NCBI GenBank assembly: GCA_031761875.1 | Contig: CP134492.1 | Coordinates: forward strand, 3,410,001-3,474,000 | Source: Bacillaceae bacterium IKA-2 | Lineage (GTDB): Bacteria; Bacillota; Bacilli; Bacillales; Anaerobacillaceae | Length of the DNA: 64,000 nt | Direction of reading: 5' to 3' | Shown here: piece by piece, positions 1-64,000 of the stretch | Layout: every line of letters begins with the position of its first letter | How positions within the stretch are numbered: position 1 is the stretch's first letter | The notes under the pieces: model-generated | Seen by the model: the letters and a program-made list of their open reading frames with translations, nothing else | What the model was told of the DNA's origin: nothing | Database searches by the model: none | Program-made: the position numbers and the translations under genes

Positions 1-661
1 AACGACTGTTTTCGAGATGGTTTTTCAAAGCGAAAATGGCTGCTTCCTCATTTCGATGTTTAAGTGCAAGAAAAATTTGTTCATGTTCTTTAATGGATTC
101 TTCCGGTCGCCCTTCCCTAGACAAGGATTCCCGTAACGCTACCTTGCTATACTCCACAAGAGAAATCCAAATATGAAGTAATAATTGATTTCGACCAGCT
201 TCTACAATTGTCTTGTGAAATAAATAGTCCTCTTCCACTGGAAAAGCTCCTTTTTCCCAGCTTTTTTTTGACTCTTGAATGAGTTCTTCAATATTTTCTA
301 ATTGCTCATCACTAATTCTCCCAGACGCGAGCCGTAATGCTTCAATTTCTACTATTTTTCTTGTTTCAGCTAAATCACTTCTTGCTTTTTTTTCTCTTAA
401 AAAAAAGCTGGCTAATACTTCTACTAGTTTATGACCACCAATCGCTTTAATAAATGTCCCTTCGCCACGACGAGTTTCAATTAAGTCTAGTAGCTCCAGT
501 GACCTTAGAGCTTCTCTCACAGAGGAACGACCAACGTTTAAACGACCTGAAAGCTCTCTTTCAGAGGGAAGCCTATCACCCATTTTCAAGTCATCTTCTT
601 GTATAATGCGGTTTAACTCTCTAATTATCTCGATATAAACCTTATCATGTTGTGAAGACAT
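1..661 (-). CDS. GntR/FadR-family transcriptional regulator (3' end beyond the window)
   Basis: Reading down from ATG at 661 the frame stays open for 220 codons to the window edge, so the C-terminus is missing. The N-terminus is a winged helix-turn-helix (residues about 8-75; LPSERELSGRLNVGRSSVRE is the typical GntR signature). The rest matches the all-helical FCD domain: FHKTIVEAGRN, KEHEQIF and ALKNHL supply the Asp/His residues that bind metal in this family. Such proteins are DNA-binding repressors whose FCD domain senses a small carboxylic acid. In related Bacillus genomes a regulator of this type lies between the malic enzyme gene and accDA, so control of fatty-acid or malate metabolism is plausible, but the ligand is unknown. 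It reads in the same direction as the malic enzyme gene behind it. Confidence 0.85.
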   Translation of the reverse strand, partial: MSSQHDKVYIEIIRELNRIIQEDDLKMGDRLPSERELSGRLNVGRSSVREALRSLELLDLIETRRGEGTFIKAIGGHKLVEVLASFFLREKKARSDLAETRKIVEIEALRLASGRISDEQLENIEELIQESKKSWEKGAFPVEEDYLFHKTIVEAGRNQLLLHIWISLVEYSKVALRESLSREGRPEESIKEHEQIFLALKHRNEEAAIFALKNHLENSR

Positions 662-775
662 GACACTCACAACCTTTTTCCTTTTAAATTACAAGAGTTC
701 AGAGATTAGAGTTTCCTTTCATAGTACAGGTTGAAACTCGTCTCCAAACTCTTAATAATTATCAATGTTTTATTT

Positions 776-790
776 GAATGAATTTCATTC
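776..790. repeat. solo family-1 end palindrome
   Basis: GAATGAATTTCATTC lies in the gap between the malic enzyme gene and the GntR-type regulator. It equals the two ends of the family-1 intergenic element joined with no body, and is itself a near-perfect palindrome. It could be a remnant of the element or an operator for the neighbouring regulator; the sequence does not decide this. Confidence 0.5.
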
Positions 791-851
791 ATTTATGAAA
801 ATGTAACTTTTAATTATGCTATTTGTAAGGTTTGCTTAGCGATTGATAATT

Positions 852-2084
852 TTATTTAATCGCTGCTAATCTCCTTGTCTTTTCTGCTATTTCTTCAGGG
901 TCTACTTTTCTTCTGGCGACGCCAGTTTCCATTGCTGCAATTGCAACTGCTTTTGCTACCGCAGGCGCAACACGTGGATCAAATGGCCCAGGAATAACAT
1001 AATCAGCATGTAACTCTTCATCTGTAACTAAGCTAGCAATTGCATAAACTGCTGCAATTTTCATTTCTTCATTAATATTTGTTGCACGAACGTCTAGTGC
1101 ACCACGAAAAATCCCTGGAAAGGCCAGAACATTGTTCACTTGGTTTGGGAAATCCGATCGACCTGTTCCAACTACGCTTGCACCGGCTGCTTTTGCATCT
1201 TCAGGCATAATTTCAGGAACTGGGTTTGCCATTGGGAAGATGATTGGATCTGCATTCATAGTTAAAACCATTTCTTTCGTTAAGGCTCCCTCAGCTGAAA
1301 CTCCAACAAACACGTCAGTACCCTTAATAACATCCGCTAATGAACCTTGGATTTTATCGCGGTTCGTGACTTTGGAAATTTCATCTTTGACTGGGTTCAT
1401 TCCTACAGTTCGACCTTCATAAATTGCACCCTTTGTATCACAAAGAATAACATCTTTCACACCCATACGTTGCATTAATTTAACACAAGCAATCCCGGCT
1501 GATCCAGCTCCATTAGCAACAACTTTCACTTCTGAAATAGATTTACCTGTTAGTTTTAATGCATTTATAAGACCAGCTGCCGTTACAATTGCTGTACCGT
1601 GTTGATCATCATGGAAAATCGGAATATTACATTCTTTCTTTAAGCGCTCTTCGATAACAAAGCAATTTGGTGCGGCAATATCTTCAAGGTTAACTCCGCC
1701 AAAATTCGGCTCAAGAAGTTTAACTGTTTCAATAATTTTTTCTACGTCAGTTGTTGCTAAACAAATTGGAAACGCATCTACCCCTGCAAACGACTTAAAT
1801 AACAGTGCTTTTCCTTCCATTACTGGGATGGCTGCTTCTGGTCCGATATTCCCTAATCCCAATACCGCCGTTCCATCAGATACGACTGCAACCATGTTTC
1901 CTTTCATTGTGTACTCATAAACATTATTTACATCTTCAAAAATTTCTTTACAAGGTTCTGCAACTCCTGGTGAATAGGCCAAACTTAGGTCTTTTGCATT
2001 TTGTAGCGGGATTTTAGAGGCAACCTCTAATTTCCCTTTGTTAACTCGATGCATATGTAATGCTTCTTCCCTTAATGTTGCCAT
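852..2084 (-). CDS. ytsJ: NAD(P)-dependent malic enzyme
   Basis: Oxidatively decarboxylates malate to pyruvate and makes NAD(P)H in the cytosol. The 410-residue protein has the short bacterial malic-enzyme layout: an N-terminal domain with the tyrosine of LAYSPGVAEPC (about residue 37) and the lysine of EGKALLFKSFAGVDAFP (about 93), then a Rossmann domain with GAGSAGIACVKLM (about 195). No C-terminal phosphotransacetylase domain is present. The frame could begin at a GTG 12 bases earlier, but that codon abuts its only AGGGGA; the ATG at 2084 has GTGGAG four bases away and gives the B. subtilis YtsJ length. It lies downstream of dnaE and upstream of the FadR-type regulator, all on the minus strand. 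Confidence 0.93.
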   Translation of the reverse strand: MATLREEALHMHRVNKGKLEVASKIPLQNAKDLSLAYSPGVAEPCKEIFEDVNNVYEYTMKGNMVAVVSDGTAVLGLGNIGPEAAIPVMEGKALLFKSFAGVDAFPICLATTDVEKIIETVKLLEPNFGGVNLEDIAAPNCFVIEERLKKECNIPIFHDDQHGTAIVTAAGLINALKLTGKSISEVKVVANGAGSAGIACVKLMQRMGVKDVILCDTKGAIYEGRTVGMNPVKDEISKVTNRDKIQGSLADVIKGTDVFVGVSAEGALTKEMVLTMNADPIIFPMANPVPEIMPEDAKAAGASVVGTGRSDFPNQVNNVLAFPGIFRGALDVRATNINEEMKIAAVYAIASLVTDEELHADYVIPGPFDPRVAPAVAKAVAIAAMETGVARRKVDPEEIAEKTRRLAAIK

Positions 2085-2188
2085 AATTCTCCACACTCCC
2101 CTAAAATTTATTAGAACTAGATATAAAAGTGGTCAGACCACCTCTCCCAATTCAATTATAACAGAACAATCTTTTCTGTACATCCCCC

Positions 2189-5100
2189 TTACCCCTTCAA
2201 GACAACATTCTCCTTTCCGAGCATCAAATATAACGTCTCTAAACATTGATTTGATGGGGTTACGTTAAAGTCATCAGATAATTGTATCGACTGCTTTTTC
2301 CCCTCATAATAAAGTATTATCTGCACATTTCCGGGAAAATTTTTCAAGTTTTCTTTTAGTTTTATTAACTGCATCGAGCTAGATTTATCTTGAACAATTT
2401 TTAAATATAAGATAATTTTATTTTCAATTTTTTTGGAAAGACTTTTTATGTCAATTGCTTTTCTAACAACCAATTGTAATCTTGATTCAGAAACTTCTAA
2501 TTTCCCTTCCAAAAAAGCAAGTTCTCCTTCCTGGAAAACAGAACGATGTTGCTGAAATATCTTTGGAAAAATTGTTACATTAATATCACCACTCTCATCA
2601 CTTAGTTTTAGAAAAGCCATTTGTTCTCCTTTTTTTGTTTTTATCCTTCTGACTGTTTCAACAAGGCCGCCAATCCGAGTCACATAACCATCTTCTTTTA
2701 ATAAAGATTCAGAAATTAAGATTCTTTTATGGGATTTAAGTAAGTCAGCAAAAGCTTCGATGGGATGGCTAGATAAATAAAAACCTATTACTTCTTTTTC
2801 AAAATAAAGTTTTTCTGTTTCTTTAAATGGTGGGACTTGAATTAAATCTGGTAATGTTATTTCTTCAGTAAAAAAAGCTGTCTGCTGATTTTCCTGAAAT
2901 TGCTTAACTTTCTCTCCATATTCTTGGGCATAGTCTAAGGTTGCTAGTAAGCCTGCTCGGTGGTGTCCTAGTTCGTCAAAGCACCCCGCTGAAACTAATG
3001 CTTCTAACGTTCTCCTGTTTATATGCTTACTACTAACTCTCGCGCAAAAATCAAAGATGTCCTGATAGGGACCCGTATCTTTTCGCATTTTAGTAATTTC
3101 TTCAATGGCTCTTAAGCCAATATTTTTAAGTGCGGCTAGCCCAAATTGAATTTTGCCCTTTTTCAAAACAGTAAATTGCGCACTACTTTTATTGATAGAT
3201 GGGTATCCAATCGTAATCGCTTTCTTTTTCGCGTCAATAATATATTCGTTAATCTTTTGCTGTTGACCAATTCCGCTTGTAAGCAAGGCCGCAAAAAATG
3301 CCGTTGGGTAATTGGCTTTCAAAAAAGCCAGTTGATAAGAGATCACGCTATAAGCCACAGAGTGACTGCGATTAAAGCCATAGTTAGCAAAACGTACAAT
3401 TAGGTCATAAACCGTATTCGCTACTTTTTTTTCATATTCTAGTTTCAAGCAACCTTGAACAAACTTTTCCCTTTGTTCTTCTAATGTTTCTAACTTCTTT
3501 TTACTTACTGCTCGCCTTAAAATATCTGCTTCACCTAGTGAAAACCCTGCCATTTTCGAAGCTATTTGCATAATTTGCTCTTGGTAAACGATTACTCCAT
3601 AAGTTTTTTCTAAAATCGGTTTTAAATCATTGTGAACATAGACGACTTGCCGCTTCTTATGTTTCCCTTCAATATAAAGAGGAATATTCTCCATTGGTCC
3701 TGGTCTGTACAACGCATTCACAGCAACGATATCTTCAAATTCTGTTGGTTTTAAATTTGCTAGCACGCGTCTCATACCTTGTGATTCAAGTTGAAAGATC
3801 CCTGTTGTATCACCCTTGCTTAGTAACTTAAACGTGTTCTCATCATCAAATGAAATTTTGTCTAATTCAATTTTTTTTCCTTCCATGGCAATAACATGGT
3901 TGACAATCTCTTCAATAAAAGAAAGATTTCTCAAACCAAGAAAATCCATTTTCAATAATCCAAGCTCTTCTAATGTATTCATTGGATATTGGGTTAATAG
4001 CACATTATGATGTCCTTTTTGCAAAGGGACTTTGTCCGATAAAGGGTCTTCGCTAATGACAATTCCAGCAGCATGCGTTGAAGAATGCCTGGGAATACCT
4101 TCAACCCTTTGTGCAAGTTGAAACCACTCTTTAATTTCTTCGTTTTCATTTACCTGCTTTTTTAGTGTAGTTGTTTCACGAACAGCATCTTCTATTGTTA
4201 AATTAGGTCTAGATGGAATTTGCTTAGCAATTAAATCAATTTGACTAATGGGAATTCCAATAACTTTTCCAACATCTCTTAGTGCCGCTTTTGCTGCAAG
4301 TGTTCCAAACGTTATAATTTGGGCGACATGATTCTTACCATATTTTTTAAAAACGTATTCAATTACTTCTTCCCGTCGAGTATCTGAAAAATCAATATCT
4401 ATATCAGGCATTGAAACCCTTTCTGGATTTAGAAAACGCTCAAAAATTAAATCATATTTAATTGGATCTACATTCGTGATATTTAGTACATATGCGACAA
4501 GAGAGCCAGCTGCGGAACCACGTCCAGGACCAGTAATGATTTTTTTATCATGAGCAAACTTCATAAAGTCCCAAACTATTAAAAAGTAGTCGTTAAACTT
4601 CATTTGATCAATGATACGAAGTTCATAAAGAAGTCGCTCCTCTAGTTTTTTTGTTCTAACTAAGTAACGCTTTTTCAGGCCTTCGAAACAAAGATTCTCT
4701 AAAAACTGCTTTGGGTTCCCCTGATTTGGTAACGGGTACTTCGGTAACGTCTGTCCACCAAATTCTAACTCAACATTACATTGAGCAGCTATAAGCGTAG
4801 TGTTGATCATTGCATCGGGAACAAATGAGAAAAGTTCAGCCATTTCAACTTGGGACTTTATGTAATACTCCTCTGTACGAAAATCACTGTTAAGTTCCTT
4901 TAACGTTGTCCCTTGTTCAATAGCTAGTAAACATTTATGAGCTAGTGAATCATCTTTATTGACGTACATGACTTGATTAGTAGCAACTAAGTTGCAAATT
5001 CCATTTTTGGCGAGATCAAGCAAATCGAGGTTTAATTTTTTTTCCTCAGCCAAAAAATGATTATGTATACCTATATAAAAATCGTCACCGAATGACTCTT

Positions 5101-5557
5101 TATACTGTTGAATCAAATTTAAGGCTTGTTCTTTCTCCCCATATGCCAAACATTGTTGGATTTCACCTTTATAGGCTGAACTTATTGCAATGAGTCCTTC
5201 TGAATATTGAAATAAATATTTCTTTTCTATCTGTTTTTTTTGATTAGTCGGTAAAATTTGGGCGATGCTCGACAATTTTAGGAGGTTTTGATAGCCTTGA
5301 CTATTTTTGGCAAGCAATAATAGTCTTGATTCAGCTTTATCTTTTCCAATAACAAATAGTTCTAGTCCGATAATAGGTTTAATTCCAGCTAATTTACAAG
5401 CTTTGTAAAACGGGATAACCCCGTACATCACATTTTGATCGGTAATCGCAAGGGCAGAAAATTTCAGTTCTTTTGCTCGTTTTACAAGTGTGCTGATTTT
5501 TGCCGCACTTTTTAACAGGCTATACTCCGTATTTATGTGTAAATGTACAAAATCCAC
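2189..5557 (-). CDS. dnaE: DNA polymerase III alpha subunit DnaE
   Basis: Replicative DNA polymerase of the Gram-positive DnaE type, which in B. subtilis extends RNA primers before handing over to PolC. The 1122-residue protein opens with a PHP domain (FVHLHINTEYSLLKSAAKIS, residues 3-22). The family-C polymerase core follows, with catalytic aspartates in MPDIDIDFSD near residue 385 and GPGRGSAAGSLVAYVL near 345. A helix-hairpin-helix/tandem region comes next, and an OB-fold (IGGLVETVRRIKTKKGEQMAFL) near residue 955. The start is GTG at 5557, preceded by GGGGG. It is divergent from ytrH; this pairing is conserved in Bacillus. Confidence 0.97.
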   Translation of the reverse strand: MDFVHLHINTEYSLLKSAAKISTLVKRAKELKFSALAITDQNVMYGVIPFYKACKLAGIKPIIGLELFVIGKDKAESRLLLLAKNSQGYQNLLKLSSIAQILPTNQKKQIEKKYLFQYSEGLIAISSAYKGEIQQCLAYGEKEQALNLIQQYKESFGDDFYIGIHNHFLAEEKKLNLDLLDLAKNGICNLVATNQVMYVNKDDSLAHKCLLAIEQGTTLKELNSDFRTEEYYIKSQVEMAELFSFVPDAMINTTLIAAQCNVELEFGGQTLPKYPLPNQGNPKQFLENLCFEGLKKRYLVRTKKLEERLLYELRIIDQMKFNDYFLIVWDFMKFAHDKKIITGPGRGSAAGSLVAYVLNITNVDPIKYDLIFERFLNPERVSMPDIDIDFSDTRREEVIEYVFKKYGKNHVAQIITFGTLAAKAALRDVGKVIGIPISQIDLIAKQIPSRPNLTIEDAVRETTTLKKQVNENEEIKEWFQLAQRVEGIPRHSSTHAAGIVISEDPLSDKVPLQKGHHNVLLTQYPMNTLEELGLLKMDFLGLRNLSFIEEIVNHVIAMEGKKIELDKISFDDENTFKLLSKGDTTGIFQLESQGMRRVLANLKPTEFEDIVAVNALYRPGPMENIPLYIEGKHKKRQVVYVHNDLKPILEKTYGVIVYQEQIMQIASKMAGFSLGEADILRRAVSKKKLETLEEQREKFVQGCLKLEYEKKVANTVYDLIVRFANYGFNRSHSVAYSVISYQLAFLKANYPTAFFAALLTSGIGQQQKINEYIIDAKKKAITIGYPSINKSSAQFTVLKKGKIQFGLAALKNIGLRAIEEITKMRKDTGPYQDIFDFCARVSSKHINRRTLEALVSAGCFDELGHHRAGLLATLDYAQEYGEKVKQFQENQQTAFFTEEITLPDLIQVPPFKETEKLYFEKEVIGFYLSSHPIEAFADLLKSHKRILISESLLKEDGYVTRIGGLVETVRRIKTKKGEQMAFLKLSDESGDINVTIFPKIFQQHRSVFQEGELAFLEGKLEVSESRLQLVVRKAIDIKSLSKKIENKIILYLKIVQDKSSSMQLIKLKENLKNFPGNVQIILYYEGKKQSIQLSDDFNVTPSNQCLETLYLMLGKENVVLKG

Positions 5558-5705
5558 AATATTTCCCCCTTTCCAGACAGAACGTATGATCCATATATAT
5601 AATTACATTTTACATAAATCATTGATTAATTTAAATGGTTAGCATAATAAACAATGTTGTCCAATAAATATTAATAGAAGATATTCAAAAGTGGGAGGCT
5701 TTCAG

Positions 5706-6032
5706 ATGGATAAGGAGTTTATTGCCACATTAGTAATGAATTTTTTCGTTGCCTTCGGTGTAGTTATTGGTGGAGCGATTGTCGGCGGAATCGGTGCTTT
5801 TCTAATTGGAAAGCCCCCTTTATCAACAATAAACGATCTTGCTACTGGTCTGAAAATTTGGGCTTTAGTAGCAGCTATCGGCGGCACATTTGATGCTATA
5901 TACAGTATCGAAAGAGGAATTTATGATGGGTCTCATATTGATATAGTGAAAACGTTGTTCATGATTTTTGTTGCACTTTCAGGAGCGCACTCAGGGGGTG
6001 TCATTATTCAGTGGATGACACAGGAATCTTAA
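5706..6032 (+). CDS. ytrH: sporulation membrane protein YtrH
   Basis: A 108-residue hydrophobic protein with about three membrane helices (residues 8-32, 48-68 and 84-104) and glycine-rich faces (GVVIGGAIVGGIGAF). It matches the YtrH family, made in the mother cell in B. subtilis and needed for efficient sporulation. A GTG 15 bases upstream is in frame, but GGGAGG is spaced correctly only for the ATG at 5706. The gene is divergent from dnaE and followed after four bases by ytrI, as in B. subtilis. The biochemical role is not known. Confidence 0.88.
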   Translation: MDKEFIATLVMNFFVAFGVVIGGAIVGGIGAFLIGKPPLSTINDLATGLKIWALVAAIGGTFDAIYSIERGIYDGSHIDIVKTLFMIFVALSGAHSGGVIIQWMTQES

Positions 6033-6036
6033 ACTG

Positions 6037-6543
6037 ATGATGCGTATTCCTCCACACTATAAACGAGCGGGATGGCAACGTTTTTTTGCTGGAATAATTA
6101 TTGGTATGATATTTGGTTGGTTTTTTTTCATCTATGAATTCGGAATTGTTCAAGAAAAACTTGTCACTGAAATTAAAAAGCAGGAGTCGACGATAAAAGA
6201 TCAACTTGATACAATTGAAATTTTAAGAAGCGACCAAGATGAAGTGAATAAAGATAATTTAAAAAAGTTAACTGTTCAAGAAGTAAAAGTCTATTTTAAA
6301 AATAATAAGGATTTAAAGCTTAGTGAATTGTCAATTCATGAACTTCGCAGTGCGATTGAAAATGAGCTTAAAAGTGTCAAAAGTAAAAACATTGAGACAA
6401 TAGCAAGTTCCAAATATTTATTATTTCAAACGATTGAAAACAAAACCTTTGTCATTAATAATAAACGATATCAAGTTACTATAAAAGAACTTTACTTATT
6501 TACAACCCTTGAATTATTCGTTGTAATACACCTAGCAGAATAA
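6037..6543 (+). CDS. ytrI: sporulation membrane protein YtrI
   Basis: The 168-residue protein has a short cytosolic N-terminus (RIPPHYKRAGWQRFF), one membrane helix (residues about 16-36, GIIIGMIFGWFFFIYEFG) and a charged, probably coiled-coil outer part. That fits YtrI, which works with YtrH in sporulation. It starts four bases after ytrH, so the two are one transcription unit; translation is probably coupled, because no strong ribosome site precedes it. Either of two adjacent ATG codons (6037 or 6040) could be the start. Confidence 0.82.
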   Translation: MMRIPPHYKRAGWQRFFAGIIIGMIFGWFFFIYEFGIVQEKLVTEIKKQESTIKDQLDTIEILRSDQDEVNKDNLKKLTVQEVKVYFKNNKDLKLSELSIHELRSAIENELKSVKSKNIETIASSKYLLFQTIENKTFVINNKRYQVTIKELYLFTTLELFVVIHLAE

Positions 6544-6547
6544 AAGA

Positions 6548-6728
<181 letters not shown>

Positions 6729-6734
6729 AATTCT

Positions 6735-7682
6735 CTATTTGTGTTGGGCACATATCTCTTTAAGTTGCTCTAGCACCTTGTCCGCCTCGTCCCAAGAATG
6801 AACAGATGCTCCTGCCGCCAAAGGATGACCGCCACCATTAAATTTTTGTGCTAAGCCGTTAATCTTAGGACCTTTGGAGCGTAGTCGGACACGAATTAAC
6901 TTGTCTGGCTCTTCAACAAAGAATACCCATGCTTTTAATCCCTCCACATTAGCGAAGGTATTCACCAGTCTTGATGCATCACTGGTGGTAACTTGATACT
7001 TTTCTAATATTTCATTTGGTAAGCGGATAGATCCAACACCAACGTCTGAAAAGTGAAATTGATTTAATATATAACCTTCCAGTCTAGCATCATTTAGGCT
7101 TTTCTTTTCAAGCTTTTCATAAATTTCAATAGGTGAAAATGGTTGTGTCACAACTTCACCAACATAACGAAATGTTCGTTCACTTGTGTTTGGATATCGA
7201 AATCTACCTGTATCACCTACAATACCAGTAAAGATGCACCGGGCGGCGGCCGCAGTCATTTCCATCCCTTTTATATCACGCCAAGTCTCAAAAAGTTCAT
7301 AAATCATTTCACTAACAGAGCTAGCGTCGGTATCGATCCACAATAAATCGCCATATGGATCTTCATTTGGATGATGATCAATTTTTATGATTTTTGCACC
7401 TTTACTAAATCTTTCATCACTAATACGCTCTGTATTTGCTGTGTCGCAAATAATAATCAGCGCGTCTTGAAAGGTTTGATCACTTATTTCATCCATCTCA
7501 GAAATGAAGTTGAGAGATATTTCTTCGTCTCCAACAAGATAAACTTCCTTTTCTGGATAATGATTTTTAATTAAATGAGCCAATCCAGCTTGTGAGCCTA
7601 GCGCATCAGGATCCGGACGAACGTGGCGATGAATGATAATTTTAGTGTAACTTTCGACAGTCTCTATGATTTTTACTTTCAT
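6735..7682 (-). CDS. nrnA: DHH-family oligoribonuclease / pAp phosphatase NrnA
   Basis: Cytosolic phosphodiesterase that degrades 2-5 nt RNAs, removes the 3'-phosphate of pAp and, in relatives, cleaves pApA from c-di-AMP breakdown. The 315-residue protein has the DHH domain motifs HRHVRPDPDALGSQ (near 18-31), CDTANTERISD and the signature KIDHHPNED (near 126), and a C-terminal DHHA1 domain ending with FNGGGHPLAAGA. All metal-binding Asp/His residues are present. AGAAGGAG precedes the ATG. It lies downstream of ytpI and ytoI on the same strand, an arrangement kept in Bacillus. Confidence 0.94.
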   Translation of the reverse strand: MKVKIIETVESYTKIIIHRHVRPDPDALGSQAGLAHLIKNHYPEKEVYLVGDEEISLNFISEMDEISDQTFQDALIIICDTANTERISDERFSKGAKIIKIDHHPNEDPYGDLLWIDTDASSVSEMIYELFETWRDIKGMEMTAAAARCIFTGIVGDTGRFRYPNTSERTFRYVGEVVTQPFSPIEIYEKLEKKSLNDARLEGYILNQFHFSDVGVGSIRLPNEILEKYQVTTSDASRLVNTFANVEGLKAWVFFVEEPDKLIRVRLRSKGPKINGLAQKFNGGGHPLAAGASVHSWDEADKVLEQLKEICAQHK

Positions 7683-7736
7683 TTTTTTCTCCTTCTATAT
7701 ACGGCTATGAATACCGGACTCTTTTAACAACCTCTA

Positions 7737-9044
7737 TTAGCGATCAATTATCTGCGCCATTAGTAATGCTTTTCCTACAATTTTTCCTTCGTGAAAAACT
7801 TCGATATCTACTTTCCCAAATTTCCGACCAATCTCCAACACTCTCGGAAAAATTTCAATCATACTTTCAATCTGAACTGGCTTAATAAAGTATAAAGTGA
7901 TGTTTTCAACAACTAAGTCACCTTTTTTATGAAAGCGCAATGCCCTACTTCCAGCTTCCGTGACAATTGTTGTAAAAACCCCATAAGAAATTGTTCCTAA
8001 ATGATTAGTCATCTGAGGGGTTACTTCACAGCGATAGAAAGTTTCATTATTCAAAGTTGATTCTTGAAAGCGACTAGTTACTAAATCTTCGATTGTTTCA
8101 CCTACATGAGGTTGCCGTTGATTCATTTGTAATGCTTTCAATACATCTTGCCTGCTAATCACTCCAACTAATTTTTTATGATTGTCGACGACAGGTAATT
8201 GTTCTATTCCTTCCCATACCATAACGTGAGCGGCAGATGCTACTGATGTTTTTATACTTACTGAAAGCGGATTTTTTGTCATCACTTTTTCAAGTTCTAG
8301 TTGTTTATCTTTCCCCATAATATCTTTAGACGTTACCATCCCTTGAATTTTCATATTTTCATCAACAATTGGATAGCGGCTATGTTTAGTCTCATTATTT
8401 AAGTCAAACCATTTTTCTATTTTGTCTGTTGTTTTTAAATAAAAAGTTTTTTCTAGTTTTATAAAAATATCGTCCACCAAAATGATCTCTTTTTTAATTA
8501 ATTGATCATAGATAGCTCTGTTAATCATTGTTGCTACAGTAAAAGTATCATATGATGTTGAAATAATTGGTAAATCTAATTCATCGGCCAATCTTTTCAC
8601 TTCATCCGACGTATCAAATCCCCCTGTTAGAAGAACGGCCGCCCCAGTTTGAAGGGCAAGTTTGTGAACTTGATTTCGGTTTCCGACAATTAGTAAGTTG
8701 CCTGCTTCTACATATCTCATCATCGCTTCCGCTTTCATAGCTCCAATCACAAATTTATTTAATGTTTTATAAAGACCATCTCTGCCCCCTAGGACTTGTC
8801 CCTCAACAATATTGACAACTTCTGCAAAGGTTAACTTCTCAAAATTTTCCTTTTTCTTTTTTTCAATTCGAATAGTTCCGACACGCTCAATCGTACTTAC
8901 TAACCCTTGGTTTTCAGCATCTTTTATGGCACGATAAGCCGTCCCTTCACTAACTGACAATACTTTTGCAATTTGTCTTACCGAAATTTTATTACCAACT
9001 TCAAGCGATTCAATATGCTGCAATATTTGTTCGTGTTTTGTCAT
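7737..9044 (-). CDS. ytoI: YtoI: HTH, DRTGG, twin CBS and hotdog-domain regulator
   Basis: The 435-residue protein joins four modules. Residues 1-65 form a winged helix (KISVRQIAKVLSVSEGTAYR). Residues about 75-185 form a DRTGG domain (LLTGGFDTSDEVKRLADELD). Residues about 190-320 carry two CBS domains. Residues about 330-435 form a hotdog/thioesterase-like fold (HLGTISYGVFTTIVTEAGSR). This suggests a transcription factor or acyl-CoA-binding protein that senses adenine nucleotides through CBS and an acyl thioester through the hotdog; that is inference from domains. The frame can be opened to 9140, but AGTGGGGAG marks the ATG at 9044. The gene is conserved in Bacillus without an assigned function. 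Confidence 0.88.
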   Translation of the reverse strand: MTKHEQILQHIESLEVGNKISVRQIAKVLSVSEGTAYRAIKDAENQGLVSTIERVGTIRIEKKKKENFEKLTFAEVVNIVEGQVLGGRDGLYKTLNKFVIGAMKAEAMMRYVEAGNLLIVGNRNQVHKLALQTGAAVLLTGGFDTSDEVKRLADELDLPIISTSYDTFTVATMINRAIYDQLIKKEIILVDDIFIKLEKTFYLKTTDKIEKWFDLNNETKHSRYPIVDENMKIQGMVTSKDIMGKDKQLELEKVMTKNPLSVSIKTSVASAAHVMVWEGIEQLPVVDNHKKLVGVISRQDVLKALQMNQRQPHVGETIEDLVTSRFQESTLNNETFYRCEVTPQMTNHLGTISYGVFTTIVTEAGSRALRFHKKGDLVVENITLYFIKPVQIESMIEIFPRVLEIGRKFGKVDIEVFHEGKIVGKALLMAQIIDR

Positions 9045-9132
9045 CAAGCTCCCCACTTTCTCCCCTGTATTCATCCAAATCGAATTCTGTACTACTACAA
9101 GTATAAAGGTGAGTGAGCTTGATTTCAAGGCA

Positions 9133-9381
9133 TTAACCATAGTGACGTACTTTTTGTTTCCTTTGAGTGACTAAGTTTTGTCTTATTGTTTCATTTTTAC
9201 TGATTCGCTTGCGGTACAGTAATGCTATTAAATTACCACTAATAGCCATCAAGGCGAATAGCAACCATGCAACTGAAAAAATAACTGTCTTCATATCACC
9301 AAAAAAATTCAAGTAAGGAACTCCATAAAAGATAATGGCAACTCCTAATAATAGACATAGAAACAAACGATTATTGCGCAT
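9133..9381 (-). CDS. ytpI: YtpI-family membrane protein
   Basis: A small protein of 82 residues with two to three membrane helices (residues 5-22, 27-45, 48-62) and a basic C-terminal tail (RKRISKNETIRQNLVTQRKQK). It matches the YtpI family of uncharacterised Bacillus membrane proteins found beside nrnA and ytoI. AAGGAGG precedes the ATG. It is the first gene of a probable ytpI-ytoI-nrnA unit on the minus strand. No function is known. Confidence 0.78.
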   Translation of the reverse strand: MRNNRLFLCLLLGVAIIFYGVPYLNFFGDMKTVIFSVAWLLFALMAISGNLIALLYRKRISKNETIRQNLVTQRKQKVRHYG

Positions 9382-9452
9382 AAAACTGCCTCCTTGATAG
9401 GTTGTCTTACTTACAGTATATGCGGGTAACCTTTAAAGATGATTAGATTATA

Positions 9453-9598
9453 GTGAAGTTGGCAAGTTGGTTAGCCTTCAGTTGGTTAGGAAGATCTAGA
9501 GCTTTTAGAGCTTTTGGTTTATCTTTTCGATTTTATACAACTTTCCAACTAACCAACTCTTTTCCTTTCCCACTTTTCCCCTTTCCAACTAACTTCAC
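9453..9598. repeat. family-2 intergenic repeat, copy b
   Basis: The ends are inverted: GTGAAGTTGG at 9453 and CCAACTAACTTCAC ending at 9598. Inner copies of AGTTGGTTAG pair with CTAACCAACT. The centre holds AGAGCTTTTAGAGCTTTTGG. It lies between the stop of ytkL and the start of ytpI and shares its core motifs with copies a, c and d. Confidence 0.75.
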
Positions 9599-10285
9599 TC
9601 ACAACTCGATTGACTGCCCTGAATGCAATATCTTTCCTTCAATACCGTCAGCAAGCAAAGCAACAAATGTCTTCGGATCTTGCTCGATGACGGGAAATGT
9701 ATTGTAGTGAATTGGAATAACAATTTTTGTTTTAAGCCAACTAGCTGCTTCTGCTGCATCTTCTGGGCCCATTGTGAAATTATCACCGATTGGTAGAAAG
9801 GCAACATCAATCTTGTTTCGATCGCCAATTATCTTCATATCTGAAAACAGTGCAGTGTCTCCTGCATGGTAGATTGTTTTTCCTTCTGAGGTAAATAAAA
9901 TTCCCGCTGGCATTCCTGTATAGACAATATTTTTTGTATCTTCTTCAACATAAGCCGATCCGTGGAATGCTTGTGTTAGCTTTATTTTTCCGAAATCGAA
10001 TAGATGGGCACCACCTATATGCATCGGGTGAACATTTACACCTTGCCAGCCTAAATATGTTGCAAGTTCAAAAGGTGCTATAACCAAAGCTTCGTTTTGT
10101 TTCGCCAATTCCACAGTATCACCAACATGGTCATTATGACCGTGAGTTAAGACAATAACATCGACTTTCAGCTCATTAGCCTTGAGGTTAGTTTGACCGT
10201 TGCCAGTAATAAATGGATCAATAATTATTTTTGTTCCGTTCGTTTCAATTAAAACAACTGAATGACCATGATACGTAATTTTCAT
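9599..10285 (-). CDS. ytkL: UPF0173 metal-dependent hydrolase YtkL
   Basis: A 228-residue metallo-beta-lactamase-fold protein. It has the zinc-binding motif [12 protein letters not shown] (THxHxDH; about residues 49-60), preceded by IIDPFITGN, with further ligands in [12 protein letters not shown] and IPIHYNT. It belongs to the UPF0173 family; the substrate is unknown. Three possible starts lie within nine bases; AGAGGTG is best placed for the ATG at 10285, giving MKITYHGHS as in B. subtilis YtkL. Confidence 0.9.
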
Positions 10286-10310
10286 TTCCATCACCTCTCG
10301 TTGATTTTTT

Positions 10311-10340
10311 ATAATGAGTGGTCAAAAAGGTGGATAATCG
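10311..10340. repeat. family-4 repeat, copy 1
   Basis: GAGTGGTCAAAAAGGTGGATAATC resembles AGTGCGTATTCAAAAG...GATAATC at 29776 and AGTGCGTGTTCAAAAGG at 51704. Here it lies 26 bases upstream of ytkL, with a partly inverted GATTATCGGACTTTTTACC just beyond. Confidence 0.5.
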
Positions 10341-10482
10341 GTTTCGACTACTATGATTATCGGACTTTTTACCATTCTTTTATATTACCATTTTAGCAAA
10401 TTCTCACTACTTTTATTATTAATTTAACAATTCCCTTTAAAAATGTTAAAATTAAAAAAATATATATAAGGTGTGTGAATGA

Positions 10483-11580
10483 GTGAAAATACGATTAACA
10501 AGACTAATGAGCTGGTTAAAAGAAACAAACATTGATTTTGCCTTTGTCCAAACAAAGGCAAATGTATTTTACTTGTCTGGTTTTTACTTTGAACCACACG
10601 AACGTTTAATTGGAATTGCTATTTTTCCAAATGCAGAGCCTATTATGATCTGTCCCAATATGGAAAAATCGCAAGCAAAAGCTGCTGGATGGGAAAATGA
10701 AATTATTAGCTACTCCGACTCCGAAAACCCTTGGGAAATTTTAGAAATACGATTAAAAAAGGAGCACAAAGCACTTTATTCGATAGCTGTTGAGAAAGAA
10801 CATATTTCTTTTACTAGAGCAAATGCACTAGTAAACATGTATCCACAAGCACAATTAGTTTCAGTTGAAGAAAAACTTTCCTCGTTACGTTTAATTAAGG
10901 ATGCTAAGGAATTAGCCATTTTAAAAGAAGCTGCCAAATTAGCGGACTTCGGAGTTGAAGTTGGCATCAACGCAATTGGTGCTGGGAAAACAGAAATGGA
11001 TATTTTAGCTTTAATTGAATATGAACTAAAACGAAAAGGGATTAGAGAAATGTCTTTCTCAACGATGGTTCTAACAGGGTTGAAAACAGCAAATCCCCAT
11101 GGAAGTCCAGGATTAGCTGAAATTAAACAGGGTGATTTTGTGTTATTCGATCTTGGAGTCATACTAGATGGATACTGCTCAGATATTACGCGGACAGTTG
11201 GCTTTCAACAAGTAAGTGAGCAACAACAACACGTTTATGAGACAGTATTAGCAGCACAAAACGCCGCTCTTTCTATTTGTGAAATTGGAACTAGAGTTGG
11301 AGATATAGATACGGCCGCAAGAAACCATATTACCGAAAAGGGCTACGGGGATTTTTTCCCACACCGAATTGGCCATGGACTAGGTATTGAAGTCCATGAA
11401 TTTCCTTCAATGAGTGATAATAATGATGAATTATTAGTAGAAGGAGCGGTATTTACCATTGAACCAGGCATTTATGTACCTAGTGTTGGTGGCGTTCGAA
11501 TTGAAGATGATGTTGTTATTACCAAAAACGGTTATCATTGCTTGACTACCTATCCAAAAGACTTAATTGTTGTGAAATAG
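10483..11580 (+). CDS. M24-family Xaa-Pro dipeptidase-like aminopeptidase
   Basis: A 365-residue pita-bread-fold metallopeptidase that should release N-terminal residues before proline, for peptide recycling in the cytosol. An N-terminal creatinase-like domain (1-125) is followed by the catalytic domain with all five metal ligands: the two Asp of FDLGVILDGYCSDITRTVG, the His of HRIGHGLGIEVHE, the Glu of FTIEPGIY and the Glu of VRIEDDVVI. The start is GTG at 10483; the nearby ATG at 10479 is in another frame and soon stops. It is closest in style to the YkvY/YqhT group. It stands alone on the plus strand. Confidence 0.88.
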   Translation: MKIRLTRLMSWLKETNIDFAFVQTKANVFYLSGFYFEPHERLIGIAIFPNAEPIMICPNMEKSQAKAAGWENEIISYSDSENPWEILEIRLKKEHKALYSIAVEKEHISFTRANALVNMYPQAQLVSVEEKLSSLRLIKDAKELAILKEAAKLADFGVEVGINAIGAGKTEMDILALIEYELKRKGIREMSFSTMVLTGLKTANPHGSPGLAEIKQGDFVLFDLGVILDGYCSDITRTVGFQQVSEQQQHVYETVLAAQNAALSICEIGTRVGDIDTAARNHITEKGYGDFFPHRIGHGLGIEVHEFPSMSDNNDELLVEGAVFTIEPGIYVPSVGGVRIEDDVVITKNGYHCLTTYPKDLIVVK

Positions 11581-11622
11581 AATTATGAAATTACATTGTA
11601 CAAAATAATTGTTCGTTTTGCT

Positions 11623-11701
11623 GAATGAATTTCATAAGAATATTAAAATTGCCACATCAATAACTTGATGTGGCAATTAATCAGCAATATGAAATTCATT
11701 C
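11623..11701. repeat. family-1 element, short 79-bp form
   Basis: Ends GAATGAATTTCATAAG and AATATGAAATTCATTC are inverted repeats. Inside is a strong hairpin, ATTGCCACATCAA-taac-TTGATGTGGCAAT (11648-11677). The GCCACATCAA part is shared with the long copies. It lies between the converging M24 peptidase gene and a secreted-protein gene and could also end transcription. Confidence 0.7.
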
Positions 11702-11710
11702 TATTCTTAA

Positions 11711-12088
11711 TTATTCTTTGCTGTTCCAAACCCATGTATACAGTTTGCTTTCTTTGTTCATCCAGCGAATATCGAGTTGTTCTAATTTAGGAAATTTCTC
11801 TTTCTTCAAGTCTTCAACCATTTCCTCAACCTTGGCCGTTTCAGACAAATTCAGGGTCTTAACTATCGAAAGCATCTGCTCTTTTGCCTCTAGCGTTTTT
11901 ATGACGTGATTGCCTTTTTCGTATTCATACTTCCCCGGGCTCGTGTATTCCCATTCATGCTCGACCCCATTTTCAATAACAGTAATTTTTAAAAAGAAAC
12001 TTTCCATTAAATTAAGAGCATTCCCTTGAATTGGAAACATAAAGATACTTACCATTACTACTATCACAACTAAATTAAATTTTTTCAT
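11711..12088 (-). CDS. small secreted protein of unknown function
   Basis: A 125-residue protein with a clear N-terminal signal: MKK, then a hydrophobic stretch (residues 5-19) and a likely cut near GNA. The mature part is charged, with a predicted strand pair (ITVIENGVEHEWEYTSPGKY) and helices. I recognise no family. The frame extends upstream without an ATG that has a ribosome site; AAAGAGGTG marks the ATG at 12088. It lies downstream of ytkK on the same strand. Confidence 0.6.
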   Translation of the reverse strand: MKKFNLVVIVVMVSIFMFPIQGNALNLMESFFLKITVIENGVEHEWEYTSPGKYEYEKGNHVIKTLEAKEQMLSIVKTLNLSETAKVEEMVEDLKKEKFPKLEQLDIRWMNKESKLYTWVWNSKE

Positions 12089-12161
12089 TTTTTTCACCTC
12101 TTTAAAATTATTGCTAATTTTAAAGAGGTATATACAGTTTAAATTGCAAAATATCAACTTT

Positions 12162-12941
12162 CTAAGTTAAACGATCTATATTATAGCGAAAACGATTAAG
12201 AACATCGACCCCACCAGTTACTTCCAAAACTGTTCCTGTAATCATATCTGAATTTTCGTCACAGAGAAAGGCAATAGTACGGCTAATATCTTCACCTGTC
12301 CCTGACCTTCCAACAGGTGTGTCATGATCGACAAAATTTCGCGAATATGCAATGCTTGCTTCTTTCATTTCCCCTAAAATATTCCCAGGACAAACCATAT
12401 TAGCGGTAATGCCATGTTCTGCTTCTTCAATAGCAATTGTTTTTGTCAAGGATACTAGACCACTTTTTGCCGCCGCAAACGCTGAGCGATAAATCCAACC
12501 AGGAGAACTTTCCGCGCCTTGAAATCCATATGTAATAATTCGACCAAATTTCTCTTCTCGCATCATCGGGATTACTTTTTTTAATAAATGAAATACACTA
12601 TTTAAATTACCTTCTAGCATTTCATTCCATTCTCCCTCACTATAATCCACTAATTTTTTTCTTTGAAAAACGTATGGACCAGCGTTGTTAATTAAAATAT
12701 GGATGTTACCAAAAGTACTTGAAGCTTGATCAACAAGTGAAAATAAATCTAGTTTATTTGTTACATCTGCCTGAACAAAATGAAAATGACCATCGTACAG
12801 TTGCCACTCATTTGTTAAGCGCTCAACTACTTCTTTATCGGCACGATAGCTAACTGTTACATTATAACCATCTTTTAATAACTTTTCCGTCACTTTTTTG
12901 CCTAATCCTTTTGTTCCTGCTGTAATCAAAGCGTGACGCAA
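12162..12941 (-). CDS. ytkK: short-chain dehydrogenase-like protein YtkK
   Basis: A 259-residue Rossmann protein of the SDR superfamily with the dinucleotide loop TAGTKGLGKKV (residues 7-17), NNAG (85-88) and a typical C-terminus (VLEVTGGVDV). It resembles B. subtilis YtkK, annotated as a FabG-like reductase. The catalytic Tyr-x3-Lys is Phe155-x3-Lys159 here and the usual serine in the preceding strand is absent (IITYGFQGA), so ordinary SDR chemistry is doubtful. The start is TTG at 12941 after GGTGGAG. Confidence 0.85.
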   Translation of the reverse strand: MRHALITAGTKGLGKKVTEKLLKDGYNVTVSYRADKEVVERLTNEWQLYDGHFHFVQADVTNKLDLFSLVDQASSTFGNIHILINNAGPYVFQRKKLVDYSEGEWNEMLEGNLNSVFHLLKKVIPMMREEKFGRIITYGFQGAESSPGWIYRSAFAAAKSGLVSLTKTIAIEEAEHGITANMVCPGNILGEMKEASIAYSRNFVDHDTPVGRSGTGEDISRTIAFLCDENSDMITGTVLEVTGGVDVLNRFRYNIDRLT

Positions 12942-13095
12942 GTTTCTCCACCCCCTTTTTTATGACGCTCTTATTCACCGCTATTATATTTTAACTATTC
13001 ACGAATTATAACAAATTCGTCAATATATTCAAACTAAAATATGTTATAATTTAATTGTACAGGTATTATGATGATTATGAAAAGGAGTGAATTTC

Positions 13096-13530
13096 ATGGT
13101 AGAAAACTACTCTAATATTTTAGTTGCAGTTGATGGCTCGGACGAATCAAAGAAAGCACTAGAAAAAGCAATTTCTGTAGCAAAGAAAGCAACGGCAAAA
13201 CTCTATATCGCTCATGTTATCGACACTAGAACTTTTGCGACCGTTGAACAATATGATCGATCTATTGTTACACGTGCAGAGGAATACGCTAAAGAAATGC
13301 TGGCAGGCTATAAAGCTGAAGCTACAGAAGCTGGGGTCGAAGCAGTTGCAGTTTTGGATTTTGGTTCACCAAAAGTAAAGGTTTCTAAAGAACTTGCAAT
13401 TAAATATGATATTGATTTAATTGTTACAGGGGCAACGGGATTAAATGCTGTTGAGCGTCTTCTTATCGGAAGTGTATCAGAGTACATCATTCGTCACACA
13501 AAATGTAACGTCTTAATTGTTCGAAATTAA
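13096..13530 (+). CDS. universal stress protein (UspA family)
   Basis: A 144-residue cytosolic protein with the Usp fold: ILVAVDGSDESKKALEKA at the N-terminus and the ATP-binding motif GATGLNAVERLLIGSVSEYI (residues about 112-131), which marks the ATP-binding UspFG/MJ0577-like branch. The role is stress tolerance; no specific partner is visible. A GTG nine bases upstream is in frame, but AAAGGAG is eight bases from the ATG at 13096. It is monocistronic and ends at a strong hairpin. Confidence 0.88.
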   Translation: MVENYSNILVAVDGSDESKKALEKAISVAKKATAKLYIAHVIDTRTFATVEQYDRSIVTRAEEYAKEMLAGYKAEATEAGVEAVAVLDFGSPKVKVSKELAIKYDIDLIVTGATGLNAVERLLIGSVSEYIIRHTKCNVLIVRN

Positions 13531-13532
13531 TA

Positions 13533-13569
13533 AAAAGGGTCTGACATTTTTTTTGTCAGACCCTTTTTA
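13533..13569. terminator. bidirectional terminator between uspA-like gene and argH
   Basis: AAAAAGGGTCTGACA and TGTCAGACCCTTTTT form a 15-bp perfect stem with T-runs in both directions, between converging genes. Confidence 0.9.
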
Positions 13570-13638
13570 TTAGTTTCCAAATACTTATCAAAAAAGAAGC
13601 TTAACCAGAGCCAACGAAGAAATTCGCTTGCTTGATTA

Positions 13639-15033
13639 TCAGGCTCTTTGTACATCTTCTTTAAGGATACTTTCCGCTTTTACTAACGCGGCTCTAACTT
13701 GATCAAAACCTGTTCCACCAGCGCTATTACGTCTAGCTACAACTGTTTTTGGTTCTAGCACATGATAGATATCATCTTCAAATAAATTGCTTGCTTCTTT
13801 AAATTCAGTTCCCGTTAAATCTAATAAAAACTTGTTGTTTTCAATACAATGAAGTACTAATTTCCCAACAACTTCATGAGCCCGACGGAAAGGCATTCCT
13901 TTTGTTGCTAAATAGTCTGCTAATTCAGTAGCATTCGAAAAATCTTCGTTTGTAGCTTTTTCCATATTTCCGCCTAAAACTTTAAGTGTTTCAATCATAC
14001 CCGCAAAAATTTGTAAGCTTCCTTTTACAGTATGAACAGTATCAAACATTCCTTCTTTATCTTCTTGCATATCTTTGTTATAAGCGAGTGGTAATCCCTT
14101 TAATACTGTCAGTAGCGAGAAAAGATTTCCATACACTCGACCAGTTTTACCACGAATTAATTCTGCCATATCAGGATTTTTCTTTTGTGGCATTATACTA
14201 CTTCCAGTTGCAAAAGCATCGTCAATCTCTACAAACTGAAACTCTTGGCTAGACCACAAAATTAATTCCTCGCAAAAACGTGATAAATGCATCATTAAAA
14301 TCGATGAATTACTTAAAAACTCAACGATATAATCGCGATCACTCACTGCATCCATACTATTTTCATAAATTGCATCGAAACCTAGTAGCTCAGCTGTATA
14401 ATGACGGTCGATTGGAAATGTCGTTCCAGCTAACGCTCCAGCACCTAATGGTGAAATATTAATACGTTTGAAGCTATCTTCCATTCGCCCATAGTCACGC
14501 TCTAACATCCAAAAGTAGGTCATTAAATGGTGTGCGAATGAAACAGGTTGCGCTCGCTGTAAATGCGTGTATCCTGGAAGAATTGTTTCAACATGCTGCT
14601 TACTTTGTTGAAGAATCGCTTCTTGAAGATGTCGAATCGAGACAAGAATTTCTTTCACTTGGTTTCGTAAATAGAGATGCACATCAGTAGCAACTTGGTC
14701 ATTTCGGCTTCTACCCGTATGTAGCTTGCCACCAACCTCACCAATCTCATCGATTAAAAACTTTTCTAAATTCAAGTGAATATCTTCATTTTGAACGTTA
14801 TATTCTAGCTGTCCTTTTTTCGCTTTTTCTTGAATGACGGCCAGTCCCGCTAAAATTTTCTCAACATCTTCTTTAGGTACAATCCCACATTTCCCTAACA
14901 TTTTCACATGAGCGATACTGCCTTGAATATCTTCTTTCACTAATTCTTTATCGAAGCCGATAGATGCCCCAAAGGCATCTACCCAACTTTCTGCTTTTTT
15001 TGTAAAACGACCACCCCAAAGCTTTTCTGTCAC
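13639..15033 (-). CDS. argH: argininosuccinate lyase
   Basis: Last step of arginine synthesis: argininosuccinate to arginine and fumarate, in the cytosol. The 464-residue protein carries the superfamily signature [12 protein letters not shown] (residues about 280-291) with the catalytic serine, plus [13 protein letters not shown] near 107 and [16 protein letters not shown] near 157. The start is GTG at 15033, and GTGA overlaps the argG stop by four bases, so translation is coupled in the argG-argH operon. Confidence 0.97.
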
Positions 15034-16238
15034 AGTTGATTTACTCCCTTCTTCGAAACCATGCTATGAACTTTTGTCGATAAGCCCCAAAGCTTAATAA
15101 ATCCGACTGCTGCACTATGATCGAATTCATCCTCTTTAGTGTAAGTTGCTAATTTTTCATCATAAAGAGACAACTCTGATTTACGTCCTTCTACAATTGC
15201 ATGGCCTTTAAATAACTTCACACGTACTTCTCCAGTTACCGTTTTTTGTGTTTCTTTCAAAAATGCTTGAAGCGCTGGCATCAATGGTGAAAACCAAAGT
15301 CCATCATAAATAATTTCCGTTAACTTCTTTGCTATGACTGGTTTAAAATGGGCAACTTCTTTTGTTAATGTTAAATCTTCTAACTCTTTATGCGCCTTCA
15401 TAAGCGTGATTGCACCTGGACACTCATACACTTCACGCGATTTTATTCCAACTAGACGGTTTTCAACGTGATCAATTCGTCCGACACCATGCTTCCCAGC
15501 AATCTGGTTAAGCTTTAAAATAATTTGATCAAGCTCATAACCCTTACCATTTAAGGTTTTCGGTACACCTTGCTCAAAACCGATTTCAAGATACTCTGGT
15601 GTGTCCGGAGTTTTTTCTAGAGGTGCAGTTAATTCATATGCTCCTTCTGGTGGTGTTGCCCATGGATCTTCTAAAATACCACATTCATTACTTCTTCCCC
15701 AAAGGTTTTGGTCTACTGAATAAGGACTGTCTAGGTTAACTGGAATTGAAATGTTATGCTTTATCGCATATTCTATTTCCTCGTCTCGACTCCATGCCCA
15801 TTCACGAACTGGTGCTAATACTTCTAGATCAGGATTTAACGCCTGAATGGAAACCTCAAAACGGACTTGGTCATTTCCTTTTCCTGTACAACCGTGAGCA
15901 ACTGCATCTGCTCCTACTTGATTGGCAATCTCCACTAATTTTTTAGAAATTAATGGTCTGGAAAGCGCTGATACAAGAGGATATTTATCTTCATACATAG
16001 CATGGCTTTGTAATGCCGGTAAAACAAACTCTTCTGCAAATTCTTTTGTTGCATCGATCGTATATGACTCAATCGCACCTACTGTAATCGCTTTTTCCTT
16101 TACAAATTGAAGGTCTTTGCCTTCACCAACATCTAAACATACAGCTATAACATCATAGCCCTGATCACCTAACCACTTAATTGCTACTGATGTGTCTAAT
16201 CCACCCGAATACGCTAAAACAACTTTTTTATTACTCAC
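15030..16238 (-). CDS. argG: argininosuccinate synthase
   Basis: ATP-dependent joining of citrulline and aspartate in arginine synthesis. The 402-residue protein starts with the PP-loop [16 protein letters not shown] (residues 8-23) and has [13 protein letters not shown] near 115 and [15 protein letters not shown] near 171. The start is GTG at 16238 after GGGGGAATGACCAA; the overlapping ATG reads into a stop at once. It is first gene of argGH; the promoter region holds two ArgR-like boxes. Confidence 0.97.
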
Positions 16239-16554
16239 TTGGTCATTCCCCCATTTATGAATATTGATACTTCAATAATTATAATTATGCATTATCCTTC
16301 AAAAGAAAAGAGGCTTACTAGAAGCTCTCCAACTCTTAATATTAATGATGCTATTAATTGTTATTCATTACTTTACCAAAATTATAACTTTTTTGCAATA
16401 CATATTCATAAAAAAGTATAAATATTTAATAACTATTATTCCCTTATTTTAACGAAGTTAGCTGGGAAAAATGAATAAACAATGTCTAACTTGATTTCAT
16501 GGTGAATTCGTTTCATGATCTGCGACTTAAAAGAATGCCATGAAACAATATCAA
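16239..16554 (-). promoter_or_regulatory. argG upstream region with ArgR-like operators
   Basis: No gene in this 316-base gap. On the minus strand a box TATGAATATGTATTGCAAA (16392-16410) resembles the B. subtilis ARG box and lies just upstream of a TATAAT (16381-16386), where bound ArgR would block RNA polymerase. A second, weaker box, ATGAATATTGATACTTCAA (16257-16275), is close to the argG start. Both calls rest on eye matching to the known consensus. Confidence 0.55.
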
Positions 16555-16866
16555 TTAATGATGATTTTTTTCATCAACTTTATCGTAGGAGCGAAACCAC
16601 AGCCAGAGATCATTAATTGTTGAAGCTAAAATGGAAATTTTAGTATTTAAATCACAAGCCTGCTCAAAGTTAGCTTCATTGTTAAGTAGTGCTTGTTTAA
16701 GGTTAATTTCTTTTTCTAGCTCGAAAATACGCTCAGGAATATTTCCTCGAACTTCTTCCCAACGCAACAAGATTTCCTCTTGCGTTGCCTTGTTGTAATC
16801 ACTTAAACTCTTTTCTAGGTCAGGAATCGATATTCCTAAACGCTCATCATATTCAAATCGATACAA
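16555..16866 (-). CDS. conserved-looking small cytosolic protein, unknown function
   Basis: A 103-residue acidic, mostly helical protein with a probable coiled coil at residues 45-85 (ELEKEINLKQALLNNE). No signal peptide, membrane helix or known motif. The start is TTG at 16866, seven bases after a strong GGAGGTG, which makes the gene credible despite the rare codon. It lies between the EcsC-family gene and argG on the same strand. I do not recognise the family. Confidence 0.65.
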   Translation of the reverse strand: MYRFEYDERLGISIPDLEKSLSDYNKATQEEILLRWEEVRGNIPERIFELEKEINLKQALLNNEANFEQACDLNTKISILASTINDLWLWFRSYDKVDEKNHH

Positions 16867-16916
16867 TTGTCTGCACCTCCATTATAAAGTTTATTTTACA
16901 ACAAATTTACAGGATA

Positions 16917-17783
16917 TTAAACAAATTTGCTCTCAACTTTTACTCGATCATTATTTTTTTCAAGTAAAAATCGTTTTTGATAAAAATTATGGGCAATTTC
17001 AGAAACCTGTTTCGCTAAAAAGTAATTTGACGCAGCGCCAATTGCCATACCGAATAGCGGCATTCCTTGAATAAGTTTCTTTCTAAGTAAAAATAGCATC
17101 AGACCTTTTCCGAATTGCTTAATCGGTTGCTGGAGCCAAACTGCTGAATTGTAATTATTTTTTTCATTAAATAAAAGCCATTCATCTTCATAGTCAGCTA
17201 ATTCTTGTAACAAACATAGCCAACCCTCTTTTTGCATTGTTTTTGGTAGCGTTGCCACATGAAAAACTTTCAGGACTAACATTAGTTCATAAGGCTTTTT
17301 TAAATCGTATCCGTACGTCATTGCGATTAGCTGAATCGACCTTAAATTAATTGTTAATATTAACGGTAAATCTAAGGCTATTAAAAACAAACCGCCAATT
17401 CCAGTAACTCCACCTTGACTAAGAGATACAAGCCGTTGTTTCGCTAGATGTTGATTACTAATAAATCGAAGCTGATCAATTGTTAGCCTCTTCATATCAG
17501 CTAAGTTTTCAATGTTTGCGTTGAAGACCCGACCCTGGTCTAATACCTTCAAAGCAGTTTCTTCTTCGTACTTAGTACTTTGGATAATGACGTGGGTATG
17601 AAATATAATACTATCGACCGTTTCTAATAGCTTTGTTTGCAAATCTGGTCGCCACGAGCGAATTGTGTGATTAAGATTTTCTTCCAATGAGTAATAAGAA
17701 TTTTTTTCTACTCCAATAAAATATGATTGTTCCCAATTTTCTATAGCTTCCCAAACCATGTTTTCCCGATCGACTACTTTCAT
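16917..17783 (-). CDS. EcsC-family membrane-associated protein
   Basis: A 288-residue protein matching the EcsC family: an amphipathic N-terminus, then a central hydrophobic section (GVTGIGGLFLIALDLPLIL, residues about 125-145, followed by RSIQLIAMTYGYD), and a hydrophobic hairpin near 225-250 (MPLFGMAIGAASNYFLAK). EcsC proteins are linked to the Ecs ABC transporter in B. subtilis, but no ecsAB is nearby and the function is unknown. AAGGAG precedes the ATG. It lies directly downstream of ackA's terminator. Confidence 0.82.
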   Translation of the reverse strand: MKVVDRENMVWEAIENWEQSYFIGVEKNSYYSLEENLNHTIRSWRPDLQTKLLETVDSIIFHTHVIIQSTKYEEETALKVLDQGRVFNANIENLADMKRLTIDQLRFISNQHLAKQRLVSLSQGGVTGIGGLFLIALDLPLILTINLRSIQLIAMTYGYDLKKPYELMLVLKVFHVATLPKTMQKEGWLCLLQELADYEDEWLLFNEKNNYNSAVWLQQPIKQFGKGLMLFLLRKKLIQGMPLFGMAIGAASNYFLAKQVSEIAHNFYQKRFLLEKNNDRVKVESKFV

Positions 17784-17815
17784 TTTTCAATCACTCCTTA
17801 TTAAATATTATCACA

Positions 17816-17845
17816 AAGCACCTACTCATTAATGAATAGGTGCTT
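17816..17845 (-). terminator. ackA terminator
   Basis: AAGCACCTATTC-attaat-GAGTAGGTGCTT on the minus strand begins four bases after the ackA stop. The U-tract behind it is short and interrupted. Confidence 0.7.
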
Positions 17846-17849
17846 GATT

Positions 17850-19037
17850 TTATTTAATACACCTAACTGTATCTCTTGCAATCATAACTTCTTCGTTTGT
17901 TGGAATTACGATCACTTTTACGGGAGAGTGAGGATAGTTTAAAAATGCTTCTTTTCCACGCACTTTGTTTAATGATGGATCCCAATAAATACCCATGAAC
18001 TCTAAACCTTTTAATACTCGAGCACGAATGACATCACTATTTTCACCAATTCCTGCTGTGAAAATAACAGCGTCAACACCTTGCATTCGAGCTGCATATG
18101 ATCCGATATATTTATGGATTCGAGAAGTAAATACTTCTAGCGCTAATTCTGCTCGTTCATGGCCTGCTGCTGCTTGTTTTTCTATATCACGAAGGTCACT
18201 CGAAAACCCTGATAAAGCAAGCAAACCACTCTTTTTGTTTAGAACATCGAGAACTTCTGTGGCAGATTGACCTGTTTTATCCATAATATAAGGAATTAGT
18301 GCAGGGTCAATGTTTCCTGATCGGGTTCCCATTGTAATTCCTGCTAATGGTGTGAAGCCCATTGACGTATCAATTGATTTCCCACCTTCAATAGCGGCAA
18401 TTGAAGCACCATTTCCTAAATGACATGAAATTAAACGTAACTGATCGACTGGCCTTCCTAAAAGTTCAGCCGCACGCTCGGTTACATATTTATGTGAAGT
18501 ACCGTGAAATCCGTACTTACGAATACCAAAATTCTCGTAGTACTCATAGGGAACACTATATAAGAAGGACTGCTCAGGCATTGTTTGATGGAAGGCAGTA
18601 TCAAAAACCGCTACTGCTGGAACGTTAGGTAGTACCTTTCTAAATGATTCAATTCCAACAAGATTTGCAGGATTATGAAGAGGTGCTAATTCAGAAACTT
18701 CCTCAATACCTTTTAAAATGCGATCATCAATTAAAATCGAATCATTGAATTTTTCAGCACCGTGAACGACACGATGACCAATTCCTTCAATTTCATCTAA
18801 AGAATTAATTATCCCTAAACCAGTAAGTTTTTCTAGTAATAGTTCCACAGCTTTGGAATGATCTGTTATTTCACGAGTTTCGTTTTGTTTTTCTCCATTT
18901 ACCTCAATTTGAAAAGTCGCTTCTTTTGAACCGATTCTCTCGACAATTCCTTTTGTTAAAACAGTTTCGTTAGGCATTTCGAGGAGTTGAAACTTTAGCG
19001 ACGAACTTCCAGCATTAATTGCCATAATTTTTGACAT
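17850..19037 (-). CDS. ackA: acetate kinase
   Basis: Converts acetyl phosphate and ADP to acetate and ATP (reversible), the overflow-acetate route. The 395-residue protein has the family signature [15 protein letters not shown] (residues 4-18), the catalytic arginine region [26 protein letters not shown] near 206, and [16 protein letters not shown] near 325. ATG at 19037 follows AAGGAG. In relatives ackA is switched on by CcpA, which is also in this window; I could not identify a convincing cre site by eye. Confidence 0.97.
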
Positions 19038-19087
19038 TATCCTACATCTCCTTCAATTAAATTAACTAGTCGACTTGTCTGTCAAAT

Positions 19088-19129
19088 GAGTTAATTTCAT
19101 AATTACATTTAATATTATGAAATTCATTA
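19088..19129. repeat. family-1 element, 42-base mini form
   Basis: GAGTTAATTTCATAAT and ATTATGAAATTCATTA, the two ends of the family-1 element, stand only about ten bases apart (TACATTTAAT between). It looks like the element with its body deleted. It lies about 50 bases upstream of ackA. Confidence 0.65.
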
Positions 19130-19406
19130 CTATATCTTAATTTTTCGTTTTATTAATTGACCTTATTCATTTAACCATTGTTGAGTTAAGATTTCAATAC
19201 TACAGAAGGATATTTAATCAAATAGACATAAATTTATAGTACAGATTTTAAATTATTTATCCAAGTCTCACGAATTTAAAGGTGTTAGGTTAGTATAGAA
19301 CGATCTGTATTATAATATAAAAAGAATCTGTGTTACTACTGTTGTAATAGTGTAAAAGATTTTGTCAGGAACCCATTTTTGTGCACTTTTAATTATCCTC
19401 TTAACT

Positions 19407-19422
19407 GAATGAAATTCATTTC
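19407..19422. repeat. solo family-1 end palindrome
   Basis: GAATGAAATTCATTTC lies downstream of ytxK and upstream of ackA. It matches the fused ends of family 1 with no body. Confidence 0.5.
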
Positions 19423-19491
19423 TCAAATAAATTTTTCAAAAAAAAAAGAACTTTCACCACATCGGCTACTCACTCCATTTATTTCAATCGA

Positions 19492-20487
19492 TTATTTTAG
19501 ATATTCACTAAACCAGTTATTAATACTACTAATCATTTCACTTAGTCTTTGTTTATTTGAAAAAGATGGTAACTCAGCTAAAAGTGCTTGGGTTGGACCT
19601 TTAATCCCATCACCTTTTTTCCTAATAATAAAAATACTTTTTCCATGTTTCTCATCTTTGAACATCGATTTTGGTAATTGTAGCAAGGCATAAATATGCG
19701 CGTGATCCTTGATGTAACTGTGCAGTTGCTTCGCTTGTTTTGTCTCAAGCATAAAATTCGGAATCAAAAATAACAAAAACCCACCAGATTTTACGTGATT
19801 TAATGCTTGTTCAATCATTAAATGATGAGTATATGACATTCCATTTTCAGCTTTTAAGGAATACTTACTAGCAACAGCTTCATTTGGATAGTGACCGACT
19901 GGTAAATCCGAAACGACAATATCGATATTAGCAGCAATAAAAGTTTCTTGTAAACTATCTTGGTGAAATAATTCAATATTATGTTCCTGCATATTGGCAC
20001 TAACATAGGCAAGTCGAAGTAAAGTCTCATCGGGTTCAATACCAAAACTTTCCACCTGCTTACTGGATCCATTTAATATCGCAGTTAGTAAATTAGCAGC
20101 GCCTACTGCAGGATCAAGAATACTAAAATGTTCTTTTTTCTCTGTTAGTTTATTTACTAAATAACTCATAAAAAGAGCAACTGCATCTGGAGTCATTGCG
20201 TGATGGGGTTGAGTTGCTTCTTTCATACCCTTTAATATCGCAAATTGAAATGCCTTTCTAATTTGTTCTTTTGATAGTTCCTCTAAATTAATGTTACTAA
20301 GAGCGATAGTGATTTTTTTTTCAGCTAATTCGCTTAACGATTGGTTAATTTCACCTTGAAAAAGCTTTTCACCTGCCAACACTAGCGCTTCTAGATATGT
20401 AAGTTTAACTTCATTTTGAATAATTACCGTACTATCATCTAAATTCGTAAAAAATGTTTCAAATTCTAGATCTTTATTTTGCCCCAT
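19492..20487 (-). CDS. ytxK: class I SAM-dependent methyltransferase-like protein YtxK
   Basis: A 331-residue protein related to N6-adenine DNA methyltransferases. A helical N-terminal domain (1-95) is followed by a Rossmann fold with the SAM loop ILDPAVGAANLLTAIL (residues about 122-137) and a catalytic motif IV written VSDLPVGHYPN (about 190-200) in place of the standard NPPY. That altered motif, the lack of a target-recognition domain and of any partner endonuclease argue against a restriction system. It lies upstream of ackA, as in B. subtilis, where it carries a methylase-like label. AAAGGAG precedes the ATG. Confidence 0.88.
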   Translation of the reverse strand: MGQNKDLEFETFFTNLDDSTVIIQNEVKLTYLEALVLAGEKLFQGEINQSLSELAEKKITIALSNINLEELSKEQIRKAFQFAILKGMKEATQPHHAMTPDAVALFMSYLVNKLTEKKEHFSILDPAVGAANLLTAILNGSSKQVESFGIEPDETLLRLAYVSANMQEHNIELFHQDSLQETFIAANIDIVVSDLPVGHYPNEAVASKYSLKAENGMSYTHHLMIEQALNHVKSGGFLLFLIPNFMLETKQAKQLHSYIKDHAHIYALLQLPKSMFKDEKHGKSIFIIRKKGDGIKGPTQALLAELPSFSNKQRLSEMISSINNWFSEYLK

Positions 20488-20587
20488 ATATGATCACTCC
20501 TTTCTCAATTTCTAATTGTACCATCTTTTATTCCATAATCAGAAAGATTATATACATTACTCAGGTAACGATTTCTTAATAAATTTT

Positions 20588-20627
20588 AAAAAAAAAAAAA
20601 AAACAGATGCATACTTTAACATCTGTT
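20588..20627 (-). terminator. tpx terminator
   Basis: On the minus strand CAGATG-ttaaagtatg-CATCTG is followed by an unbroken run of about 15 T, starting 17 bases after the tpx stop. Confidence 0.85.
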
Positions 20628-20641
20628 TTGAATTATTTATT

Positions 20642-21142
20642 TTACAGTAATTCTTTTGCTGCCGCAACCGGTGCGTCGTAATTTGGATGGTCTGTTGCTT
20701 CAGAGACGTACTCAGCATATGTAACATCACCTTGTTGATTAACAACAAATACTGCTCTAGCTAATAGTCTTAGTTCTTCAATAGCTACTCCAAATGCTTG
20801 ACCGAAAGACAACTCTCGGTGGTCTGATAACGTTTGAACTTTATCAATACCAGCAGCTCCACACCAACGCTTTTGAGCAAACGGCAAGTCAACGCTAACA
20901 GTAATGATGTTTACCCCTTCAAGTTGTGCTGCAGCTTCGTTAAAACGTCTTGTTTGGGCATCACAGACACCAGTGTCTATAGATGGTACAACACTAATGA
21001 TCGTAACTTTGTCTTGTAAACTTTCTAAAGTGAATGGCGATAAGTCATTTGCTAGGACAACAAAATTTGGTGCCTTGTCCCCTACTTTTACCTCATTACC
21101 TAATAGTGTAATTGGGTTTCCTTTAAACGTAACATTTGCCAA
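20642..21142 (-). CDS. tpx: thiol peroxidase (atypical 2-Cys peroxiredoxin)
   Basis: Reduces hydrogen and alkyl peroxides with thioredoxin in the cytosol. The 166-residue protein has the Tpx signature with the peroxidatic cysteine in SIDTGVCDAQTRRFNEAA (about residue 60) and the resolving cysteine in RWCGAAGI (about 94). The N-terminus TFKGNPITLLGNEVKVGD is typical. The start is TTG at 21142, nine bases after AAGGAGG; no ATG fits. Confidence 0.96.
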   Translation of the reverse strand: MANVTFKGNPITLLGNEVKVGDKAPNFVVLANDLSPFTLESLQDKVTIISVVPSIDTGVCDAQTRRFNEAAAQLEGVNIITVSVDLPFAQKRWCGAAGIDKVQTLSDHRELSFGQAFGVAIEELRLLARAVFVVNQQGDVTYAEYVSEATDHPNYDAPVAAAKELL

Positions 21143-21230
21143 AATTAATGACCTCCTTATTTTTTAAAACAGTATACAGTAAATATAGTCTTACTTTTAT
21201 TATTATTCAAGTAATGTGCATTTAAAGATC

Positions 21231-21288
21231 AAAAAAAAAAGGACTGTAAGCTATTGAAGTATTCTTAATCTCCATTAGCTTTCAGTCC
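21231..21288 (-). terminator. ytfJ terminator
   Basis: A 19-base imperfect stem (GGACTGAAAGCTAATGGAG with CTTCAATAGCTTACAGTCC on the minus strand) is followed by ten T. It lies 89 bases after the ytfJ stop. Confidence 0.85.
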
Positions 21289-21376
21289 AAATTTCCATTT
21301 ATCTATCAACTAGCCAGTAATTGCTCCCATATTAGAGCTTTCTAAATATAAGCCATTTCCAAAAAAATAATGATGT

Positions 21377-21808
21377 TTATAGATTAGGTTGAATAGGTGG
21401 AGTAGGTGGAGTATCCTTCTTATTACCATTAATCATTTGCTGAATTTTCTCCACCACTTGTGGAGCAAAATCCAATAATTTTTCATAAAGATGTGTATTT
21501 TCATCTAGATGAATCATTCTCACACCTGATGCATTCACAATTAAAAAAGCAATTGGTGTTATAGAAACACCGCCACCGCTACCTCCACCAAAAGGATATT
21601 CTTTTTCTTTCTCATTACTTGTACTTTGCTTTTCAATAGTAAACTGACTTCCACCAGCAGCGAAACCGAATCCAACTTTCGACACAGGAATGATGACACT
21701 TCCATCTGGAGTTTCAACTGGGTCTCCTACTATTGTGTTCACATCCACCATTTCTTTTATATTTTCCATTGCCGTTTTCATTAGACCTTGAATAGGATGT
21801 TCTGACAT
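21377..21808 (-). CDS. ytfJ: spore protein YtfJ (GerW family)
   Basis: A 143-residue protein with the YtfJ/GerW pattern: HPIQGLMKTAMENIKEMVDV at the N-terminus, a glycine-rich loop (PFGGGSGGGVSITP, about 74-87) and FLIVNASGVRMI near 90. B. subtilis YtfJ is made in the forespore and helps germination. It follows ytfI by 19 bases with good ribosome site, so ytfI-ytfJ is one unit. The C-terminal tail is proline-rich. Confidence 0.9.
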   Translation of the reverse strand: MSEHPIQGLMKTAMENIKEMVDVNTIVGDPVETPDGSVIIPVSKVGFGFAAGGSQFTIEKQSTSNEKEKEYPFGGGSGGGVSITPIAFLIVNASGVRMIHLDENTHLYEKLLDFAPQVVEKIQQMINGNKKDTPPTPPIQPNL

Positions 21809-21827
21809 TGAGTATACCTCCTAACTT

Positions 21828-22496
21828 TTAAGTACCATTGTGCTCAAACAAATTTTCAGTCGTAAACTTTGGGCGTCTTTTCCAATGAGTGACAATTTGT
21901 AAAGCGGCGATTATAGCATACCCTAATCGAAATGAAATCATACACGATAGCTCTGTGTGTGAGCTAGGAACTTGAAAAGTTGGTTGCACATCCAAAATAG
22001 GATTAACTTTAAGTTTCATAAAGTGTGCAATCATACCGATAGCACTTCCTTTCAAAGCCCACGCAGCACCTACCATTGTTCCTGTTGCTGCTGCATCACC
22101 AACTCCAAGGCAACTTCTCCATGAAAATTTAGTAATCGAAATACGACCTAAAAACTTACGAATAATCTTACTAAAACCAATAACATGCTTCAAAAAATTT
22201 TTTATATCCCTTATTGACCGAATAATAGTATCTGCTGTTATCTTCATCGTATTTTCACTATCATTTATAGCCGAATGTTGCTCTTCCTTTACAATGATAG
22301 CAGCTGAATCATCATCTATCTTTAAAATCGGTACACTAACCTTATAAGAAGCAAGGCCAAAAAAGGTGGACATTTTTACGTTAAGCTCATCATTATCTTG
22401 GTGATGATAATACTTGATCTTAACTGATATTTTTGCAAAAGGAAGCAATAGGAGAATTGAAATAACCCCAATTACAACCCACCAAATCCAATGCAC
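21828..22496 (-). CDS. ytfI: DUF2953 membrane protein YtfI
   Basis: A 222-residue protein with an N-terminal membrane helix (HWIWWVVIGVISILLLLPF), a beta-rich region (KISVKIKYYHHQDNDELNVKM), a basic middle and a C-terminus with GYAIIAALQIV. It is the DUF2953 protein that precedes ytfJ in Bacillus and is thought to act in sporulation. GGGAGGGG fits a GTG start at 22496; the frame also runs up to 22526, with no ribosome site there. Confidence 0.82.
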   Translation of the reverse strand: MHWIWWVVIGVISILLLLPFAKISVKIKYYHHQDNDELNVKMSTFFGLASYKVSVPILKIDDDSAAIIVKEEQHSAINDSENTMKITADTIIRSIRDIKNFLKHVIGFSKIIRKFLGRISITKFSWRSCLGVGDAAATGTMVGAAWALKGSAIGMIAHFMKLKVNPILDVQPTFQVPSSHTELSCMISFRLGYAIIAALQIVTHWKRRPKFTTENLFEHNGT

Positions 22497-22574
22497 GAAA
22501 CACCCCTCCCTCTTCACCATTATCACCCGAACCTTGATAAAATAAACTAAAATTTTTACTTTGAAATTGCAATG

Positions 22575-22623
22575 AATGTAAAAGCCCTTTTGTGAATTAA
22601 AATCACAAAAGGGCTTTTACATT
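22575..22623 (-). terminator. yteJ terminator
   Basis: AATGTAAAAGCCCTTTTGTGA and its exact complement form a 21-bp perfect stem with a 7-base loop. It lies 21 bases after the yteJ stop and separates yteJ from ytfI. Confidence 0.85.
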
Positions 22624-22643
22624 TACTATTCGCAAATCGTTAC

Positions 22644-23120
22644 TCACATTTCTTCATGAATCACAAGTGTATCGCCGATCATGTCATGTAAACCTTGCTT
22701 TTTTCTTTGAAAAGCAACAATAAGATAGAGTGTGTAAGTAAGTATAAACACCTGCAAAATATATCTGCCAACTACTTCTCGAAAAATTAGCGACGACCAC
22801 GTTAACGGTACTTCCTTTTTACTAATAACTTTAATGCCCAAAACTCTTTTACCTATTGTTTGCCCCCATTTTTTTGTAAGTAACAAAAAATAAAGAACAG
22901 TGATAATCGCTACTAATAGTACCTCGAGAGAAAAAAAGGCGATACGAATTTCTCTTAAATTAACGATGGTTAAAATAGGCGCTACAATAATTGTCTTAAT
23001 ACTAGCTAAAACTAATAAATCTAATATGTAAGCCCAAAATCTCATCCAAAACCCTGCATATCGATAGCCTTTTTTCTCTGTATTACTACCTACCTCTTGG
23101 TTAACCTCATGTTCATCCAT
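22644..23120 (-). CDS. yteJ: RDD-family membrane protein YteJ
   Basis: A 158-residue protein with the RDD signature: arginine near the first helix (YRYAGFWMRFWAYILDLLVL, residues 19-38), then helices near 60-80 and 110-135, with QTIGKRVLGIKVI between. In Bacillus yteJ follows sppA and its product is linked with SppA-mediated membrane-stress tolerance (lantibiotic resistance). It starts 14 bases after sppA, so they form one operon. Confidence 0.92.
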   Translation of the reverse strand: MDEHEVNQEVGSNTEKKGYRYAGFWMRFWAYILDLLVLASIKTIIVAPILTIVNLREIRIAFFSLEVLLVAIITVLYFLLLTKKWGQTIGKRVLGIKVISKKEVPLTWSSLIFREVVGRYILQVFILTYTLYLIVAFQRKKQGLHDMIGDTLVIHEEM

Positions 23121-23134
23121 TAATAGTCGCCACC

Positions 23135-24139
23135 TTATTCAGCTTTATATAGATACATTAAACTTGGAGAATTTGTCTGACCAATAAGCTGCTTCAACCC
23201 AAGCGGGTCTTGGTTTCGAGAAATGATATTTTCGGTAGTCATCTTTAACAATGAAGGAAAACTAAACGGCGATTCGTATTTTACAACGTCAACTTCCCCT
23301 CTTCCAATATCTGCACGCAACACCTCTATGACATCATCGATATTTCCGATTACATCGACTAATCCATTCTCCAGTGCTTGTTTACCAGAGTAAATCCGCC
23401 CGTCAGCAAGTGTTTTTACTTCTTGACGATTGAGGTCACGACCTTTAGTAATAACATCCACAAACTCTTCATAAGAGTCATCAATTATTGATTGTAAAAT
23501 TTCTCTTTCAGCAGCTGTCATTTCACGCGTCGAGGACATAATGTCTTTATGGGGACCACTTTTAATCGTCTCTGTTTTAACACCATATTTTTCAGCTAAT
23601 TCACTGACATTAATTGTTTGCATGATAACTCCAAGGGAACCTGTAATTGTTGCTCCATGTGCAAATATTTTATCTGCTGGTGCAGCAATATAATAGCCTC
23701 CCGATGCCGCTAAATTAGCCATTGATATATAAATACGCTTTTGGTACTCCTCTTGGACTTCTACTATTAAATCATGAATTTCAGCGCTTTCGACTACTCC
23801 ACCGCCTGGTGAATTTATCCGAATAATGATTCCATCTACTAGGGGATCCTCACCAGCATGCCGTAACATTGAAAGAAAGTTATCGTGATTATACGTTGCC
23901 GCTTGAAATATTGACGGTGCATCATTTCCTTCTTGAATAACACCATTAACATATAAAACAACAATTTTTCCTTTGTTATTACCTTTTTCAAGTGTTTTCT
24001 CAATCCATTTTTCTTCTTCTTCCATTGCAAACCAACCTGTCCATTGACCTGATCGTTCAGTCGTTAATGAATTAACAGCAATTGAAACTAAAAAAAGTGC
24101 AAAAGCTAGTCCTAAGGCAATCCATCGTTTACTACTCAT
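23135..24139 (-). CDS. sppA: signal peptide peptidase SppA
   Basis: Membrane-anchored serine protease of family S49 that cuts leftover signal peptides and eases membrane stress. The 334-residue protein has one N-terminal membrane helix (residues 6-26). The catalytic serine lies in MANLAASGGYYIAAPADKI (about 144) and the lysine in TIKSGPHKDIMSSTRE (about 196), the Ser/Lys dyad of the Bacillus half-length form. AAGGAG is nine bases from the ATG at 24139; a TTG three codons earlier is less likely. It is first gene of sppA-yteJ. Confidence 0.95.
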   Translation of the reverse strand: MSSKRWIALGLAFALFLVSIAVNSLTTERSGQWTGWFAMEEEEKWIEKTLEKGNNKGKIVVLYVNGVIQEGNDAPSIFQAATYNHDNFLSMLRHAGEDPLVDGIIIRINSPGGGVVESAEIHDLIVEVQEEYQKRIYISMANLAASGGYYIAAPADKIFAHGATITGSLGVIMQTINVSELAEKYGVKTETIKSGPHKDIMSSTREMTAAEREILQSIIDDSYEEFVDVITKGRDLNRQEVKTLADGRIYSGKQALENGLVDVIGNIDDVIEVLRADIGRGEVDVVKYESPFSFPSLLKMTTENIISRNQDPLGLKQLIGQTNSPSLMYLYKAE

Positions 24140-24221
24140 TTTTAACAACTCCTTTTGATTTTTAGAAATAGTGATAGAATAAGCTTATCACCATTCACCT
24201 AAATATGAAGGAGAAGATAAT

Positions 24222-25037
24222 ATGCCGACACGAAGAAATATTTATTTATTTTACAAACCTACAAAAGAAATTGAAGAAAAAATTGCACCATTAAAAAAGT
24301 TAGTTACACAATTTAATTTCAATATCGTTTCTGATCATAAAGAAGCTAATATTATTATTAGTATTGGTGGCGATGGATCTTTTTTACAAGCACTGCGTAA
24401 AACAGGTTTCCAAGAAGAAAGTCTTTACTTAGGAATTAACACTGGTGATCACCTCGGTTTTTACACTGACTTTACACTTAACGATTTTGAAGCAATTATC
24501 AGTGCAATGCAAGAAGAAAAAATAGAGGTTCTTCGCTATCCAACTCTTGAAGTTTCAGTAAACAACGAGAAACCATTTTATTGTTTAAATGAATGTACCA
24601 TTCGTTCGAATGTTATTCGAACATTTGTAATGGATGTATTCATTGATGATATGCATTTTGAAACATTTAGAGGTGACGGACTAATAGCTTCTACTCCAAC
24701 AGGTAGCACTGCTTACAATAAATCAGTTGGGGGAGCTGTTGTTGATCCACGAATTAATTCTATCCAATTAACTGAAGTAGCTTCTTTAAACAATAATGAA
24801 TTCCGTACACTTGGGGCTCCATTAATTTTAAGCGGTGAAAGCACTATTACACTAAAGATTGTTCAAGATGGAAATGATTACCCTATTATCGGTGCTGATA
24901 ATGAAGCACTAAGTATCCGTCATTGTCACGACGTACAAATTAAACTTTCTGACAAAAAAATTAAAATGATAAAACTTAAAAATAATTCCTTTTTTCAAAA
25001 AGTACAAAATACTTTCTTTGATAAACCATGTTATTAA
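24222..25037 (+). CDS. nadK2: NAD kinase (second paralogue type, NadK2/YtdI)
   Basis: Phosphorylates NAD to NADP. The 271-residue protein has the GGDG motif (ISIGGDGSFLQALR, about residues 47-60), NTGDHLGFYTDF (75-86), ECTIRSNVIR near 125 and the second signature STPTGSTAYNKSVGGAVV (about 155-172). The sequence fits the YtdI paralogue, which sits beside sppA in B. subtilis. ATG follows AAGGAG. It is divergent from sppA and ends at a strong palindromic terminator. Confidence 0.94.
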   Translation: MPTRRNIYLFYKPTKEIEEKIAPLKKLVTQFNFNIVSDHKEANIIISIGGDGSFLQALRKTGFQEESLYLGINTGDHLGFYTDFTLNDFEAIISAMQEEKIEVLRYPTLEVSVNNEKPFYCLNECTIRSNVIRTFVMDVFIDDMHFETFRGDGLIASTPTGSTAYNKSVGGAVVDPRINSIQLTEVASLNNNEFRTLGAPLILSGESTITLKIVQDGNDYPIIGADNEALSIRHCHDVQIKLSDKKIKMIKLKNNSFFQKVQNTFFDKPCY

Positions 25038-25101
25038 GCTTGCTTTTCTAATGATTACAAATTTTAACCAGTTTTGCAAGGTTGATTATCAAAATAATAT
25101 G

Positions 25102-25139
25102 AATCAAAAAAAGCAGACCGCGGTCTGCTTTTTTTGATT
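25102..25139. terminator. bidirectional terminator, perfect 38-base palindrome
   Basis: AATCAAAAAAAGCAGACCG followed directly by its complement, with T-runs on both sides. It separates converging nadK2 and mbcS. Confidence 0.9.
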
Positions 25140-25143
25140 TATA

Positions 25144-26724
25144 TTATTTTTTTAATGATTGTTCTTGCTTTCTTAATTCAATACGACGAATTTTACCAGA
25201 AATTGTTTTCGGAAGATCACTTACAAACTCAACTTTACGAGGATATTTGTATGGTGCCGTTAACATTTTTACGTGTTCTTGAAGTTCCTTAATAAGGGTA
25301 TCTCCTGCAATATCGGGGTTCCTTAGAACAATAAACGCCTTTACAACATTTCCACGAACTTCATCTGGACTTGCAACAACTGCACATTCTTTTACAGCAG
25401 GGTGCTTTGTTAACGCATCTTCAACTTCAAAGGGTCCAATTGTATATCCAGAACTGATGATGATATCATCATTACGACCTTCAAACCAAAAATAACCATC
25501 CTCATCCATTTTTGCTTGGTCTCCAGTGACATAGAAATCACCACGGTATGCCATTGCTGTTCTTTCTGGATCTTTATAATATTTCTCGAATAAAGCCGGC
25601 GCATCTTTATGAACAGCAATATCGCCAACTTCTCCTACAGCTACCGGAACACCATCTTCATTAATAATTACTACATCATTTCCTGGAGTTGGTTTACCCA
25701 TTGAACCTGCTTTAATTTCCATATTTGGTATAGTTGCAACTAAAAGTGTATTTTCAGTTTGTCCATATCCATCACGAACATCAACGTTAAATTCTCGTTT
25801 AAACGTATCAATTACTTCACGATTTAAAGGCTCACCTGCTGAAACTGAACTTCTTAATTTAGGTAAGCTATAATCGCTAATGTTCTCTACCTTTGCCATT
25901 AAACGATACTCAGTTGGTGTGCAACACATTACACTTACTTCGTTGTCCTTTAAAATTTCTAAATATTTATTTGGATCGAATTTACCTTGGTAAACAAGTG
26001 CTGTTGAGCCTAATCCAAGTGTAGAAAGGAACGGGCTCCAAATCCATTTTTGCCAACCTGGTCCAGCCGTAGCCCAAACTACATCCCCTTCTCTTACATC
26101 TAACCACATTTTTGAAGCTACTTCGATATGAGCAAAGCCCCATCCATGTGTATGTACAACTCCTTTAGGGTTGCCAGTTGTTCCTGATGTGTACGATAAG
26201 AAAGCCATCTCCTCACGTTTAGTGTCAGCACATACGAAATCTTCACTTTGGCTGTTAGCAAGCTGATCAAGTTTTAACCAGCCTTCAACATCATCGCCGA
26301 CAACAAACTTATAAGCAAGTGATGGAATAGGTTCATTAATATTGTTTACTTCTTTTACAAATAAATGAGATGAAATGACAGCTTTAGCTTCTCCATGATT
26401 AATTCTGTAAGTTAAATCTTTTGCTCTTAGCATTTCTGAACAAGGAATAACTACTAACCCAGCTTTTAAACATGCGAAATAGGTAATATAAGCATCTATG
26501 CTTCTTGGAAGCAGAACGAGCACTCGCTCACCTTTTGAAAGCCCTTGACTAAGTAAAACGTTAGCAAACTGATTCGCCTTTACGATAAGCCCTGCATACG
26601 AGATCGAACTTACTTCTCCCTCTTCATTTAAACATTTAACAGCTATCCGCTCTTTGTTTGTAAACTTTTCGAATTCTTGTGTAATATTGTACTTCTCCGG
26701 TGCAATTAATTTACTCGGATCCAT
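25144..26724 (-). CDS. mbcS: acyl-CoA synthetase, MbcS/YtcI type
   Basis: A 526-residue ANL-family enzyme that activates a short- or branched-chain fatty acid with ATP and CoA. Motifs: the P-loop-like SYTSGTTGNPKGVVHTH (about residues 172-188), the DGYGQTEN core (about 316-323), YVTGDQAKMDEDGYFWFEGR (about 398-417), and the adenylation lysine near the C-terminus (PKTISGKIRRIELR). B. subtilis YtcI holds this place, and the name mbcS (methylbutyryl-CoA synthetase) comes from a related enzyme; the substrate here is inferred. AGGGGGAG precedes the ATG. It lies downstream of sspA, with a family-1 element between. Confidence 0.88.
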   Translation of the reverse strand: MDPSKLIAPEKYNITQEFEKFTNKERIAVKCLNEEGEVSSISYAGLIVKANQFANVLLSQGLSKGERVLVLLPRSIDAYITYFACLKAGLVVIPCSEMLRAKDLTYRINHGEAKAVISSHLFVKEVNNINEPIPSLAYKFVVGDDVEGWLKLDQLANSQSEDFVCADTKREEMAFLSYTSGTTGNPKGVVHTHGWGFAHIEVASKMWLDVREGDVVWATAGPGWQKWIWSPFLSTLGLGSTALVYQGKFDPNKYLEILKDNEVSVMCCTPTEYRLMAKVENISDYSLPKLRSSVSAGEPLNREVIDTFKREFNVDVRDGYGQTENTLLVATIPNMEIKAGSMGKPTPGNDVVIINEDGVPVAVGEVGDIAVHKDAPALFEKYYKDPERTAMAYRGDFYVTGDQAKMDEDGYFWFEGRNDDIIISSGYTIGPFEVEDALTKHPAVKECAVVASPDEVRGNVVKAFIVLRNPDIAGDTLIKELQEHVKMLTAPYKYPRKVEFVSDLPKTISGKIRRIELRKQEQSLKK

Positions 26725-26841
26725 ATTTTCTCCCCCTAAAAATAGTATTAATTTATCTTTCTACTTTATTATACAGAATTTAGAGAGTTTTTTGAATATT
26801 TATTTTAGTTTTTTTGAAAATACTTTAATTTCCACTTGATT

Positions 26842-26956
26842 GAATGAATATCATAATACCAATAAACCAGCCATATCAAGCCGAATCTAGTTGAAAATCT
26901 TCTGTTTCAGGATGAAGTATCCTATTAGTGCAGACTCTGCATTATGAAATTCATTC
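26842..26956. repeat. family-1 element, 115 bp, diverged copy
   Basis: Ends GAATGAATATCATAAT and ATTATGAAATTCATTC (one mismatch). The body keeps the order seen in the 36.8-37.0 kb copies (AGCCATATCAAG, CTAGTTGAA, AGTATCCTATTAGTG) but has lost much of the stem, so it is an old copy. It lies between sspA and mbcS. Confidence 0.75.
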
Positions 26957-26979
26957 GAATATTAATCAAAAAACTAATA

Positions 26980-27003
26980 GAGAGGCGACAAAAGTCACCT
27001 CTC
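26980..27003 (-). terminator. sspA terminator
   Basis: GAGAGGTGA-cttt-TGTCGCCTCTC hairpin on the minus strand followed by TATTAGTTTTTT, starting 19 bases after the sspA stop. Confidence 0.8.
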
Positions 27004-27021
27004 ACAGCCATTTTTATTTAA

Positions 27022-27225
27022 TTATTGTTGATTTCCATTCATTTGTTGCTCAGCCATTTGAACTAAACGCTTTGTAATTTCTCCACCAACAGAACCGTTT
27101 GCGCGAGAAGTTGCGTCAGGTCCTAACTGAACGCCAAATTCTTGAGCAATCTCATATTTCATTTGATCTAGAGCTTGTTGCACTCCAGGAACTACTAATT
27201 GGTTTGAACTATTGTTGTTTGCCAT
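27022..27225 (-). CDS. sspA: alpha/beta-type small acid-soluble spore protein
   Basis: A 67-residue protein that coats and protects spore DNA. It has both family signatures: [20 protein letters not shown], which includes the E-I-A site cut by the GPR protease at germination, and [20 protein letters not shown]. The start is ATG at 27225 after AGGGAGGTG; upstream reading frame to 27375 has no ribosome site. The gene sits between thiI and mbcS, the position of sspA in B. subtilis. Confidence 0.96.
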
Positions 27226-27248
27226 GTATCTCACCTCCCTTGTAAACA

Positions 27249-27278
27249 TATCATGTGTACAAGGGAGCAAATCAATAC
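27249..27278 (-). promoter_or_regulatory. possible sigma-G promoter of sspA
   Basis: On the minus strand GTATT (27274-27278) is followed at 18 bases by CATGATA (27249-27255), near the forespore sigma-G pattern and 24 bases from the start codon. Each box has one mismatch to the consensus, so this is a weak call supported mainly by the known sigma-G control of sspA. Confidence 0.4.
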
Positions 27279-27304
27279 TCGATACTCCTTGGTAGTTTTT
27301 GCAA

Positions 27305-27360
27305 GAAAAGCGTAAGCATGGTAGCATCGACAATGGTTGAAGACTTACCATATAGAGGCG
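27305..27360. repeat. family-3 repeat, copy 1
   Basis: Begins GAAAAGCGTAAGC and ends GACTTACCATATAGAGGC (27342-27359). Its last 18 bases are identical to a copy near 50.5 kb, and the whole is similar to a copy near 58.2 kb. It lies just upstream of sspA. Confidence 0.6.
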
Positions 27361-27405
27361 TAATTTTGCCTGCATGGTAAATTAAAATGAAACATTCGAG
27401 GAGCC

Positions 27406-28611
27406 TTATAATAGATCTTCAAACTTACTATCTGTTCTTTTACCAGGAATAATATCAATCACTTCAATATTGGAAACTGCTTCATTGACCAAGGTATCAA
27501 TAGCTAATTTTGCTTCAAACCTATTTGCCTTTTCCCTTAATGGTTTTGTTTTTGTTTCTGGTGACAAGAAAATTGTACAGCAGTCTTCATAAGGAAGAAT
27601 AGATATGTCATACGTACCTATCTTTTTAGCAAGCTCGATCACTTCAAGCTTATCCACAGTAACAAGTGGGCGGATAATAGGCATGTTAGTCACTTCATTT
27701 ATTGTATACATACTGTGCAATGTTTGACTCGCTACCTGACCAAGACTTTCACCCGTTGCTATTGCAAATGCTTTTTGTTGGTAAGCAATTTCCTCACTTA
27801 TCCGAAACATCATCCTGCGCATGACTGTCATCCTATAATTACTTGGGATGTCTTTTTGAATAAGCATTTGAATATTGGTGAACGGAACAACATGGAGACG
27901 AACTTTGCCACCGTACTCCGTGAGTACTTGAGTTAAATCAATTACTTTTTGTTTCGCTCGCTCATTTGTATATGGCGGGCTATGGAAATGAATAGCCTCG
28001 ATTATCACACCTCGCTTCATAGCTAAAAATCCGGCTACCGGGCTATCAATTCCCCCTGAGAGCATGAGAACAACTTTTCCACCTGTTCCAACAGGCAATC
28101 CACCAATACCTTTAAAATTGGCACAGGTTATATACGTTGAAGTTTCTCGAACCTCAACCCTTACGTCAATATCTGGCACGTGAACATCTACTGTTAAATC
28201 TTCGGTATTCTTTAAAATAAAGCTACCAACTTCATAGTTCAATCTCTGCGAATCAATTGGAAAATCCTTATTTGCACGTTTGGCAGTAACTTTAAATGTT
28301 TTTTTACCATCCAAAATTTGTAAAACAGCTTCTAACGCGCCTTTTTGCATCTGCTCAAGCTCATTACTGACTTTTATCGCAAGACTAAACGAATGAATAC
28401 CAATTACTTTTGCCAACGTTTCCATAATTGGTTCGTGATCAGCTCCATTTAAATGAACAAACATCCGTCCAAACGTTCGTTCAAGCTTTGCATTAGGATA
28501 AGGCTTAAGAGCAATGTTTATATTTTCCTGTAATTTTCTTTCAAATTGGTGACGATTTTTCCCTTTCAGTGCCAATTCAGCGTAGCGAATTAAAATATGG
28601 TCATAATTCAT
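27406..28611 (-). CDS. thiI: tRNA 4-thiouridine synthase ThiI
   Basis: Makes 4-thiouridine in tRNA and takes part in thiazole sulfur transfer. The 401-residue protein has a ferredoxin-like and THUMP domain (1-165) and a PP-loop AANH domain with [19 protein letters not shown] (about residues 180-198). It lacks the C-terminal rhodanese domain of E. coli ThiI, as in other Bacillus. It starts five bases after the cysteine desulfurase gene, its known sulfur donor, so the two form an operon. Confidence 0.96.
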
Positions 28612-28616
28612 ATTAT

Positions 28617-29759
28617 TTACCTCATTACTTCTTTTAGTTTCGAAATGATTTGTTTTAATTCTGTCATAAACTCTGTTACTTCTTCAATCGTATTTTCAAA
28701 TGAAAAGCTAACTCTTATTGCTGTTTCGGCTCGTTCACTACCTATATTAGCTGCCATTAACACTCTACTCGGTTTTGCTAATTTAGACGAACAAGCAGAT
28801 TTTGTTGATACATACATCTCTTTTTCTCCAAGTGATTGGACGACTACTTCTGGTTTCACTTTTAATATCGAAAAATTTATGATATGAGGAGCACCACCTT
28901 CAGTTGGGCTATTAATAACAACTCCATCAATTTGATTAAGCCCCCTCATTAAGTGATCATATAATTTTTTTAAATGCGACTTTTTTTCAACATATTGGCC
29001 CATTGAAATTCTAAGTGCTTTTGCCATTGCAACAATTCCAGGAATGTTTTCTGTTCCAGCTCGCAAGTTATATTCTTGAGCTCCTCCTGAAAATAGCGGC
29101 GATAGCTGCACACCTTGGCGAATATACAAAACCCCTGTCCCTTTAGTGGCATGAAATTTATGGCCAGATATCGTGCATAAATCAATATGACAATCTTTAA
29201 ACGAAAGAGGCACTTTCGTCATTCCTTGAACATGGTCAACATGAAAATATATTTTTGGATATTGATTTAAAAATTTGCCTACTTCTTTAATTGGTTGAAT
29301 AGAACCCAATTCATTATTTACGTGAATGATTGAGACGAGAATCGTATCAGAACGAATTGCATTTTTAAGCTCATTTAGACTTATTTCACCAACTTCATTA
29401 ACGTTTAAATACGTTACATCAAATCCTATTTTTTCTAATTGCAGAAAAGTTTCATAATTAGATGAATGTTCGACACTCGTCGTAATCAAGTGTTTGCCAC
29501 GATTTTCATGTTCAAATACTGTGCCTTTTATCGCTAAATTATTTCCTTCTGTGCCTCCAGATGTAAACACTATTTCTGTTTTACTTACTTTAAGAAGCCT
29601 CGCTACTTGATCTCTACCTTGATCTAATAACTCCATAGCGTCTTTACCTAAGCCATGGAGGGAGGAAGGGTTTCCAAAAAAAACTTCTGAAACTTTCCCA
29701 TACGTTTCGATAACTTCCTTATATGGTTTTGTAGTAGCACTATTATCAAAATAAATCAT
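28617..29759 (-). CDS. nifZ: cysteine desulfurase dedicated to ThiI (NifZ/IscS family)
   Basis: PLP enzyme that takes sulfur from cysteine and passes it to ThiI. The 380-residue protein has the PLP lysine in [14 protein letters not shown] (about residue 200) and the active cysteine in [15 protein letters not shown] (about 324). AAGGAG precedes the ATG. No iscU or suf gene is near; pairing with thiI points to tRNA thiolation rather than iron-sulfur assembly. B. subtilis calls this gene nifZ. Confidence 0.93.
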
Positions 29760-29775
29760 CGCTATACTCCTTTAT

Positions 29776-29802
29776 AGTGCGTATTCAAAAGAGAAGATAA
29801 TC
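29776..29802. repeat. family-4 repeat, copy 2
   Basis: AGTGCGTATTCAAAAGAG followed by AAGATAATC, 17 bases upstream of the cysteine desulfurase start. It is close to the copies at 10311 and 51704. Confidence 0.55.
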
Positions 29803-29931
29803 AGAAACTGAGGAGATCGATGCGACCAAGAAATTCTTCAGCTAGGATCACATTCTATACACAGCATTGCATCTCATAATAATAGCATAAGTACTGCCGG
29901 AATATTAGTGATATTTTCTTAATGTGAAATG

Positions 29932-29968
29932 AAAGACCAACACCATTTTAATTTAGTGTTGGTCTTTT
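29932..29968 (-). terminator. terminator of the small EF-hand-like gene
   Basis: AAAGACCAACAC and GTGTTGGTCTTT form a 12-bp perfect stem. The promoter-proximal arm overlaps the stop codon of the small gene that ends at 29953. Confidence 0.75.
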
Positions 29969-30282
29969 TCGACAAAGTATAAAAGCTCATCAATAGAAAT
30001 TTCTCCATTCGGAGCAATATCAAGAAAATCACCTTTATGTATTCCTCTTTCTTTCATAATTTTATTCCCATAAATTACTTCTTTTTTTGCTTCTTCTCGC
30101 ACGACTTCAGCAGATTCTGTTGTTAACCTATCTTCAACTACAATTTCACTGACAATTTGACTTTCTACAGTTTGTTCCTCGATAGTAAGGATTACTTCGT
30201 CACCTGAAAAGACAGTTATAATTACAAAAGCCCAAACCGCTATACACGAAATACTTGCCAGGGAAAGCAAAAACCACCTCAA
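29953..30282 (-). CDS. small membrane-anchored protein with a single EF-hand-like loop
   Basis: A 109-residue protein: an N-terminal membrane helix or uncleaved signal (residues 2-26), an acidic stalk (about 30-70, EEQTVESQIVSEIVVEDRL), then DIAPNGEISIDELLYFVEK near the C-terminus. The last piece matches a calcium-binding EF-hand loop at positions 1 (D), 5 (N), 6 (G), 8 (I), 9 (S) and 12 (E), with Ala at position 3. I do not recognise the family. TTG at 30282 is eight bases from AGGAGG; TTG at 30285 or GTG at 30291 are alternatives. It lies between ezrA and the desulfurase gene, where B. subtilis has an unrelated transporter gene. Confidence 0.6.
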   Translation of the reverse strand: MRWFLLSLASISCIAVWAFVIITVFSGDEVILTIEEQTVESQIVSEIVVEDRLTTESAEVVREEAKKEVIYGNKIMKERGIHKGDFLDIAPNGEISIDELLYFVEKDQH

Positions 30283-30399
30283 CAATGTCACCTCCTATTG
30301 TATTACCTACCTTAGCCTTTATTATCCTTATTCGGCATGAGATATACTCGTTACTTATAGTTGGGGGCAGAGCTTATAGAGAAAAAGTTTAGCACTAGG

Positions 30400-32094
30400 C
30401 TAAACCTCTTCTGTGACAGTAATCTTTAAATTTTCTAAAACATTTGGATCTACTTTTTCGATTGCTTTATAAGCAATCTCTAATGCTTCTTCATATTCAT
30501 AAAGACGAAAAGATTGTTCAGCTTTGACTAGTTCTACATAAATATACGGATAGTCACTTCGATAACGGTTTCCATATTGGATCACTTGTTCAGCTGCTAG
30601 AGCTTGTTCGATTGTAAATGTGATAAGACTATACACATCATTTACGCATTGCAACGCTTCTTCCATCGAAGCATTGACATCCTCCATAGCTAGGGGGATA
30701 TTCTCCATTTTTTCATTAGCTACTATTAAAGCTGCTTGAGATTCTTCTAATTTCATTAGAATTGATATAGGCAAACCTGGTATATTGCTTTTTTTAATTA
30801 ATCGATGGCCTTGACGAATTTTAGCTTTTAGATCTTGGAGAGTTCCGTGGGCCTTTAATTCATCCTTCCGTAATGTTGTCAATGTTTGTTGACAATTTAT
30901 AACATTTTCTTGGCACTCTTGGACTTCTGTTTTAAACTTCTCAATGCTCTTTTTTATAACTATATAAGATTGCTTTTTATTTGTTATTATATCTTCAATG
31001 ACTTTTAATTTATGTGTTAATTCTGTTAATTCCTTCTCAAGCTTTAGATGTATCTTTAATTCCTCTTCAGAAATCCGATAGCTTAACTTGACCATTTCAA
31101 CTTCATATTTTAACTCTGTGAAATGTTCGTGCAAAAGTTTAGTTAAATCTTTAATAGTTGTGAGTTCATATGTTACATACTGTCTAGCCAATACTTCATC
31201 TTCAAGAGTATCATAAATTAGCTCAATTTCCTTAAGAATATCTGCAATTGGAATCTTTGTCGCTTCGATGTTTCCTTCTTCAAGAAATGATAGGAGGTCA
31301 TCTAATTGTTTCTTTAATTCAACAATATTTTGTTTGAAGGAAAAATGTTCAAAAACATACCCCTCTTCTTCCATTACTTGAATCCCTCGTGAAAGTCCTT
31401 CTAATTCAGATGGTATTTCATTTTCAATTTGCACGAGAATTTTCGGTACCTCATCTATTTTCCACATTTCAAGTTCGATCTGCTCTTTCATCATCATCAA
31501 TAATTCTCTCGCTTCAAAATAGTTACCTTCTTGCGTCGCTGTTTCAAAAAAAACAAACGATTGATCGATTTCTGCCATTCTCTTTTCAAAAACAAAAGCA
31601 GTCGTTCCCAAAGTACCTTTGTTAATCGAATAATATTGCTTTAAATCCTTAAATAACCTTTGAATTCCATCAATTTGCTGACGATTACCTAGCTCACTAT
31701 CTACTAATAAATTAATATCATCCATCATTTCCTGAAGGCTATTCTCAATATTGTTTAGTGTTTTAGCAATCGTTTTTGCAATGTTTTTCGCTTTAATAAA
31801 ACGATATTTATTCGCTGCCTCTTCGACATCAAACAGTTCTTCTTCGATATCTGGAAGCTTTAGAGTAAGGATTTCATCCCATTCATTACGCCAAATTTCA
31901 AATTTCTTCTCTGTCTCACCGGACATATTTAAACCTTTTATTTTAGAAATTTCATCTGTTATCGGTTTGTTCATAATTTGAATTTTCCAAGCCTCTAGCC
32001 TATCAACTTCACTGTAAACTCTTTTTCTTGATAGAGCACCATATATAATAATAGCTAAAATAACTATCAAGGATATGTAAATAATATATTGCAT
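30400..32094 (-). CDS. ezrA: septation ring regulator EzrA
   Basis: Membrane-anchored regulator that limits FtsZ ring formation to midcell. The 564-residue protein has a single N-terminal membrane helix (residues 3-21), then a long all-helical cytosolic part made of spectrin-like bundles. The frame runs up to 32214, but GGAAGGAG marks the ATG at 32094, giving the usual EzrA length. In B. subtilis ezrA sits in the same neighbourhood. Confidence 0.95.
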   Translation of the reverse strand: MQYIIYISLIVILAIIIYGALSRKRVYSEVDRLEAWKIQIMNKPITDEISKIKGLNMSGETEKKFEIWRNEWDEILTLKLPDIEEELFDVEEAANKYRFIKAKNIAKTIAKTLNNIENSLQEMMDDINLLVDSELGNRQQIDGIQRLFKDLKQYYSINKGTLGTTAFVFEKRMAEIDQSFVFFETATQEGNYFEARELLMMMKEQIELEMWKIDEVPKILVQIENEIPSELEGLSRGIQVMEEEGYVFEHFSFKQNIVELKKQLDDLLSFLEEGNIEATKIPIADILKEIELIYDTLEDEVLARQYVTYELTTIKDLTKLLHEHFTELKYEVEMVKLSYRISEEELKIHLKLEKELTELTHKLKVIEDIITNKKQSYIVIKKSIEKFKTEVQECQENVINCQQTLTTLRKDELKAHGTLQDLKAKIRQGHRLIKKSNIPGLPISILMKLEESQAALIVANEKMENIPLAMEDVNASMEEALQCVNDVYSLITFTIEQALAAEQVIQYGNRYRSDYPYIYVELVKAEQSFRLYEYEEALEIAYKAIEKVDPNVLENLKITVTEEV

Positions 32095-32328
32095 TAGTGA
32101 ACTCCTTCCCATGTAACCAGTGTTGTTAATATATGGAAATATAAAAATTGTTTGTCGTTTTAAGTAAATAAAATCAATAATTTTAGTTATTAATATAATA
32201 ACATGTATAAACAAATTTTTACTTATTTTTTTGAAAATGTTTTTAAAAATTGCAAATATAGTAGAAAAAAATACCTAACATCTCTCAAGTGACAAGAACT
32301 TGGAGACATTAGGACAAATAGCGCAACC

Positions 32329-32985
32329 CTATTTTGATGATATAAAAGACAATCGCTTATTTAAATTGTCATTTTTCCGATAATAAAGAAATTCTTCTAG
32401 CCATTTTTCAACATGCTGTCGATATGTTGAGACGAAGTAATCTTCGTGAGGCTGAAGATGATATACCTCTCTAATATATTGCGGCTGAGAAAAGGGCATC
32501 GTTAGTAGCGCTCTAATTTGAATAGCAACGAAGTCGCTGGAGATTTGCCGAAATTCACTGTTTTTCATCCCTGCCTCAATAATTCCTTTTAAAAAATGTT
32601 TTTCTTTCATAAAGTAAGTCATCATTAACTCTCTTACTAATACAGAATCTAACGTAACTTCTCGATGAACAAACCTTGCTAAGTGGTGATTCTGCTGTTG
32701 ATATTTCAAAATGTTTTCCACTACTGCAATTAAACTTTTTTTTGAATTTCCTTGATCTAGTTCCTGATAACCTTTTTCGACAATATTTGTATAGTCTTCT
32801 AAAAAACCAATCATGAGCTTTTCTAAAAGTCCTTGTTTGTTACCAAAGTAATACGAAATTAATGCTACGTTCACTCCTGCTCTATCTGCAATTGCCCGAA
32901 TCGAAGTCCCGCTATAACCTTTAACATTAAATAAAGATACTGCTGCTTCTATTACTTTACGTTTTGTTTTTTCACCCTTTTCCAT
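32329..32985 (-). CDS. refZ: TetR-type DNA-binding protein RefZ
   Basis: A 218-residue TetR-family protein: helix-turn-helix near residues 25-47 (TSIRAIADRAGVNVALISYY) and an all-helical C-terminal domain. By position (between ezrA and the GGDEF gene) and sequence it matches RefZ (YttP), which binds sites near the origin and affects FtsZ placement at the start of sporulation. hisJ, which in B. subtilis stands between ezrA and refZ, is absent. AAGAGGTG precedes the ATG. Confidence 0.88.
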   Translation of the reverse strand: MEKGEKTKRKVIEAAVSLFNVKGYSGTSIRAIADRAGVNVALISYYFGNKQGLLEKLMIGFLEDYTNIVEKGYQELDQGNSKKSLIAVVENILKYQQQNHHLARFVHREVTLDSVLVRELMMTYFMKEKHFLKGIIEAGMKNSEFRQISSDFVAIQIRALLTMPFSQPQYIREVYHLQPHEDYFVSTYRQHVEKWLEEFLYYRKNDNLNKRLSFISSK

Positions 32986-33195
32986 TTGTCATTCACCTCT
33001 TTTTTGAAAAACTTGGAACTTATTCCTTTTGATTTCTGCTATTATAATTAAGTTCTAATAAAATTCTGTAAATCCTGCAATTAATTATCGACAATATATG
33101 AAAATATTTCAACAAATAACGTCATCATTTAGTTTTATACTCATGTGAAAAAGAATAATTTGACGTATTAGGTCGGAAATTTGATTGACAGTAAA

Positions 33196-33248
33196 AGGTG
33201 TAACATTATGAGTGAAGGTTCCCTTCATATCATCATAACATTACACCT
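33196..33248 (-). terminator. terminator of the GGDEF gene
   Basis: AGGTGTAATGTTATGA pairs with TCATAATGTTACACCT; the central part also forms GAAGG/CCTTC. The T-run is short (CCTTTTACTG). Confidence 0.7.
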
Positions 33249-33258
33249 ATCAATGAGT

Positions 33259-35610
33259 TTACAAATAGCACGTGTTCTCATCATAAACGACAACAATATT
33301 CTTCCCTTGTCTTTTCGCAGTATATAACGCATGATCTGCCTGATTAAATAATGTTTTTATTGATTTCTTACCCTCGCTTGTTTGCTGCCAGTCAGCAACT
33401 CCACATGATATTGTTACTTGGGGACTTGTTTCATTAGCGACGATTTTCCTGATCCGCTCTGCAACGATTTTCCCGACCTCTTTATCTACTTTTGATAAAT
33501 AAACAGCAAGTTCTTCCCCACCCCATCTAGCGGCAATATCAAAATCTTTAATGTTTTTCTTCAGTACGTTAGCTACTTGGATAATAATATCATCACCTTT
33601 TTGGTGACCATGAACATCATTAATTTGCTTAAAGTCATCTATATCCATCAAAATAAAACAACCATAAGCATCTTTTTCCATAGAATATTGAATTTTTTCA
33701 TCTAAATAACTTCTTGCATAAAGCCTTGTTAAATGGTCAGTAATAACTAATTTTTCTAACTCTTCATGCAACATCGAGTTTGTAAAAGCCATTGTTGAAT
33801 GATCGATCAAGGATTGCAACAATTTAAATTTATCAAAGGAGAAATAATATGCCTCCTCATGAACGATTATAACAGTACCTTTTAATTCACCACTTTGTAT
33901 CATTGGCACAGCTATAAATGATCGGAAGGGTTTTAATAAATAAGGCTCTTGTGAAGCAAGATCACCTATGAAGAGAGCATCCTTATCTTTTTTAATTCTA
34001 TCACAAAATACATGAATTTCTTCTATACAAGACTCTTTTAAAAAGTAATTTGTACTTCCTTCAATTACCTCAATCTCTCCATTCTCCCGTAACATAAAAA
34101 ATCCGATTTCCTGTGCAGAAAATGATGATTTTATTTGTTGTGTCATATAGTTTATCGTCTCAGATAGCCTTAAATTAGAATTTAGCTGGTGTGATGTTTT
34201 ATTTATTAATTGTAAATCTTCTACTAGCCGTCTTGATTGCTGATAAAGTTCAGCATTTTCGATCGCATTTCCTCCGGTATCTGCAAGCACTTCAATAAAA
34301 TCAATTTCATCCTTTGGAAAAACGAAAGAATCATTAGCGATGATCTTTAAGACTCCATATACTCCTTGTTTTCCGCGTAAGGGGGCATAGACAATAGAGC
34401 GACGTTCTTTAACAATATCTTCAATCTGAATTTTTCCAGTTAAATAGGCATTGGTTGCGACCTGATTGCCAGGATCTTTGTCATAACTTAACTGTATAAC
34501 TGGCAAACCATCACTTACTTCCCATTCATGTGATAGTAAAATCTGCGTATTAAAGGATGGGAAGATTTGTTTTAATGCATAAATAATTTCACTGAGAATC
34601 TCACTGACATCCATCGAAGAATGAAACTTCTTTGTAACCTGAAGTAGAAGTTTTTTTCGTTTTTGATCATTAAGCAATGTTTCATGAATTAACCGATTAT
34701 GTAAAGGTCTCTTTAATTCATTTATCAAATCAAGAACTGTATTAATTTGAAAATTGACCTTACCGTGCTGCACGCCATAAACAATTACAGTGAAAATTCT
34801 CCCGTCGCCTTCAAGAGGGATTATCACATAATCTTCGTACAACTCATCTAAAAAAATTTCCCGACTCTCTTTAGAGAATCCCTTCGATAAAAATGGGACT
34901 TGATTATTTTTCAAAGAATCTAAATCACTGCAAATAGCATGATAAGATAAAACAAAACTTGTTGTATTTTGCAAGATCGATGGCTTTGTTGAAAGTCTCG
35001 GTAGTAACAAATCTTCATTTCGGTTTAATAGAAATAATGTGAAATCTCCAACCTTTACTAGTTCCTTTAATTTATCAAGGAACGATTGACCAAAAATATC
35101 AAAAACATTGGAATAGTTTGTATCCTTAAAAAGTTGAACAACGATTTGATCAGTATTAACCTTCTTCTTATACCGCTCATACTTCTGCTTATATTCCAGG
35201 TAATTAACCGCCATTTTAAGTGACTGCTTAAAACCTATTAAAAGTGAGCGAAGCGTTTCTGGCTCGCCCTCTTCGGCAGCCAAAATACAACCGAAGTAAC
35301 CATTCCATTTTTCACTGTTGAAATCAATTGTAATCGGAAGCGCATCTACAAAATACCCATTTTCTTCATACGGAAGCTTCTTTGTCCAAGGTTTATCCGC
35401 TAATCCATAAACTACTTCAAATACACTTGGAACAAATCCACCTATCTCTCGCATTGTAATTATTTGACCGTCATGGTTGGCTAAAAAAAAGAACGCCGCT
35501 GAAAATTTTTCTTCAAATTGTTCATCTAAATCAAATGTCACATGAAATATTTTAGAGAAATTTATATTCACTTTCTTTTCCAGAGCTTTTATCAAAGAAT
35601 TCACCACCAT
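33259..35610 (-). CDS. dgcP: GAF-GGDEF diguanylate cyclase (DgcP/YtrP type)
   Basis: A 783-residue cytosolic protein predicted to make cyclic di-GMP from GTP. The N-terminal half has a long sensor region and at least two GAF-like domains (about residues 325-480 and 490-620). The C-terminal GGDEF domain has DHLTRLYARSYLDEKI (about 625) and the active-site loop WGGEELAVYL (about 697; GGEEL in place of GGDEF, still an active form in relatives). No membrane segment. B. subtilis YtrP (DgcP) holds the same position between refZ and rpsD. The start is uncertain; ATG at 35610 is used. Confidence 0.9.
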   Translation of the reverse strand: MVVNSLIKALEKKVNINFSKIFHVTFDLDEQFEEKFSAAFFFLANHDGQIITMREIGGFVPSVFEVVYGLADKPWTKKLPYEENGYFVDALPITIDFNSEKWNGYFGCILAAEEGEPETLRSLLIGFKQSLKMAVNYLEYKQKYERYKKKVNTDQIVVQLFKDTNYSNVFDIFGQSFLDKLKELVKVGDFTLFLLNRNEDLLLPRLSTKPSILQNTTSFVLSYHAICSDLDSLKNNQVPFLSKGFSKESREIFLDELYEDYVIIPLEGDGRIFTVIVYGVQHGKVNFQINTVLDLINELKRPLHNRLIHETLLNDQKRKKLLLQVTKKFHSSMDVSEILSEIIYALKQIFPSFNTQILLSHEWEVSDGLPVIQLSYDKDPGNQVATNAYLTGKIQIEDIVKERRSIVYAPLRGKQGVYGVLKIIANDSFVFPKDEIDFIEVLADTGGNAIENAELYQQSRRLVEDLQLINKTSHQLNSNLRLSETINYMTQQIKSSFSAQEIGFFMLRENGEIEVIEGSTNYFLKESCIEEIHVFCDRIKKDKDALFIGDLASQEPYLLKPFRSFIAVPMIQSGELKGTVIIVHEEAYYFSFDKFKLLQSLIDHSTMAFTNSMLHEELEKLVITDHLTRLYARSYLDEKIQYSMEKDAYGCFILMDIDDFKQINDVHGHQKGDDIIIQVANVLKKNIKDFDIAARWGGEELAVYLSKVDKEVGKIVAERIRKIVANETSPQVTISCGVADWQQTSEGKKSIKTLFNQADHALYTAKRQGKNIVVVYDENTCYL

Positions 35611-35850
35611 TCGTCGCAAGGTTAAATAGTACCGGATTTTATATTTTAATTATATAATAAATAGTCCAAATTTACTATAAAAACCCAAAATTTTCTAAAA
35701 ATATTATTATTAGCTGTTATCTTGTAACAACGGCAGAATATATCCTCAGCTATATTATACAAAAGATTTTCCCTGAGTTTAAGTATTCACACTTACTTTA
35801 TGATGATTTTTTACTTACTTTTTTTTAATTTCCATTTCATTAAGTTTACC

Positions 35851-35879
35851 TTGACTTTTCGTTACGTACAACATATACT
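35851..35879 (+). promoter_or_regulatory. rpsD promoter (sigma-A type)
   Basis: TTGACT (35851-35856) and TATACT (35874-35879) with a 17-base spacer: a strong vegetative promoter placed about 248 bases before rpsD. Confidence 0.8.
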
Positions 35880-35884
35880 GTAAT

Positions 35885-36118
35885 TTGTGTGAAATAAGAC
35901 AGCCAAGGTAAACTTCAATTGGTCACTCTTCTCATTTTATACCCATTTAATTGCGGCTGAAAATCGTTTAATGAGGTGCATTGTGTAACTTCCAGCTGTC
36001 GAAGCGAAAGTGCATGAATATAAAATGAGCATTTGAAGGGATTACTAAATCTGTTGTTATTTGATCAAAAACGGAGGTTTTCGTTAGAACTACCTCTAAA
36101 TTAAAATAACAAAGGAGG
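35885..36118 (+). promoter_or_regulatory. rpsD: long rpsD leader, likely S4 autoregulatory RNA
   Basis: The transcript from the 35.85-kb promoter would carry about 235 untranslated bases. B. subtilis S4 binds such a leader and represses its own translation. Pairing elements can be seen: ACTTCCAGCTGTCGAAG, and ACGGAGGTTTTCGT, which could hide a purine-rich site; AAAGGAGG follows. Function here is inferred from B. subtilis. Confidence 0.6.
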
Positions 36119-36126
36119 AGTCATTC

Positions 36127-36729
36127 ATGGCTCGTTATACAGGACCATCTTGGAAATTATCTCGTCGCTTAGGAGTTTCATTAAGCGGTACAGGAAAAGA
36201 ATTATCAAAACGCCCTTACGTACCAGGACAACACGGTCCTACCCAAAGAAAGAAAATATCTGAATATGGTGTTCAACTTCAGGAAAAACAAAAGCTTCGT
36301 CATATGTATGGAATTACTGAACGTCAATTCCGCCGCATCTTTGATGCTGCTGGTAAAATGGGCGGTATCCACGGTGAAAGCTTCATGATTTTACTTGAGT
36401 CTCGCTTAGATAACCTAGTTTACCGTCTTGGATTAGCTCGCACTCGTCGTGCATCTCGTCAATTAGTTAACCATGGCCATATCGTTGTTGATGGTGCACG
36501 CGTTGACATTCCGTCATATCGCGTAAAACCTGGTCAAAAAATTGCCGTAAGAGAAAAATCAGCTAACTTTGTCGTAATCAAAGAAGCGCTTGAAGTAAAT
36601 AACTTCGTACCTGCTTATGTTGATTTTGATGCTGAAAAACTTGAAGGTACTTACACTCGCTTACCAGAGCGCTCTGAATTACCTGCCGAAGTTACAGAAG
36701 CTCTTATCGTTGAATTCTATTCTCGTTAA
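36127..36729 (+). CDS. rpsD: 30S ribosomal protein S4
   Basis: Primary 16S rRNA-binding protein of the small subunit. The 200-residue protein has the S4 N-terminal domain ([20 protein letters not shown]) and the S4 RNA-binding domain ([20 protein letters not shown], then [11 protein letters not shown]). There are no zinc-binding cysteines in the N-terminus, so this is the zinc-free (C-minus) form. It is a lone gene, away from the ribosomal operon, as in B. subtilis. Confidence 0.98.
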
Positions 36730-36733
36730 TAAA

Positions 36734-36777
36734 GCTAAACAAAAAAGCCATGCAATCGCATGGCTTTTTTGTTTAGC
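36734..36777. terminator. rpsD terminator
   Basis: GCTAAACAAAAAAGCCATGC and its exact complement form a 20-bp stem with a 4-base loop just after the rpsD stop; T-runs point both ways. Confidence 0.92.
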
Positions 36778-36784
36778 AATTGTG

Positions 36785-36903
36785 TGAATTTCATATTTAG
36801 TCTGCATTATATTAGCCACATCAAACTACATCGAGTTGAAGATGTTTAATCCAACTAGATGTAGTATCTTGGTGGCGTAGAATCTACTTTATGAAATTCA
36901 TTA
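36785..36903. repeat. family-1 element, tandem copy A
   Basis: Body: AGCCACATCAAACTACATC, then GAGTTGAAGATG, CCAACTAGATGTAGT and GGTGGCGTAGAATC. The right end is TTTATGAAATTCATTA; the left end is reduced to TGTGAATTTCATA. It lies head-to-tail with copy B directly behind. Confidence 0.85.
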
Positions 36904-37020
36904 GAGTGAATTTCATAATATCATTATATTAGCCACATCAAGCTACATCTAGTTGAAGATGTGTAATTCAACTAGATGTAGTATCTTAGTGGCGTAGAAT
37001 CTACTTTATGAAATTCATTC
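36904..37020. repeat. family-1 element, tandem copy B (best preserved)
   Basis: Ends GAGTGAATTTCATAAT and TTTATGAAATTCATTC. Inside, CTACATCTAGTTGAA (36943-36957) pairs perfectly with TTCAACTAGATGTAG (36967-36981) over a 9-base loop, flanked by GCCAC (36932) and GTGGC (36989). The right end overlaps the last codons of tyrS. Confidence 0.88.
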
Positions 37021-38280
37021 ACTATATTTTATTAAAAAATACTTCTTCTTGCCTCGACGAATAATTGTAAATTGGTATTCAATTCGTTCATCCTTTGAAA
37101 TTACTTTTTCTAAATCTGTCGTCCGCTGTCCATTTACATAAACGGCACCATTTTTAATATCTTCTCTTCCTTGACGCTTTGACGGTGAAATTTGGGCTGC
37201 TACTAACAACTCCACTAAACTTATTTCCTTTTCATTACATTGATATGATGGGACATCCTTAAAACCCTGCTTAATTTCTAGCGCAGTTAATTTAGCTAAT
37301 TCTCCACTAAATAAAGCTTTTGAAATACGAATCGCCTGTTTTAAAGCTTCTTCTCCATGAACTAATTTTGTAACTTCTTCTGCTAGCTTTCGTTGCGCAC
37401 TCCTATTTCCAGGTGCAGTTTTCACTTCTAATGCTAGGTGATCAATTTCTTGATGGTCTAAAAAGGTAAAATATTTTAAAAACTTCACTACATCATGATC
37501 CTCTGTATTAATTAAAAATTGGTAGAGCTCGTATGGAGATGTTTTTTCTTCATCTAACCAAATCGCACCACCTTCTGTTTTCCCAAACTTCGTTCCATCA
37601 CTTTTGGTTACTAGTGGTATTGTGAAACCAAAGGCCTTTGAACCTTCGTCATCGGTTGACTTGCGAATTAATTCGAGACCGGCAGTAATATTTCCCCATT
37701 GATCACTACCACCAATTTGAAGACGACAATTTTCCTCTTCATATAATTTTAAAAAGTCATAAGACTGTAAAATCATGTAACTGAACTCAGTAAAAGAAAT
37801 CCCTGAGTGAATCCTAGATTCTACTGTCTCTTTCGCCAACATATAATTAAGGCTGAAATTTTTCCCAACATCTCTTAAAAACGAAATAATATCTAAAGAA
37901 CCGATCCAATCATAATTGTTAACAACTTTAGCTTTATTTTCGCCTTCAAAATCTAGAAAACGGGTTAATTGAGCTTTAATATGATCGCTAAATTGAACAA
38001 CTATTTCTTTTTCATTAAGGGTTCGCTCTGCTTTCTTTCCGCTAGGATCTCCAATAAGTCCAGTAGCTCCACCGACAAGAGGTAAGGGCTTATGTCCTGC
38101 TAATTGAAAACGCCGTAGTGTTAATATTGTTAATAAATGACCAATATGTAAACTGTCCGCGGTGGGATCAAAGCCACAGTATAATGTTATTGGACCTTCC
38201 TCCAGCTTTTTCGTTAATCCTTCTAAATCTGTTACTTGATTAATCAGGCCACGATATTCTAAATCTTTTAGTAACTCCAT
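37015..38280 (-). CDS. tyrS: tyrosyl-tRNA synthetase
   Basis: Charges tRNA-Tyr in the cytosol. The 421-residue class I enzyme has the HIGH-type motif SLHIGHLLTI (about residues 44-53), the tyrosine-binding region, the KMSKS-type motif KFGKTEGG (about 230-237) and a C-terminal S4-like RNA-binding domain (SKRQGREDIKNGAVYVNGQ). AAGGAG precedes the ATG. Expression is set by the T-box leader upstream. The final Glu codon and the TGA stop (37015-37020) are part of a family-1 repeat end. Confidence 0.97.
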   Translation of the reverse strand: MELLKDLEYRGLINQVTDLEGLTKKLEEGPITLYCGFDPTADSLHIGHLLTILTLRRFQLAGHKPLPLVGGATGLIGDPSGKKAERTLNEKEIVVQFSDHIKAQLTRFLDFEGENKAKVVNNYDWIGSLDIISFLRDVGKNFSLNYMLAKETVESRIHSGISFTEFSYMILQSYDFLKLYEEENCRLQIGGSDQWGNITAGLELIRKSTDDEGSKAFGFTIPLVTKSDGTKFGKTEGGAIWLDEEKTSPYELYQFLINTEDHDVVKFLKYFTFLDHQEIDHLALEVKTAPGNRSAQRKLAEEVTKLVHGEEALKQAIRISKALFSGELAKLTALEIKQGFKDVPSYQCNEKEISLVELLVAAQISPSKRQGREDIKNGAVYVNGQRTTDLEKVISKDERIEYQFTIIRRGKKKYFLIKYSE

Positions 38281-38311
38281 GTTTTTTCTCTCCTTATGTA
38301 TTAGTTAGTTA

Positions 38312-38350
38312 GAAAAAGCGCAAGGCGCCAAAATTGTCGGGAGCTAGGCT
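38312..38350. repeat. family-3 repeat, partial copy
   Basis: GAAAAAGCGCAAGGCGCC shares the opening of the family-3 copies (GAAAAGCGTAAGC, GAAAAGTGCAAGTGCC). The remainder is different. It sits between the T-box terminator and tyrS. Confidence 0.35.
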
Positions 38351-38360
38351 TTTAAACCAA

Positions 38361-38636
38361 TATAAAAAAGCCCCTCCCCAAAAAAGGGACGAACTTATTG
38401 CATTCGCGGTACCACCCTTGTTGAAGGCAATTGACCTTCCACCTCAGAAAAATATAACGGTTTACCCGTCCTTTGCTACTAAAAAGGCTTTCTATAGTAT
38501 CTGGTACACTATAAAAAATATTTTTCACAAAGGAAGCTCCTGGAAGTAATTCATAAGCATTTTTGTACTGATTTTCAGCAACCATCAGCTCTCTAAAACA
38601 GGGAAATGCCTTACTACTTTAGTCCATTCACAGCTT
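38361..38636 (-). promoter_or_regulatory. T-box riboswitch of tyrS
   Basis: On the minus strand the leader has the parts of a T-box in order: Stem I with AGAGAGCTGATGG, a candidate tyrosine specifier TAC (38546-38548), the conserved antiterminator GGTGGTACCGCG (38405-38416) that pairs with the tRNA acceptor end, then a terminator stem of CCC/GGG tracts followed by T6 (38361-38395). Uncharged tRNA-Tyr would favour read-through into tyrS. The antiterminator is unmistakable; the exact specifier is inferred. Confidence 0.92.
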
Positions 38637-38642
38637 TTACTT

Positions 38643-38670
38643 ATTATAATGATTGACTAATTTTAATCAA
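38643..38670 (-). promoter_or_regulatory. tyrS promoter
   Basis: TTGATT (38665-38670) and TATAAT (38643-38648), 16 bases apart on the minus strand, place the transcript start at the T-box 5' end. A TTGACA further upstream is too far away to pair with this -10. Confidence 0.6.
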
Positions 38671-38772
38671 AAAAATACCTTCATGTCAAACTTTTCTTTT
38701 TCTAAATCATTCATATCTATCAATCAATAATGTATGATATAATGTTTTGTGAACATTTAGGAGGTGCTTTTC

Positions 38773-41658
38773 ATGGAAGATAAACATTCTAATCGACGAT
38801 TTTCAATAAAGACAATTGTTGATTTCTTAAATGAAAGAAAATTTTTAAAAGGCTTTCGGATAACTTATCAAGTAGTTTGGAATCTATTGTTATTTTTCTT
38901 CATTGGACTTGTTTCCGTGGTGTTATTTGTTGGCGGTGCTGGAGCTGGATTTTTTGCTTCTCTCGTTATCGATGAACCAATTCGTAGCACAGAAGAAATG
39001 AGATTAGATATCTATAATTATGAAGAAGTAACTGAATTCTATTTTGCTAATGATGTTTACTTAGGTGACCTTCCTTCTGATTTAGAACGACGCGAAATTG
39101 ATCTAAAAGATGTTTCAAAACATTTAATCAATGCAATCATTGCAACAGAAGATGAGTATTTCTTTGAACACGAGGGGATCGTACCCAAAGCTATATTTCG
39201 AGCAACTTATCAAGAATTTTCAAACTCTTCTGTTCAAACTGGTGGAAGTACTTTGACACAACAGTTAATAAAAAATCAAATTTTGACAAATGAGGTTTCA
39301 TTTGATCGTAAAGCTAAGGAAATCTTATTGGCAATGCGACTAGAAAACTTTTTTGAAAAAGAGGAAATTTTAGAAGCGTATTTAAATGTGGTTCCTTTCG
39401 GACGAAATGCAAACGGTAGAAATATTGCCGGAGCTCAATCAGCTGCCCTAGGGATTTTTGGGGTAGCAGCGAAAGAATTATCAATACCACAAGCTGCATA
39501 TATAGCGGGGTTACCGCAGAGTCCATTTGGATACACACCATTTTTATCACAAGGTGGTGGAGTAAAGGAAAGTCTTGAACCCTCATTAAACAGGATGAAA
39601 ACTGTTTTAACAAGAATGAGGGATAAAGGTTACATTACAGAAAGGCAGTATAAAAAAGCGTTAAAGTATGATATTAGGGCTAATTTAACAGAGCGTTCTC
39701 CTTCCATCCATGAGAAATATCCACACTTAACTGCTGAAATAATTCGGCGAACCGAAGTCATTTTAAGAGATAGACTTTTAGAAGCCGATGGTATTAAGCT
39801 AACAAATATTGAGGATGATGATGAAAGAAAAGAAAAATCAAATCAATATCAGCTGTTAGCAAGTCAAGAAATGAGACGTAATGGCTATAATATCTATACT
39901 ACAATTGAAAAAGACATCTATGATGCTCATCAAGAGATTGCCAAAGACAACTCATTATTTCCTCAACTAAGAGACTCAACAGGAAAGCCTATTGAAGTTG
40001 GTGCAGTCTTATTAGAAAACAAAACTGGGGCAATCAAAAGCTTTGTTGCTGGAAGATATTCTACAGAAGATGATCTATTAAATCGCGCAACACAAGGCGG
40101 ACGTCCTAACGGTTCGACGATGAAATCAATTCTTGCCTATGCACCTGCTTTTGAACTTGGACTTGTCCAGCCTGGATCAATACTTCCAGACACAGAATTG
40201 ATTTATGGCAATCCTCCTCAGACATTAACGAACTGGGATGACAACTACATGGGGCTACTTACAGTAAGAGAGTCGCTACAACGGTCTAGAAATATTCCCG
40301 CGGTTAGAAGTCTAGGTTTGGTACCTACCGATTATGCACAAGAAAAGGTACGCGAAATGGGATTTAATTTTAATGTAGTACCATCTAGTGCGTTAGGTCC
40401 CCATAACACAACAGTTGAGCAGAACACCGTTGCATATATGGCACTTGCAAATGGTGGTAACTTAATCGATTCTTACATGATTGAAAAGATCGAAACCAAA
40501 GATGGAGAACTAATCTATGAGCATAAACCTAAAGAGACAAAGGTATACTCAGAACAAACAGCTTATTTAGTCACTGATATATTACGTGATGTATTAAATG
40601 TACCAGGAACAGCCTCTCGCTTACCTGCAATGTTAAAATTCAGTTCGGACATTGCTGGTAAAACAGGAACATCAAACGAAACCCGTGACTCATGGTTTGT
40701 GGGATATAACCCTAATTTTACAATGGGTGTTTGGATTGGATTCGATTATAATGAATCAATGGGGAAAGTAACAAGTATCGGAAGTTACACTCAAGGAATT
40801 TGGGCAAATCTTGCGAACGCCGCTTATGAAATTGATCGCGACTTTCTACTAGGTTCCAATGAAAAATTCAAGATGCCTAGTGGCATTGTCAGTCTTTCAT
40901 TCTGTGGCATTTCAGGACTATTACCTTCTGAATTATGTCGTGAAGCCGGTTTAGTGAAAACCGATTTATTTAATTCGAAATTTGTTCCTAATAAAGTCGA
41001 TGATAGTTTAGAGAGAGTCGATTATGTGATGTTAAAAGGAGAACCTTACCGTGCCTTTGAAAATACACCTAATGTATTTACTCAAAATGGAATTGCCTTA
41101 AAAGAAGGTTATTTTAGTGATGAAAGTATTCTGGAGTATCTTCCCGAAAATTGGGGAGAAATTATCCCAGATCGTTTTCCGGAAGACAACGGTAAAACAC
41201 CTGCTCCAATATCTAGCGCAAAGCTTGATGGTGACCGTCTTAATTGGAGTGAACACCCTGAAAAAAACATTATCGGTTATCGTGTATATCAGGCACCAAA
41301 CGGAAGTAATGTCTTTAACGTGATAAATACCGTTAGATCTGATAAAGAACTTTCAATGAAAGTTAATAATGGTCCATATGCTTATAAGGTTACTGCAATT
41401 GATGTGAGGGGAAGAGAAAGCCCGCCATCAGTTAGTATTATAAGTGGCGATTGGCAAAAAGAACTACCAAAACCACCAAAAGAAATTATTCCAGATAAAA
41501 AAACTGATGAAGCACCAAAAGACGATGAGGAAGAAAATCCTGGTAAACCTCCAAAAAAGGAACCTAAAGATGATGAAAAACAAAATCCTGGTAAACCTCC
41601 TAAAAAGGAACCTAAAGATGATGAAGATGAGGTAATTACTGAACCTATTGATGATTAA
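38773..41658 (+). CDS. class A penicillin-binding protein with Fn3 domain and repeat tail
   Basis: Bifunctional peptidoglycan glycosyltransferase/transpeptidase, membrane-anchored and acting outside. The 961-residue protein has one membrane helix (about residues 32-62), a GT51 domain with the catalytic Glu of ATEDEYFFEHEG (about 124) and QTGGSTLTQQLIKN, a penicillin-binding domain with STMK (about 446), SRN (about 504) and KTGTS (about 629), a fibronectin-III-like domain (about 809-890), and an acidic/proline tail with two 16-residue repeats of NPGKPPKKEPKDDE. All catalytic residues are present. AGGAGGTG fits ATG at 38773. It is divergent from tyrS. Confidence 0.93.
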   Translation: MEDKHSNRRFSIKTIVDFLNERKFLKGFRITYQVVWNLLLFFFIGLVSVVLFVGGAGAGFFASLVIDEPIRSTEEMRLDIYNYEEVTEFYFANDVYLGDLPSDLERREIDLKDVSKHLINAIIATEDEYFFEHEGIVPKAIFRATYQEFSNSSVQTGGSTLTQQLIKNQILTNEVSFDRKAKEILLAMRLENFFEKEEILEAYLNVVPFGRNANGRNIAGAQSAALGIFGVAAKELSIPQAAYIAGLPQSPFGYTPFLSQGGGVKESLEPSLNRMKTVLTRMRDKGYITERQYKKALKYDIRANLTERSPSIHEKYPHLTAEIIRRTEVILRDRLLEADGIKLTNIEDDDERKEKSNQYQLLASQEMRRNGYNIYTTIEKDIYDAHQEIAKDNSLFPQLRDSTGKPIEVGAVLLENKTGAIKSFVAGRYSTEDDLLNRATQGGRPNGSTMKSILAYAPAFELGLVQPGSILPDTELIYGNPPQTLTNWDDNYMGLLTVRESLQRSRNIPAVRSLGLVPTDYAQEKVREMGFNFNVVPSSALGPHNTTVEQNTVAYMALANGGNLIDSYMIEKIETKDGELIYEHKPKETKVYSEQTAYLVTDILRDVLNVPGTASRLPAMLKFSSDIAGKTGTSNETRDSWFVGYNPNFTMGVWIGFDYNESMGKVTSIGSYTQGIWANLANAAYEIDRDFLLGSNEKFKMPSGIVSLSFCGISGLLPSELCREAGLVKTDLFNSKFVPNKVDDSLERVDYVMLKGEPYRAFENTPNVFTQNGIALKEGYFSDESILEYLPENWGEIIPDRFPEDNGKTPAPISSAKLDGDRLNWSEHPEKNIIGYRVYQAPNGSNVFNVINTVRSDKELSMKVNNGPYAYKVTAIDVRGRESPPSVSIISGDWQKELPKPPKEIIPDKKTDEAPKDDEEENPGKPPKKEPKDDEKQNPGKPPKKEPKDDEDEVITEPIDD

Positions 41659-41683
41659 TAACGAGTAGTTATCCTTATGCCTC

Positions 41684-41725
41684 TACGTAAAAACCCGGTT
41701 CAATTAAGAATCGGGTTTTTACGTA
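41684..41725. terminator. terminator of the penicillin-binding protein gene
   Basis: TACGTAAAAACCCG and CGGGTTTTTACGTA form a 14-bp perfect stem 26 bases after the stop, with T-run. Confidence 0.85.
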
Positions 41726-41812
41726 CAAAAATATAGTTTAAACTTTAGGTGCATCCAAAACTAACACTAGAGTCTTAAGTTACTGTATAAAAAAATAGCA
41801 GATCAATAAATC

Positions 41813-41873
41813 GGAAGAAAGTTAGGAAGCTTTTGAACTTCCTTTCCAACTTTCCACCTTTCCAACTTAATAC
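41813..41873. repeat. family-2 intergenic repeat, short copy c
   Basis: GGAAGAAAGTTAGGAAGC, then CTTTTGAACTTCC and TTTCCAACTTTCCACC. It lies between the converging penicillin-binding protein and acsA genes and is a shortened version of copies a and d. Confidence 0.65.
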
Positions 41874-41884
41874 TTTATACTGTT

Positions 41885-43600
41885 CTAATCATCCATCGTT
41901 GATAAATCACCTGTTGGTAAATCTAATTCCCATGCTTTTAATACGCGTCTCATAATTTTACCACTTCTCGTTTTAGGTAATTTATCGCGAAATTGAATTT
42001 GTCTTGGAACAGAGTGCGCTGATAACTCTTTTTTAACAAACATTTGAATTTCTGCTTTGAGCTCATCACTCTCTTCATAGCCTTCTCGCAATGAAATAAA
42101 CGCTTTAATAATCATCCCTCGCATCGGGTCTGGAATACCGATTACTCCTGCTTCCGCAATCGCAGCGTGTTCAAGAAGCTTGCTCTCAACTTCAAATGGT
42201 CCCACCCTTTCACCTGATGTATTAATAACATCATCAATTCTTCCTTGGAACCAGAAATACCCATCTTCATCCATGTAAGCTGAATCTCCTGAAATATACC
42301 ATCCATTATGTGTGAAGTATTCATTATATTTTTCTGGTTTATTCCAAATTCCACTCATCATTGATGGCCAACCCATTTTTGCTGCTAAATTACCCATTTT
42401 GTTAGGTGGAAGAACATTCCCACGATCATCAATAATGGCCGCTTCAATACCTGGTATCGGCTTACCCATTGATCCAGCTTTAATCGTTAAGCAAGGGTAA
42501 TTACAAATCATCATTGCTCCTGTTTCAGTCATCCACCAAGTATCATGAATTCTTAACTGAAATACCTTCACTCCCCATTTAACTACTTCTGGGTTTAATG
42601 GTTCACCAACACTTAAAATATGTCGGAGTGACGAAAGATCAAAGCGCTCAATAAGCTCCACGCCAATGCCCATTAGCATTCTAAATGCCGTTGGAGCACT
42701 ATACCAAACTGTCACCTCATATTCTTCAATCGTTTTATACCAATCTTCTGGGTTAAAACGTCCACCCCGGACAACATTGGTAACACCATGGAGCCATGGT
42801 CCAAAAACACCATAAACAGTCCCGGTAACCCATCCTGGGTCTGCTGTACACCAATATACATCATCTTCTTTTAAGTCTAAGACCCATTTTGCCGTTTGAT
42901 ATTGTTGAATCATGGCATTATGTGCATGCAATACTCCTTTTGGCTTTCCAGTTGACCCAGATGTGTAGTGAAGGAGCATACCATCTTCTCGGCTAACCCA
43001 CTCAATTTCAAACTCATTACTCGCTTTTGCAAAACGAGTATTAAAATCAATTGTTTTATTATTTTCTTCAATATTTTTTCCAACTAAAGCGATTTTCTCT
43101 AAATTAGGTAACTTTACTACATCAACTCGTCCAATTAATTCAGGTGTTGCAATTAATACTTTTGCCTCGCTATCTGTTAATCGATCCAACACAGCAGCAT
43201 CCATAAACGCTTCAAAAAGAGGACCCACAATTGCACCTAGTTTAATCGCTCCCAATAGGCAAAAATATAGCTCTGGAGATCTTGGCATAAAGATGAAAAC
43301 TCGATCACCTTTTTTAACTCCTATTTCCTTCAAGACATTTGCGGCTTTATTAGTCTTTTCGGACATATCTTTAAAAGTATACTTTTCTCTCCTATCAGCA
43401 TCCTTATAATAGAGGGCAATTTTATTTTTCTTATCGCTCTCGGCATGACGGTCAATTGCTTCATATGCAATATTCATTTTACCCGTCTTAAACCATGTGA
43501 ATTGCTCTTCTACTTGTGTCCAATCAAAGTTTTCTACAGTTTCTTCATAATCGTCTAAATGATAATTTCCCTTCACTGCAGGAAATGTTTGAATTTTCAT
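41885..43600 (-). CDS. acsA: acetyl-CoA synthetase
   Basis: Activates acetate to acetyl-CoA via acetyl-AMP. The 571-residue ANL enzyme has LLHYTSGSTGKPKGVLHAH (about residues 212-230), DTWWMTETGAMM (about 345-356), YISGDSAYMDEDGYFWFQGR (about 430) and the C-terminal PKTRSGKIMRRVLKA, whose lysine is the site that AcuA acetylates in B. subtilis. The frame runs to 43630, but AAAGGGGG marks the ATG at 43600. It is divergent from acuABC, encoding its regulators. Confidence 0.97.
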   Translation of the reverse strand: MKIQTFPAVKGNYHLDDYEETVENFDWTQVEEQFTWFKTGKMNIAYEAIDRHAESDKKNKIALYYKDADRREKYTFKDMSEKTNKAANVLKEIGVKKGDRVFIFMPRSPELYFCLLGAIKLGAIVGPLFEAFMDAAVLDRLTDSEAKVLIATPELIGRVDVVKLPNLEKIALVGKNIEENNKTIDFNTRFAKASNEFEIEWVSREDGMLLHYTSGSTGKPKGVLHAHNAMIQQYQTAKWVLDLKEDDVYWCTADPGWVTGTVYGVFGPWLHGVTNVVRGGRFNPEDWYKTIEEYEVTVWYSAPTAFRMLMGIGVELIERFDLSSLRHILSVGEPLNPEVVKWGVKVFQLRIHDTWWMTETGAMMICNYPCLTIKAGSMGKPIPGIEAAIIDDRGNVLPPNKMGNLAAKMGWPSMMSGIWNKPEKYNEYFTHNGWYISGDSAYMDEDGYFWFQGRIDDVINTSGERVGPFEVESKLLEHAAIAEAGVIGIPDPMRGMIIKAFISLREGYEESDELKAEIQMFVKKELSAHSVPRQIQFRDKLPKTRSGKIMRRVLKAWELDLPTGDLSTMDD

Positions 43601-43639
43601 TCCAAATCCCCCTTTACTAATATCGTTCACTCATGGATA

Positions 43640-43668
43640 ATTGTAATATAAATTGAGAATTTTCTCAA
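43640..43668 (-). promoter_or_regulatory. acsA promoter with overlapping inverted repeat
   Basis: TTGAGA (43663-43668) and TACAAT (43640-43645) with a 17-base spacer on the minus strand, 40 bases from the start codon. The -35 box is inside a perfect inverted repeat, AATTGAGAA-tt-TTCTCAATT (43651-43670), a candidate regulator site that partly resembles a CodY box. Confidence 0.65.
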
Positions 43669-43784
43669 TTATTAAAAATATCCTTACTGCATATGTGTCA
43701 AATTCGTTATAATTATTAAAAACACCTTTTTATCATGTATAATAAGTTATAATTTCTTAATTATTTTTTTAAGGTGGTGTATAA

Positions 43785-44417
43785 ATGATTCATAGCAAAA
43801 TTTACAATGCACTAGAAACTAATGCAGGTGGTCAGACATTAATTATTGAAGGACCTCTTTCTGCAAAAGAAATTGCTTCATACAAATTCCACGAAGGACT
43901 TAAAGCATTTCGACCACCTGAAAAACAACAAAAAGCGCTGCTTGGAATTGCCGATTTGCCAGAAGGTAGAATTATTGTCGCCCGCGATGGTGATACAATT
44001 GTTGGATACGTTACTTATGTTTATCCTGACGAGCTTGAGAGGTGGTCTCAAGCGGATATGGATAACTTAATTGAACTAGGTGCCATTGAAGTTGCAGCGC
44101 CATACCGAGGCTGTAAGGTAGGTAAAAACATGATCAGAGTTTCAATGATGGATGATGCAATGGAAGATTACATTACAATCACTACTGAATATTATTGGCA
44201 TTGGGATTTAAAAGGAACAGGTCTGTCGATTTGGGATTATCGAAAGGCGATGGAAAAAATGATGAGTGCGGGAGATTTAGTTTGGTTCGCAACAGACGAC
44301 CCAGAAATCTGTTCACACCCTGCAAACTGCTTAATGGTTCGCATCGGAAAAAGAGTTGATCAAGATTCGATTCTAAAATTTGACCAAATTCGTTTCCAAA
44401 GTCGGTTTATGTACTAA
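43785..44417 (+). CDS. acuA: protein acetyltransferase AcuA
   Basis: GNAT-fold enzyme that acetylates the active-site lysine of AcsA and switches it off when acetyl-CoA is plentiful. The 210-residue protein has the central acetyl-CoA region IEVAAPYRGCKVGKNMIR (about residues 102-119) and a distinctive C-terminus (WHWDLKGTGLSIWDYRKAME). AAGGTGG precedes the ATG. It is first gene of acuABC, divergent from its target acsA. Confidence 0.95.
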   Translation: MIHSKIYNALETNAGGQTLIIEGPLSAKEIASYKFHEGLKAFRPPEKQQKALLGIADLPEGRIIVARDGDTIVGYVTYVYPDELERWSQADMDNLIELGAIEVAAPYRGCKVGKNMIRVSMMDDAMEDYITITTEYYWHWDLKGTGLSIWDYRKAMEKMMSAGDLVWFATDDPEICSHPANCLMVRIGKRVDQDSILKFDQIRFQSRFMY

Positions 44418-44510
44418 ATCATTAAGGAGTAATGAATTAGCTTGTTAGTGTACATAACATAGCAGATACTATTCATTATTCTGAATTTTCTAAAACGAGG
44501 AGTGGGGTAA

Positions 44511-45155
44511 ATGATTGTAGAACAAATTATGAAACAAAATATAATTAAAATTAAAATTTCAACTACTATAAAAGAAGCCATTGATTTAATGGATAAAAAC
44601 AGAATTCGTCATCTACCCGTTGTTAATCAAAATGATGAATTGATTGGGATTATTTCTGATCGTGACCTACGTGACGCGAAACCCTCCATTTTTGATACCG
44701 AGGAGCATTTAGAATACCTTTCTAATACAGTATCTGAAATAATGATTAGCGATGTCATTACCGCTCACCCTCTCGATTTTGTCGAAGATGTATCTTCACT
44801 TTTCTATGAACATCATATTGGCTGTCTTCCAATTGAAGAAGGCGGCAAATTTGTCGGGATTATTTCTGAAACTGATGTATTGCATACCCTTGTTCAATTA
44901 GTGGGCGCGCATCAGCCTAGTTCACAAATAGAAGTATTAGTAGAAAATGTTGCTGGTATGCTAGCTGAAATTGCGATAATTATCAAAAAGCGCAATGTTA
45001 ATATTATAAGTGTCTTAGTATATCCAGCAAAAGAAATAGGGTACAAAGTACTTGTATTCCGAATCCAATCTATGGATCCTAGGGGGGTCATTTCTGATAT
45101 TGAAAAGGAAGGCTATAAAATTTTGTGGCCTAATTTACCGGAGATGACAAAATGA
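44511..45155 (+). CDS. acuB: CBS-ACT protein AcuB
   Basis: A 214-residue protein with two CBS domains (residues 4-60 and 76-130; RIRHLPVVNQNDELIGIISD) and a C-terminal ACT domain (QIEVLVENVAGMLAEIAIII, about 141-210). It is presumed to sense adenine nucleotides or amino acids and adjust AcuA/AcuC; its role is not settled. GAGGAGTGGGG precedes the ATG. It shares a 4-base overlap with acuC. Confidence 0.94.
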   Translation: MIVEQIMKQNIIKIKISTTIKEAIDLMDKNRIRHLPVVNQNDELIGIISDRDLRDAKPSIFDTEEHLEYLSNTVSEIMISDVITAHPLDFVEDVSSLFYEHHIGCLPIEEGGKFVGIISETDVLHTLVQLVGAHQPSSQIEVLVENVAGMLAEIAIIIKKRNVNIISVLVYPAKEIGYKVLVFRIQSMDPRGVISDIEKEGYKILWPNLPEMTK

Positions 45156-46336
45156 AAAATGCTGCTTTTGTTTACTCACAAGAACAGCAAACGTATAAAT
45201 TTAGCAGTGATCACCCCTTTAACCAAAAAAGACTTGATTTAACCTTTGACTTATTAACCAAATCTGACGCTATTAATCCTGAGGATATTATTGCGCCTCG
45301 AATGGCAACAGACGAAGAATTACTCTTAATTCATGAAAAAGATTATATAGAAGCAGTCAAGCTTGCAGGCAAAGGAGAATTGAAAACTTCGATTGCAACA
45401 AATTATGGAATTGGTACAGACGATACACCAATGTTTGCTAATATGCATGAGGCGGCCTCTCTGCTTGTTGGAGGAACATTAACAGCCGTAGACTTAGTTA
45501 TGCAAGGAAAATATCTACACGCCTGTAACTTAAGTGGCGGGCTCCACCATGGCTTTAAAGGTAGAGCTTCTGGATTTTGTATTTACAACGATAGCTCAAT
45601 CGCCATTGAATACATGCGTAAAAATTATAACGCAAGAGTCTTATATGTAGATACAGATGCCCATCACGGTGATGGAGTTCAATGGGCATTTTACGACAAT
45701 GATGACGTTTGCACATTATCAATACATGAAACTGGACGTTTCCTATTTCCAGGCACAGGAAATGTTAATGAGCGTGGCAGTGGCAAAGGTTACGGGTATT
45801 CAGTAAATATACCTGTTGATCCGTTTACTGAGGATGAATCTTGGCTAGACGCATATAGAAAATCCTTAAGAGAAGTAGCTGAATTTTTTAAACCAGATGT
45901 AATCATTACGCAAAATGGTGCTGATTCTCACTTTTTCGATCCACTTACACACCTTTGTTCCACAATGGAAATTTATCGTCAAATTCCAAAATTAGCACAC
46001 GAAATTGCTCATGAATTTTGTGGTGGTAAATGGATAGCGGTAGGTGGCGGCGGTTATGATATTTGGCGTGTTGTCCCCCGAGCATGGTCATTAGTTTGGT
46101 TGGAGATGAGTGATAATCAAATTGGTACAGGGCTAATTCCAGAAGCCTGGCTAGCAAAGTGGCAGAAAGAATCTCCTGTCCAATTATCAGAAACATGGGA
46201 AGACATCCCTCCTGTTTACCCTGAAATACCAAGAAAAAAAGAGATAACGGAAAAAAATTTTTTAACGGTCGAAAAAGCGCTTTCACACATTCGTAACGAA
46301 GTAGCTAAAAAAAAGGCGCAATTAGTAGAGGAATAA
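45152..46336 (+). CDS. acuC: protein deacetylase AcuC
   Basis: Zinc-dependent deacetylase of the histone-deacetylase superfamily that reactivates acetylated AcsA. The 394-residue protein has the paired histidines of SGGLHHGFKGRASGF (about 129-143), metal ligands in YVDTDAHHGDGVQ (about 167-179) and QNGADSHFFDPL, and the GGGGYD loop near 298. ATGA overlaps the acuB stop, so the genes are translationally coupled. Confidence 0.95.
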   Translation: MKNAAFVYSQEQQTYKFSSDHPFNQKRLDLTFDLLTKSDAINPEDIIAPRMATDEELLLIHEKDYIEAVKLAGKGELKTSIATNYGIGTDDTPMFANMHEAASLLVGGTLTAVDLVMQGKYLHACNLSGGLHHGFKGRASGFCIYNDSSIAIEYMRKNYNARVLYVDTDAHHGDGVQWAFYDNDDVCTLSIHETGRFLFPGTGNVNERGSGKGYGYSVNIPVDPFTEDESWLDAYRKSLREVAEFFKPDVIITQNGADSHFFDPLTHLCSTMEIYRQIPKLAHEIAHEFCGGKWIAVGGGGYDIWRVVPRAWSLVWLEMSDNQIGTGLIPEAWLAKWQKESPVQLSETWEDIPPVYPEIPRKKEITEKNFLTVEKALSHIRNEVAKKKAQLVEE

Positions 46337-46339
46337 TGA

Positions 46340-46480
46340 CTAGTTTGCTAGTTGGTTAGGAAAGCCAAAGACTATTAAGGGCGGTTAGAATGTTGGGAAG
46401 GGGAAAGTTGGAGTGGGATGGGAGTTCAAATGCTTTAAGAGCTTTTGACCTTAAACTTACTATTCCACCTTTCCACCTCT
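46340..46480. repeat. family-2 intergenic repeat, copy d
   Basis: AGTTGGTTAGGAAAGCC, GGGAAGGGGAAAGTTGG, GGAGTTCAAATGCTTTAAG and CCACCTTTCCACC follow the order of copy a. It fills the gap between the converging acuC and nucleosidase genes. Confidence 0.75.
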
Positions 46481-47175
46481 TACATACTCTTTATCATTGA
46501 TTTGACAATTGTAAACGAGCGCTCTGAGGCAAGCTTTGTAAACTCTGCAAAATTGACATTTGCATCACCATTTGCTTTGTCAGACATCGATCGAATAACG
46601 ACAAAAGGAATATCGTTAAGCATGGCAACATGAGCAACAGCCGCTCCTTCCATTTCCACGCACTTTCCATCAAAAAGTAAAGCTAGCTCTTTTACTTTTT
46701 CGTAATTAGCAATAAATTGATCGCCACTTAATATTCTTCCTTTACTAACTTTTATATCTCGGAGAGAGTTAGCTGCTTGTTCGGCTAACTTAACTAACAA
46801 TTCGCTCGCTGGAAAATCTGATGGGTAGTCAAACATCGGTACCTCGCCGACTTTAAAGCCTAAAGCCGAAGCATCAAGATCATGTTGAATCGCACTTGTG
46901 CTTATAACGATATCGCCAATATCAAGCTGTGGATCAACAGCTCCTGCAACTCCTGTAAAAATAATATGCGATACTAAAAATTGATCAACGAGAAGTTGGG
47001 TTGTAATTGCTGCATTAACTTTCCCGACCCCTGATTTACAAATCACAACTTCTTTTCCTTCGAAAACACCGATATAAAAAGTAATCGTAGCCTTTACGAC
47101 CTCTTTTTTTATCACGATATTTTCCTTTAATAACTTTATTTCCTCATCCATCGCACCTATGATCCCTATTTTCAT
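46480..47175 (-). CDS. mtnN: 5'-methylthioadenosine/S-adenosylhomocysteine nucleosidase
   Basis: Hydrolyses MTA and SAH to adenine plus the thioribose product, recycling methionine. The 231-residue protein has the family start MKIGIIGAMDEEIKLL, FTGVAGAVDPQLDIGDIVIS (about 75-94), the ligand region CVEMEGAAVAHVA (about 171) and the catalytic aspartate of RSMSDKANGD (about 196). AAAGGA and spacing choose the ATG at 47175. In B. subtilis mtnN is elsewhere; here it stands between acuC and motS, nine bases ahead of which motS ends. A paralogue elsewhere cannot be excluded. Confidence 0.93.
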   Translation of the reverse strand: MKIGIIGAMDEEIKLLKENIVIKKEVVKATITFYIGVFEGKEVVICKSGVGKVNAAITTQLLVDQFLVSHIIFTGVAGAVDPQLDIGDIVISTSAIQHDLDASALGFKVGEVPMFDYPSDFPASELLVKLAEQAANSLRDIKVSKGRILSGDQFIANYEKVKELALLFDGKCVEMEGAAVAHVAMLNDIPFVVIRSMSDKANGDANVNFAEFTKLASERSFTIVKSMIKSM

Positions 47176-47205
47176 CTCAACCATCCTTTCAGTCATTTAC
47201 CAAAC

Positions 47206-47970
47206 TTAATATTGTTCACTTTCACTATAGGTAGGGTCTGAAATAACAATGACAACACGTCGATTTTTTTGAAGATTTTCTGACGTCGTATTTGGAACAA
47301 CTGGCCTTGTTTCCCCGTAACCTACTGCCATAAATCGAAATGATTCAACTTGACTATTATCGGCTAAATAACGAATTACACTGCTTGCTCTTGCACCTGA
47401 TAATTCCCAGTTAGATGGATAGCGAAATGTATTAATTGGACGACTGTCAGTATGTCCTTCTACTTTTACTAAGTTTGGAATCGCTTCAAGTAAAGTGCCC
47501 ACTTTTGTTAAAAATGGATGAGCCCCCTCTAATATTACTGCTTCTGCGCTTTCAAAAAGATTTCGTTCTTGAAGCACGAGTACTACACCTCTATCGTCAC
47601 GCGTGGCCGATATGACGTCATTTAACCGATTGTCTAATAAAAACTGCTGTACCTCTTGCAAAAGTTTATCTAGCTCTTGGTCAACCTCTTTTTTTTGAAG
47701 TTCATTTAGAGGATCATCAAGATCATCAAAGGGATCCCTTTTTATATCTATATCTTCTGCAGGATTATCAAATGGTATTAATGATGGATAAAAATCAAAA
47801 ATTGCTCGATCTTGAAAAGAATCCGCTACTGCCCTAAATTTCGTTGCGTCTACAACTGACATCGAAAATAATAAAATGAAGAATACTAGAATAAGAGTCA
47901 TTAAGTCGGAAAAAGTAACCATCCATCGCGGAGCTCCTTTATCTTGTTTTTGTTGACGTCTACGCTCCAT
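47206..47970 (-). CDS. motS: flagellar stator protein MotS (MotB-like)
   Basis: Peptidoglycan-anchored half of a sodium-driven stator. The 254-residue protein has a basic N-terminus, one membrane helix with the essential aspartate (TFSDLMTLILVFFILLF, about residues 19-35) and an OmpA-like domain (VEGHTDSRPINTFRYPSNWE, about 175). AGGGGGGAG fits the ATG at 47970, which overlaps the motP stop by 11 bases. The sodium assignment rests on position beside ccpA, as in B. subtilis motPS, not on a residue test. Confidence 0.92.
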   Translation of the reverse strand: MERRRQQKQDKGAPRWMVTFSDLMTLILVFFILLFSMSVVDATKFRAVADSFQDRAIFDFYPSLIPFDNPAEDIDIKRDPFDDLDDPLNELQKKEVDQELDKLLQEVQQFLLDNRLNDVISATRDDRGVVLVLQERNLFESAEAVILEGAHPFLTKVGTLLEAIPNLVKVEGHTDSRPINTFRYPSNWELSGARASSVIRYLADNSQVESFRFMAVGYGETRPVVPNTTSENLQKNRRVVIVISDPTYSESEQY

Positions 47971-48772
47971 CAACAGCCACTCCCCCCTTTTCTTCGCCCT
48001 TAATCTTCTTTCCTGCCTCAGGTAAAAATGCACTTAATTTTTCTTGCAAAATTTTCGGATTTTGACCTGATTGAACCCCAATAACTCCTTCAACGATAAT
48101 TTGCTTAATAAAAACTTCTTCTTCTGTTTTATTTGCTAGTTTACTAGCCATTGGAATAAAAACTAGATTAGCAAGTAACGAGCCGTAAAGAGTAGTTAAT
48201 AAAGCAATAGCCATGTTAGGACCTAATGTAGAAGGATCATTTAAATTTTGGAGCATTAGCACTAATCCAATTAATGTTCCAATCATTCCCCAAGCAGGTG
48301 CATATTCACCACACTTTTCAATAATTGACCGCCCTTTGCGATGACGTTCCTCCATCGCAACTACTTCCGCCATCATGATATCTTTAATAATATCTGGTTC
48401 AATCCCATCTACTGCCAGCAAAACCCCTTTTCTAATAAATGGATCTTGGACATCATCAAGGCTAGCTTCTAGAGCCAAAAGTCCTTCTCTTCTAGCTTTT
48501 GTCGATAATTCTATAAACGTACTAATCAAAGTTGGTAAATCTTGGCGATCTTCCCGAAAAGCTTCTTTAAATACCTTCGGAAGAAGCTTAATCTCCGAAA
48601 TTGAGAAATTTATTAAAAGTGCTGCTGCCAAACCACCAAAAACCACCAAAATTGATGCAATTTGAATAAAGTAAATTACCCCAGAAGGTCCCGAATTACT
48701 TAAAATAGCAAACATAACTGCTAAAAGGCCGACAATAATTCCTATCGGTGTCAATTTATCAAATTTTTTCAT
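47960..48772 (-). CDS. motP: flagellar stator protein MotP (MotA-like)
   Basis: The 270-residue partner of MotS with four membrane helices (about residues 7-25, 32-52, 150-172, 180-203). The cytosolic loop (VVAMEERHRKGRSIIEKCGE) interacts with the rotor, and GTLIGLVLMLQNLNDPSTLG is the MotA-family signature. GGGAGAGGG precedes the ATG at 48772. It follows ccpA closely on the same strand; in B. subtilis the two are partly co-transcribed. Confidence 0.92.
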   Translation of the reverse strand: MKKFDKLTPIGIIVGLLAVMFAILSNSGPSGVIYFIQIASILVVFGGLAAALLINFSISEIKLLPKVFKEAFREDRQDLPTLISTFIELSTKARREGLLALEASLDDVQDPFIRKGVLLAVDGIEPDIIKDIMMAEVVAMEERHRKGRSIIEKCGEYAPAWGMIGTLIGLVLMLQNLNDPSTLGPNMAIALLTTLYGSLLANLVFIPMASKLANKTEEEVFIKQIIVEGVIGVQSGQNPKILQEKLSAFLPEAGKKIKGEEKGGVAVDGA

Positions 48773-48815
48773 AACCCTCTCCCTAACCACTCAATCCTCA
48801 GATCTTTTTGTTATT

Positions 48816-49811
48816 CTATTTTGTAGATTGTCTATATTCAATCCGATGAGGGAGTATTACTACCTCGTCCGTTACTTCTTCTTTTTTCATGTACTTTGTT
48901 AGTAACCGCATCGAAACGGCGCCTATATCGTACATAGGCTGCACGACTGTCGTTAGCGTTGGACGAACCATTGCGGCTAATTTCGTATTGTCGAAACCAA
49001 TTACTTCAATATCATTAGGAACATGGAGACCTCTATCTTGGGCACCATGGATAATTCCTAATGCCATTTCATCTGTACCAGCAAAAATAGCTGTCGGACG
49101 CTCTCTTAAACTTAGAAAATTCTCCATAGCCTCCATCCCTGAATCATATGTGTAATCACCTACAACAACATAATCTTCATTAAATGGTATTTTAGCTTCC
49201 TCAATAGCTTTGCGAAAGCCTAAATATTTTTGATAGCCATTGACCGGATCTTCTAGTGAACCTGTCAACATGGCGATTTTTGTGTGCCCATTTCCTATTA
49301 AAACCTTAACTGCATCATAGGCTGCCTCTTGGTAATTAATATTAACTGATGGGAACTCTTTTTTGGGGTCAACAGTTGCTGATAAAACAATCGGAACTGG
49401 TGAACGTTTAAATTCTACGACATGCTCTTCTGTAATTTGTCCACCCATAAAGACAATACCGTCTACTTGTTTTTCTAATAGTGTATTAATTAAATGTATT
49501 TCTTTATCTTTGTTTTGATCTGAATTGCATAAAATAATATTATATTTATACATAGTGGCAATATCTTCTATACCTCTTGCCAATTCTGCAAAAAAGATTC
49601 TTGATATATCCGGTATGATCACACCAACAGTTGTGGTTCGCTTACTAGCTAACCCACGGGCAACTGCATTAGGACGATAACCTAGCATTTCTATTGCTTC
49701 TAAGACTTTTTTCCTAGTTGTTGGTTTAACATTTGGATTTCCGTTTACGACACGGGAAACTGTTGCCATAGAAACGCCTGCTTCTCTAGCTACATCATAA
49801 ATTGTTTTCAC
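48816..49811 (-). CDS. ccpA: catabolite control protein A
   Basis: LacI-family master regulator of carbon catabolite control. It binds cre sites together with Ser-phosphorylated HPr. The 331-residue protein has the LacI helix-turn-helix ([20 protein letters not shown], residues 3-22), the hinge helix ([13 protein letters not shown]) and a periplasmic-binding-like core ([20 protein letters not shown]). The start is GTG at 49811 after GAGGAGG. In relatives CcpA controls ackA, acsA and the acu genes in this same window. Confidence 0.97.
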
Positions 49812-50096
49812 GATATGTAATCCTCCTCTATATAATTACCTATTAATATTTTTCATCTTTTCCTGTTATCTTGTTTTAATAATGCAGTCATCGTATACAT
49901 TTTTTTGAGACCAAGTATTGCTTACTTCTTTTTATATCGACAAGATACGCGGAATATTTCAGTTAATTAGCAATTATTTAGCCGTTTTTTTTTCAAATGA
50001 CTGCCTGCTTAATGTACAAATTAACTCTATTGTCATTGTACACTAAAATACGACCATTTATGGAAGTGATAATACTCCTTATTTTTCTTTTTAATA

Positions 50097-50213
50097 AATG
50101 AATTTTATAATCCAGATTTAACGCCACTAGGATACTACATCTGGTTGGATTAAAACATATTCAACTAGATGTAGCTTAACGTGGCTAATATAATGGTATT
50201 ATGAAATTCATTC
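50097..50213. repeat. family-1 element, inverted orientation, 117 bp
   Basis: Ends AAATGAATTTTATAAT and ATTATGAAATTCATTC. The body reads as the reverse complement of copies A and B at 36.8-37.0 kb: ACGCCACTAGGATACTACATC, CTGGTTGGA and TCAACTAGATGTAG, GTGGCTAATATAATGG. Confidence 0.85.
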
Positions 50214-50453
50214 TAATTATAAAGAATTTTTTTCGGATATTTTTTTGTTTTTTCCAAATTTATTTTTCTTAATCGTATACTGAAGTCTTGTATCTAAGTC
50301 ATTTTCAAGTCCATTTCATCAACACTCTGAACCATGAGTTTTCATCGGCATCATTTATACTTAACCAATCAATATCAGCTATAGAGATTGCTAAAAAATC
50401 ATTTTTCCTATGTGTTTAGGATTTCACCCACTAAGAATAACTATACTTAGTAA

Positions 50454-50507
50454 GGCATAAGCAGCTTGGCAGCAACGATTATGTTAGAGACTTACCATAT
50501 AGAGGCC
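50454..50507. repeat. family-3 repeat, copy 2
   Basis: GGCATAAGCAGCTTGGCAGC, then GACTTACCATATAGAGGC (50489-50506), the latter identical to bases 27342-27359. Confidence 0.6.
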
Positions 50508-50528
50508 TTCTGGAGCTCTAGACAAAAG

Positions 50529-50558
50529 AAAACCCCCTACGAAATTGTAGAAGGTTTT
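50529..50558 (-). terminator. aroA terminator
   Basis: AAAACCTTCTAC and GTAGGGGGTTTT form a stem 11 bases after the stop, followed by TTTTC TTTT on the minus strand. Confidence 0.8.
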
Positions 50559-50568
50559 CATCTGATCA

Positions 50569-51645
50569 TTAAAGTTTGTATAATCCCGAAGAGCGGATCC
50601 CTTCCATGAATGTTGCAAACTGATCGAAGTCCATTTGTTGAGCTGAATCTGAAAGTGCAACTGCAGGATCTGGGTGAACTTCGGTCATCACAGCATCTGC
50701 TCCAATTGCTAGAGCTGCTTTGGCAGTTGGAAGTAGTAGGTCTCTTCTACCTGTTGAATGAGTTACGTCTACAACTACAGGTAAATGTGTTTCTTGCTTT
50801 AAAATTGGTACAGCAGAAATATCTAATGTGTTACGTGTTGCTTTTTCGTACGTACGAATACCACGCTCACAAAGAATAATATTTCCATTTCCTTTTGAAA
50901 TAATATATTCAGCGGCATTAATAAATTCCTCGATCGTTGCCGATATCCCACGTTTTAGTAAGATTGGCTTATTTACCGAGCCGGCCGCCTTCAAAAGTTC
51001 AAAGTTTTGCATGTTCCTAGCGCCAATTTGAATAACATCTAGGTATTCAACTGCTGCTTCCATATCTCTAGGGTCAACAATTTCGCTAATCACTGCCATA
51101 TCATACTCCGTAGCAACACGCTTTAAAATTTGTAAACCTTCAATTCCTAGACCTTGAAAGTCATAAGGTGAAGTCCTTGGTTTAAATGCTCCACCACGCA
51201 GTAGCTTAATTCCTTGTTCTTTTAATACTTTTGCAACACTAGCAACTTGCTCATAGCTTTCAACTGAACATGGACCAACAATTAATCGTTGTGTACCATC
51301 GCCGATTTTCTCACCTTTAATATCGACTATTGTGTCTTCAGGATGCTTCTTTCTCGAAACTAATAAGACTTTGCGATTATCATCTTCTTGTAATTCTAAA
51401 CTAACCTTAAAAATTTGTTTGAATAAATGCTGTAAAGTTGAAGTTTCAAACGGCCCTTCATTTTTTTCAGCAATTAAATTTAACATTTTTCGTTCCCGAA
51501 CTGGATCAAAACGATTCATCCCTTGGGTACTTTTTACTTTTCCAATTTCTTGAACTAATTTTGCTCTTTCATTAATGCTATCTAATAACTTTAAGTTTAC
51601 CTCATCTAATTTACTTCTTAATTCTTCTAACTGTTCGTTTGCCAT
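50569..51645 (-). CDS. aroA: fused chorismate mutase / DAHP synthase
   Basis: First enzyme of the shikimate pathway (phosphoenolpyruvate plus erythrose 4-phosphate), with feedback control by chorismate/prephenate through the fused AroQ domain. The 358-residue protein has the helical mutase (residues 1-85, [20 protein letters not shown]) and a KDPG-type barrel with [13 protein letters not shown] (about 124), [15 protein letters not shown] (about 152) and [14 protein letters not shown] (about 293). This is the Bacillus AroA(Q). The ATG has good AGGGGTGG upstream. Confidence 0.96.
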
Positions 51646-51703
51646 TCTTGTCCACCCCTTGTTTAGTATTTAAAATTTTCGGAAAATGTGATACATTTCT
51701 TAT

Positions 51704-51729
51704 AAGTGCGTGTTCAAAAGGAGATAATC
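51704..51729. repeat. family-4 repeat, copy 3
   Basis: AAGTGCGTGTTCAAAAGG followed by AGATAATC, 59 bases upstream of aroA. It is the closest match to the copy at 29776. Confidence 0.55.
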
Positions 51730-51988
51730 TAATTAAAATGCTATAATTATTAGTCTTTTAAACATTCTCTATGAGTTAGGGATTATTATAAACGATTCTG
51801 TTCTGCTTGTCACGATTTTTCTCTTTATTGATTAGACGCTTTTAAGTGATAAAGTGTTTTTTTTGTGCAAAACCCCTTATTAACTAACTACATACTCATA
51901 CAAAAATTTGCTTGCATTTATGAATGACATCATCTTAATTCAACACCATATTAAGCTAATAAATTGATAATATAAATTTTACTGACAT

Positions 51989-52003
51989 GAATGAAATTCA
52001 TTC
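51989..52003. repeat. solo family-1 end palindrome
   Basis: GAATGAAATTCATTC, an imperfect palindrome at the left and right ends of family-1 elements, 37 bases before the FtsA-like gene start codon. Confidence 0.5.
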
Positions 52004-52039
52004 ACATAACTAAAAATTTTTATTTAAGAAGGTGTTCAA

Positions 52040-54202
52040 ATGGTTTCGAATGAAGAAATACCAATTTTTGGGCTTGATATTGGGACACGCTCTGTTGTCG
52101 GTCTTTTATTAAAAAAACTTGATAATGGCTATGAAGTTCTTGATATTGAAATTGAAGAGCATGATGAACGCTCGATGGTTGATGGCCAAATTCATAACAT
52201 TATTTCTGTCGCAAAAGTCATCACTTCTATTAAAGAAAAACTCGAAAAAAAGCATGGTCCCTTACGGAAAGTTTGTGTAGCGGCGGCCGGCCGTTCTCTT
52301 AAGACAAAGCGAGCTAAGGTGTCTCTTGACATTTCCAAAAAACGAGATTTTTCCCATCAAGATGTCCTTCATTTAGAACTTAGTGCTGTTCAAAAAGCTC
52401 AGTTTGAAATCGCTAAAGAACTTGAGGGTCAAAGTGTCAATTATTATTGTGTCGGGTATTCCGTCTTATCTTATCAATTAGATGATCAGGAAATTGGTAG
52501 TTTAGTAGACCAGAGTGGTTTTCTTGCTTCAGTTGAGGTCATTGCTACCTTTTTACCAAAAGTTGTTGTGGAATCACTAATAGCGGCCTTACATCGCGCT
52601 GGACTAGAACTGGAGGCTTTAACATTAGAGCCGATTGCAGCTATAAATGTTCTTATTCCGCCCACGATGCGTCGTTTAAACGTTGCTCTTGTCGATATTG
52701 GTGCTGGTACTTCTGATATCGCTATAACCGATTTAGGTACTGTAACTGCATATGGGATGGTTCCAGTAGCTGGCGACGAAATCACTGAAGCGATAAGCGA
52801 TCATTTTTTGTTAGATTTTCCTGAAGCTGAAGTCGTTAAACGGCTTTTATCGACCGAAGATGAAGTAGTTTTTACTGATATTTTAGGTTTTGAAACATCC
52901 CACTCTCGTGAAGATATTATTGAGCCAATATCCAATGCAATTAAAAACCTTGCTTATCAGATTACTTCTGAAATTTTAGACTTAAATAAAAAACCACCTA
53001 AGGCAGTTATGCTTGTCGGTGGCGGATCGATGACCCCTACTCTTACAAAATATATTGCTGATTTACTTCAATTACCTGAAAATCGGGTTGCAATTCGAGG
53101 AATTGACGCTATTAAGTCCCTAAAAATACCAGAAACAATAAAGGCTGGGCCTGAACTAGTTACGCCGATTGGGATTGCAATTGCTGCAAAAGAAAGCCCA
53201 GTAAAATACGTAAGTGTTAGAGTAAATGATCAAACGATCCGCTTATTTGATATGAAACAATTAACAATCGGAGATGGATTGCTGGCCTCAGGAATAGAAC
53301 TTCCGAAGCTCTACGGGAAGCCTGGAATGGCAATTATGGTAACGGTAAATAAACGTCTAATTTCCATTCCAGGCGAACATGGAAACCCACCTCTGCTTGA
53401 AAAAAACGGACAAATTTGTTTGTTAGATGAGTCCTTAAGAGATGGTGATTGTATTAATGTTCAAACTGGGATTAATGGAAAAAATGCAAAAGCTACCGTT
53501 GGTGACGTTATTGAGTCATTACCATCTAAAACAGTCACAATAAATGGTAATAATCACTGTTTAAAATCGACTATTTTGAAAAATGGCAAGGAAACTACTT
53601 TAACAAATAATCTAGAAGATCATGATGAAATTATTATTAAGTCTTCAAACTCAATTGAAGAAGTACTGAATTCATTGCAACTTTTTGACATAATACAGAT
53701 CTTAAAACCTTTTATCCTTATTTTAAATGGTCGGAAAATAACACTTATAAATGAGAATGCTATTATTAAAAATGGCAAGAATGCGCTAATTAATTCTAAC
53801 GTTCAAGAGGGTGATATAATTACTGTAAAAGGACATATAGACAAAAAAATTACCCTCGAAAAAATCCTAATCAATCAGAAAATTTCTCACATTCATGCCA
53901 TTACCGTTTACTTTAATGACAAACCTGTTGAGATTTCACGTCTACTTATTGAAGCAAAGCGTGGTGATGAATCACTTAATGAAAAAAGTTACCTTCAAAA
54001 TGACGATCAAATAACGCTTTTAGTAAAGCAAAAGGAAACGTTTATTTTTCAAGATGTTTTTAGGTTTGTTACTTTTAATTTTACTGCTCAAGAAAATAAA
54101 AAGCTAACAATATTACGAAACGAAGACAATGCCACATTCTCCACCCAAATTCACAATGGCGACCATCTTGAAATTAAATGGCTAGAAAAAGCAAAAAACT
54201 AA
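52040..54202 (+). CDS. FtsA/PilM-like actin-fold ATPase with tandem C-terminal beta-grasp-like repeats
   Basis: A 720-residue cytosolic protein. The first 380 residues are an actin-superfamily ATPase: phosphate-1 loop FGLDIGTRSVVGLLL (10-24), an FtsA/PilM-type 1C-like insert (30-150), phosphate-2 loop ALVDIGAGTSDIAI (about 222-235) and adenosine loop MLVGGGSMTPTL (about 330-341). From about 393 on come at least five short units, each with a V-x-V-N-[GD] start and an L-x-x-G-D-x-I end (RDGDCINV, EDHDEIII, QEGDIITV, QNDDQITL, HNGDHLEI), which look like ubiquitin/SLBB-type folds. Annotated in other Bacillus as an FtsA- or PilM-like protein; function unknown. It stands alone, divergent from aroA. 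Confidence 0.85.
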   Translation: MVSNEEIPIFGLDIGTRSVVGLLLKKLDNGYEVLDIEIEEHDERSMVDGQIHNIISVAKVITSIKEKLEKKHGPLRKVCVAAAGRSLKTKRAKVSLDISKKRDFSHQDVLHLELSAVQKAQFEIAKELEGQSVNYYCVGYSVLSYQLDDQEIGSLVDQSGFLASVEVIATFLPKVVVESLIAALHRAGLELEALTLEPIAAINVLIPPTMRRLNVALVDIGAGTSDIAITDLGTVTAYGMVPVAGDEITEAISDHFLLDFPEAEVVKRLLSTEDEVVFTDILGFETSHSREDIIEPISNAIKNLAYQITSEILDLNKKPPKAVMLVGGGSMTPTLTKYIADLLQLPENRVAIRGIDAIKSLKIPETIKAGPELVTPIGIAIAAKESPVKYVSVRVNDQTIRLFDMKQLTIGDGLLASGIELPKLYGKPGMAIMVTVNKRLISIPGEHGNPPLLEKNGQICLLDESLRDGDCINVQTGINGKNAKATVGDVIESLPSKTVTINGNNHCLKSTILKNGKETTLTNNLEDHDEIIIKSSNSIEEVLNSLQLFDIIQILKPFILILNGRKITLINENAIIKNGKNALINSNVQEGDIITVKGHIDKKITLEKILINQKISHIHAITVYFNDKPVEISRLLIEAKRGDESLNEKSYLQNDDQITLLVKQKETFIFQDVFRFVTFNFTAQENKKLTILRNEDNATFSTQIHNGDHLEIKWLEKAKN

Positions 54203-54228
54203 GATTTTAGTCTTAGTTTTTTGCTTTT
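54187..54228 (+). terminator. terminator of the FtsA-like gene
   Basis: AAAAGCAAAAAACTAAGA and its exact complement (18-bp stem); the left arm includes the stop codon (54200-54202). Confidence 0.8.
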
Positions 54229-54292
54229 ATATTTACAAGTTCTATAAGCCATTTCCAACATGCAGAACTTGTACTAACTTTTTATAGATTTT

Positions 54293-54748
54293 CTACTCTT
54301 TAGTTGTTTCAACATCGGCCTTGTCAGTGATCTTTTCATGAAGACCAGCAACTTCTTTTTTAACAGTGTCAGCTATCTCGACGCTCGCATCCTGAATATC
54401 TTCTGTTAGATCAGCTGCTGATTGACTTAACTCTTCAACATCTTTTTTTACACTTTCAGTTAATTCCTTGACACGACCCACCAAATTGGTTGATTGCTCT
54501 GAAACTGTTTTTGCAATTGTTGAAGATTTCTCTTTAGCAATATTTGCGTATTCAGTACCTAATTCAAAGGCATTTTGTGTAAGATCAGCACTTTTTACTT
54601 TTGCTGAAGCTGCTTGTTCGTTTAAGTCCTCTCTTAATTCTTTACCCGATTTTGGCGCTAGTAGTAAAGCAGAAGCTGCCCCTACTAAACCTCCTATTAA
54701 TGCCCCGATTAAAAAGTCTTTTGTATTCATATTGTTATCATTACTCAT
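54293..54748 (-). CDS. ytxH: YtxH-family stress protein
   Basis: A 151-residue protein with an N-terminal glycine-rich membrane-associated segment (DFLIGALIGGLVGAASALLL, residues 11-30), then KSGKELREDL, the YtxH signature, and a long helical, probably coiled-coil tail. In B. subtilis ytxGHJ is a general stress and starvation operon; ytxJ is not found here. AGGAGG precedes the ATG. It follows ytxG on the same strand. Confidence 0.9.
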   Translation of the reverse strand: MSNDNNMNTKDFLIGALIGGLVGAASALLLAPKSGKELREDLNEQAASAKVKSADLTQNAFELGTEYANIAKEKSSTIAKTVSEQSTNLVGRVKELTESVKKDVEELSQSAADLTEDIQDASVEIADTVKKEVAGLHEKITDKADVETTKE

Positions 54749-54805
54749 GTTTGTATCCTCCTCATAAATTTTACTTTCCTTTTAATAAATTAGATAAACT
54801 ACATT

Positions 54806-55249
54806 TTAATTGCTTACATTTGCGTTCTTGGCTTCGTATTTTTTCTTTGCTTTCCACTTTGCATATAGATCAATAACGACATTACCCCATTGCACTGTTT
54901 GGGCAATATTTTCACTTTGCTGCTCAGTTGCTTTTGAGACAGAATCTGATACTTTTTGAATGGAGCGGTTTAACCCACTTAATGAACCACCAAGCTCTTT
55001 AGCAGAGTCAAAAACCGTATTTAATGATTTGGATTTTTCTTGGATGTCATCAGCCAATCGATTAGTTCTATGTAACAGTTCTGTCGTTTCTTTTGTCAGT
55101 CCGTCCATTTGCCTATTTAAGCCTTCCATTGTATTAGCAACATTAATCAGCGTTTTTTGAACGGCAGTTAATGTTTTGGCAACATAAACAACTAACACAG
55201 CAAAAGCCACTGCCACAAGAGCAATACTTAAATATAAAATAAGTTCCAT
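54806..55249 (-). CDS. ytxG: DUF948 protein YtxG
   Basis: A 147-residue protein with one N-terminal membrane helix (ELILYLSIALVAVAFAVLVV, residues 2-21) and a long coiled-coil region (LTAVQKTLINVANTMEGLNR onward) with heptad-like spacing, the DUF948 pattern. It precedes ytxH by 57 bases in the same direction, so ytxG-ytxH is one unit. Role in stress response is inferred from B. subtilis. Confidence 0.88.
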   Translation of the reverse strand: MELILYLSIALVAVAFAVLVVYVAKTLTAVQKTLINVANTMEGLNRQMDGLTKETTELLHRTNRLADDIQEKSKSLNTVFDSAKELGGSLSGLNRSIQKVSDSVSKATEQQSENIAQTVQWGNVVIDLYAKWKAKKKYEAKNANVSN

Positions 55250-55501
55250 TATTATTGTACACCCCCTTGTTGTTAGAAAAAATTACTTTGATATTATCAT
55301 ATACCCTTTTCTAGCATAATGAAACATCTACTTACATTGCAAATTTTAAGATTATTATTTTTGCAATGAATAATATTTCTACAAAAACTAGCCATTTCCT
55401 TTAAATCTAGCTTAAATGCTTAAATCTAAAGTTAGACGAACAAAGATAATTTCGGGTACACTAACTAATAGATACTACAGATTACCTAAGGAGGCATATT
55501 G

Positions 55502-56617
55502 ATGCGAGATCCAAGAATTCAAACTTTAGCAAAAAACTTAATTAACTACTCTGTGAAACTCCAAAAGGGGGAAAATGTATTAATCGAAAATTTTGGTTTA
55601 CAGAAAGAGCTTGTAAAAGCACTCATTGAAGAAGCTTACAGGGCTGGTGGAAATCCCTTCGTCTCTTTAAAAGATCATGAAGTTGATCGGGCTTTGTTAC
55701 TTCAAGCAAATGAGAAACAATTGGAATTACTAGCAGAATTTGAAGCTAAGGTAATGAAAAAGATGGATGCCTATATTGGTTTACGTGCTGGAAACAACAT
55801 AAGTGAACTAGGTGACGTTCCATCCGAGCAAATCTCCCTTCATGGAAAAACAATCGGCACGAAAGTACATAGAGAAATTCGTGTTCCAAATACAAAGTGG
55901 GTTGTACTCCGTTATCCAAGTGCATCCATGGCCCAACTAGCAAGCATGAGCACTGAAGCTTTTGAAAATTTCTATTTTGACGTTTGTAATTTAAACTATG
56001 GCCAAATGGATCAAGCAATGACCCCTTTACTTGAATTGATGAATAAAACTGATAAAGTCAAAATTACTGGTGAAGGGACTGATTTAACTTTTTCGATTAA
56101 AGATATTCCTGCTGTTAAGTGTGCTGGTAATATGAACATTCCAGATGGTGAAGTCTACACTGCCCCAGTAAAAAATTCTGTAAATGGGACAATTACGTAT
56201 AACACATCTTCGCCTTACCAAGGCTTTACATTTGAAAAAATAACGTTAACTTTTAAAGACGGAAAAATTACCGAAGCGATTTCCAACGATACTGAACGCT
56301 TAAATAAAATTTTTGATACTGATGAAGGTGCACGTTACATTGGTGAGTTCGCTATCGGTGTTAACCCATTCATTCAACATCCAATGAAAGATATATTATT
56401 TGACGAAAAAATTGATGGCAGTTTTCACTTTACACCTGGGCAGTGCTATGACGATGCCTACAACGGAAACAACTCATCCATCCACTGGGATATTGTCAAT
56501 ATTCAACGACCTGAATATGGTGGTGGTGAAATCTATTTTGATGATGTCTTAATTCGAAAAGATGGACGTTTTGTCATTGCTGAACTAGATGGATTAAATC
56601 CAGAAAATTTAAAATAA
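55502..56617 (+). CDS. M29-family aminopeptidase
   Basis: Metal-dependent aminopeptidase (thermophilic aminopeptidase T/AmpS family), cytosolic. The 371-residue protein has the typical ALIEEAYRAGGNPFVSL, TDLTFSIKDI, NIPDGEVYTAPVKNSVNGTI (about 216-235) and the C-terminal EYGGGEIYFDDVLIRKDGRF with metal ligands. It is shorter than the usual 400-410 residues of this family. AAGGAGG fits the ATG at 55502; the TTG just before is not needed. It converges with murC. Confidence 0.9.
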   Translation: MRDPRIQTLAKNLINYSVKLQKGENVLIENFGLQKELVKALIEEAYRAGGNPFVSLKDHEVDRALLLQANEKQLELLAEFEAKVMKKMDAYIGLRAGNNISELGDVPSEQISLHGKTIGTKVHREIRVPNTKWVVLRYPSASMAQLASMSTEAFENFYFDVCNLNYGQMDQAMTPLLELMNKTDKVKITGEGTDLTFSIKDIPAVKCAGNMNIPDGEVYTAPVKNSVNGTITYNTSSPYQGFTFEKITLTFKDGKITEAISNDTERLNKIFDTDEGARYIGEFAIGVNPFIQHPMKDILFDEKIDGSFHFTPGQCYDDAYNGNNSSIHWDIVNIQRPEYGGGEIYFDDVLIRKDGRFVIAELDGLNPENLK

Positions 56618-56619
56618 GG

Positions 56620-56652
56620 AAAAAAGGGATGACTACGGTCATCCCTTTTTTT
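56620..56652. terminator. bidirectional terminator between aminopeptidase and murC
   Basis: AAAAAAGGGATGAC-tacg-GTCATCCCTTTTTT stem with T-run on both sides; its right end touches the murC stop. Confidence 0.9.
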
Positions 56653-57946
56653 ACAAATTATTCTCATATGCTTGTTGAAATTTTTGGATGTCGCCAGCTC
56701 CCATAAAAAGTAAAACATCAGAACCATACCTTTCAAGCTGATCCATCTGATCTTCACTTATTAGCTTGGCATTTGGGATCAAATCTTGCAGATCTTTAAT
56801 AGTTAAGCTACCAACATTTTCTCTAGCCGAAGCAAAAATATCACATAAATAAACTTGGTCTGCTTTGCTTAAGCTTTCTGCAAATTCAGCTAAAAAAGTC
56901 TTTGTTCTCGTAAACGTATGAGGTTGAAATATTGCAATAACTTTACGCTCAGGGTACTTTTGTTTTGTTGCCTCAATTGTCGCTGAAATTTCTGTTGGAT
57001 GATGAGCGTAGTCATCGATTAATACTTGATCTCCAACGTACGTTTCACTAAAGCGGCGCTTTACGCCAGAAAATGTCTGTAGTTGATCAAGGATTAGTTG
57101 CATTGGTACACCTTCATAATTGCATAATGCAATGACCGCTAATGCATTTTTCACACTATGTGTTCCGTAACCTGGAATTGTAAATGAACCATAAAAAGTA
57201 TCTCTTACAAAAACATCAAAAAGAGTTCCCTGTTTTGTTGTTTGTATATTCGTTCCTTGAAAGTCATTATGATCTTCAAGACCATAAAAAACAATTGGGA
57301 CTTGAGCTTGGATTTCTTGGAGATGTATATCATCACCACAGGCAACTATCGCTTTTTTTACTTGCATTGCCATTTCTTGAAATGCCGCAAAAACATCTTT
57401 TACATTCTCAAAATAATCAGGATGATCAAAATCAATATTTGTCATAATTGCGTAATCAGGTTTATAATTCAAAAAATGACGTCGATATTCACACGCTTCA
57501 AATACGAAATATTGACTATCCTCTTCGCCTTTACCTGTGCCATCTCCAATTAAGTAGGAAGTCGGCTTTGCTGCGCCTAAAACGTGGGCAAGCAATCCTG
57601 TTGTTGATGTTTTCCCATGCGAACCAGTAACCGCAATGCTAGTGTAGTTTTGAATGAATTCTCCTAAAAAAAGCGGATATTTTTGTACTTGCATTGATTT
57701 TAAAAACGCTTCTGATATTTCCTCATGATCTTCATTGTAGGCAGGCGATGCAATCAATGTTTGCCCCAATTGAATATTAGCTTTGTCAAAAGGTAATATT
57801 TCAATTCCCTTTTCTTCTAACGGTTTTTGTGTAAAGAAGTTTTTATCTACATCTGAACCTTGTACTTTAAAATTCATATCATGTAGGACTTGGGCAAGAG
57901 CACTCATTCCAGACCCTTTGATGCCAATAAAATGGTAGACTGTCAT
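56651..57946 (-). CDS. murC: UDP-N-acetylmuramate--L-alanine ligase
   Basis: Adds the first amino acid of the peptidoglycan stem peptide. The 431-residue Mur ligase has the nucleotide-binding start [20 protein letters not shown] (residues 4-23), the ATP loop [18 protein letters not shown] (about 104-121) and [15 protein letters not shown] (about 333-347). GTGGAGG fits the ATG at 57946; the longer frame to 57988 has no ribosome site. Position next to ytxGH is as in B. subtilis, though an aminopeptidase gene lies between. Confidence 0.96.
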
Positions 57947-58302
57947 ACGCTGGACCTCCACAATCCTTAATAACCTTATCATTATCAATTACATTCCTAA
58001 GATTACTTAGTTAATAGCATTATTACTTATACGAAATCAGTATATGCCTAATATGTATATATGTTATTTTTTAATACATATCAGATATTATAACAGAAAT
58101 AAAATTGCTTCACCATAGTTGATCGTAACATGTAAGTAGATATAATAATGTTTGATAAATATATTTATTCTTCAGACTAAGCAGTTTATTAAGAAAAGTG
58201 CAAGTGCCTTGTAGCTGTGTGTATATTGGAAACTAACCATAAAGATGCACTTAAACTAGACATCAGCAGAAATTTTATCTCTTTTAAGTATTATTCTTTA
58301 AT
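57947..58302. other. 356-base gap upstream of murC
   Basis: AT-rich, no gene visible on either strand. It contains the third family-3 copy (58193-58250). Confidence 0.55.
58193..58250. repeat. family-3 repeat, copy 3
   Basis: GAAAAGTGCAAGTGCCTTG, then GGAAACTAACCATAAAGATGC, aligned with the copies at 27.3 and 50.5 kb; GTGCA and TGCAC at the ends are complementary. Confidence 0.45.
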
Positions 58303-58647
58303 CTAGGTGGTAGATCGCTTTGTAAAACGGGCTAAGCCATATCCAAATAAGCTAACTAATATATACAAGACGATATAAAATAAGGCAGAAGAATTTAGGA
58401 AGATCAAGATAATAATTACAAAAGTTACAGTTGATACAAGTAATGATAAAACAATGTTGCCTTTACCACGTCCACAAGCCATTCCTTGCCCTAAAAACAA
58501 TAAGGGAAATAGTAATAATAAACCAATTATAAAAATTCCTTTAGTATCGATAGCATTTAATATATCAGTAAATGAGATAACTGCTAAACTGATCATTAAG
58601 ATTGCTGGCAAGAGCATCGTAATAATTCCAATTTTAGTATAATTCAA
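58303..58647 (-). CDS. small four-helix membrane protein, unknown
   Basis: A 114-residue hydrophobic protein with four predicted membrane helices (residues about 6-25, 36-54, 63-83, 86-105) and a basic end (ARFTKRS). Between helices 2 and 3 is GMACGRGKGN, probably a cytosolic loop. No family recognised. TTG at 58647 is five bases after AGGTGA; the GTG at 58656 overlaps that site and is less likely. It lies downstream of the nicotinate phosphoribosyltransferase gene and its terminator, upstream of murC. Confidence 0.6.
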   Translation of the reverse strand: MNYTKIGIITMLLPAILMISLAVISFTDILNAIDTKGIFIIGLLLLFPLLFLGQGMACGRGKGNIVLSLLVSTVTFVIIILIFLNSSALFYIVLYILVSLFGYGLARFTKRSTT

Positions 58648-58693
58648 AAACTTCACCTATCTTTTTATGAAATTAGTTTTTTTAAAATTAAAA

Positions 58694-58723
58694 GCGCACA
58701 AGCTTCCTCTAGAAACTTGCGCG
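58694..58723 (-). terminator. terminator after nicotinate phosphoribosyltransferase gene
   Basis: GCGCGCAAGTTTC pairs with GAAGCTTGTGCGC on the minus strand, followed by TTTTAATTTT, 20 bases after the stop. Confidence 0.8.
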
Positions 58724-58742
58724 CAAGTATTTGGATATAAGC

Positions 58743-59840
58743 TTAATCAATTTTTTCAAGACGAGAATTCGGACGATACTTTCGACCTGTTTTTGCTTGG
58801 TGCTCACCATTTAAGAGAACATTATCACCTGTAAATCCGATGTGGATTTTTAACAAACTGCTACCAACACCGTAAATATCAACAGGCACTCCTCTTTTTT
58901 CGTAATCTTCAATACGTTTTGCATCAAAGCCACCAGAACCAATTATTTTCACATGTTCAAAGCCCTCATCATCAAGAGCTTTACGAAGAGCAAAAATTAA
59001 TTCAGGGTTGGCACCACGAGGATCAAATGACCCTAGCACATCTGGATTTCTAAAAAAGTATTGATCTACCATTGTTCTTGACGTATCAATGCGCACACCT
59101 TTTAATACGTCTCCAAACTCTTTAGCTACCCTCAAGGCGTCAATAATCACATCATTATTATAATCAACGAGCGCCATTAAGTCGTCCTCTGGGAACGTCT
59201 CATGATAGGCATGGGTAGCGGCTACAACATCACCTTCAAATAATTGAATTAACGCATGAGGCATCGTACCCATACCCCTTTTTCCCCACCATTCGTTCAT
59301 GGCATGAGTAGCTTGGGCAATAGAACCTCCTATGTATGCAGCATAACCATCACCAGCTTGTTGGGTAAAGTGGTCATCACGATCACCCATGAAAATAACT
59401 GGCTTCTTTTTTCCGGAGAGACTAGCCGCCTTAACAACATTGTAGACATTTGTTGCTACCGACGTTCGTCTAGCTAAAATCCCATCAATAATTCCTTCTA
59501 AAAATCCAATACTTTGATAAGGGCCTGTAATCGTTAGAACTGATTCAAACGGCTTTATTTTATCGCCGTCCTTTAATGAATATATTTGCAACTCGTCTAC
59601 TTGTTTAGCGAACGTTTTTATTAAAGCAATTACCTCATCTGTTCCACAAAGAACTGCGTCTGTTTTTTGAAAAAATTGCATGGTCACTATATTTTCTTTT
59701 TTATAGCGCTCGACAATCTCCCGAGTTTTTAAAAAATAAACGGCAGAAAACCAACCTTCTTCGATACGTTCATCAAACTTAAAGGTTTTATTAGTTAATC
59801 GTTTAATTTTTCCATCTAGCTTTAATTTTATCTCTTTCAT
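58743..59840 (-). CDS. nicotinate phosphoribosyltransferase (short form)
   Basis: Makes nicotinate mononucleotide for NAD salvage. The 365-residue protein has the conserved N-terminal strand pair (YFLKTREIVERYKKENIVTM, about 31-50), FLEGIIDGILARRTSVAT (about 113-130), the phosphate region GVRIDTSRTM (about 245), and IIGSGGFDAKRIEDYEKRG (about 300). It is clearly shorter than the ~490-residue PncB of B. subtilis and resembles the short archaeal-type enzyme; a separate long pncB may exist elsewhere. GAGGGG precedes the ATG. Confidence 0.88.
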   Translation of the reverse strand: MKEIKLKLDGKIKRLTNKTFKFDERIEEGWFSAVYFLKTREIVERYKKENIVTMQFFQKTDAVLCGTDEVIALIKTFAKQVDELQIYSLKDGDKIKPFESVLTITGPYQSIGFLEGIIDGILARRTSVATNVYNVVKAASLSGKKKPVIFMGDRDDHFTQQAGDGYAAYIGGSIAQATHAMNEWWGKRGMGTMPHALIQLFEGDVVAATHAYHETFPEDDLMALVDYNNDVIIDALRVAKEFGDVLKGVRIDTSRTMVDQYFFRNPDVLGSFDPRGANPELIFALRKALDDEGFEHVKIIGSGGFDAKRIEDYEKRGVPVDIYGVGSSLLKIHIGFTGDNVLLNGEHQAKTGRKYRPNSRLEKID

Positions 59841-59945
59841 TACAATACCCCTCGAAGTTGCAACGGCTTTTTTTGTATGTTCGACTTTACTCGATTTTTT
59901 TTTACGATTTTTAGTAAGCCATAGATTTTCAGATTATTAGAATAT

Positions 59946-59970
59946 CCGTGACAGAAATTATCTGTCACGG
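59946..59970. promoter_or_regulatory. 25-base palindrome upstream of nicotinate phosphoribosyltransferase gene
   Basis: CCGTGACAGA-aatta-TCTGTCACGG, a perfect 10-bp inverted repeat. It lies between the 62-codon gene and the phosphoribosyltransferase gene, 106 bases before the latter's start. It lacks a T-run, so an operator (for example for a NAD-responsive repressor) is as likely as a terminator. Confidence 0.45.
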
Positions 59971-59984
59971 GCAAATATAACATA

Positions 59985-60173
59985 TTAATGAAAAAAATTC
60001 CCTTTGTGTTGCTCAGATATTGCAGCTTCAACAATTTCTTTCACATCACCGGCATTTAAATTGGCAAATCCATGCCTCAGAACAATGAGCATATTAAGTT
60101 CATCGTCTGTTAATAAGGAAAGCCATTCTGGAGAAATAGATTTTACTAAGCTTGATAATTGAATCTCTTGCAT
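59985..60173 (-). CDS. 62-residue helical protein, unknown
   Basis: A short cytosolic protein (QEIQLSSLVKSISPEWLSLL, then TDDELNMLIVLRHGFANLNA) with helical, mildly acidic character. The ATG at 60173 is preceded by AAGGGGTGG. It is probably the first gene before the nicotinate phosphoribosyltransferase gene, or monocistronic, with the palindrome behind it as a stop. I do not recognise the family. Confidence 0.5.
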   Translation of the reverse strand: MQEIQLSSLVKSISPEWLSLLTDDELNMLIVLRHGFANLNAGDVKEIVEAAISEQHKGNFFH

Positions 60174-60406
60174 CACGACCACCCCTTAGAAAAAGTATGG
60201 TATAGCTAGACTCATATTACGTACTAACTTAAAGTAAAAACATTTACTATTCTCATTCACATACGTTCCTTATTAATTATCACCAAAAAACATCAACAAA
60301 TTAATCATATAAAACCTTTTAATAAAAAACAAGAAATATCTTAAATATAAATAGAATGCTTACTATTATTCTAAACCAATAATGAAAATGATACTACTAT
60401 TATCAT

Positions 60407-62803
60407 CTAATTTGAAATTTGCCCAGAAAGTTCTTCTTCAGAGACAAGAATATTTCTTGGTTTTGAACCCATAGCCTTTGATATAATTCCCTTTACTTCC
60501 ATCATGTCTATAAGCCGTGCAGCTCGATTAAAGCCAATTCTAAATTTCCGTTGTAAACTAGACGAAGATGCTCCTCCTTGCTCAAGAACATAATAGCACG
60601 CTTCTTCAAAGAGGTCATCCTCTTCATCGATAGCTTCATATGTTTTGACAAGTTGCTCTTTATCAAATAAATAATTTGGTTTCTGTTGCTCCTTCACTAA
60701 TGCGATTACTCGATCAATTTCCTCATCCGAAACAAAGTTACCTTGGACTCGAATTGATTTCGATGATCCATTTTCAAATAAGAGCATATCTCCTTTTCCT
60801 AATAACTTTTCTGCGCCCCCTGAATCAATAATTGTTCGTGAATCGACTTGCGAAGAAACTGAAAAGGCAATTCTAGTTGGAATATTAGCTTTAATTAATC
60901 CTGTAATTACATCCACTGAAGGTCTTTGTGTTGCGACAAGCAAGTGAATTCCACACGCTCTTGCTTTTTGAGCGATCCGACAAATTGCTTCTTCTACATC
61001 ATGAGGTGAAACCATCATTAAGTCTGCCAGCTCATCAATGACAATAACAATAAAAGGCAGTGCGGGTGTTGGATCATCCACTTTCTTCATTACCTCATTA
61101 TAACGCTTAATATCACGAACCCGATTTTGAACAAATAGCTCATAGCGGCGCTCCATTTCTTCCACCGCCCATTTCAGAGCAATTGTTGCTTGTTTTGCAT
61201 CCGTAATTACTGGTGTAACAAGATGCGGAATATCATTATACGGAGCTAGTTCAACCATTTTCGGATCAATAAGCATAAGCTTTACTTCATCAGGTGTCGC
61301 TTTAAAGATAATACTAATTAAAATTGAATTTATACAGACACTTTTTCCAGATCCCGTAGCTCCAGCAATTAATCCGTGTGGCATCTTTTGAATATCAGTT
61401 ACGATTGGCTTGCCTTCTATATCTAAACCCATTGCAACGGTTAACGGTGATGGGTTATTTTGAAACTCACCACTCCGCAAAATTTCTCTGATAAAGACAG
61501 GTTCACTTACATCATTTGGAACTTCAATACCAATCGCATTTTTACCTGGAATCGGTGCTTCTATACGGATATCTTTAGCTGCAAGACTCAACTTTATATC
61601 ATCTATTAAGCCCGTCACCTTGCTTACTTTTACTCCTGGATCGGGTAGAATTTCAAAGCGAGTTACTGATGGGCCTTTCGTTACACCGACAACCTTTGCT
61701 TGAACATTAAAATTCATCAGTGTTCTCTCAAGTATTTCCCTTTTCTCATCAAGCCATAGCTGACTATTACCCTCTTGTTTTGGTGGGATATTTAGTAATT
61801 GTATAGTCGGAAATTGATATTTTTTTAATTTCTTATCTTGATTTTTTTTGTTTGCAACTCGATCTTTATGAAACATTAGCACATTAAAAGGAATTTTATT
61901 TTTTTCCGGAACTTCTTGCTCAGTTACTTTTGGTTCACTTTTTATTATATTCACTGATGCAGACAAAGGTTCAAGCTGTTTTGTATCTTTAGTATCTAGA
62001 AGATCAGCTGCAACTGATTCTGATTGAACTTCTTTTGTCTCTTGATTTAAAACAGGCTGGCTTTCCTCTCTTACTGCATCAACTTCTTCATGAACATTTT
62101 CGATAATAGCTTCCTCTTCACTATCTACAGCTTCTTCAACTACTGCTTGTTCGGTAGTTGCTGCAATTTCAGTAAAGTTCATACCATTTATTTCTTCTTC
62201 ACGCCCAACTTCAGATTCGGCTTTTAATAGAATTTCCGTTTCTACTCCTAATAAGCTCTCTTCTAGTAAGGGTGAATTATTTACTTCCAACTCGGCTATC
62301 TCTATAAAACTCGGCTGCTCTTCTTCATTTAATTCACTAATTAACTCGATTCCCGCTAGTTGTTCCTCAATAAATTCAACTTTCTTCCTAAATGGTGGTT
62401 TCGAAAACGCAAAAATCGGTGAAGGAATATTTTCAGCTTTAAAATTAACACCTTGAAATTTCTTTCGCTCTTTTGCAGGTTTTTTCTCTATTGAGCGCGC
62501 ATTTTGCAATGATGGACGTTTGCTTTCTTGATGCTCTTTTTTAACTCTTGTTGGCTTTGTAGTACTATTTTTCTGGAAATTTTTCGATGACGCCTTGTCT
62601 CTTGTTTTCTCATCATTAATAACTGGGAACCGAAACTTCGCTTGCCTTGGGTACTGGTGGATCATTTTTGTTTTTTCATCGTTATCTTTGATAATCCGTC
62701 CATAAAATTTGGTTTGTTGTTCGCGAGTATGAATATGTTCTTTTTCTTGTCCAAACAAAAAAGAATAAACCTCTTGATATGCTACTTTTAACTTTCTAAA
62801 CAT
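60407..62803 (-). CDS. sftA: DNA translocase SftA (FtsK/SpoIIIE family)
   Basis: Soluble septum-associated DNA pump that clears chromosome arms from the closing septum. The 798-residue protein has no membrane helices, a short conserved N-terminus, a long acidic low-complexity linker (about residues 140-320, many Glu), then the alpha/beta motor with Walker A GATGSGKSVCINSILI (about 481-496), Walker B VIVIDELADLMMV (about 595), and a C-terminal gamma winged helix (ACYYVLEQGGASSSSLQRKF, about 725-744). AAGGTG precedes the ATG. Confidence 0.95.
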   Translation of the reverse strand: MFRKLKVAYQEVYSFLFGQEKEHIHTREQQTKFYGRIIKDNDEKTKMIHQYPRQAKFRFPVINDEKTRDKASSKNFQKNSTTKPTRVKKEHQESKRPSLQNARSIEKKPAKERKKFQGVNFKAENIPSPIFAFSKPPFRKKVEFIEEQLAGIELISELNEEEQPSFIEIAELEVNNSPLLEESLLGVETEILLKAESEVGREEEINGMNFTEIAATTEQAVVEEAVDSEEEAIIENVHEEVDAVREESQPVLNQETKEVQSESVAADLLDTKDTKQLEPLSASVNIIKSEPKVTEQEVPEKNKIPFNVLMFHKDRVANKKNQDKKLKKYQFPTIQLLNIPPKQEGNSQLWLDEKREILERTLMNFNVQAKVVGVTKGPSVTRFEILPDPGVKVSKVTGLIDDIKLSLAAKDIRIEAPIPGKNAIGIEVPNDVSEPVFIREILRSGEFQNNPSPLTVAMGLDIEGKPIVTDIQKMPHGLIAGATGSGKSVCINSILISIIFKATPDEVKLMLIDPKMVELAPYNDIPHLVTPVITDAKQATIALKWAVEEMERRYELFVQNRVRDIKRYNEVMKKVDDPTPALPFIVIVIDELADLMMVSPHDVEEAICRIAQKARACGIHLLVATQRPSVDVITGLIKANIPTRIAFSVSSQVDSRTIIDSGGAEKLLGKGDMLLFENGSSKSIRVQGNFVSDEEIDRVIALVKEQQKPNYLFDKEQLVKTYEAIDEEDDLFEEACYYVLEQGGASSSSLQRKFRIGFNRAARLIDMMEVKGIISKAMGSKPRNILVSEEELSGQISN

Positions 62804-62930
62804 AAAATCACCTTTTCTATCTGTTAAATGTTGAATGTAGAAATCTGAATAGGAGCCTTCGGTACCAACCCATCTTTGTCAAACATTTTACGATTCACTT
62901 GAACTAGTTTAATAATAACTCATTAAAGGA

Positions 62931-62958
62931 AAAAACCACTAGTTTTTTCTAGTGGTTT
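62931..62958 (-). terminator. terminator of ytpQ
   Basis: AAACCACTAG and CTAGTGGTTT form a 10-bp stem over six bases; on the minus strand it is followed by TTTTTCC. It lies 32 bases after the ytpQ stop, separating it from sftA. Confidence 0.8.
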
Positions 62959-62989
62959 CTATTGGTTTCTCGAGCTTATGGAATTATGC

Positions 62990-63784
62990 CTAGTGCTTCG
63001 GTTTCCTATGAGCAAGAATAAAAATTGGTTCTAGTTCACCTTTATTATAGATAAATGGTAAGGCTGTGATTGGTGTAATTCCACTTGTGAAAAATTGAAA
63101 TACCATTTGCGCTAATACATCATAACCTGTTTCATTGATAATATCGGCAATAATTAAAACATCTTGGTGAGGAACAGCAACCGCTAGCTCACCCTCTGCT
63201 TGATTTTCATACTGTTTTAAAAGCTGCTCGTTTAATATTTTACTTGCATCATACCCATCATTTTGATTAATAAAATAAAATGAGTTTCCAGCAACTATGT
63301 CCTTTTTCACTGTTGTTTTTAATGAACGGACATTAAATAGGGCTATTTCTTTTATTTTTGCTTTATCCAATTGTTCATGTTCTAGCAGCTCATTTGTTAA
63401 CAATGTAAACGATAAGCCTCTATCCATAGCGTAATATATTCTTGTTTCAGCTGTATGCTCTTCAAAAATCAATTCTTTTTCGTCCGCGTGGGTTGGAAAT
63501 GATGTTGACCGAATTACGGGGAAAATATTTTTCTCATTCCCTTTTAACGTAAACGGAGTTGCCATCGCTTGTAGAGCTTCATCAACATAATGAACGGCTT
63601 CTTCAAGAGCTAATTCTTTTTTAGCATTCCATCTGTCTTGCAGCTTTGAAATCGAGAGAGTAACTCCTTTTTTAAGATTCATATCCTCAATTCTTAGCTG
63701 CTGTTCATCTCGATTATATGATATCTCCCGCTCTGGACGCTGTAATCTATTTTCTAATTCACGTTTTAGCTCTAATGGCTTCAT
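62990..63784 (-). CDS. ytpQ: DUF1444 protein YtpQ
   Basis: A 264-residue cytosolic protein of the DUF1444 family: KPLELKRELENRLQRPEREI at the N-terminus, IFPVIRSTSFP (about 87), a conserved NDGYDASKILNEQLL (about 172) and a C-terminus with TSGITPITALPFIY. Function unknown. GGAGGC precedes the ATG. In B. subtilis ytpQ is followed by ytpR (tRNA-binding-like); here ytpR is absent and sftA follows after a terminator. Confidence 0.88.
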   Translation of the reverse strand: MKPLELKRELENRLQRPEREISYNRDEQQLRIEDMNLKKGVTLSISKLQDRWNAKKELALEEAVHYVDEALQAMATPFTLKGNEKNIFPVIRSTSFPTHADEKELIFEEHTAETRIYYAMDRGLSFTLLTNELLEHEQLDKAKIKEIALFNVRSLKTTVKKDIVAGNSFYFINQNDGYDASKILNEQLLKQYENQAEGELAVAVPHQDVLIIADIINETGYDVLAQMVFQFFTSGITPITALPFIYNKGELEPIFILAHRKPKH

Positions 63785-63867
63785 TATTTAGATAAGCCTC
63801 CTTTTTTCGTTTGCTTATTTATTCTAACATGAATAAGGCTGAGAAGAGAAAGATTACGCATCACTTC

Positions 63868-64000
63868 TTACTGTTCAATTCTCATATCACCAAGCTTAAT
63901 CAGTCCTTTTTTACGAAGCCACTCGGATATAAGTAAGCTAATTACAGCTGGGCCAATAAAATGTAGTAGTAACACTACTAGTCCTATATTCCACGAAAAC
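63868..64000 (-). CDS. C-terminal fragment of a membrane protein (5' part beyond the window)
   Basis: The last 43 codons of a minus-strand gene are inside the window: one membrane helix (LVVLLLHFIGPAVISLLI), then SEWLRKKGLIKLGDMRIEQ and a TAA stop at 63868. The pattern resembles the C-terminus of an integral membrane transporter such as a PTS EIIC-like protein, but this is a guess from a short piece. Confidence 0.6.
   Translation of the reverse strand, partial: FSWNIGLVVLLLHFIGPAVISLLISEWLRKKGLIKLGDMRIEQ

Follow-up and report, generated by a model that had tools for sequence, protein, structure and literature searches.

High-copy palindromic elements with IS1182-like ends and solo 15-bp palindromes, a probable MITE family of Bacillaceae bacterium IKA-2

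The window analysed here is a 64,000-nucleotide stretch of the genome of Bacillaceae bacterium IKA-2 (G000, a single contig of 4.42 Mb) and corresponds to G000:C1:3410001-3474000. Short palindromic elements lie near several of its genes, which include rpsD, tyrS, ccpA and a DAHP synthase/chorismate mutase gene. A preliminary description had listed nine such sites as one MITE-like family with complete, shortened and end-only forms. They are given below with the boundaries found in the present analysis, together with the four flanking bases on either side or, where these are identical, the target-site duplication (TSD).

36904..37020, + strand: full MITE of 117 bp between rpsD and tyrS; flanks atta/acta, three of four bases matching
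36782..36903, + strand: full MITE of 122 bp, directly adjoining the 36904 copy to form a tandem pair; flanks aatt/gagt, two of four matching
26842..26956, + strand: full MITE of 115 bp; flanks gatt/gaat, three of four matching
50096..50213, - strand: full MITE of 118 bp between ccpA and the DAHP synthase/chorismate mutase gene; perfect TSD TAAT at 50092-50095 and 50214-50217
11623..11701, + strand: short form of 79 bp with an internal deletion; flanks tgct/tatt, two of four matching
19088..19129, + strand: very short form of 42 bp, scarcely more than the two terminal repeats (E 0.0056); flanks aaat/ctat, two of four matching
776..790, unstranded: exact solo 15-bp palindrome; perfect TSD ATTT at 772-775 and 791-794
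51989..52003, unstranded: exact solo 15-bp palindrome; perfect TSD ACAT at 51985-51988 and 52004-52007
19407..19421, unstranded: palindrome with one mismatch; flanks aact/ctca, one of four matching, no TSD

The positions first listed were right, except that two of the copies begin one and three bases earlier (at 50096 and 36782). Eight of the nine sites stand. The ninth, at 19407, had been grouped with 776 and 51989 as an end-only palindrome, but with one mismatch and a single matching flank base it lacks the marks of an insertion and is unsupported as one. The palindromes at 776 and 51989, the latter lying upstream of an FtsA/PilM-like gene at 52040 (a gene call below both family cutoffs), look like insertions by the same machinery as the full copies because they are flanked by perfect 4-bp duplications. 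Among the six longer copies in the window the duplication is perfect in one, matches at three of four bases in two and at two of four in three.

A covariance model built from 39 sequences recovered all six longer elements with best E-values from 1.1e-23 to 0.0056; the four full copies were in the training set and match by construction, while the copies at 11623-11701 and 19088-19129 were absent from it. The search returned 12 rows for the six elements, one for each strand, because the element is near-palindromic. The motif ATGAAATTCATTC occurs 23 times in the window with up to two mismatches, compared with 7.55 expected, and none of 100 shuffles reached this number. The right terminal repeat of the 36904..37020 copy contains the tyrS stop codon (37015-37017), so the end of the tyrS reading frame was set by the insertion of the MITE. 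A T-box leader lies upstream of tyrS (window 38382-38640, - strand, 152.8 bits).

When the 117-bp copy was used to query the genome, matches were found all round G000 (40 of 229 first-look candidates were scored), and the copies across the genome have common boundaries, a property that the preliminary description had proposed as a check on the family. At least 92 distinct places carry a full or partial element, taking the union of the listed matches of several searches with partial copies included. The 143 rows that the covariance model gave do not serve as a copy count, because one copy matches on both strands and scoring covered just 150 candidates. When up to two mismatches are allowed, the 16-bp end occurs 182 and 175 times on the + and - strands, compared with 6 and 10 for the reversed pattern. 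In three pairs of neighbours within this set of 92, the two copies are separated by 0 or 4 bp; one such pair is that at 36782-37020.

For a closer description of the family we used 65 copies from 336 kb of sampled G000 regions, picked because the element, its end or the palindrome was closely matched there; the fractions for length and TSD given here describe this sample rather than all copies. All 65 have paired 16-bp ends forming terminal inverted repeats with fixed boundaries. They range from 42 to 144 bp and contain no transposase gene, with 3 copies below 60 bp, 13 of 60–99 bp, 44 of 100–129 bp and 5 of 130 bp or more. The copies at 530886 and 4123194 do not differ at any of their 116 bp, but their flanks do. 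A subclass of 143–144 bp carries approximately 26 extra bases in the region of the inner stem (G000:C1:698911, 709063, 357392, 2755465 and 1098897). By ORF calls the copies are mostly intergenic: 27 lie in tandem, 16 in divergent and 13 in convergent intergenic settings, 5 overlap a called ORF and 4 lie at the edges of sampled islands. Separately, a further short repeat was seen at G000:C1:404006-404119 and at 1328138-1328370, where there are two consecutive copies (82% and 80% identity), and this is possibly another element family.

The preliminary description had also suggested a search for target-site duplications, which are present and exactly 4 bp long. Only 29 of the 65 full copies keep a perfect duplication, which counts against the explanation favoured below, and another 20 match at three of four bases. 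When the compared frames were moved outward by 1, 2, 3, 5 or 8 bp there were 0–1 perfect matches, and shuffling the pairing of flanks in 2000 trials gave a mean of 2.5 and a maximum of 8. The solo palindromes retain a perfect duplication at 29 of 45 places, with 8 matching at three of four bases and 8 at two or fewer; shuffled pairing gave a mean of 2.4 and a maximum of 9 in 2000 trials, outward shifts of 1–12 bp gave 0–4 perfect matches, and flank matches of length 3, 4 and 5 were found at 1, 29 and 0 solos respectively. Sites with perfect duplications share a base preference in the two forms, as the first base is A in 23 of 29 cases for both full copies and solos and the last is T in 25 of 29 and 24 of 29 respectively. 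In an empty-site check at one locus the G000 insertion at 401681 was not seen at the corresponding place in G001–G004, where the intergenic DNA has diverged too far for a clean empty site to be read.

The exact 15-bp palindrome GAATGAAWTTCATTC occurs at the 45 places in G000, compared with none for a reversed-pattern control, and with one mismatch allowed there are 36 further places, compared with 1 in the control. Some of the latter are the ends of longer copies: of 10 examined, at least 3 are such ends, 2 have a perfect TSD and 1 matches at three of four bases. Among the 29 solos with a TSD, 5 overlap a called ORF, all near its start. The two inverted ends of the full element also have in common the direct repeat ATGAAWTTCAT, with 10 of 11 positions alike; the inverted ends double as direct repeats because each is nearly palindromic. 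Deletion between these direct-repeat ends would therefore leave exactly GAATGAAWTTCATTC inside the old duplications. The single TSD-bearing solo found in G005, GAGTGAATTTCATTA with TSD ACTC, joins that lineage's left end to its right end, as such an end-to-end deletion predicts. A one-mismatch solo at G000 C1:401603 (TSD AAGT) lies in a gap whose syntenic counterpart in G003 holds a degenerate full copy (C1:1278678-1278796). The flanks are too diverged for certainty, and the case is only suggestive.

TSD-bearing solos number at least 29 in G000, compared with 1 in G005 and 0 in the other five genomes of the genus (exact search, two end variants). The variant GAATG..CATTR was found at 4 places in the relatives, none with a TSD, and GAGTG..CATTA at 11, of which one, in G005, has a perfect TSD; of the remaining ten, nine were judged by eye to continue into element sequence and to be full copies with a mutated end. 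The form GAATG..CATTC was partly covered, at places where the next base is T. Simple slippage leaves the abundance of solos in G000 unexplained, because almost none were found in relatives with many elements.

The elements themselves are widespread in the genus. Covariance-model matches were found in all seven of its sampled genomes, with between 24 and 150 rows (150 in G005 and 127 in G006) from 150 scored candidates and possibly with both strands counted. When 120 genomes of the order were taken in an even draw and searched with stricter filters, five had matches at E ≤1e-5, namely G000–G003 and G035, which belongs to another genus. A contig of Oceanobacillus alkalisoli carries an element whose ends are exactly the same but whose interior differs; it is flanked on both sides by AAGTT, which is 5 bp rather than 4. 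In G005 and G006 the consensus left end is GAGTGAATTTCATAAT and the consensus right end TAATGAATTTCATAAT (GAGTG/TAATG). In a first set of copies from the relatives 7 of 20 had a perfect 4-bp duplication and 8 of 20 matched at three of four bases. In a second set, whose boundaries were derived from the model and are in some cases off by 1–2 bases, the 4-bp duplication was present in 4 of 20 copies in G005, 9 of 16 in G006 (two of the 16 being truncated where a contig stops) and none of 4 elsewhere.

The preliminary description had proposed looking for a transposase gene with the same ends, and such a gene exists, in other genera. A search for the ends in six genomes from other genera located a 1562-bp insertion sequence at G040:C9:28453-30014, with ends GAATGAATTTCATAATT/GAGTCAATTTCATAATT, TSD AGTT and a transposase of 454 amino acids. 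This protein belongs to the IS1182 family (NF033551, 296.2 bits, cutoff 270) and has the Pfam domains DDE_Tnp_1 and DUF772. A second insertion sequence with an open frame, in G013 (L163), has ends GAATCAATTTCATAAT/GAATCAATTTCATAAA and TSD TATA, and its transposase shares 75% identity with the G040 protein, for which the family cutoff was reached. Both insertion sequences encode a transposase whereas the MITE does not, and by eye the interiors of the MITE copies have no visible similarity to those of the insertion sequences and look unrelated. Exact ends in G030 and G073 were discarded as transposons, as the DNA in which they lie is almost the same in the two genomes and looks coding by eye.

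Within G000 we found no distant end partner enclosing an intact gene among the matches listed, and the protein search returned relics only: a decayed copy tentatively placed at C1:492674-493707 (1034 bp, left end with 4 mismatches, flanks AAGT/AAAT) and an internally deleted copy of 281 bp at C1:4285745-4286025 with TSD AATT. In a protein search of 21 genomes the seven of the genus, two of which are genomes only 80% and 62% complete, yielded no intact sequence closely related to the partner transposase, and it is for this reason that the trans-acting enzyme is proposed from other genera. Open frames in G003 and G004 have 20–30% identity to it; one of these in G003 (L168) was rejected as the partner, having unrelated ends. 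It is one of 82 rows at 20–30% identity to transposases on G003:C1, many of equal score and length, and this likeness points to a probable large burst of other insertion sequences in that genome.

Taken together, the fixed ends, the 4-bp duplications and the matching insertion-sequence ends in other genera uphold the earlier view of a non-autonomous, MITE-like family. From sequence comparison we consider it very probable that this is a high-copy MITE family whose movement depended on an IS1182-type transposase acting in trans, an enzyme that G000 appears to have lost, and that the family is decaying to 15-bp solos. The enzyme, inferred from the ends and duplications of the intact insertion sequences elsewhere, would recognise the 16-bp end GAATGAATTTCATAAT and place the element at ANNT-like sites, for the most part in intergenic DNA rich in A+T, with the observed duplication of 4 bp of target. 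Copies would then decay through internal deletion, and deletion between the direct-repeat ends may strip out the interior to leave the observed structure of one 15-bp palindrome within the original duplications. The family is probably immobile at present, because the related insertion sequences in G000 have decayed.

The stem structure is open to a different reading, already raised in the preliminary description, in which the elements are structured RNAs or cis-regulatory hairpins (terminators, processing or sRNA elements) under selection at the level of the transcript. The 117-bp copy has a strong RNA fold (-46.9 kcal/mol, z -9.95), and the paired substitutions that the earlier note had looked to in the stem are present: an alignment of 38 distinct copies shows 22 changes on both sides of the inner stem, compared with 4.7 in shuffles (maximum 13), and 27 cells with a change on each side over the structure as a whole, compared with 6.5 and with 0 of 500 shuffles as high, both counts being inflated by shared descent. 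Inner stems in the relatives are also well paired, with a different sequence (by eye). One-sided changes lean towards G-U over A-C in the ends (20 vs 11) and in the middle helix (8 vs 3), giving 28 vs 14 for the two, where double changes are few (5 vs 1.9); these parts either carry the transposase ends or have changed little. Within the inner stem, however, one-sided changes have no G-U bias (14 G-U vs 17 A-C), and an RNA hairpin is not favoured there. Moreover the duplications and solo remnants indicate insertion, the copies occur in tandem, divergent and convergent settings alike, and an Rfam 15 search of the window at gathering thresholds found only a T-box elsewhere and no family matching the elements. 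We therefore regard selection on a transcript as very unlikely, and the symmetry of the inner stem as most likely arising in the DNA, for example if one arm of the hairpin were corrected by the other during replication.

The solo palindromes could also be read as operator sites, since the 15-bp sequence resembles a Fur- or FadR-like box. In G000 16 of 45 lack a perfect TSD, and three palindromes with the same core and no perfect TSD occur in relatives (L082, 3397; L084, 3407; L095, 3385); all three resemble Fur boxes, and those in L082 and L084 lie just upstream of ORF starts that by eye resemble lipoprotein genes. This interpretation is refuted for the sites that bear duplications, which at 29 of 45 far exceed the approximately 2.4 expected and have the ANNT preference of the full elements, and for the solos as a whole it is quite improbable. 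Somewhat different is the proposal that the palindrome itself transposes, its terminal repeat being read as a complete two-ended element and pasted by the IS1182-type transposase with a 4-bp duplication. Such a unit would have arisen once both ends became the same near-palindrome and, to our knowledge, would be the smallest transposable sequence known. Its TSD length and target preference equal those of full copies, and solos of the forms searched abound in G000 alone, where the left and right ends share one consensus; in the relatives the two ends of sampled copies differ (GAGTG/TAATG in G005 and G006), and a single TSD-bearing solo was found. Against this, two transposase-bound ends overlapping on 15 bp would seem sterically implausible, the unlike ends of the G005 solo correspond to those at the left and right of full copies, and the solo at C1:401603 has as its syntenic counterpart in G003 a degenerate full copy, with flanks too diverged for certainty; we think a mobile 15-bp unit unlikely. 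REPIN-like elements moved by a RAYT (Y1 HUH) transposase are likewise short, palindromic, mostly intergenic, high in copy number and sometimes adjacent, but the 4-bp duplications, together with the long terminal inverted repeats, speak for a DDE transposase and the matching autonomous copies encode an IS1182-type enzyme, which makes this origin extremely unlikely.

If the MITE explanation is right, an abundant orphan repeat of one genus can be tied to a definite transposase family through its ends and the length of its duplication. Scattered 15-bp palindromes in such genomes can then be transposon remnants rather than regulator boxes, and the series of solos looks like a natural record of whole-element loss caused by palindromic ends.

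Several known systems resemble parts of this one. RUP, Correia and ERIC are short, intergenic, palindromic MITEs of approximately 100–150 bp with terminal inverted repeats, which have other partner families and TA-type targets; the G000 family is similar in size, palindromic character and placement and differs by its 4-bp TSD and IS1182-like ends. Solo terminal repeats are a feature of eukaryotic transposons such as Galileo and the MULEs, where a single terminal repeat stays where the whole element was; those repeats are long, whereas the G000 solos are bacterial, palindromic and only 15 bp. A search of the open-access literature for bacterial MITE footprints and solo terminal repeats returned mainly eukaryotic work. 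The 16-bp ends of the G000 MITE recur almost unchanged, along with 4-bp TSDs, in the IS1182-family copy of G040 and in the closely related one of G013. The family name alone does not predict such a duplication, because IS1272, also of the IS1182 family, is described as replacing inverted repeats and making no TSD (PMC5678879), in contrast to the G000 MITE. The closest published case is MITEPye1 of Paracoccus yeei, described as having 18-bp terminal inverted repeats resembling IS1182-family ends, 4-bp direct repeats, a long stem-loop, a mostly intergenic location and a proposed mobilisation by the IS1182 family (PMC11578231). The two families thus appear to share IS1182-like ends, 4-bp repeats, a stem-loop and intergenic placement. 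MITEPye1, however, is alphaproteobacterial and is given as 1–3 copies per chromosome, compared with at least 92 places for the G000 family, and the sections of that report drawn on here make no mention of the solo terminal-repeat remnants present in G000 (PMC11578231). An IS1182-linked MITE is therefore a kind already published, and it is the population of 15-bp solo remnants that is the unusual part of the family described here.
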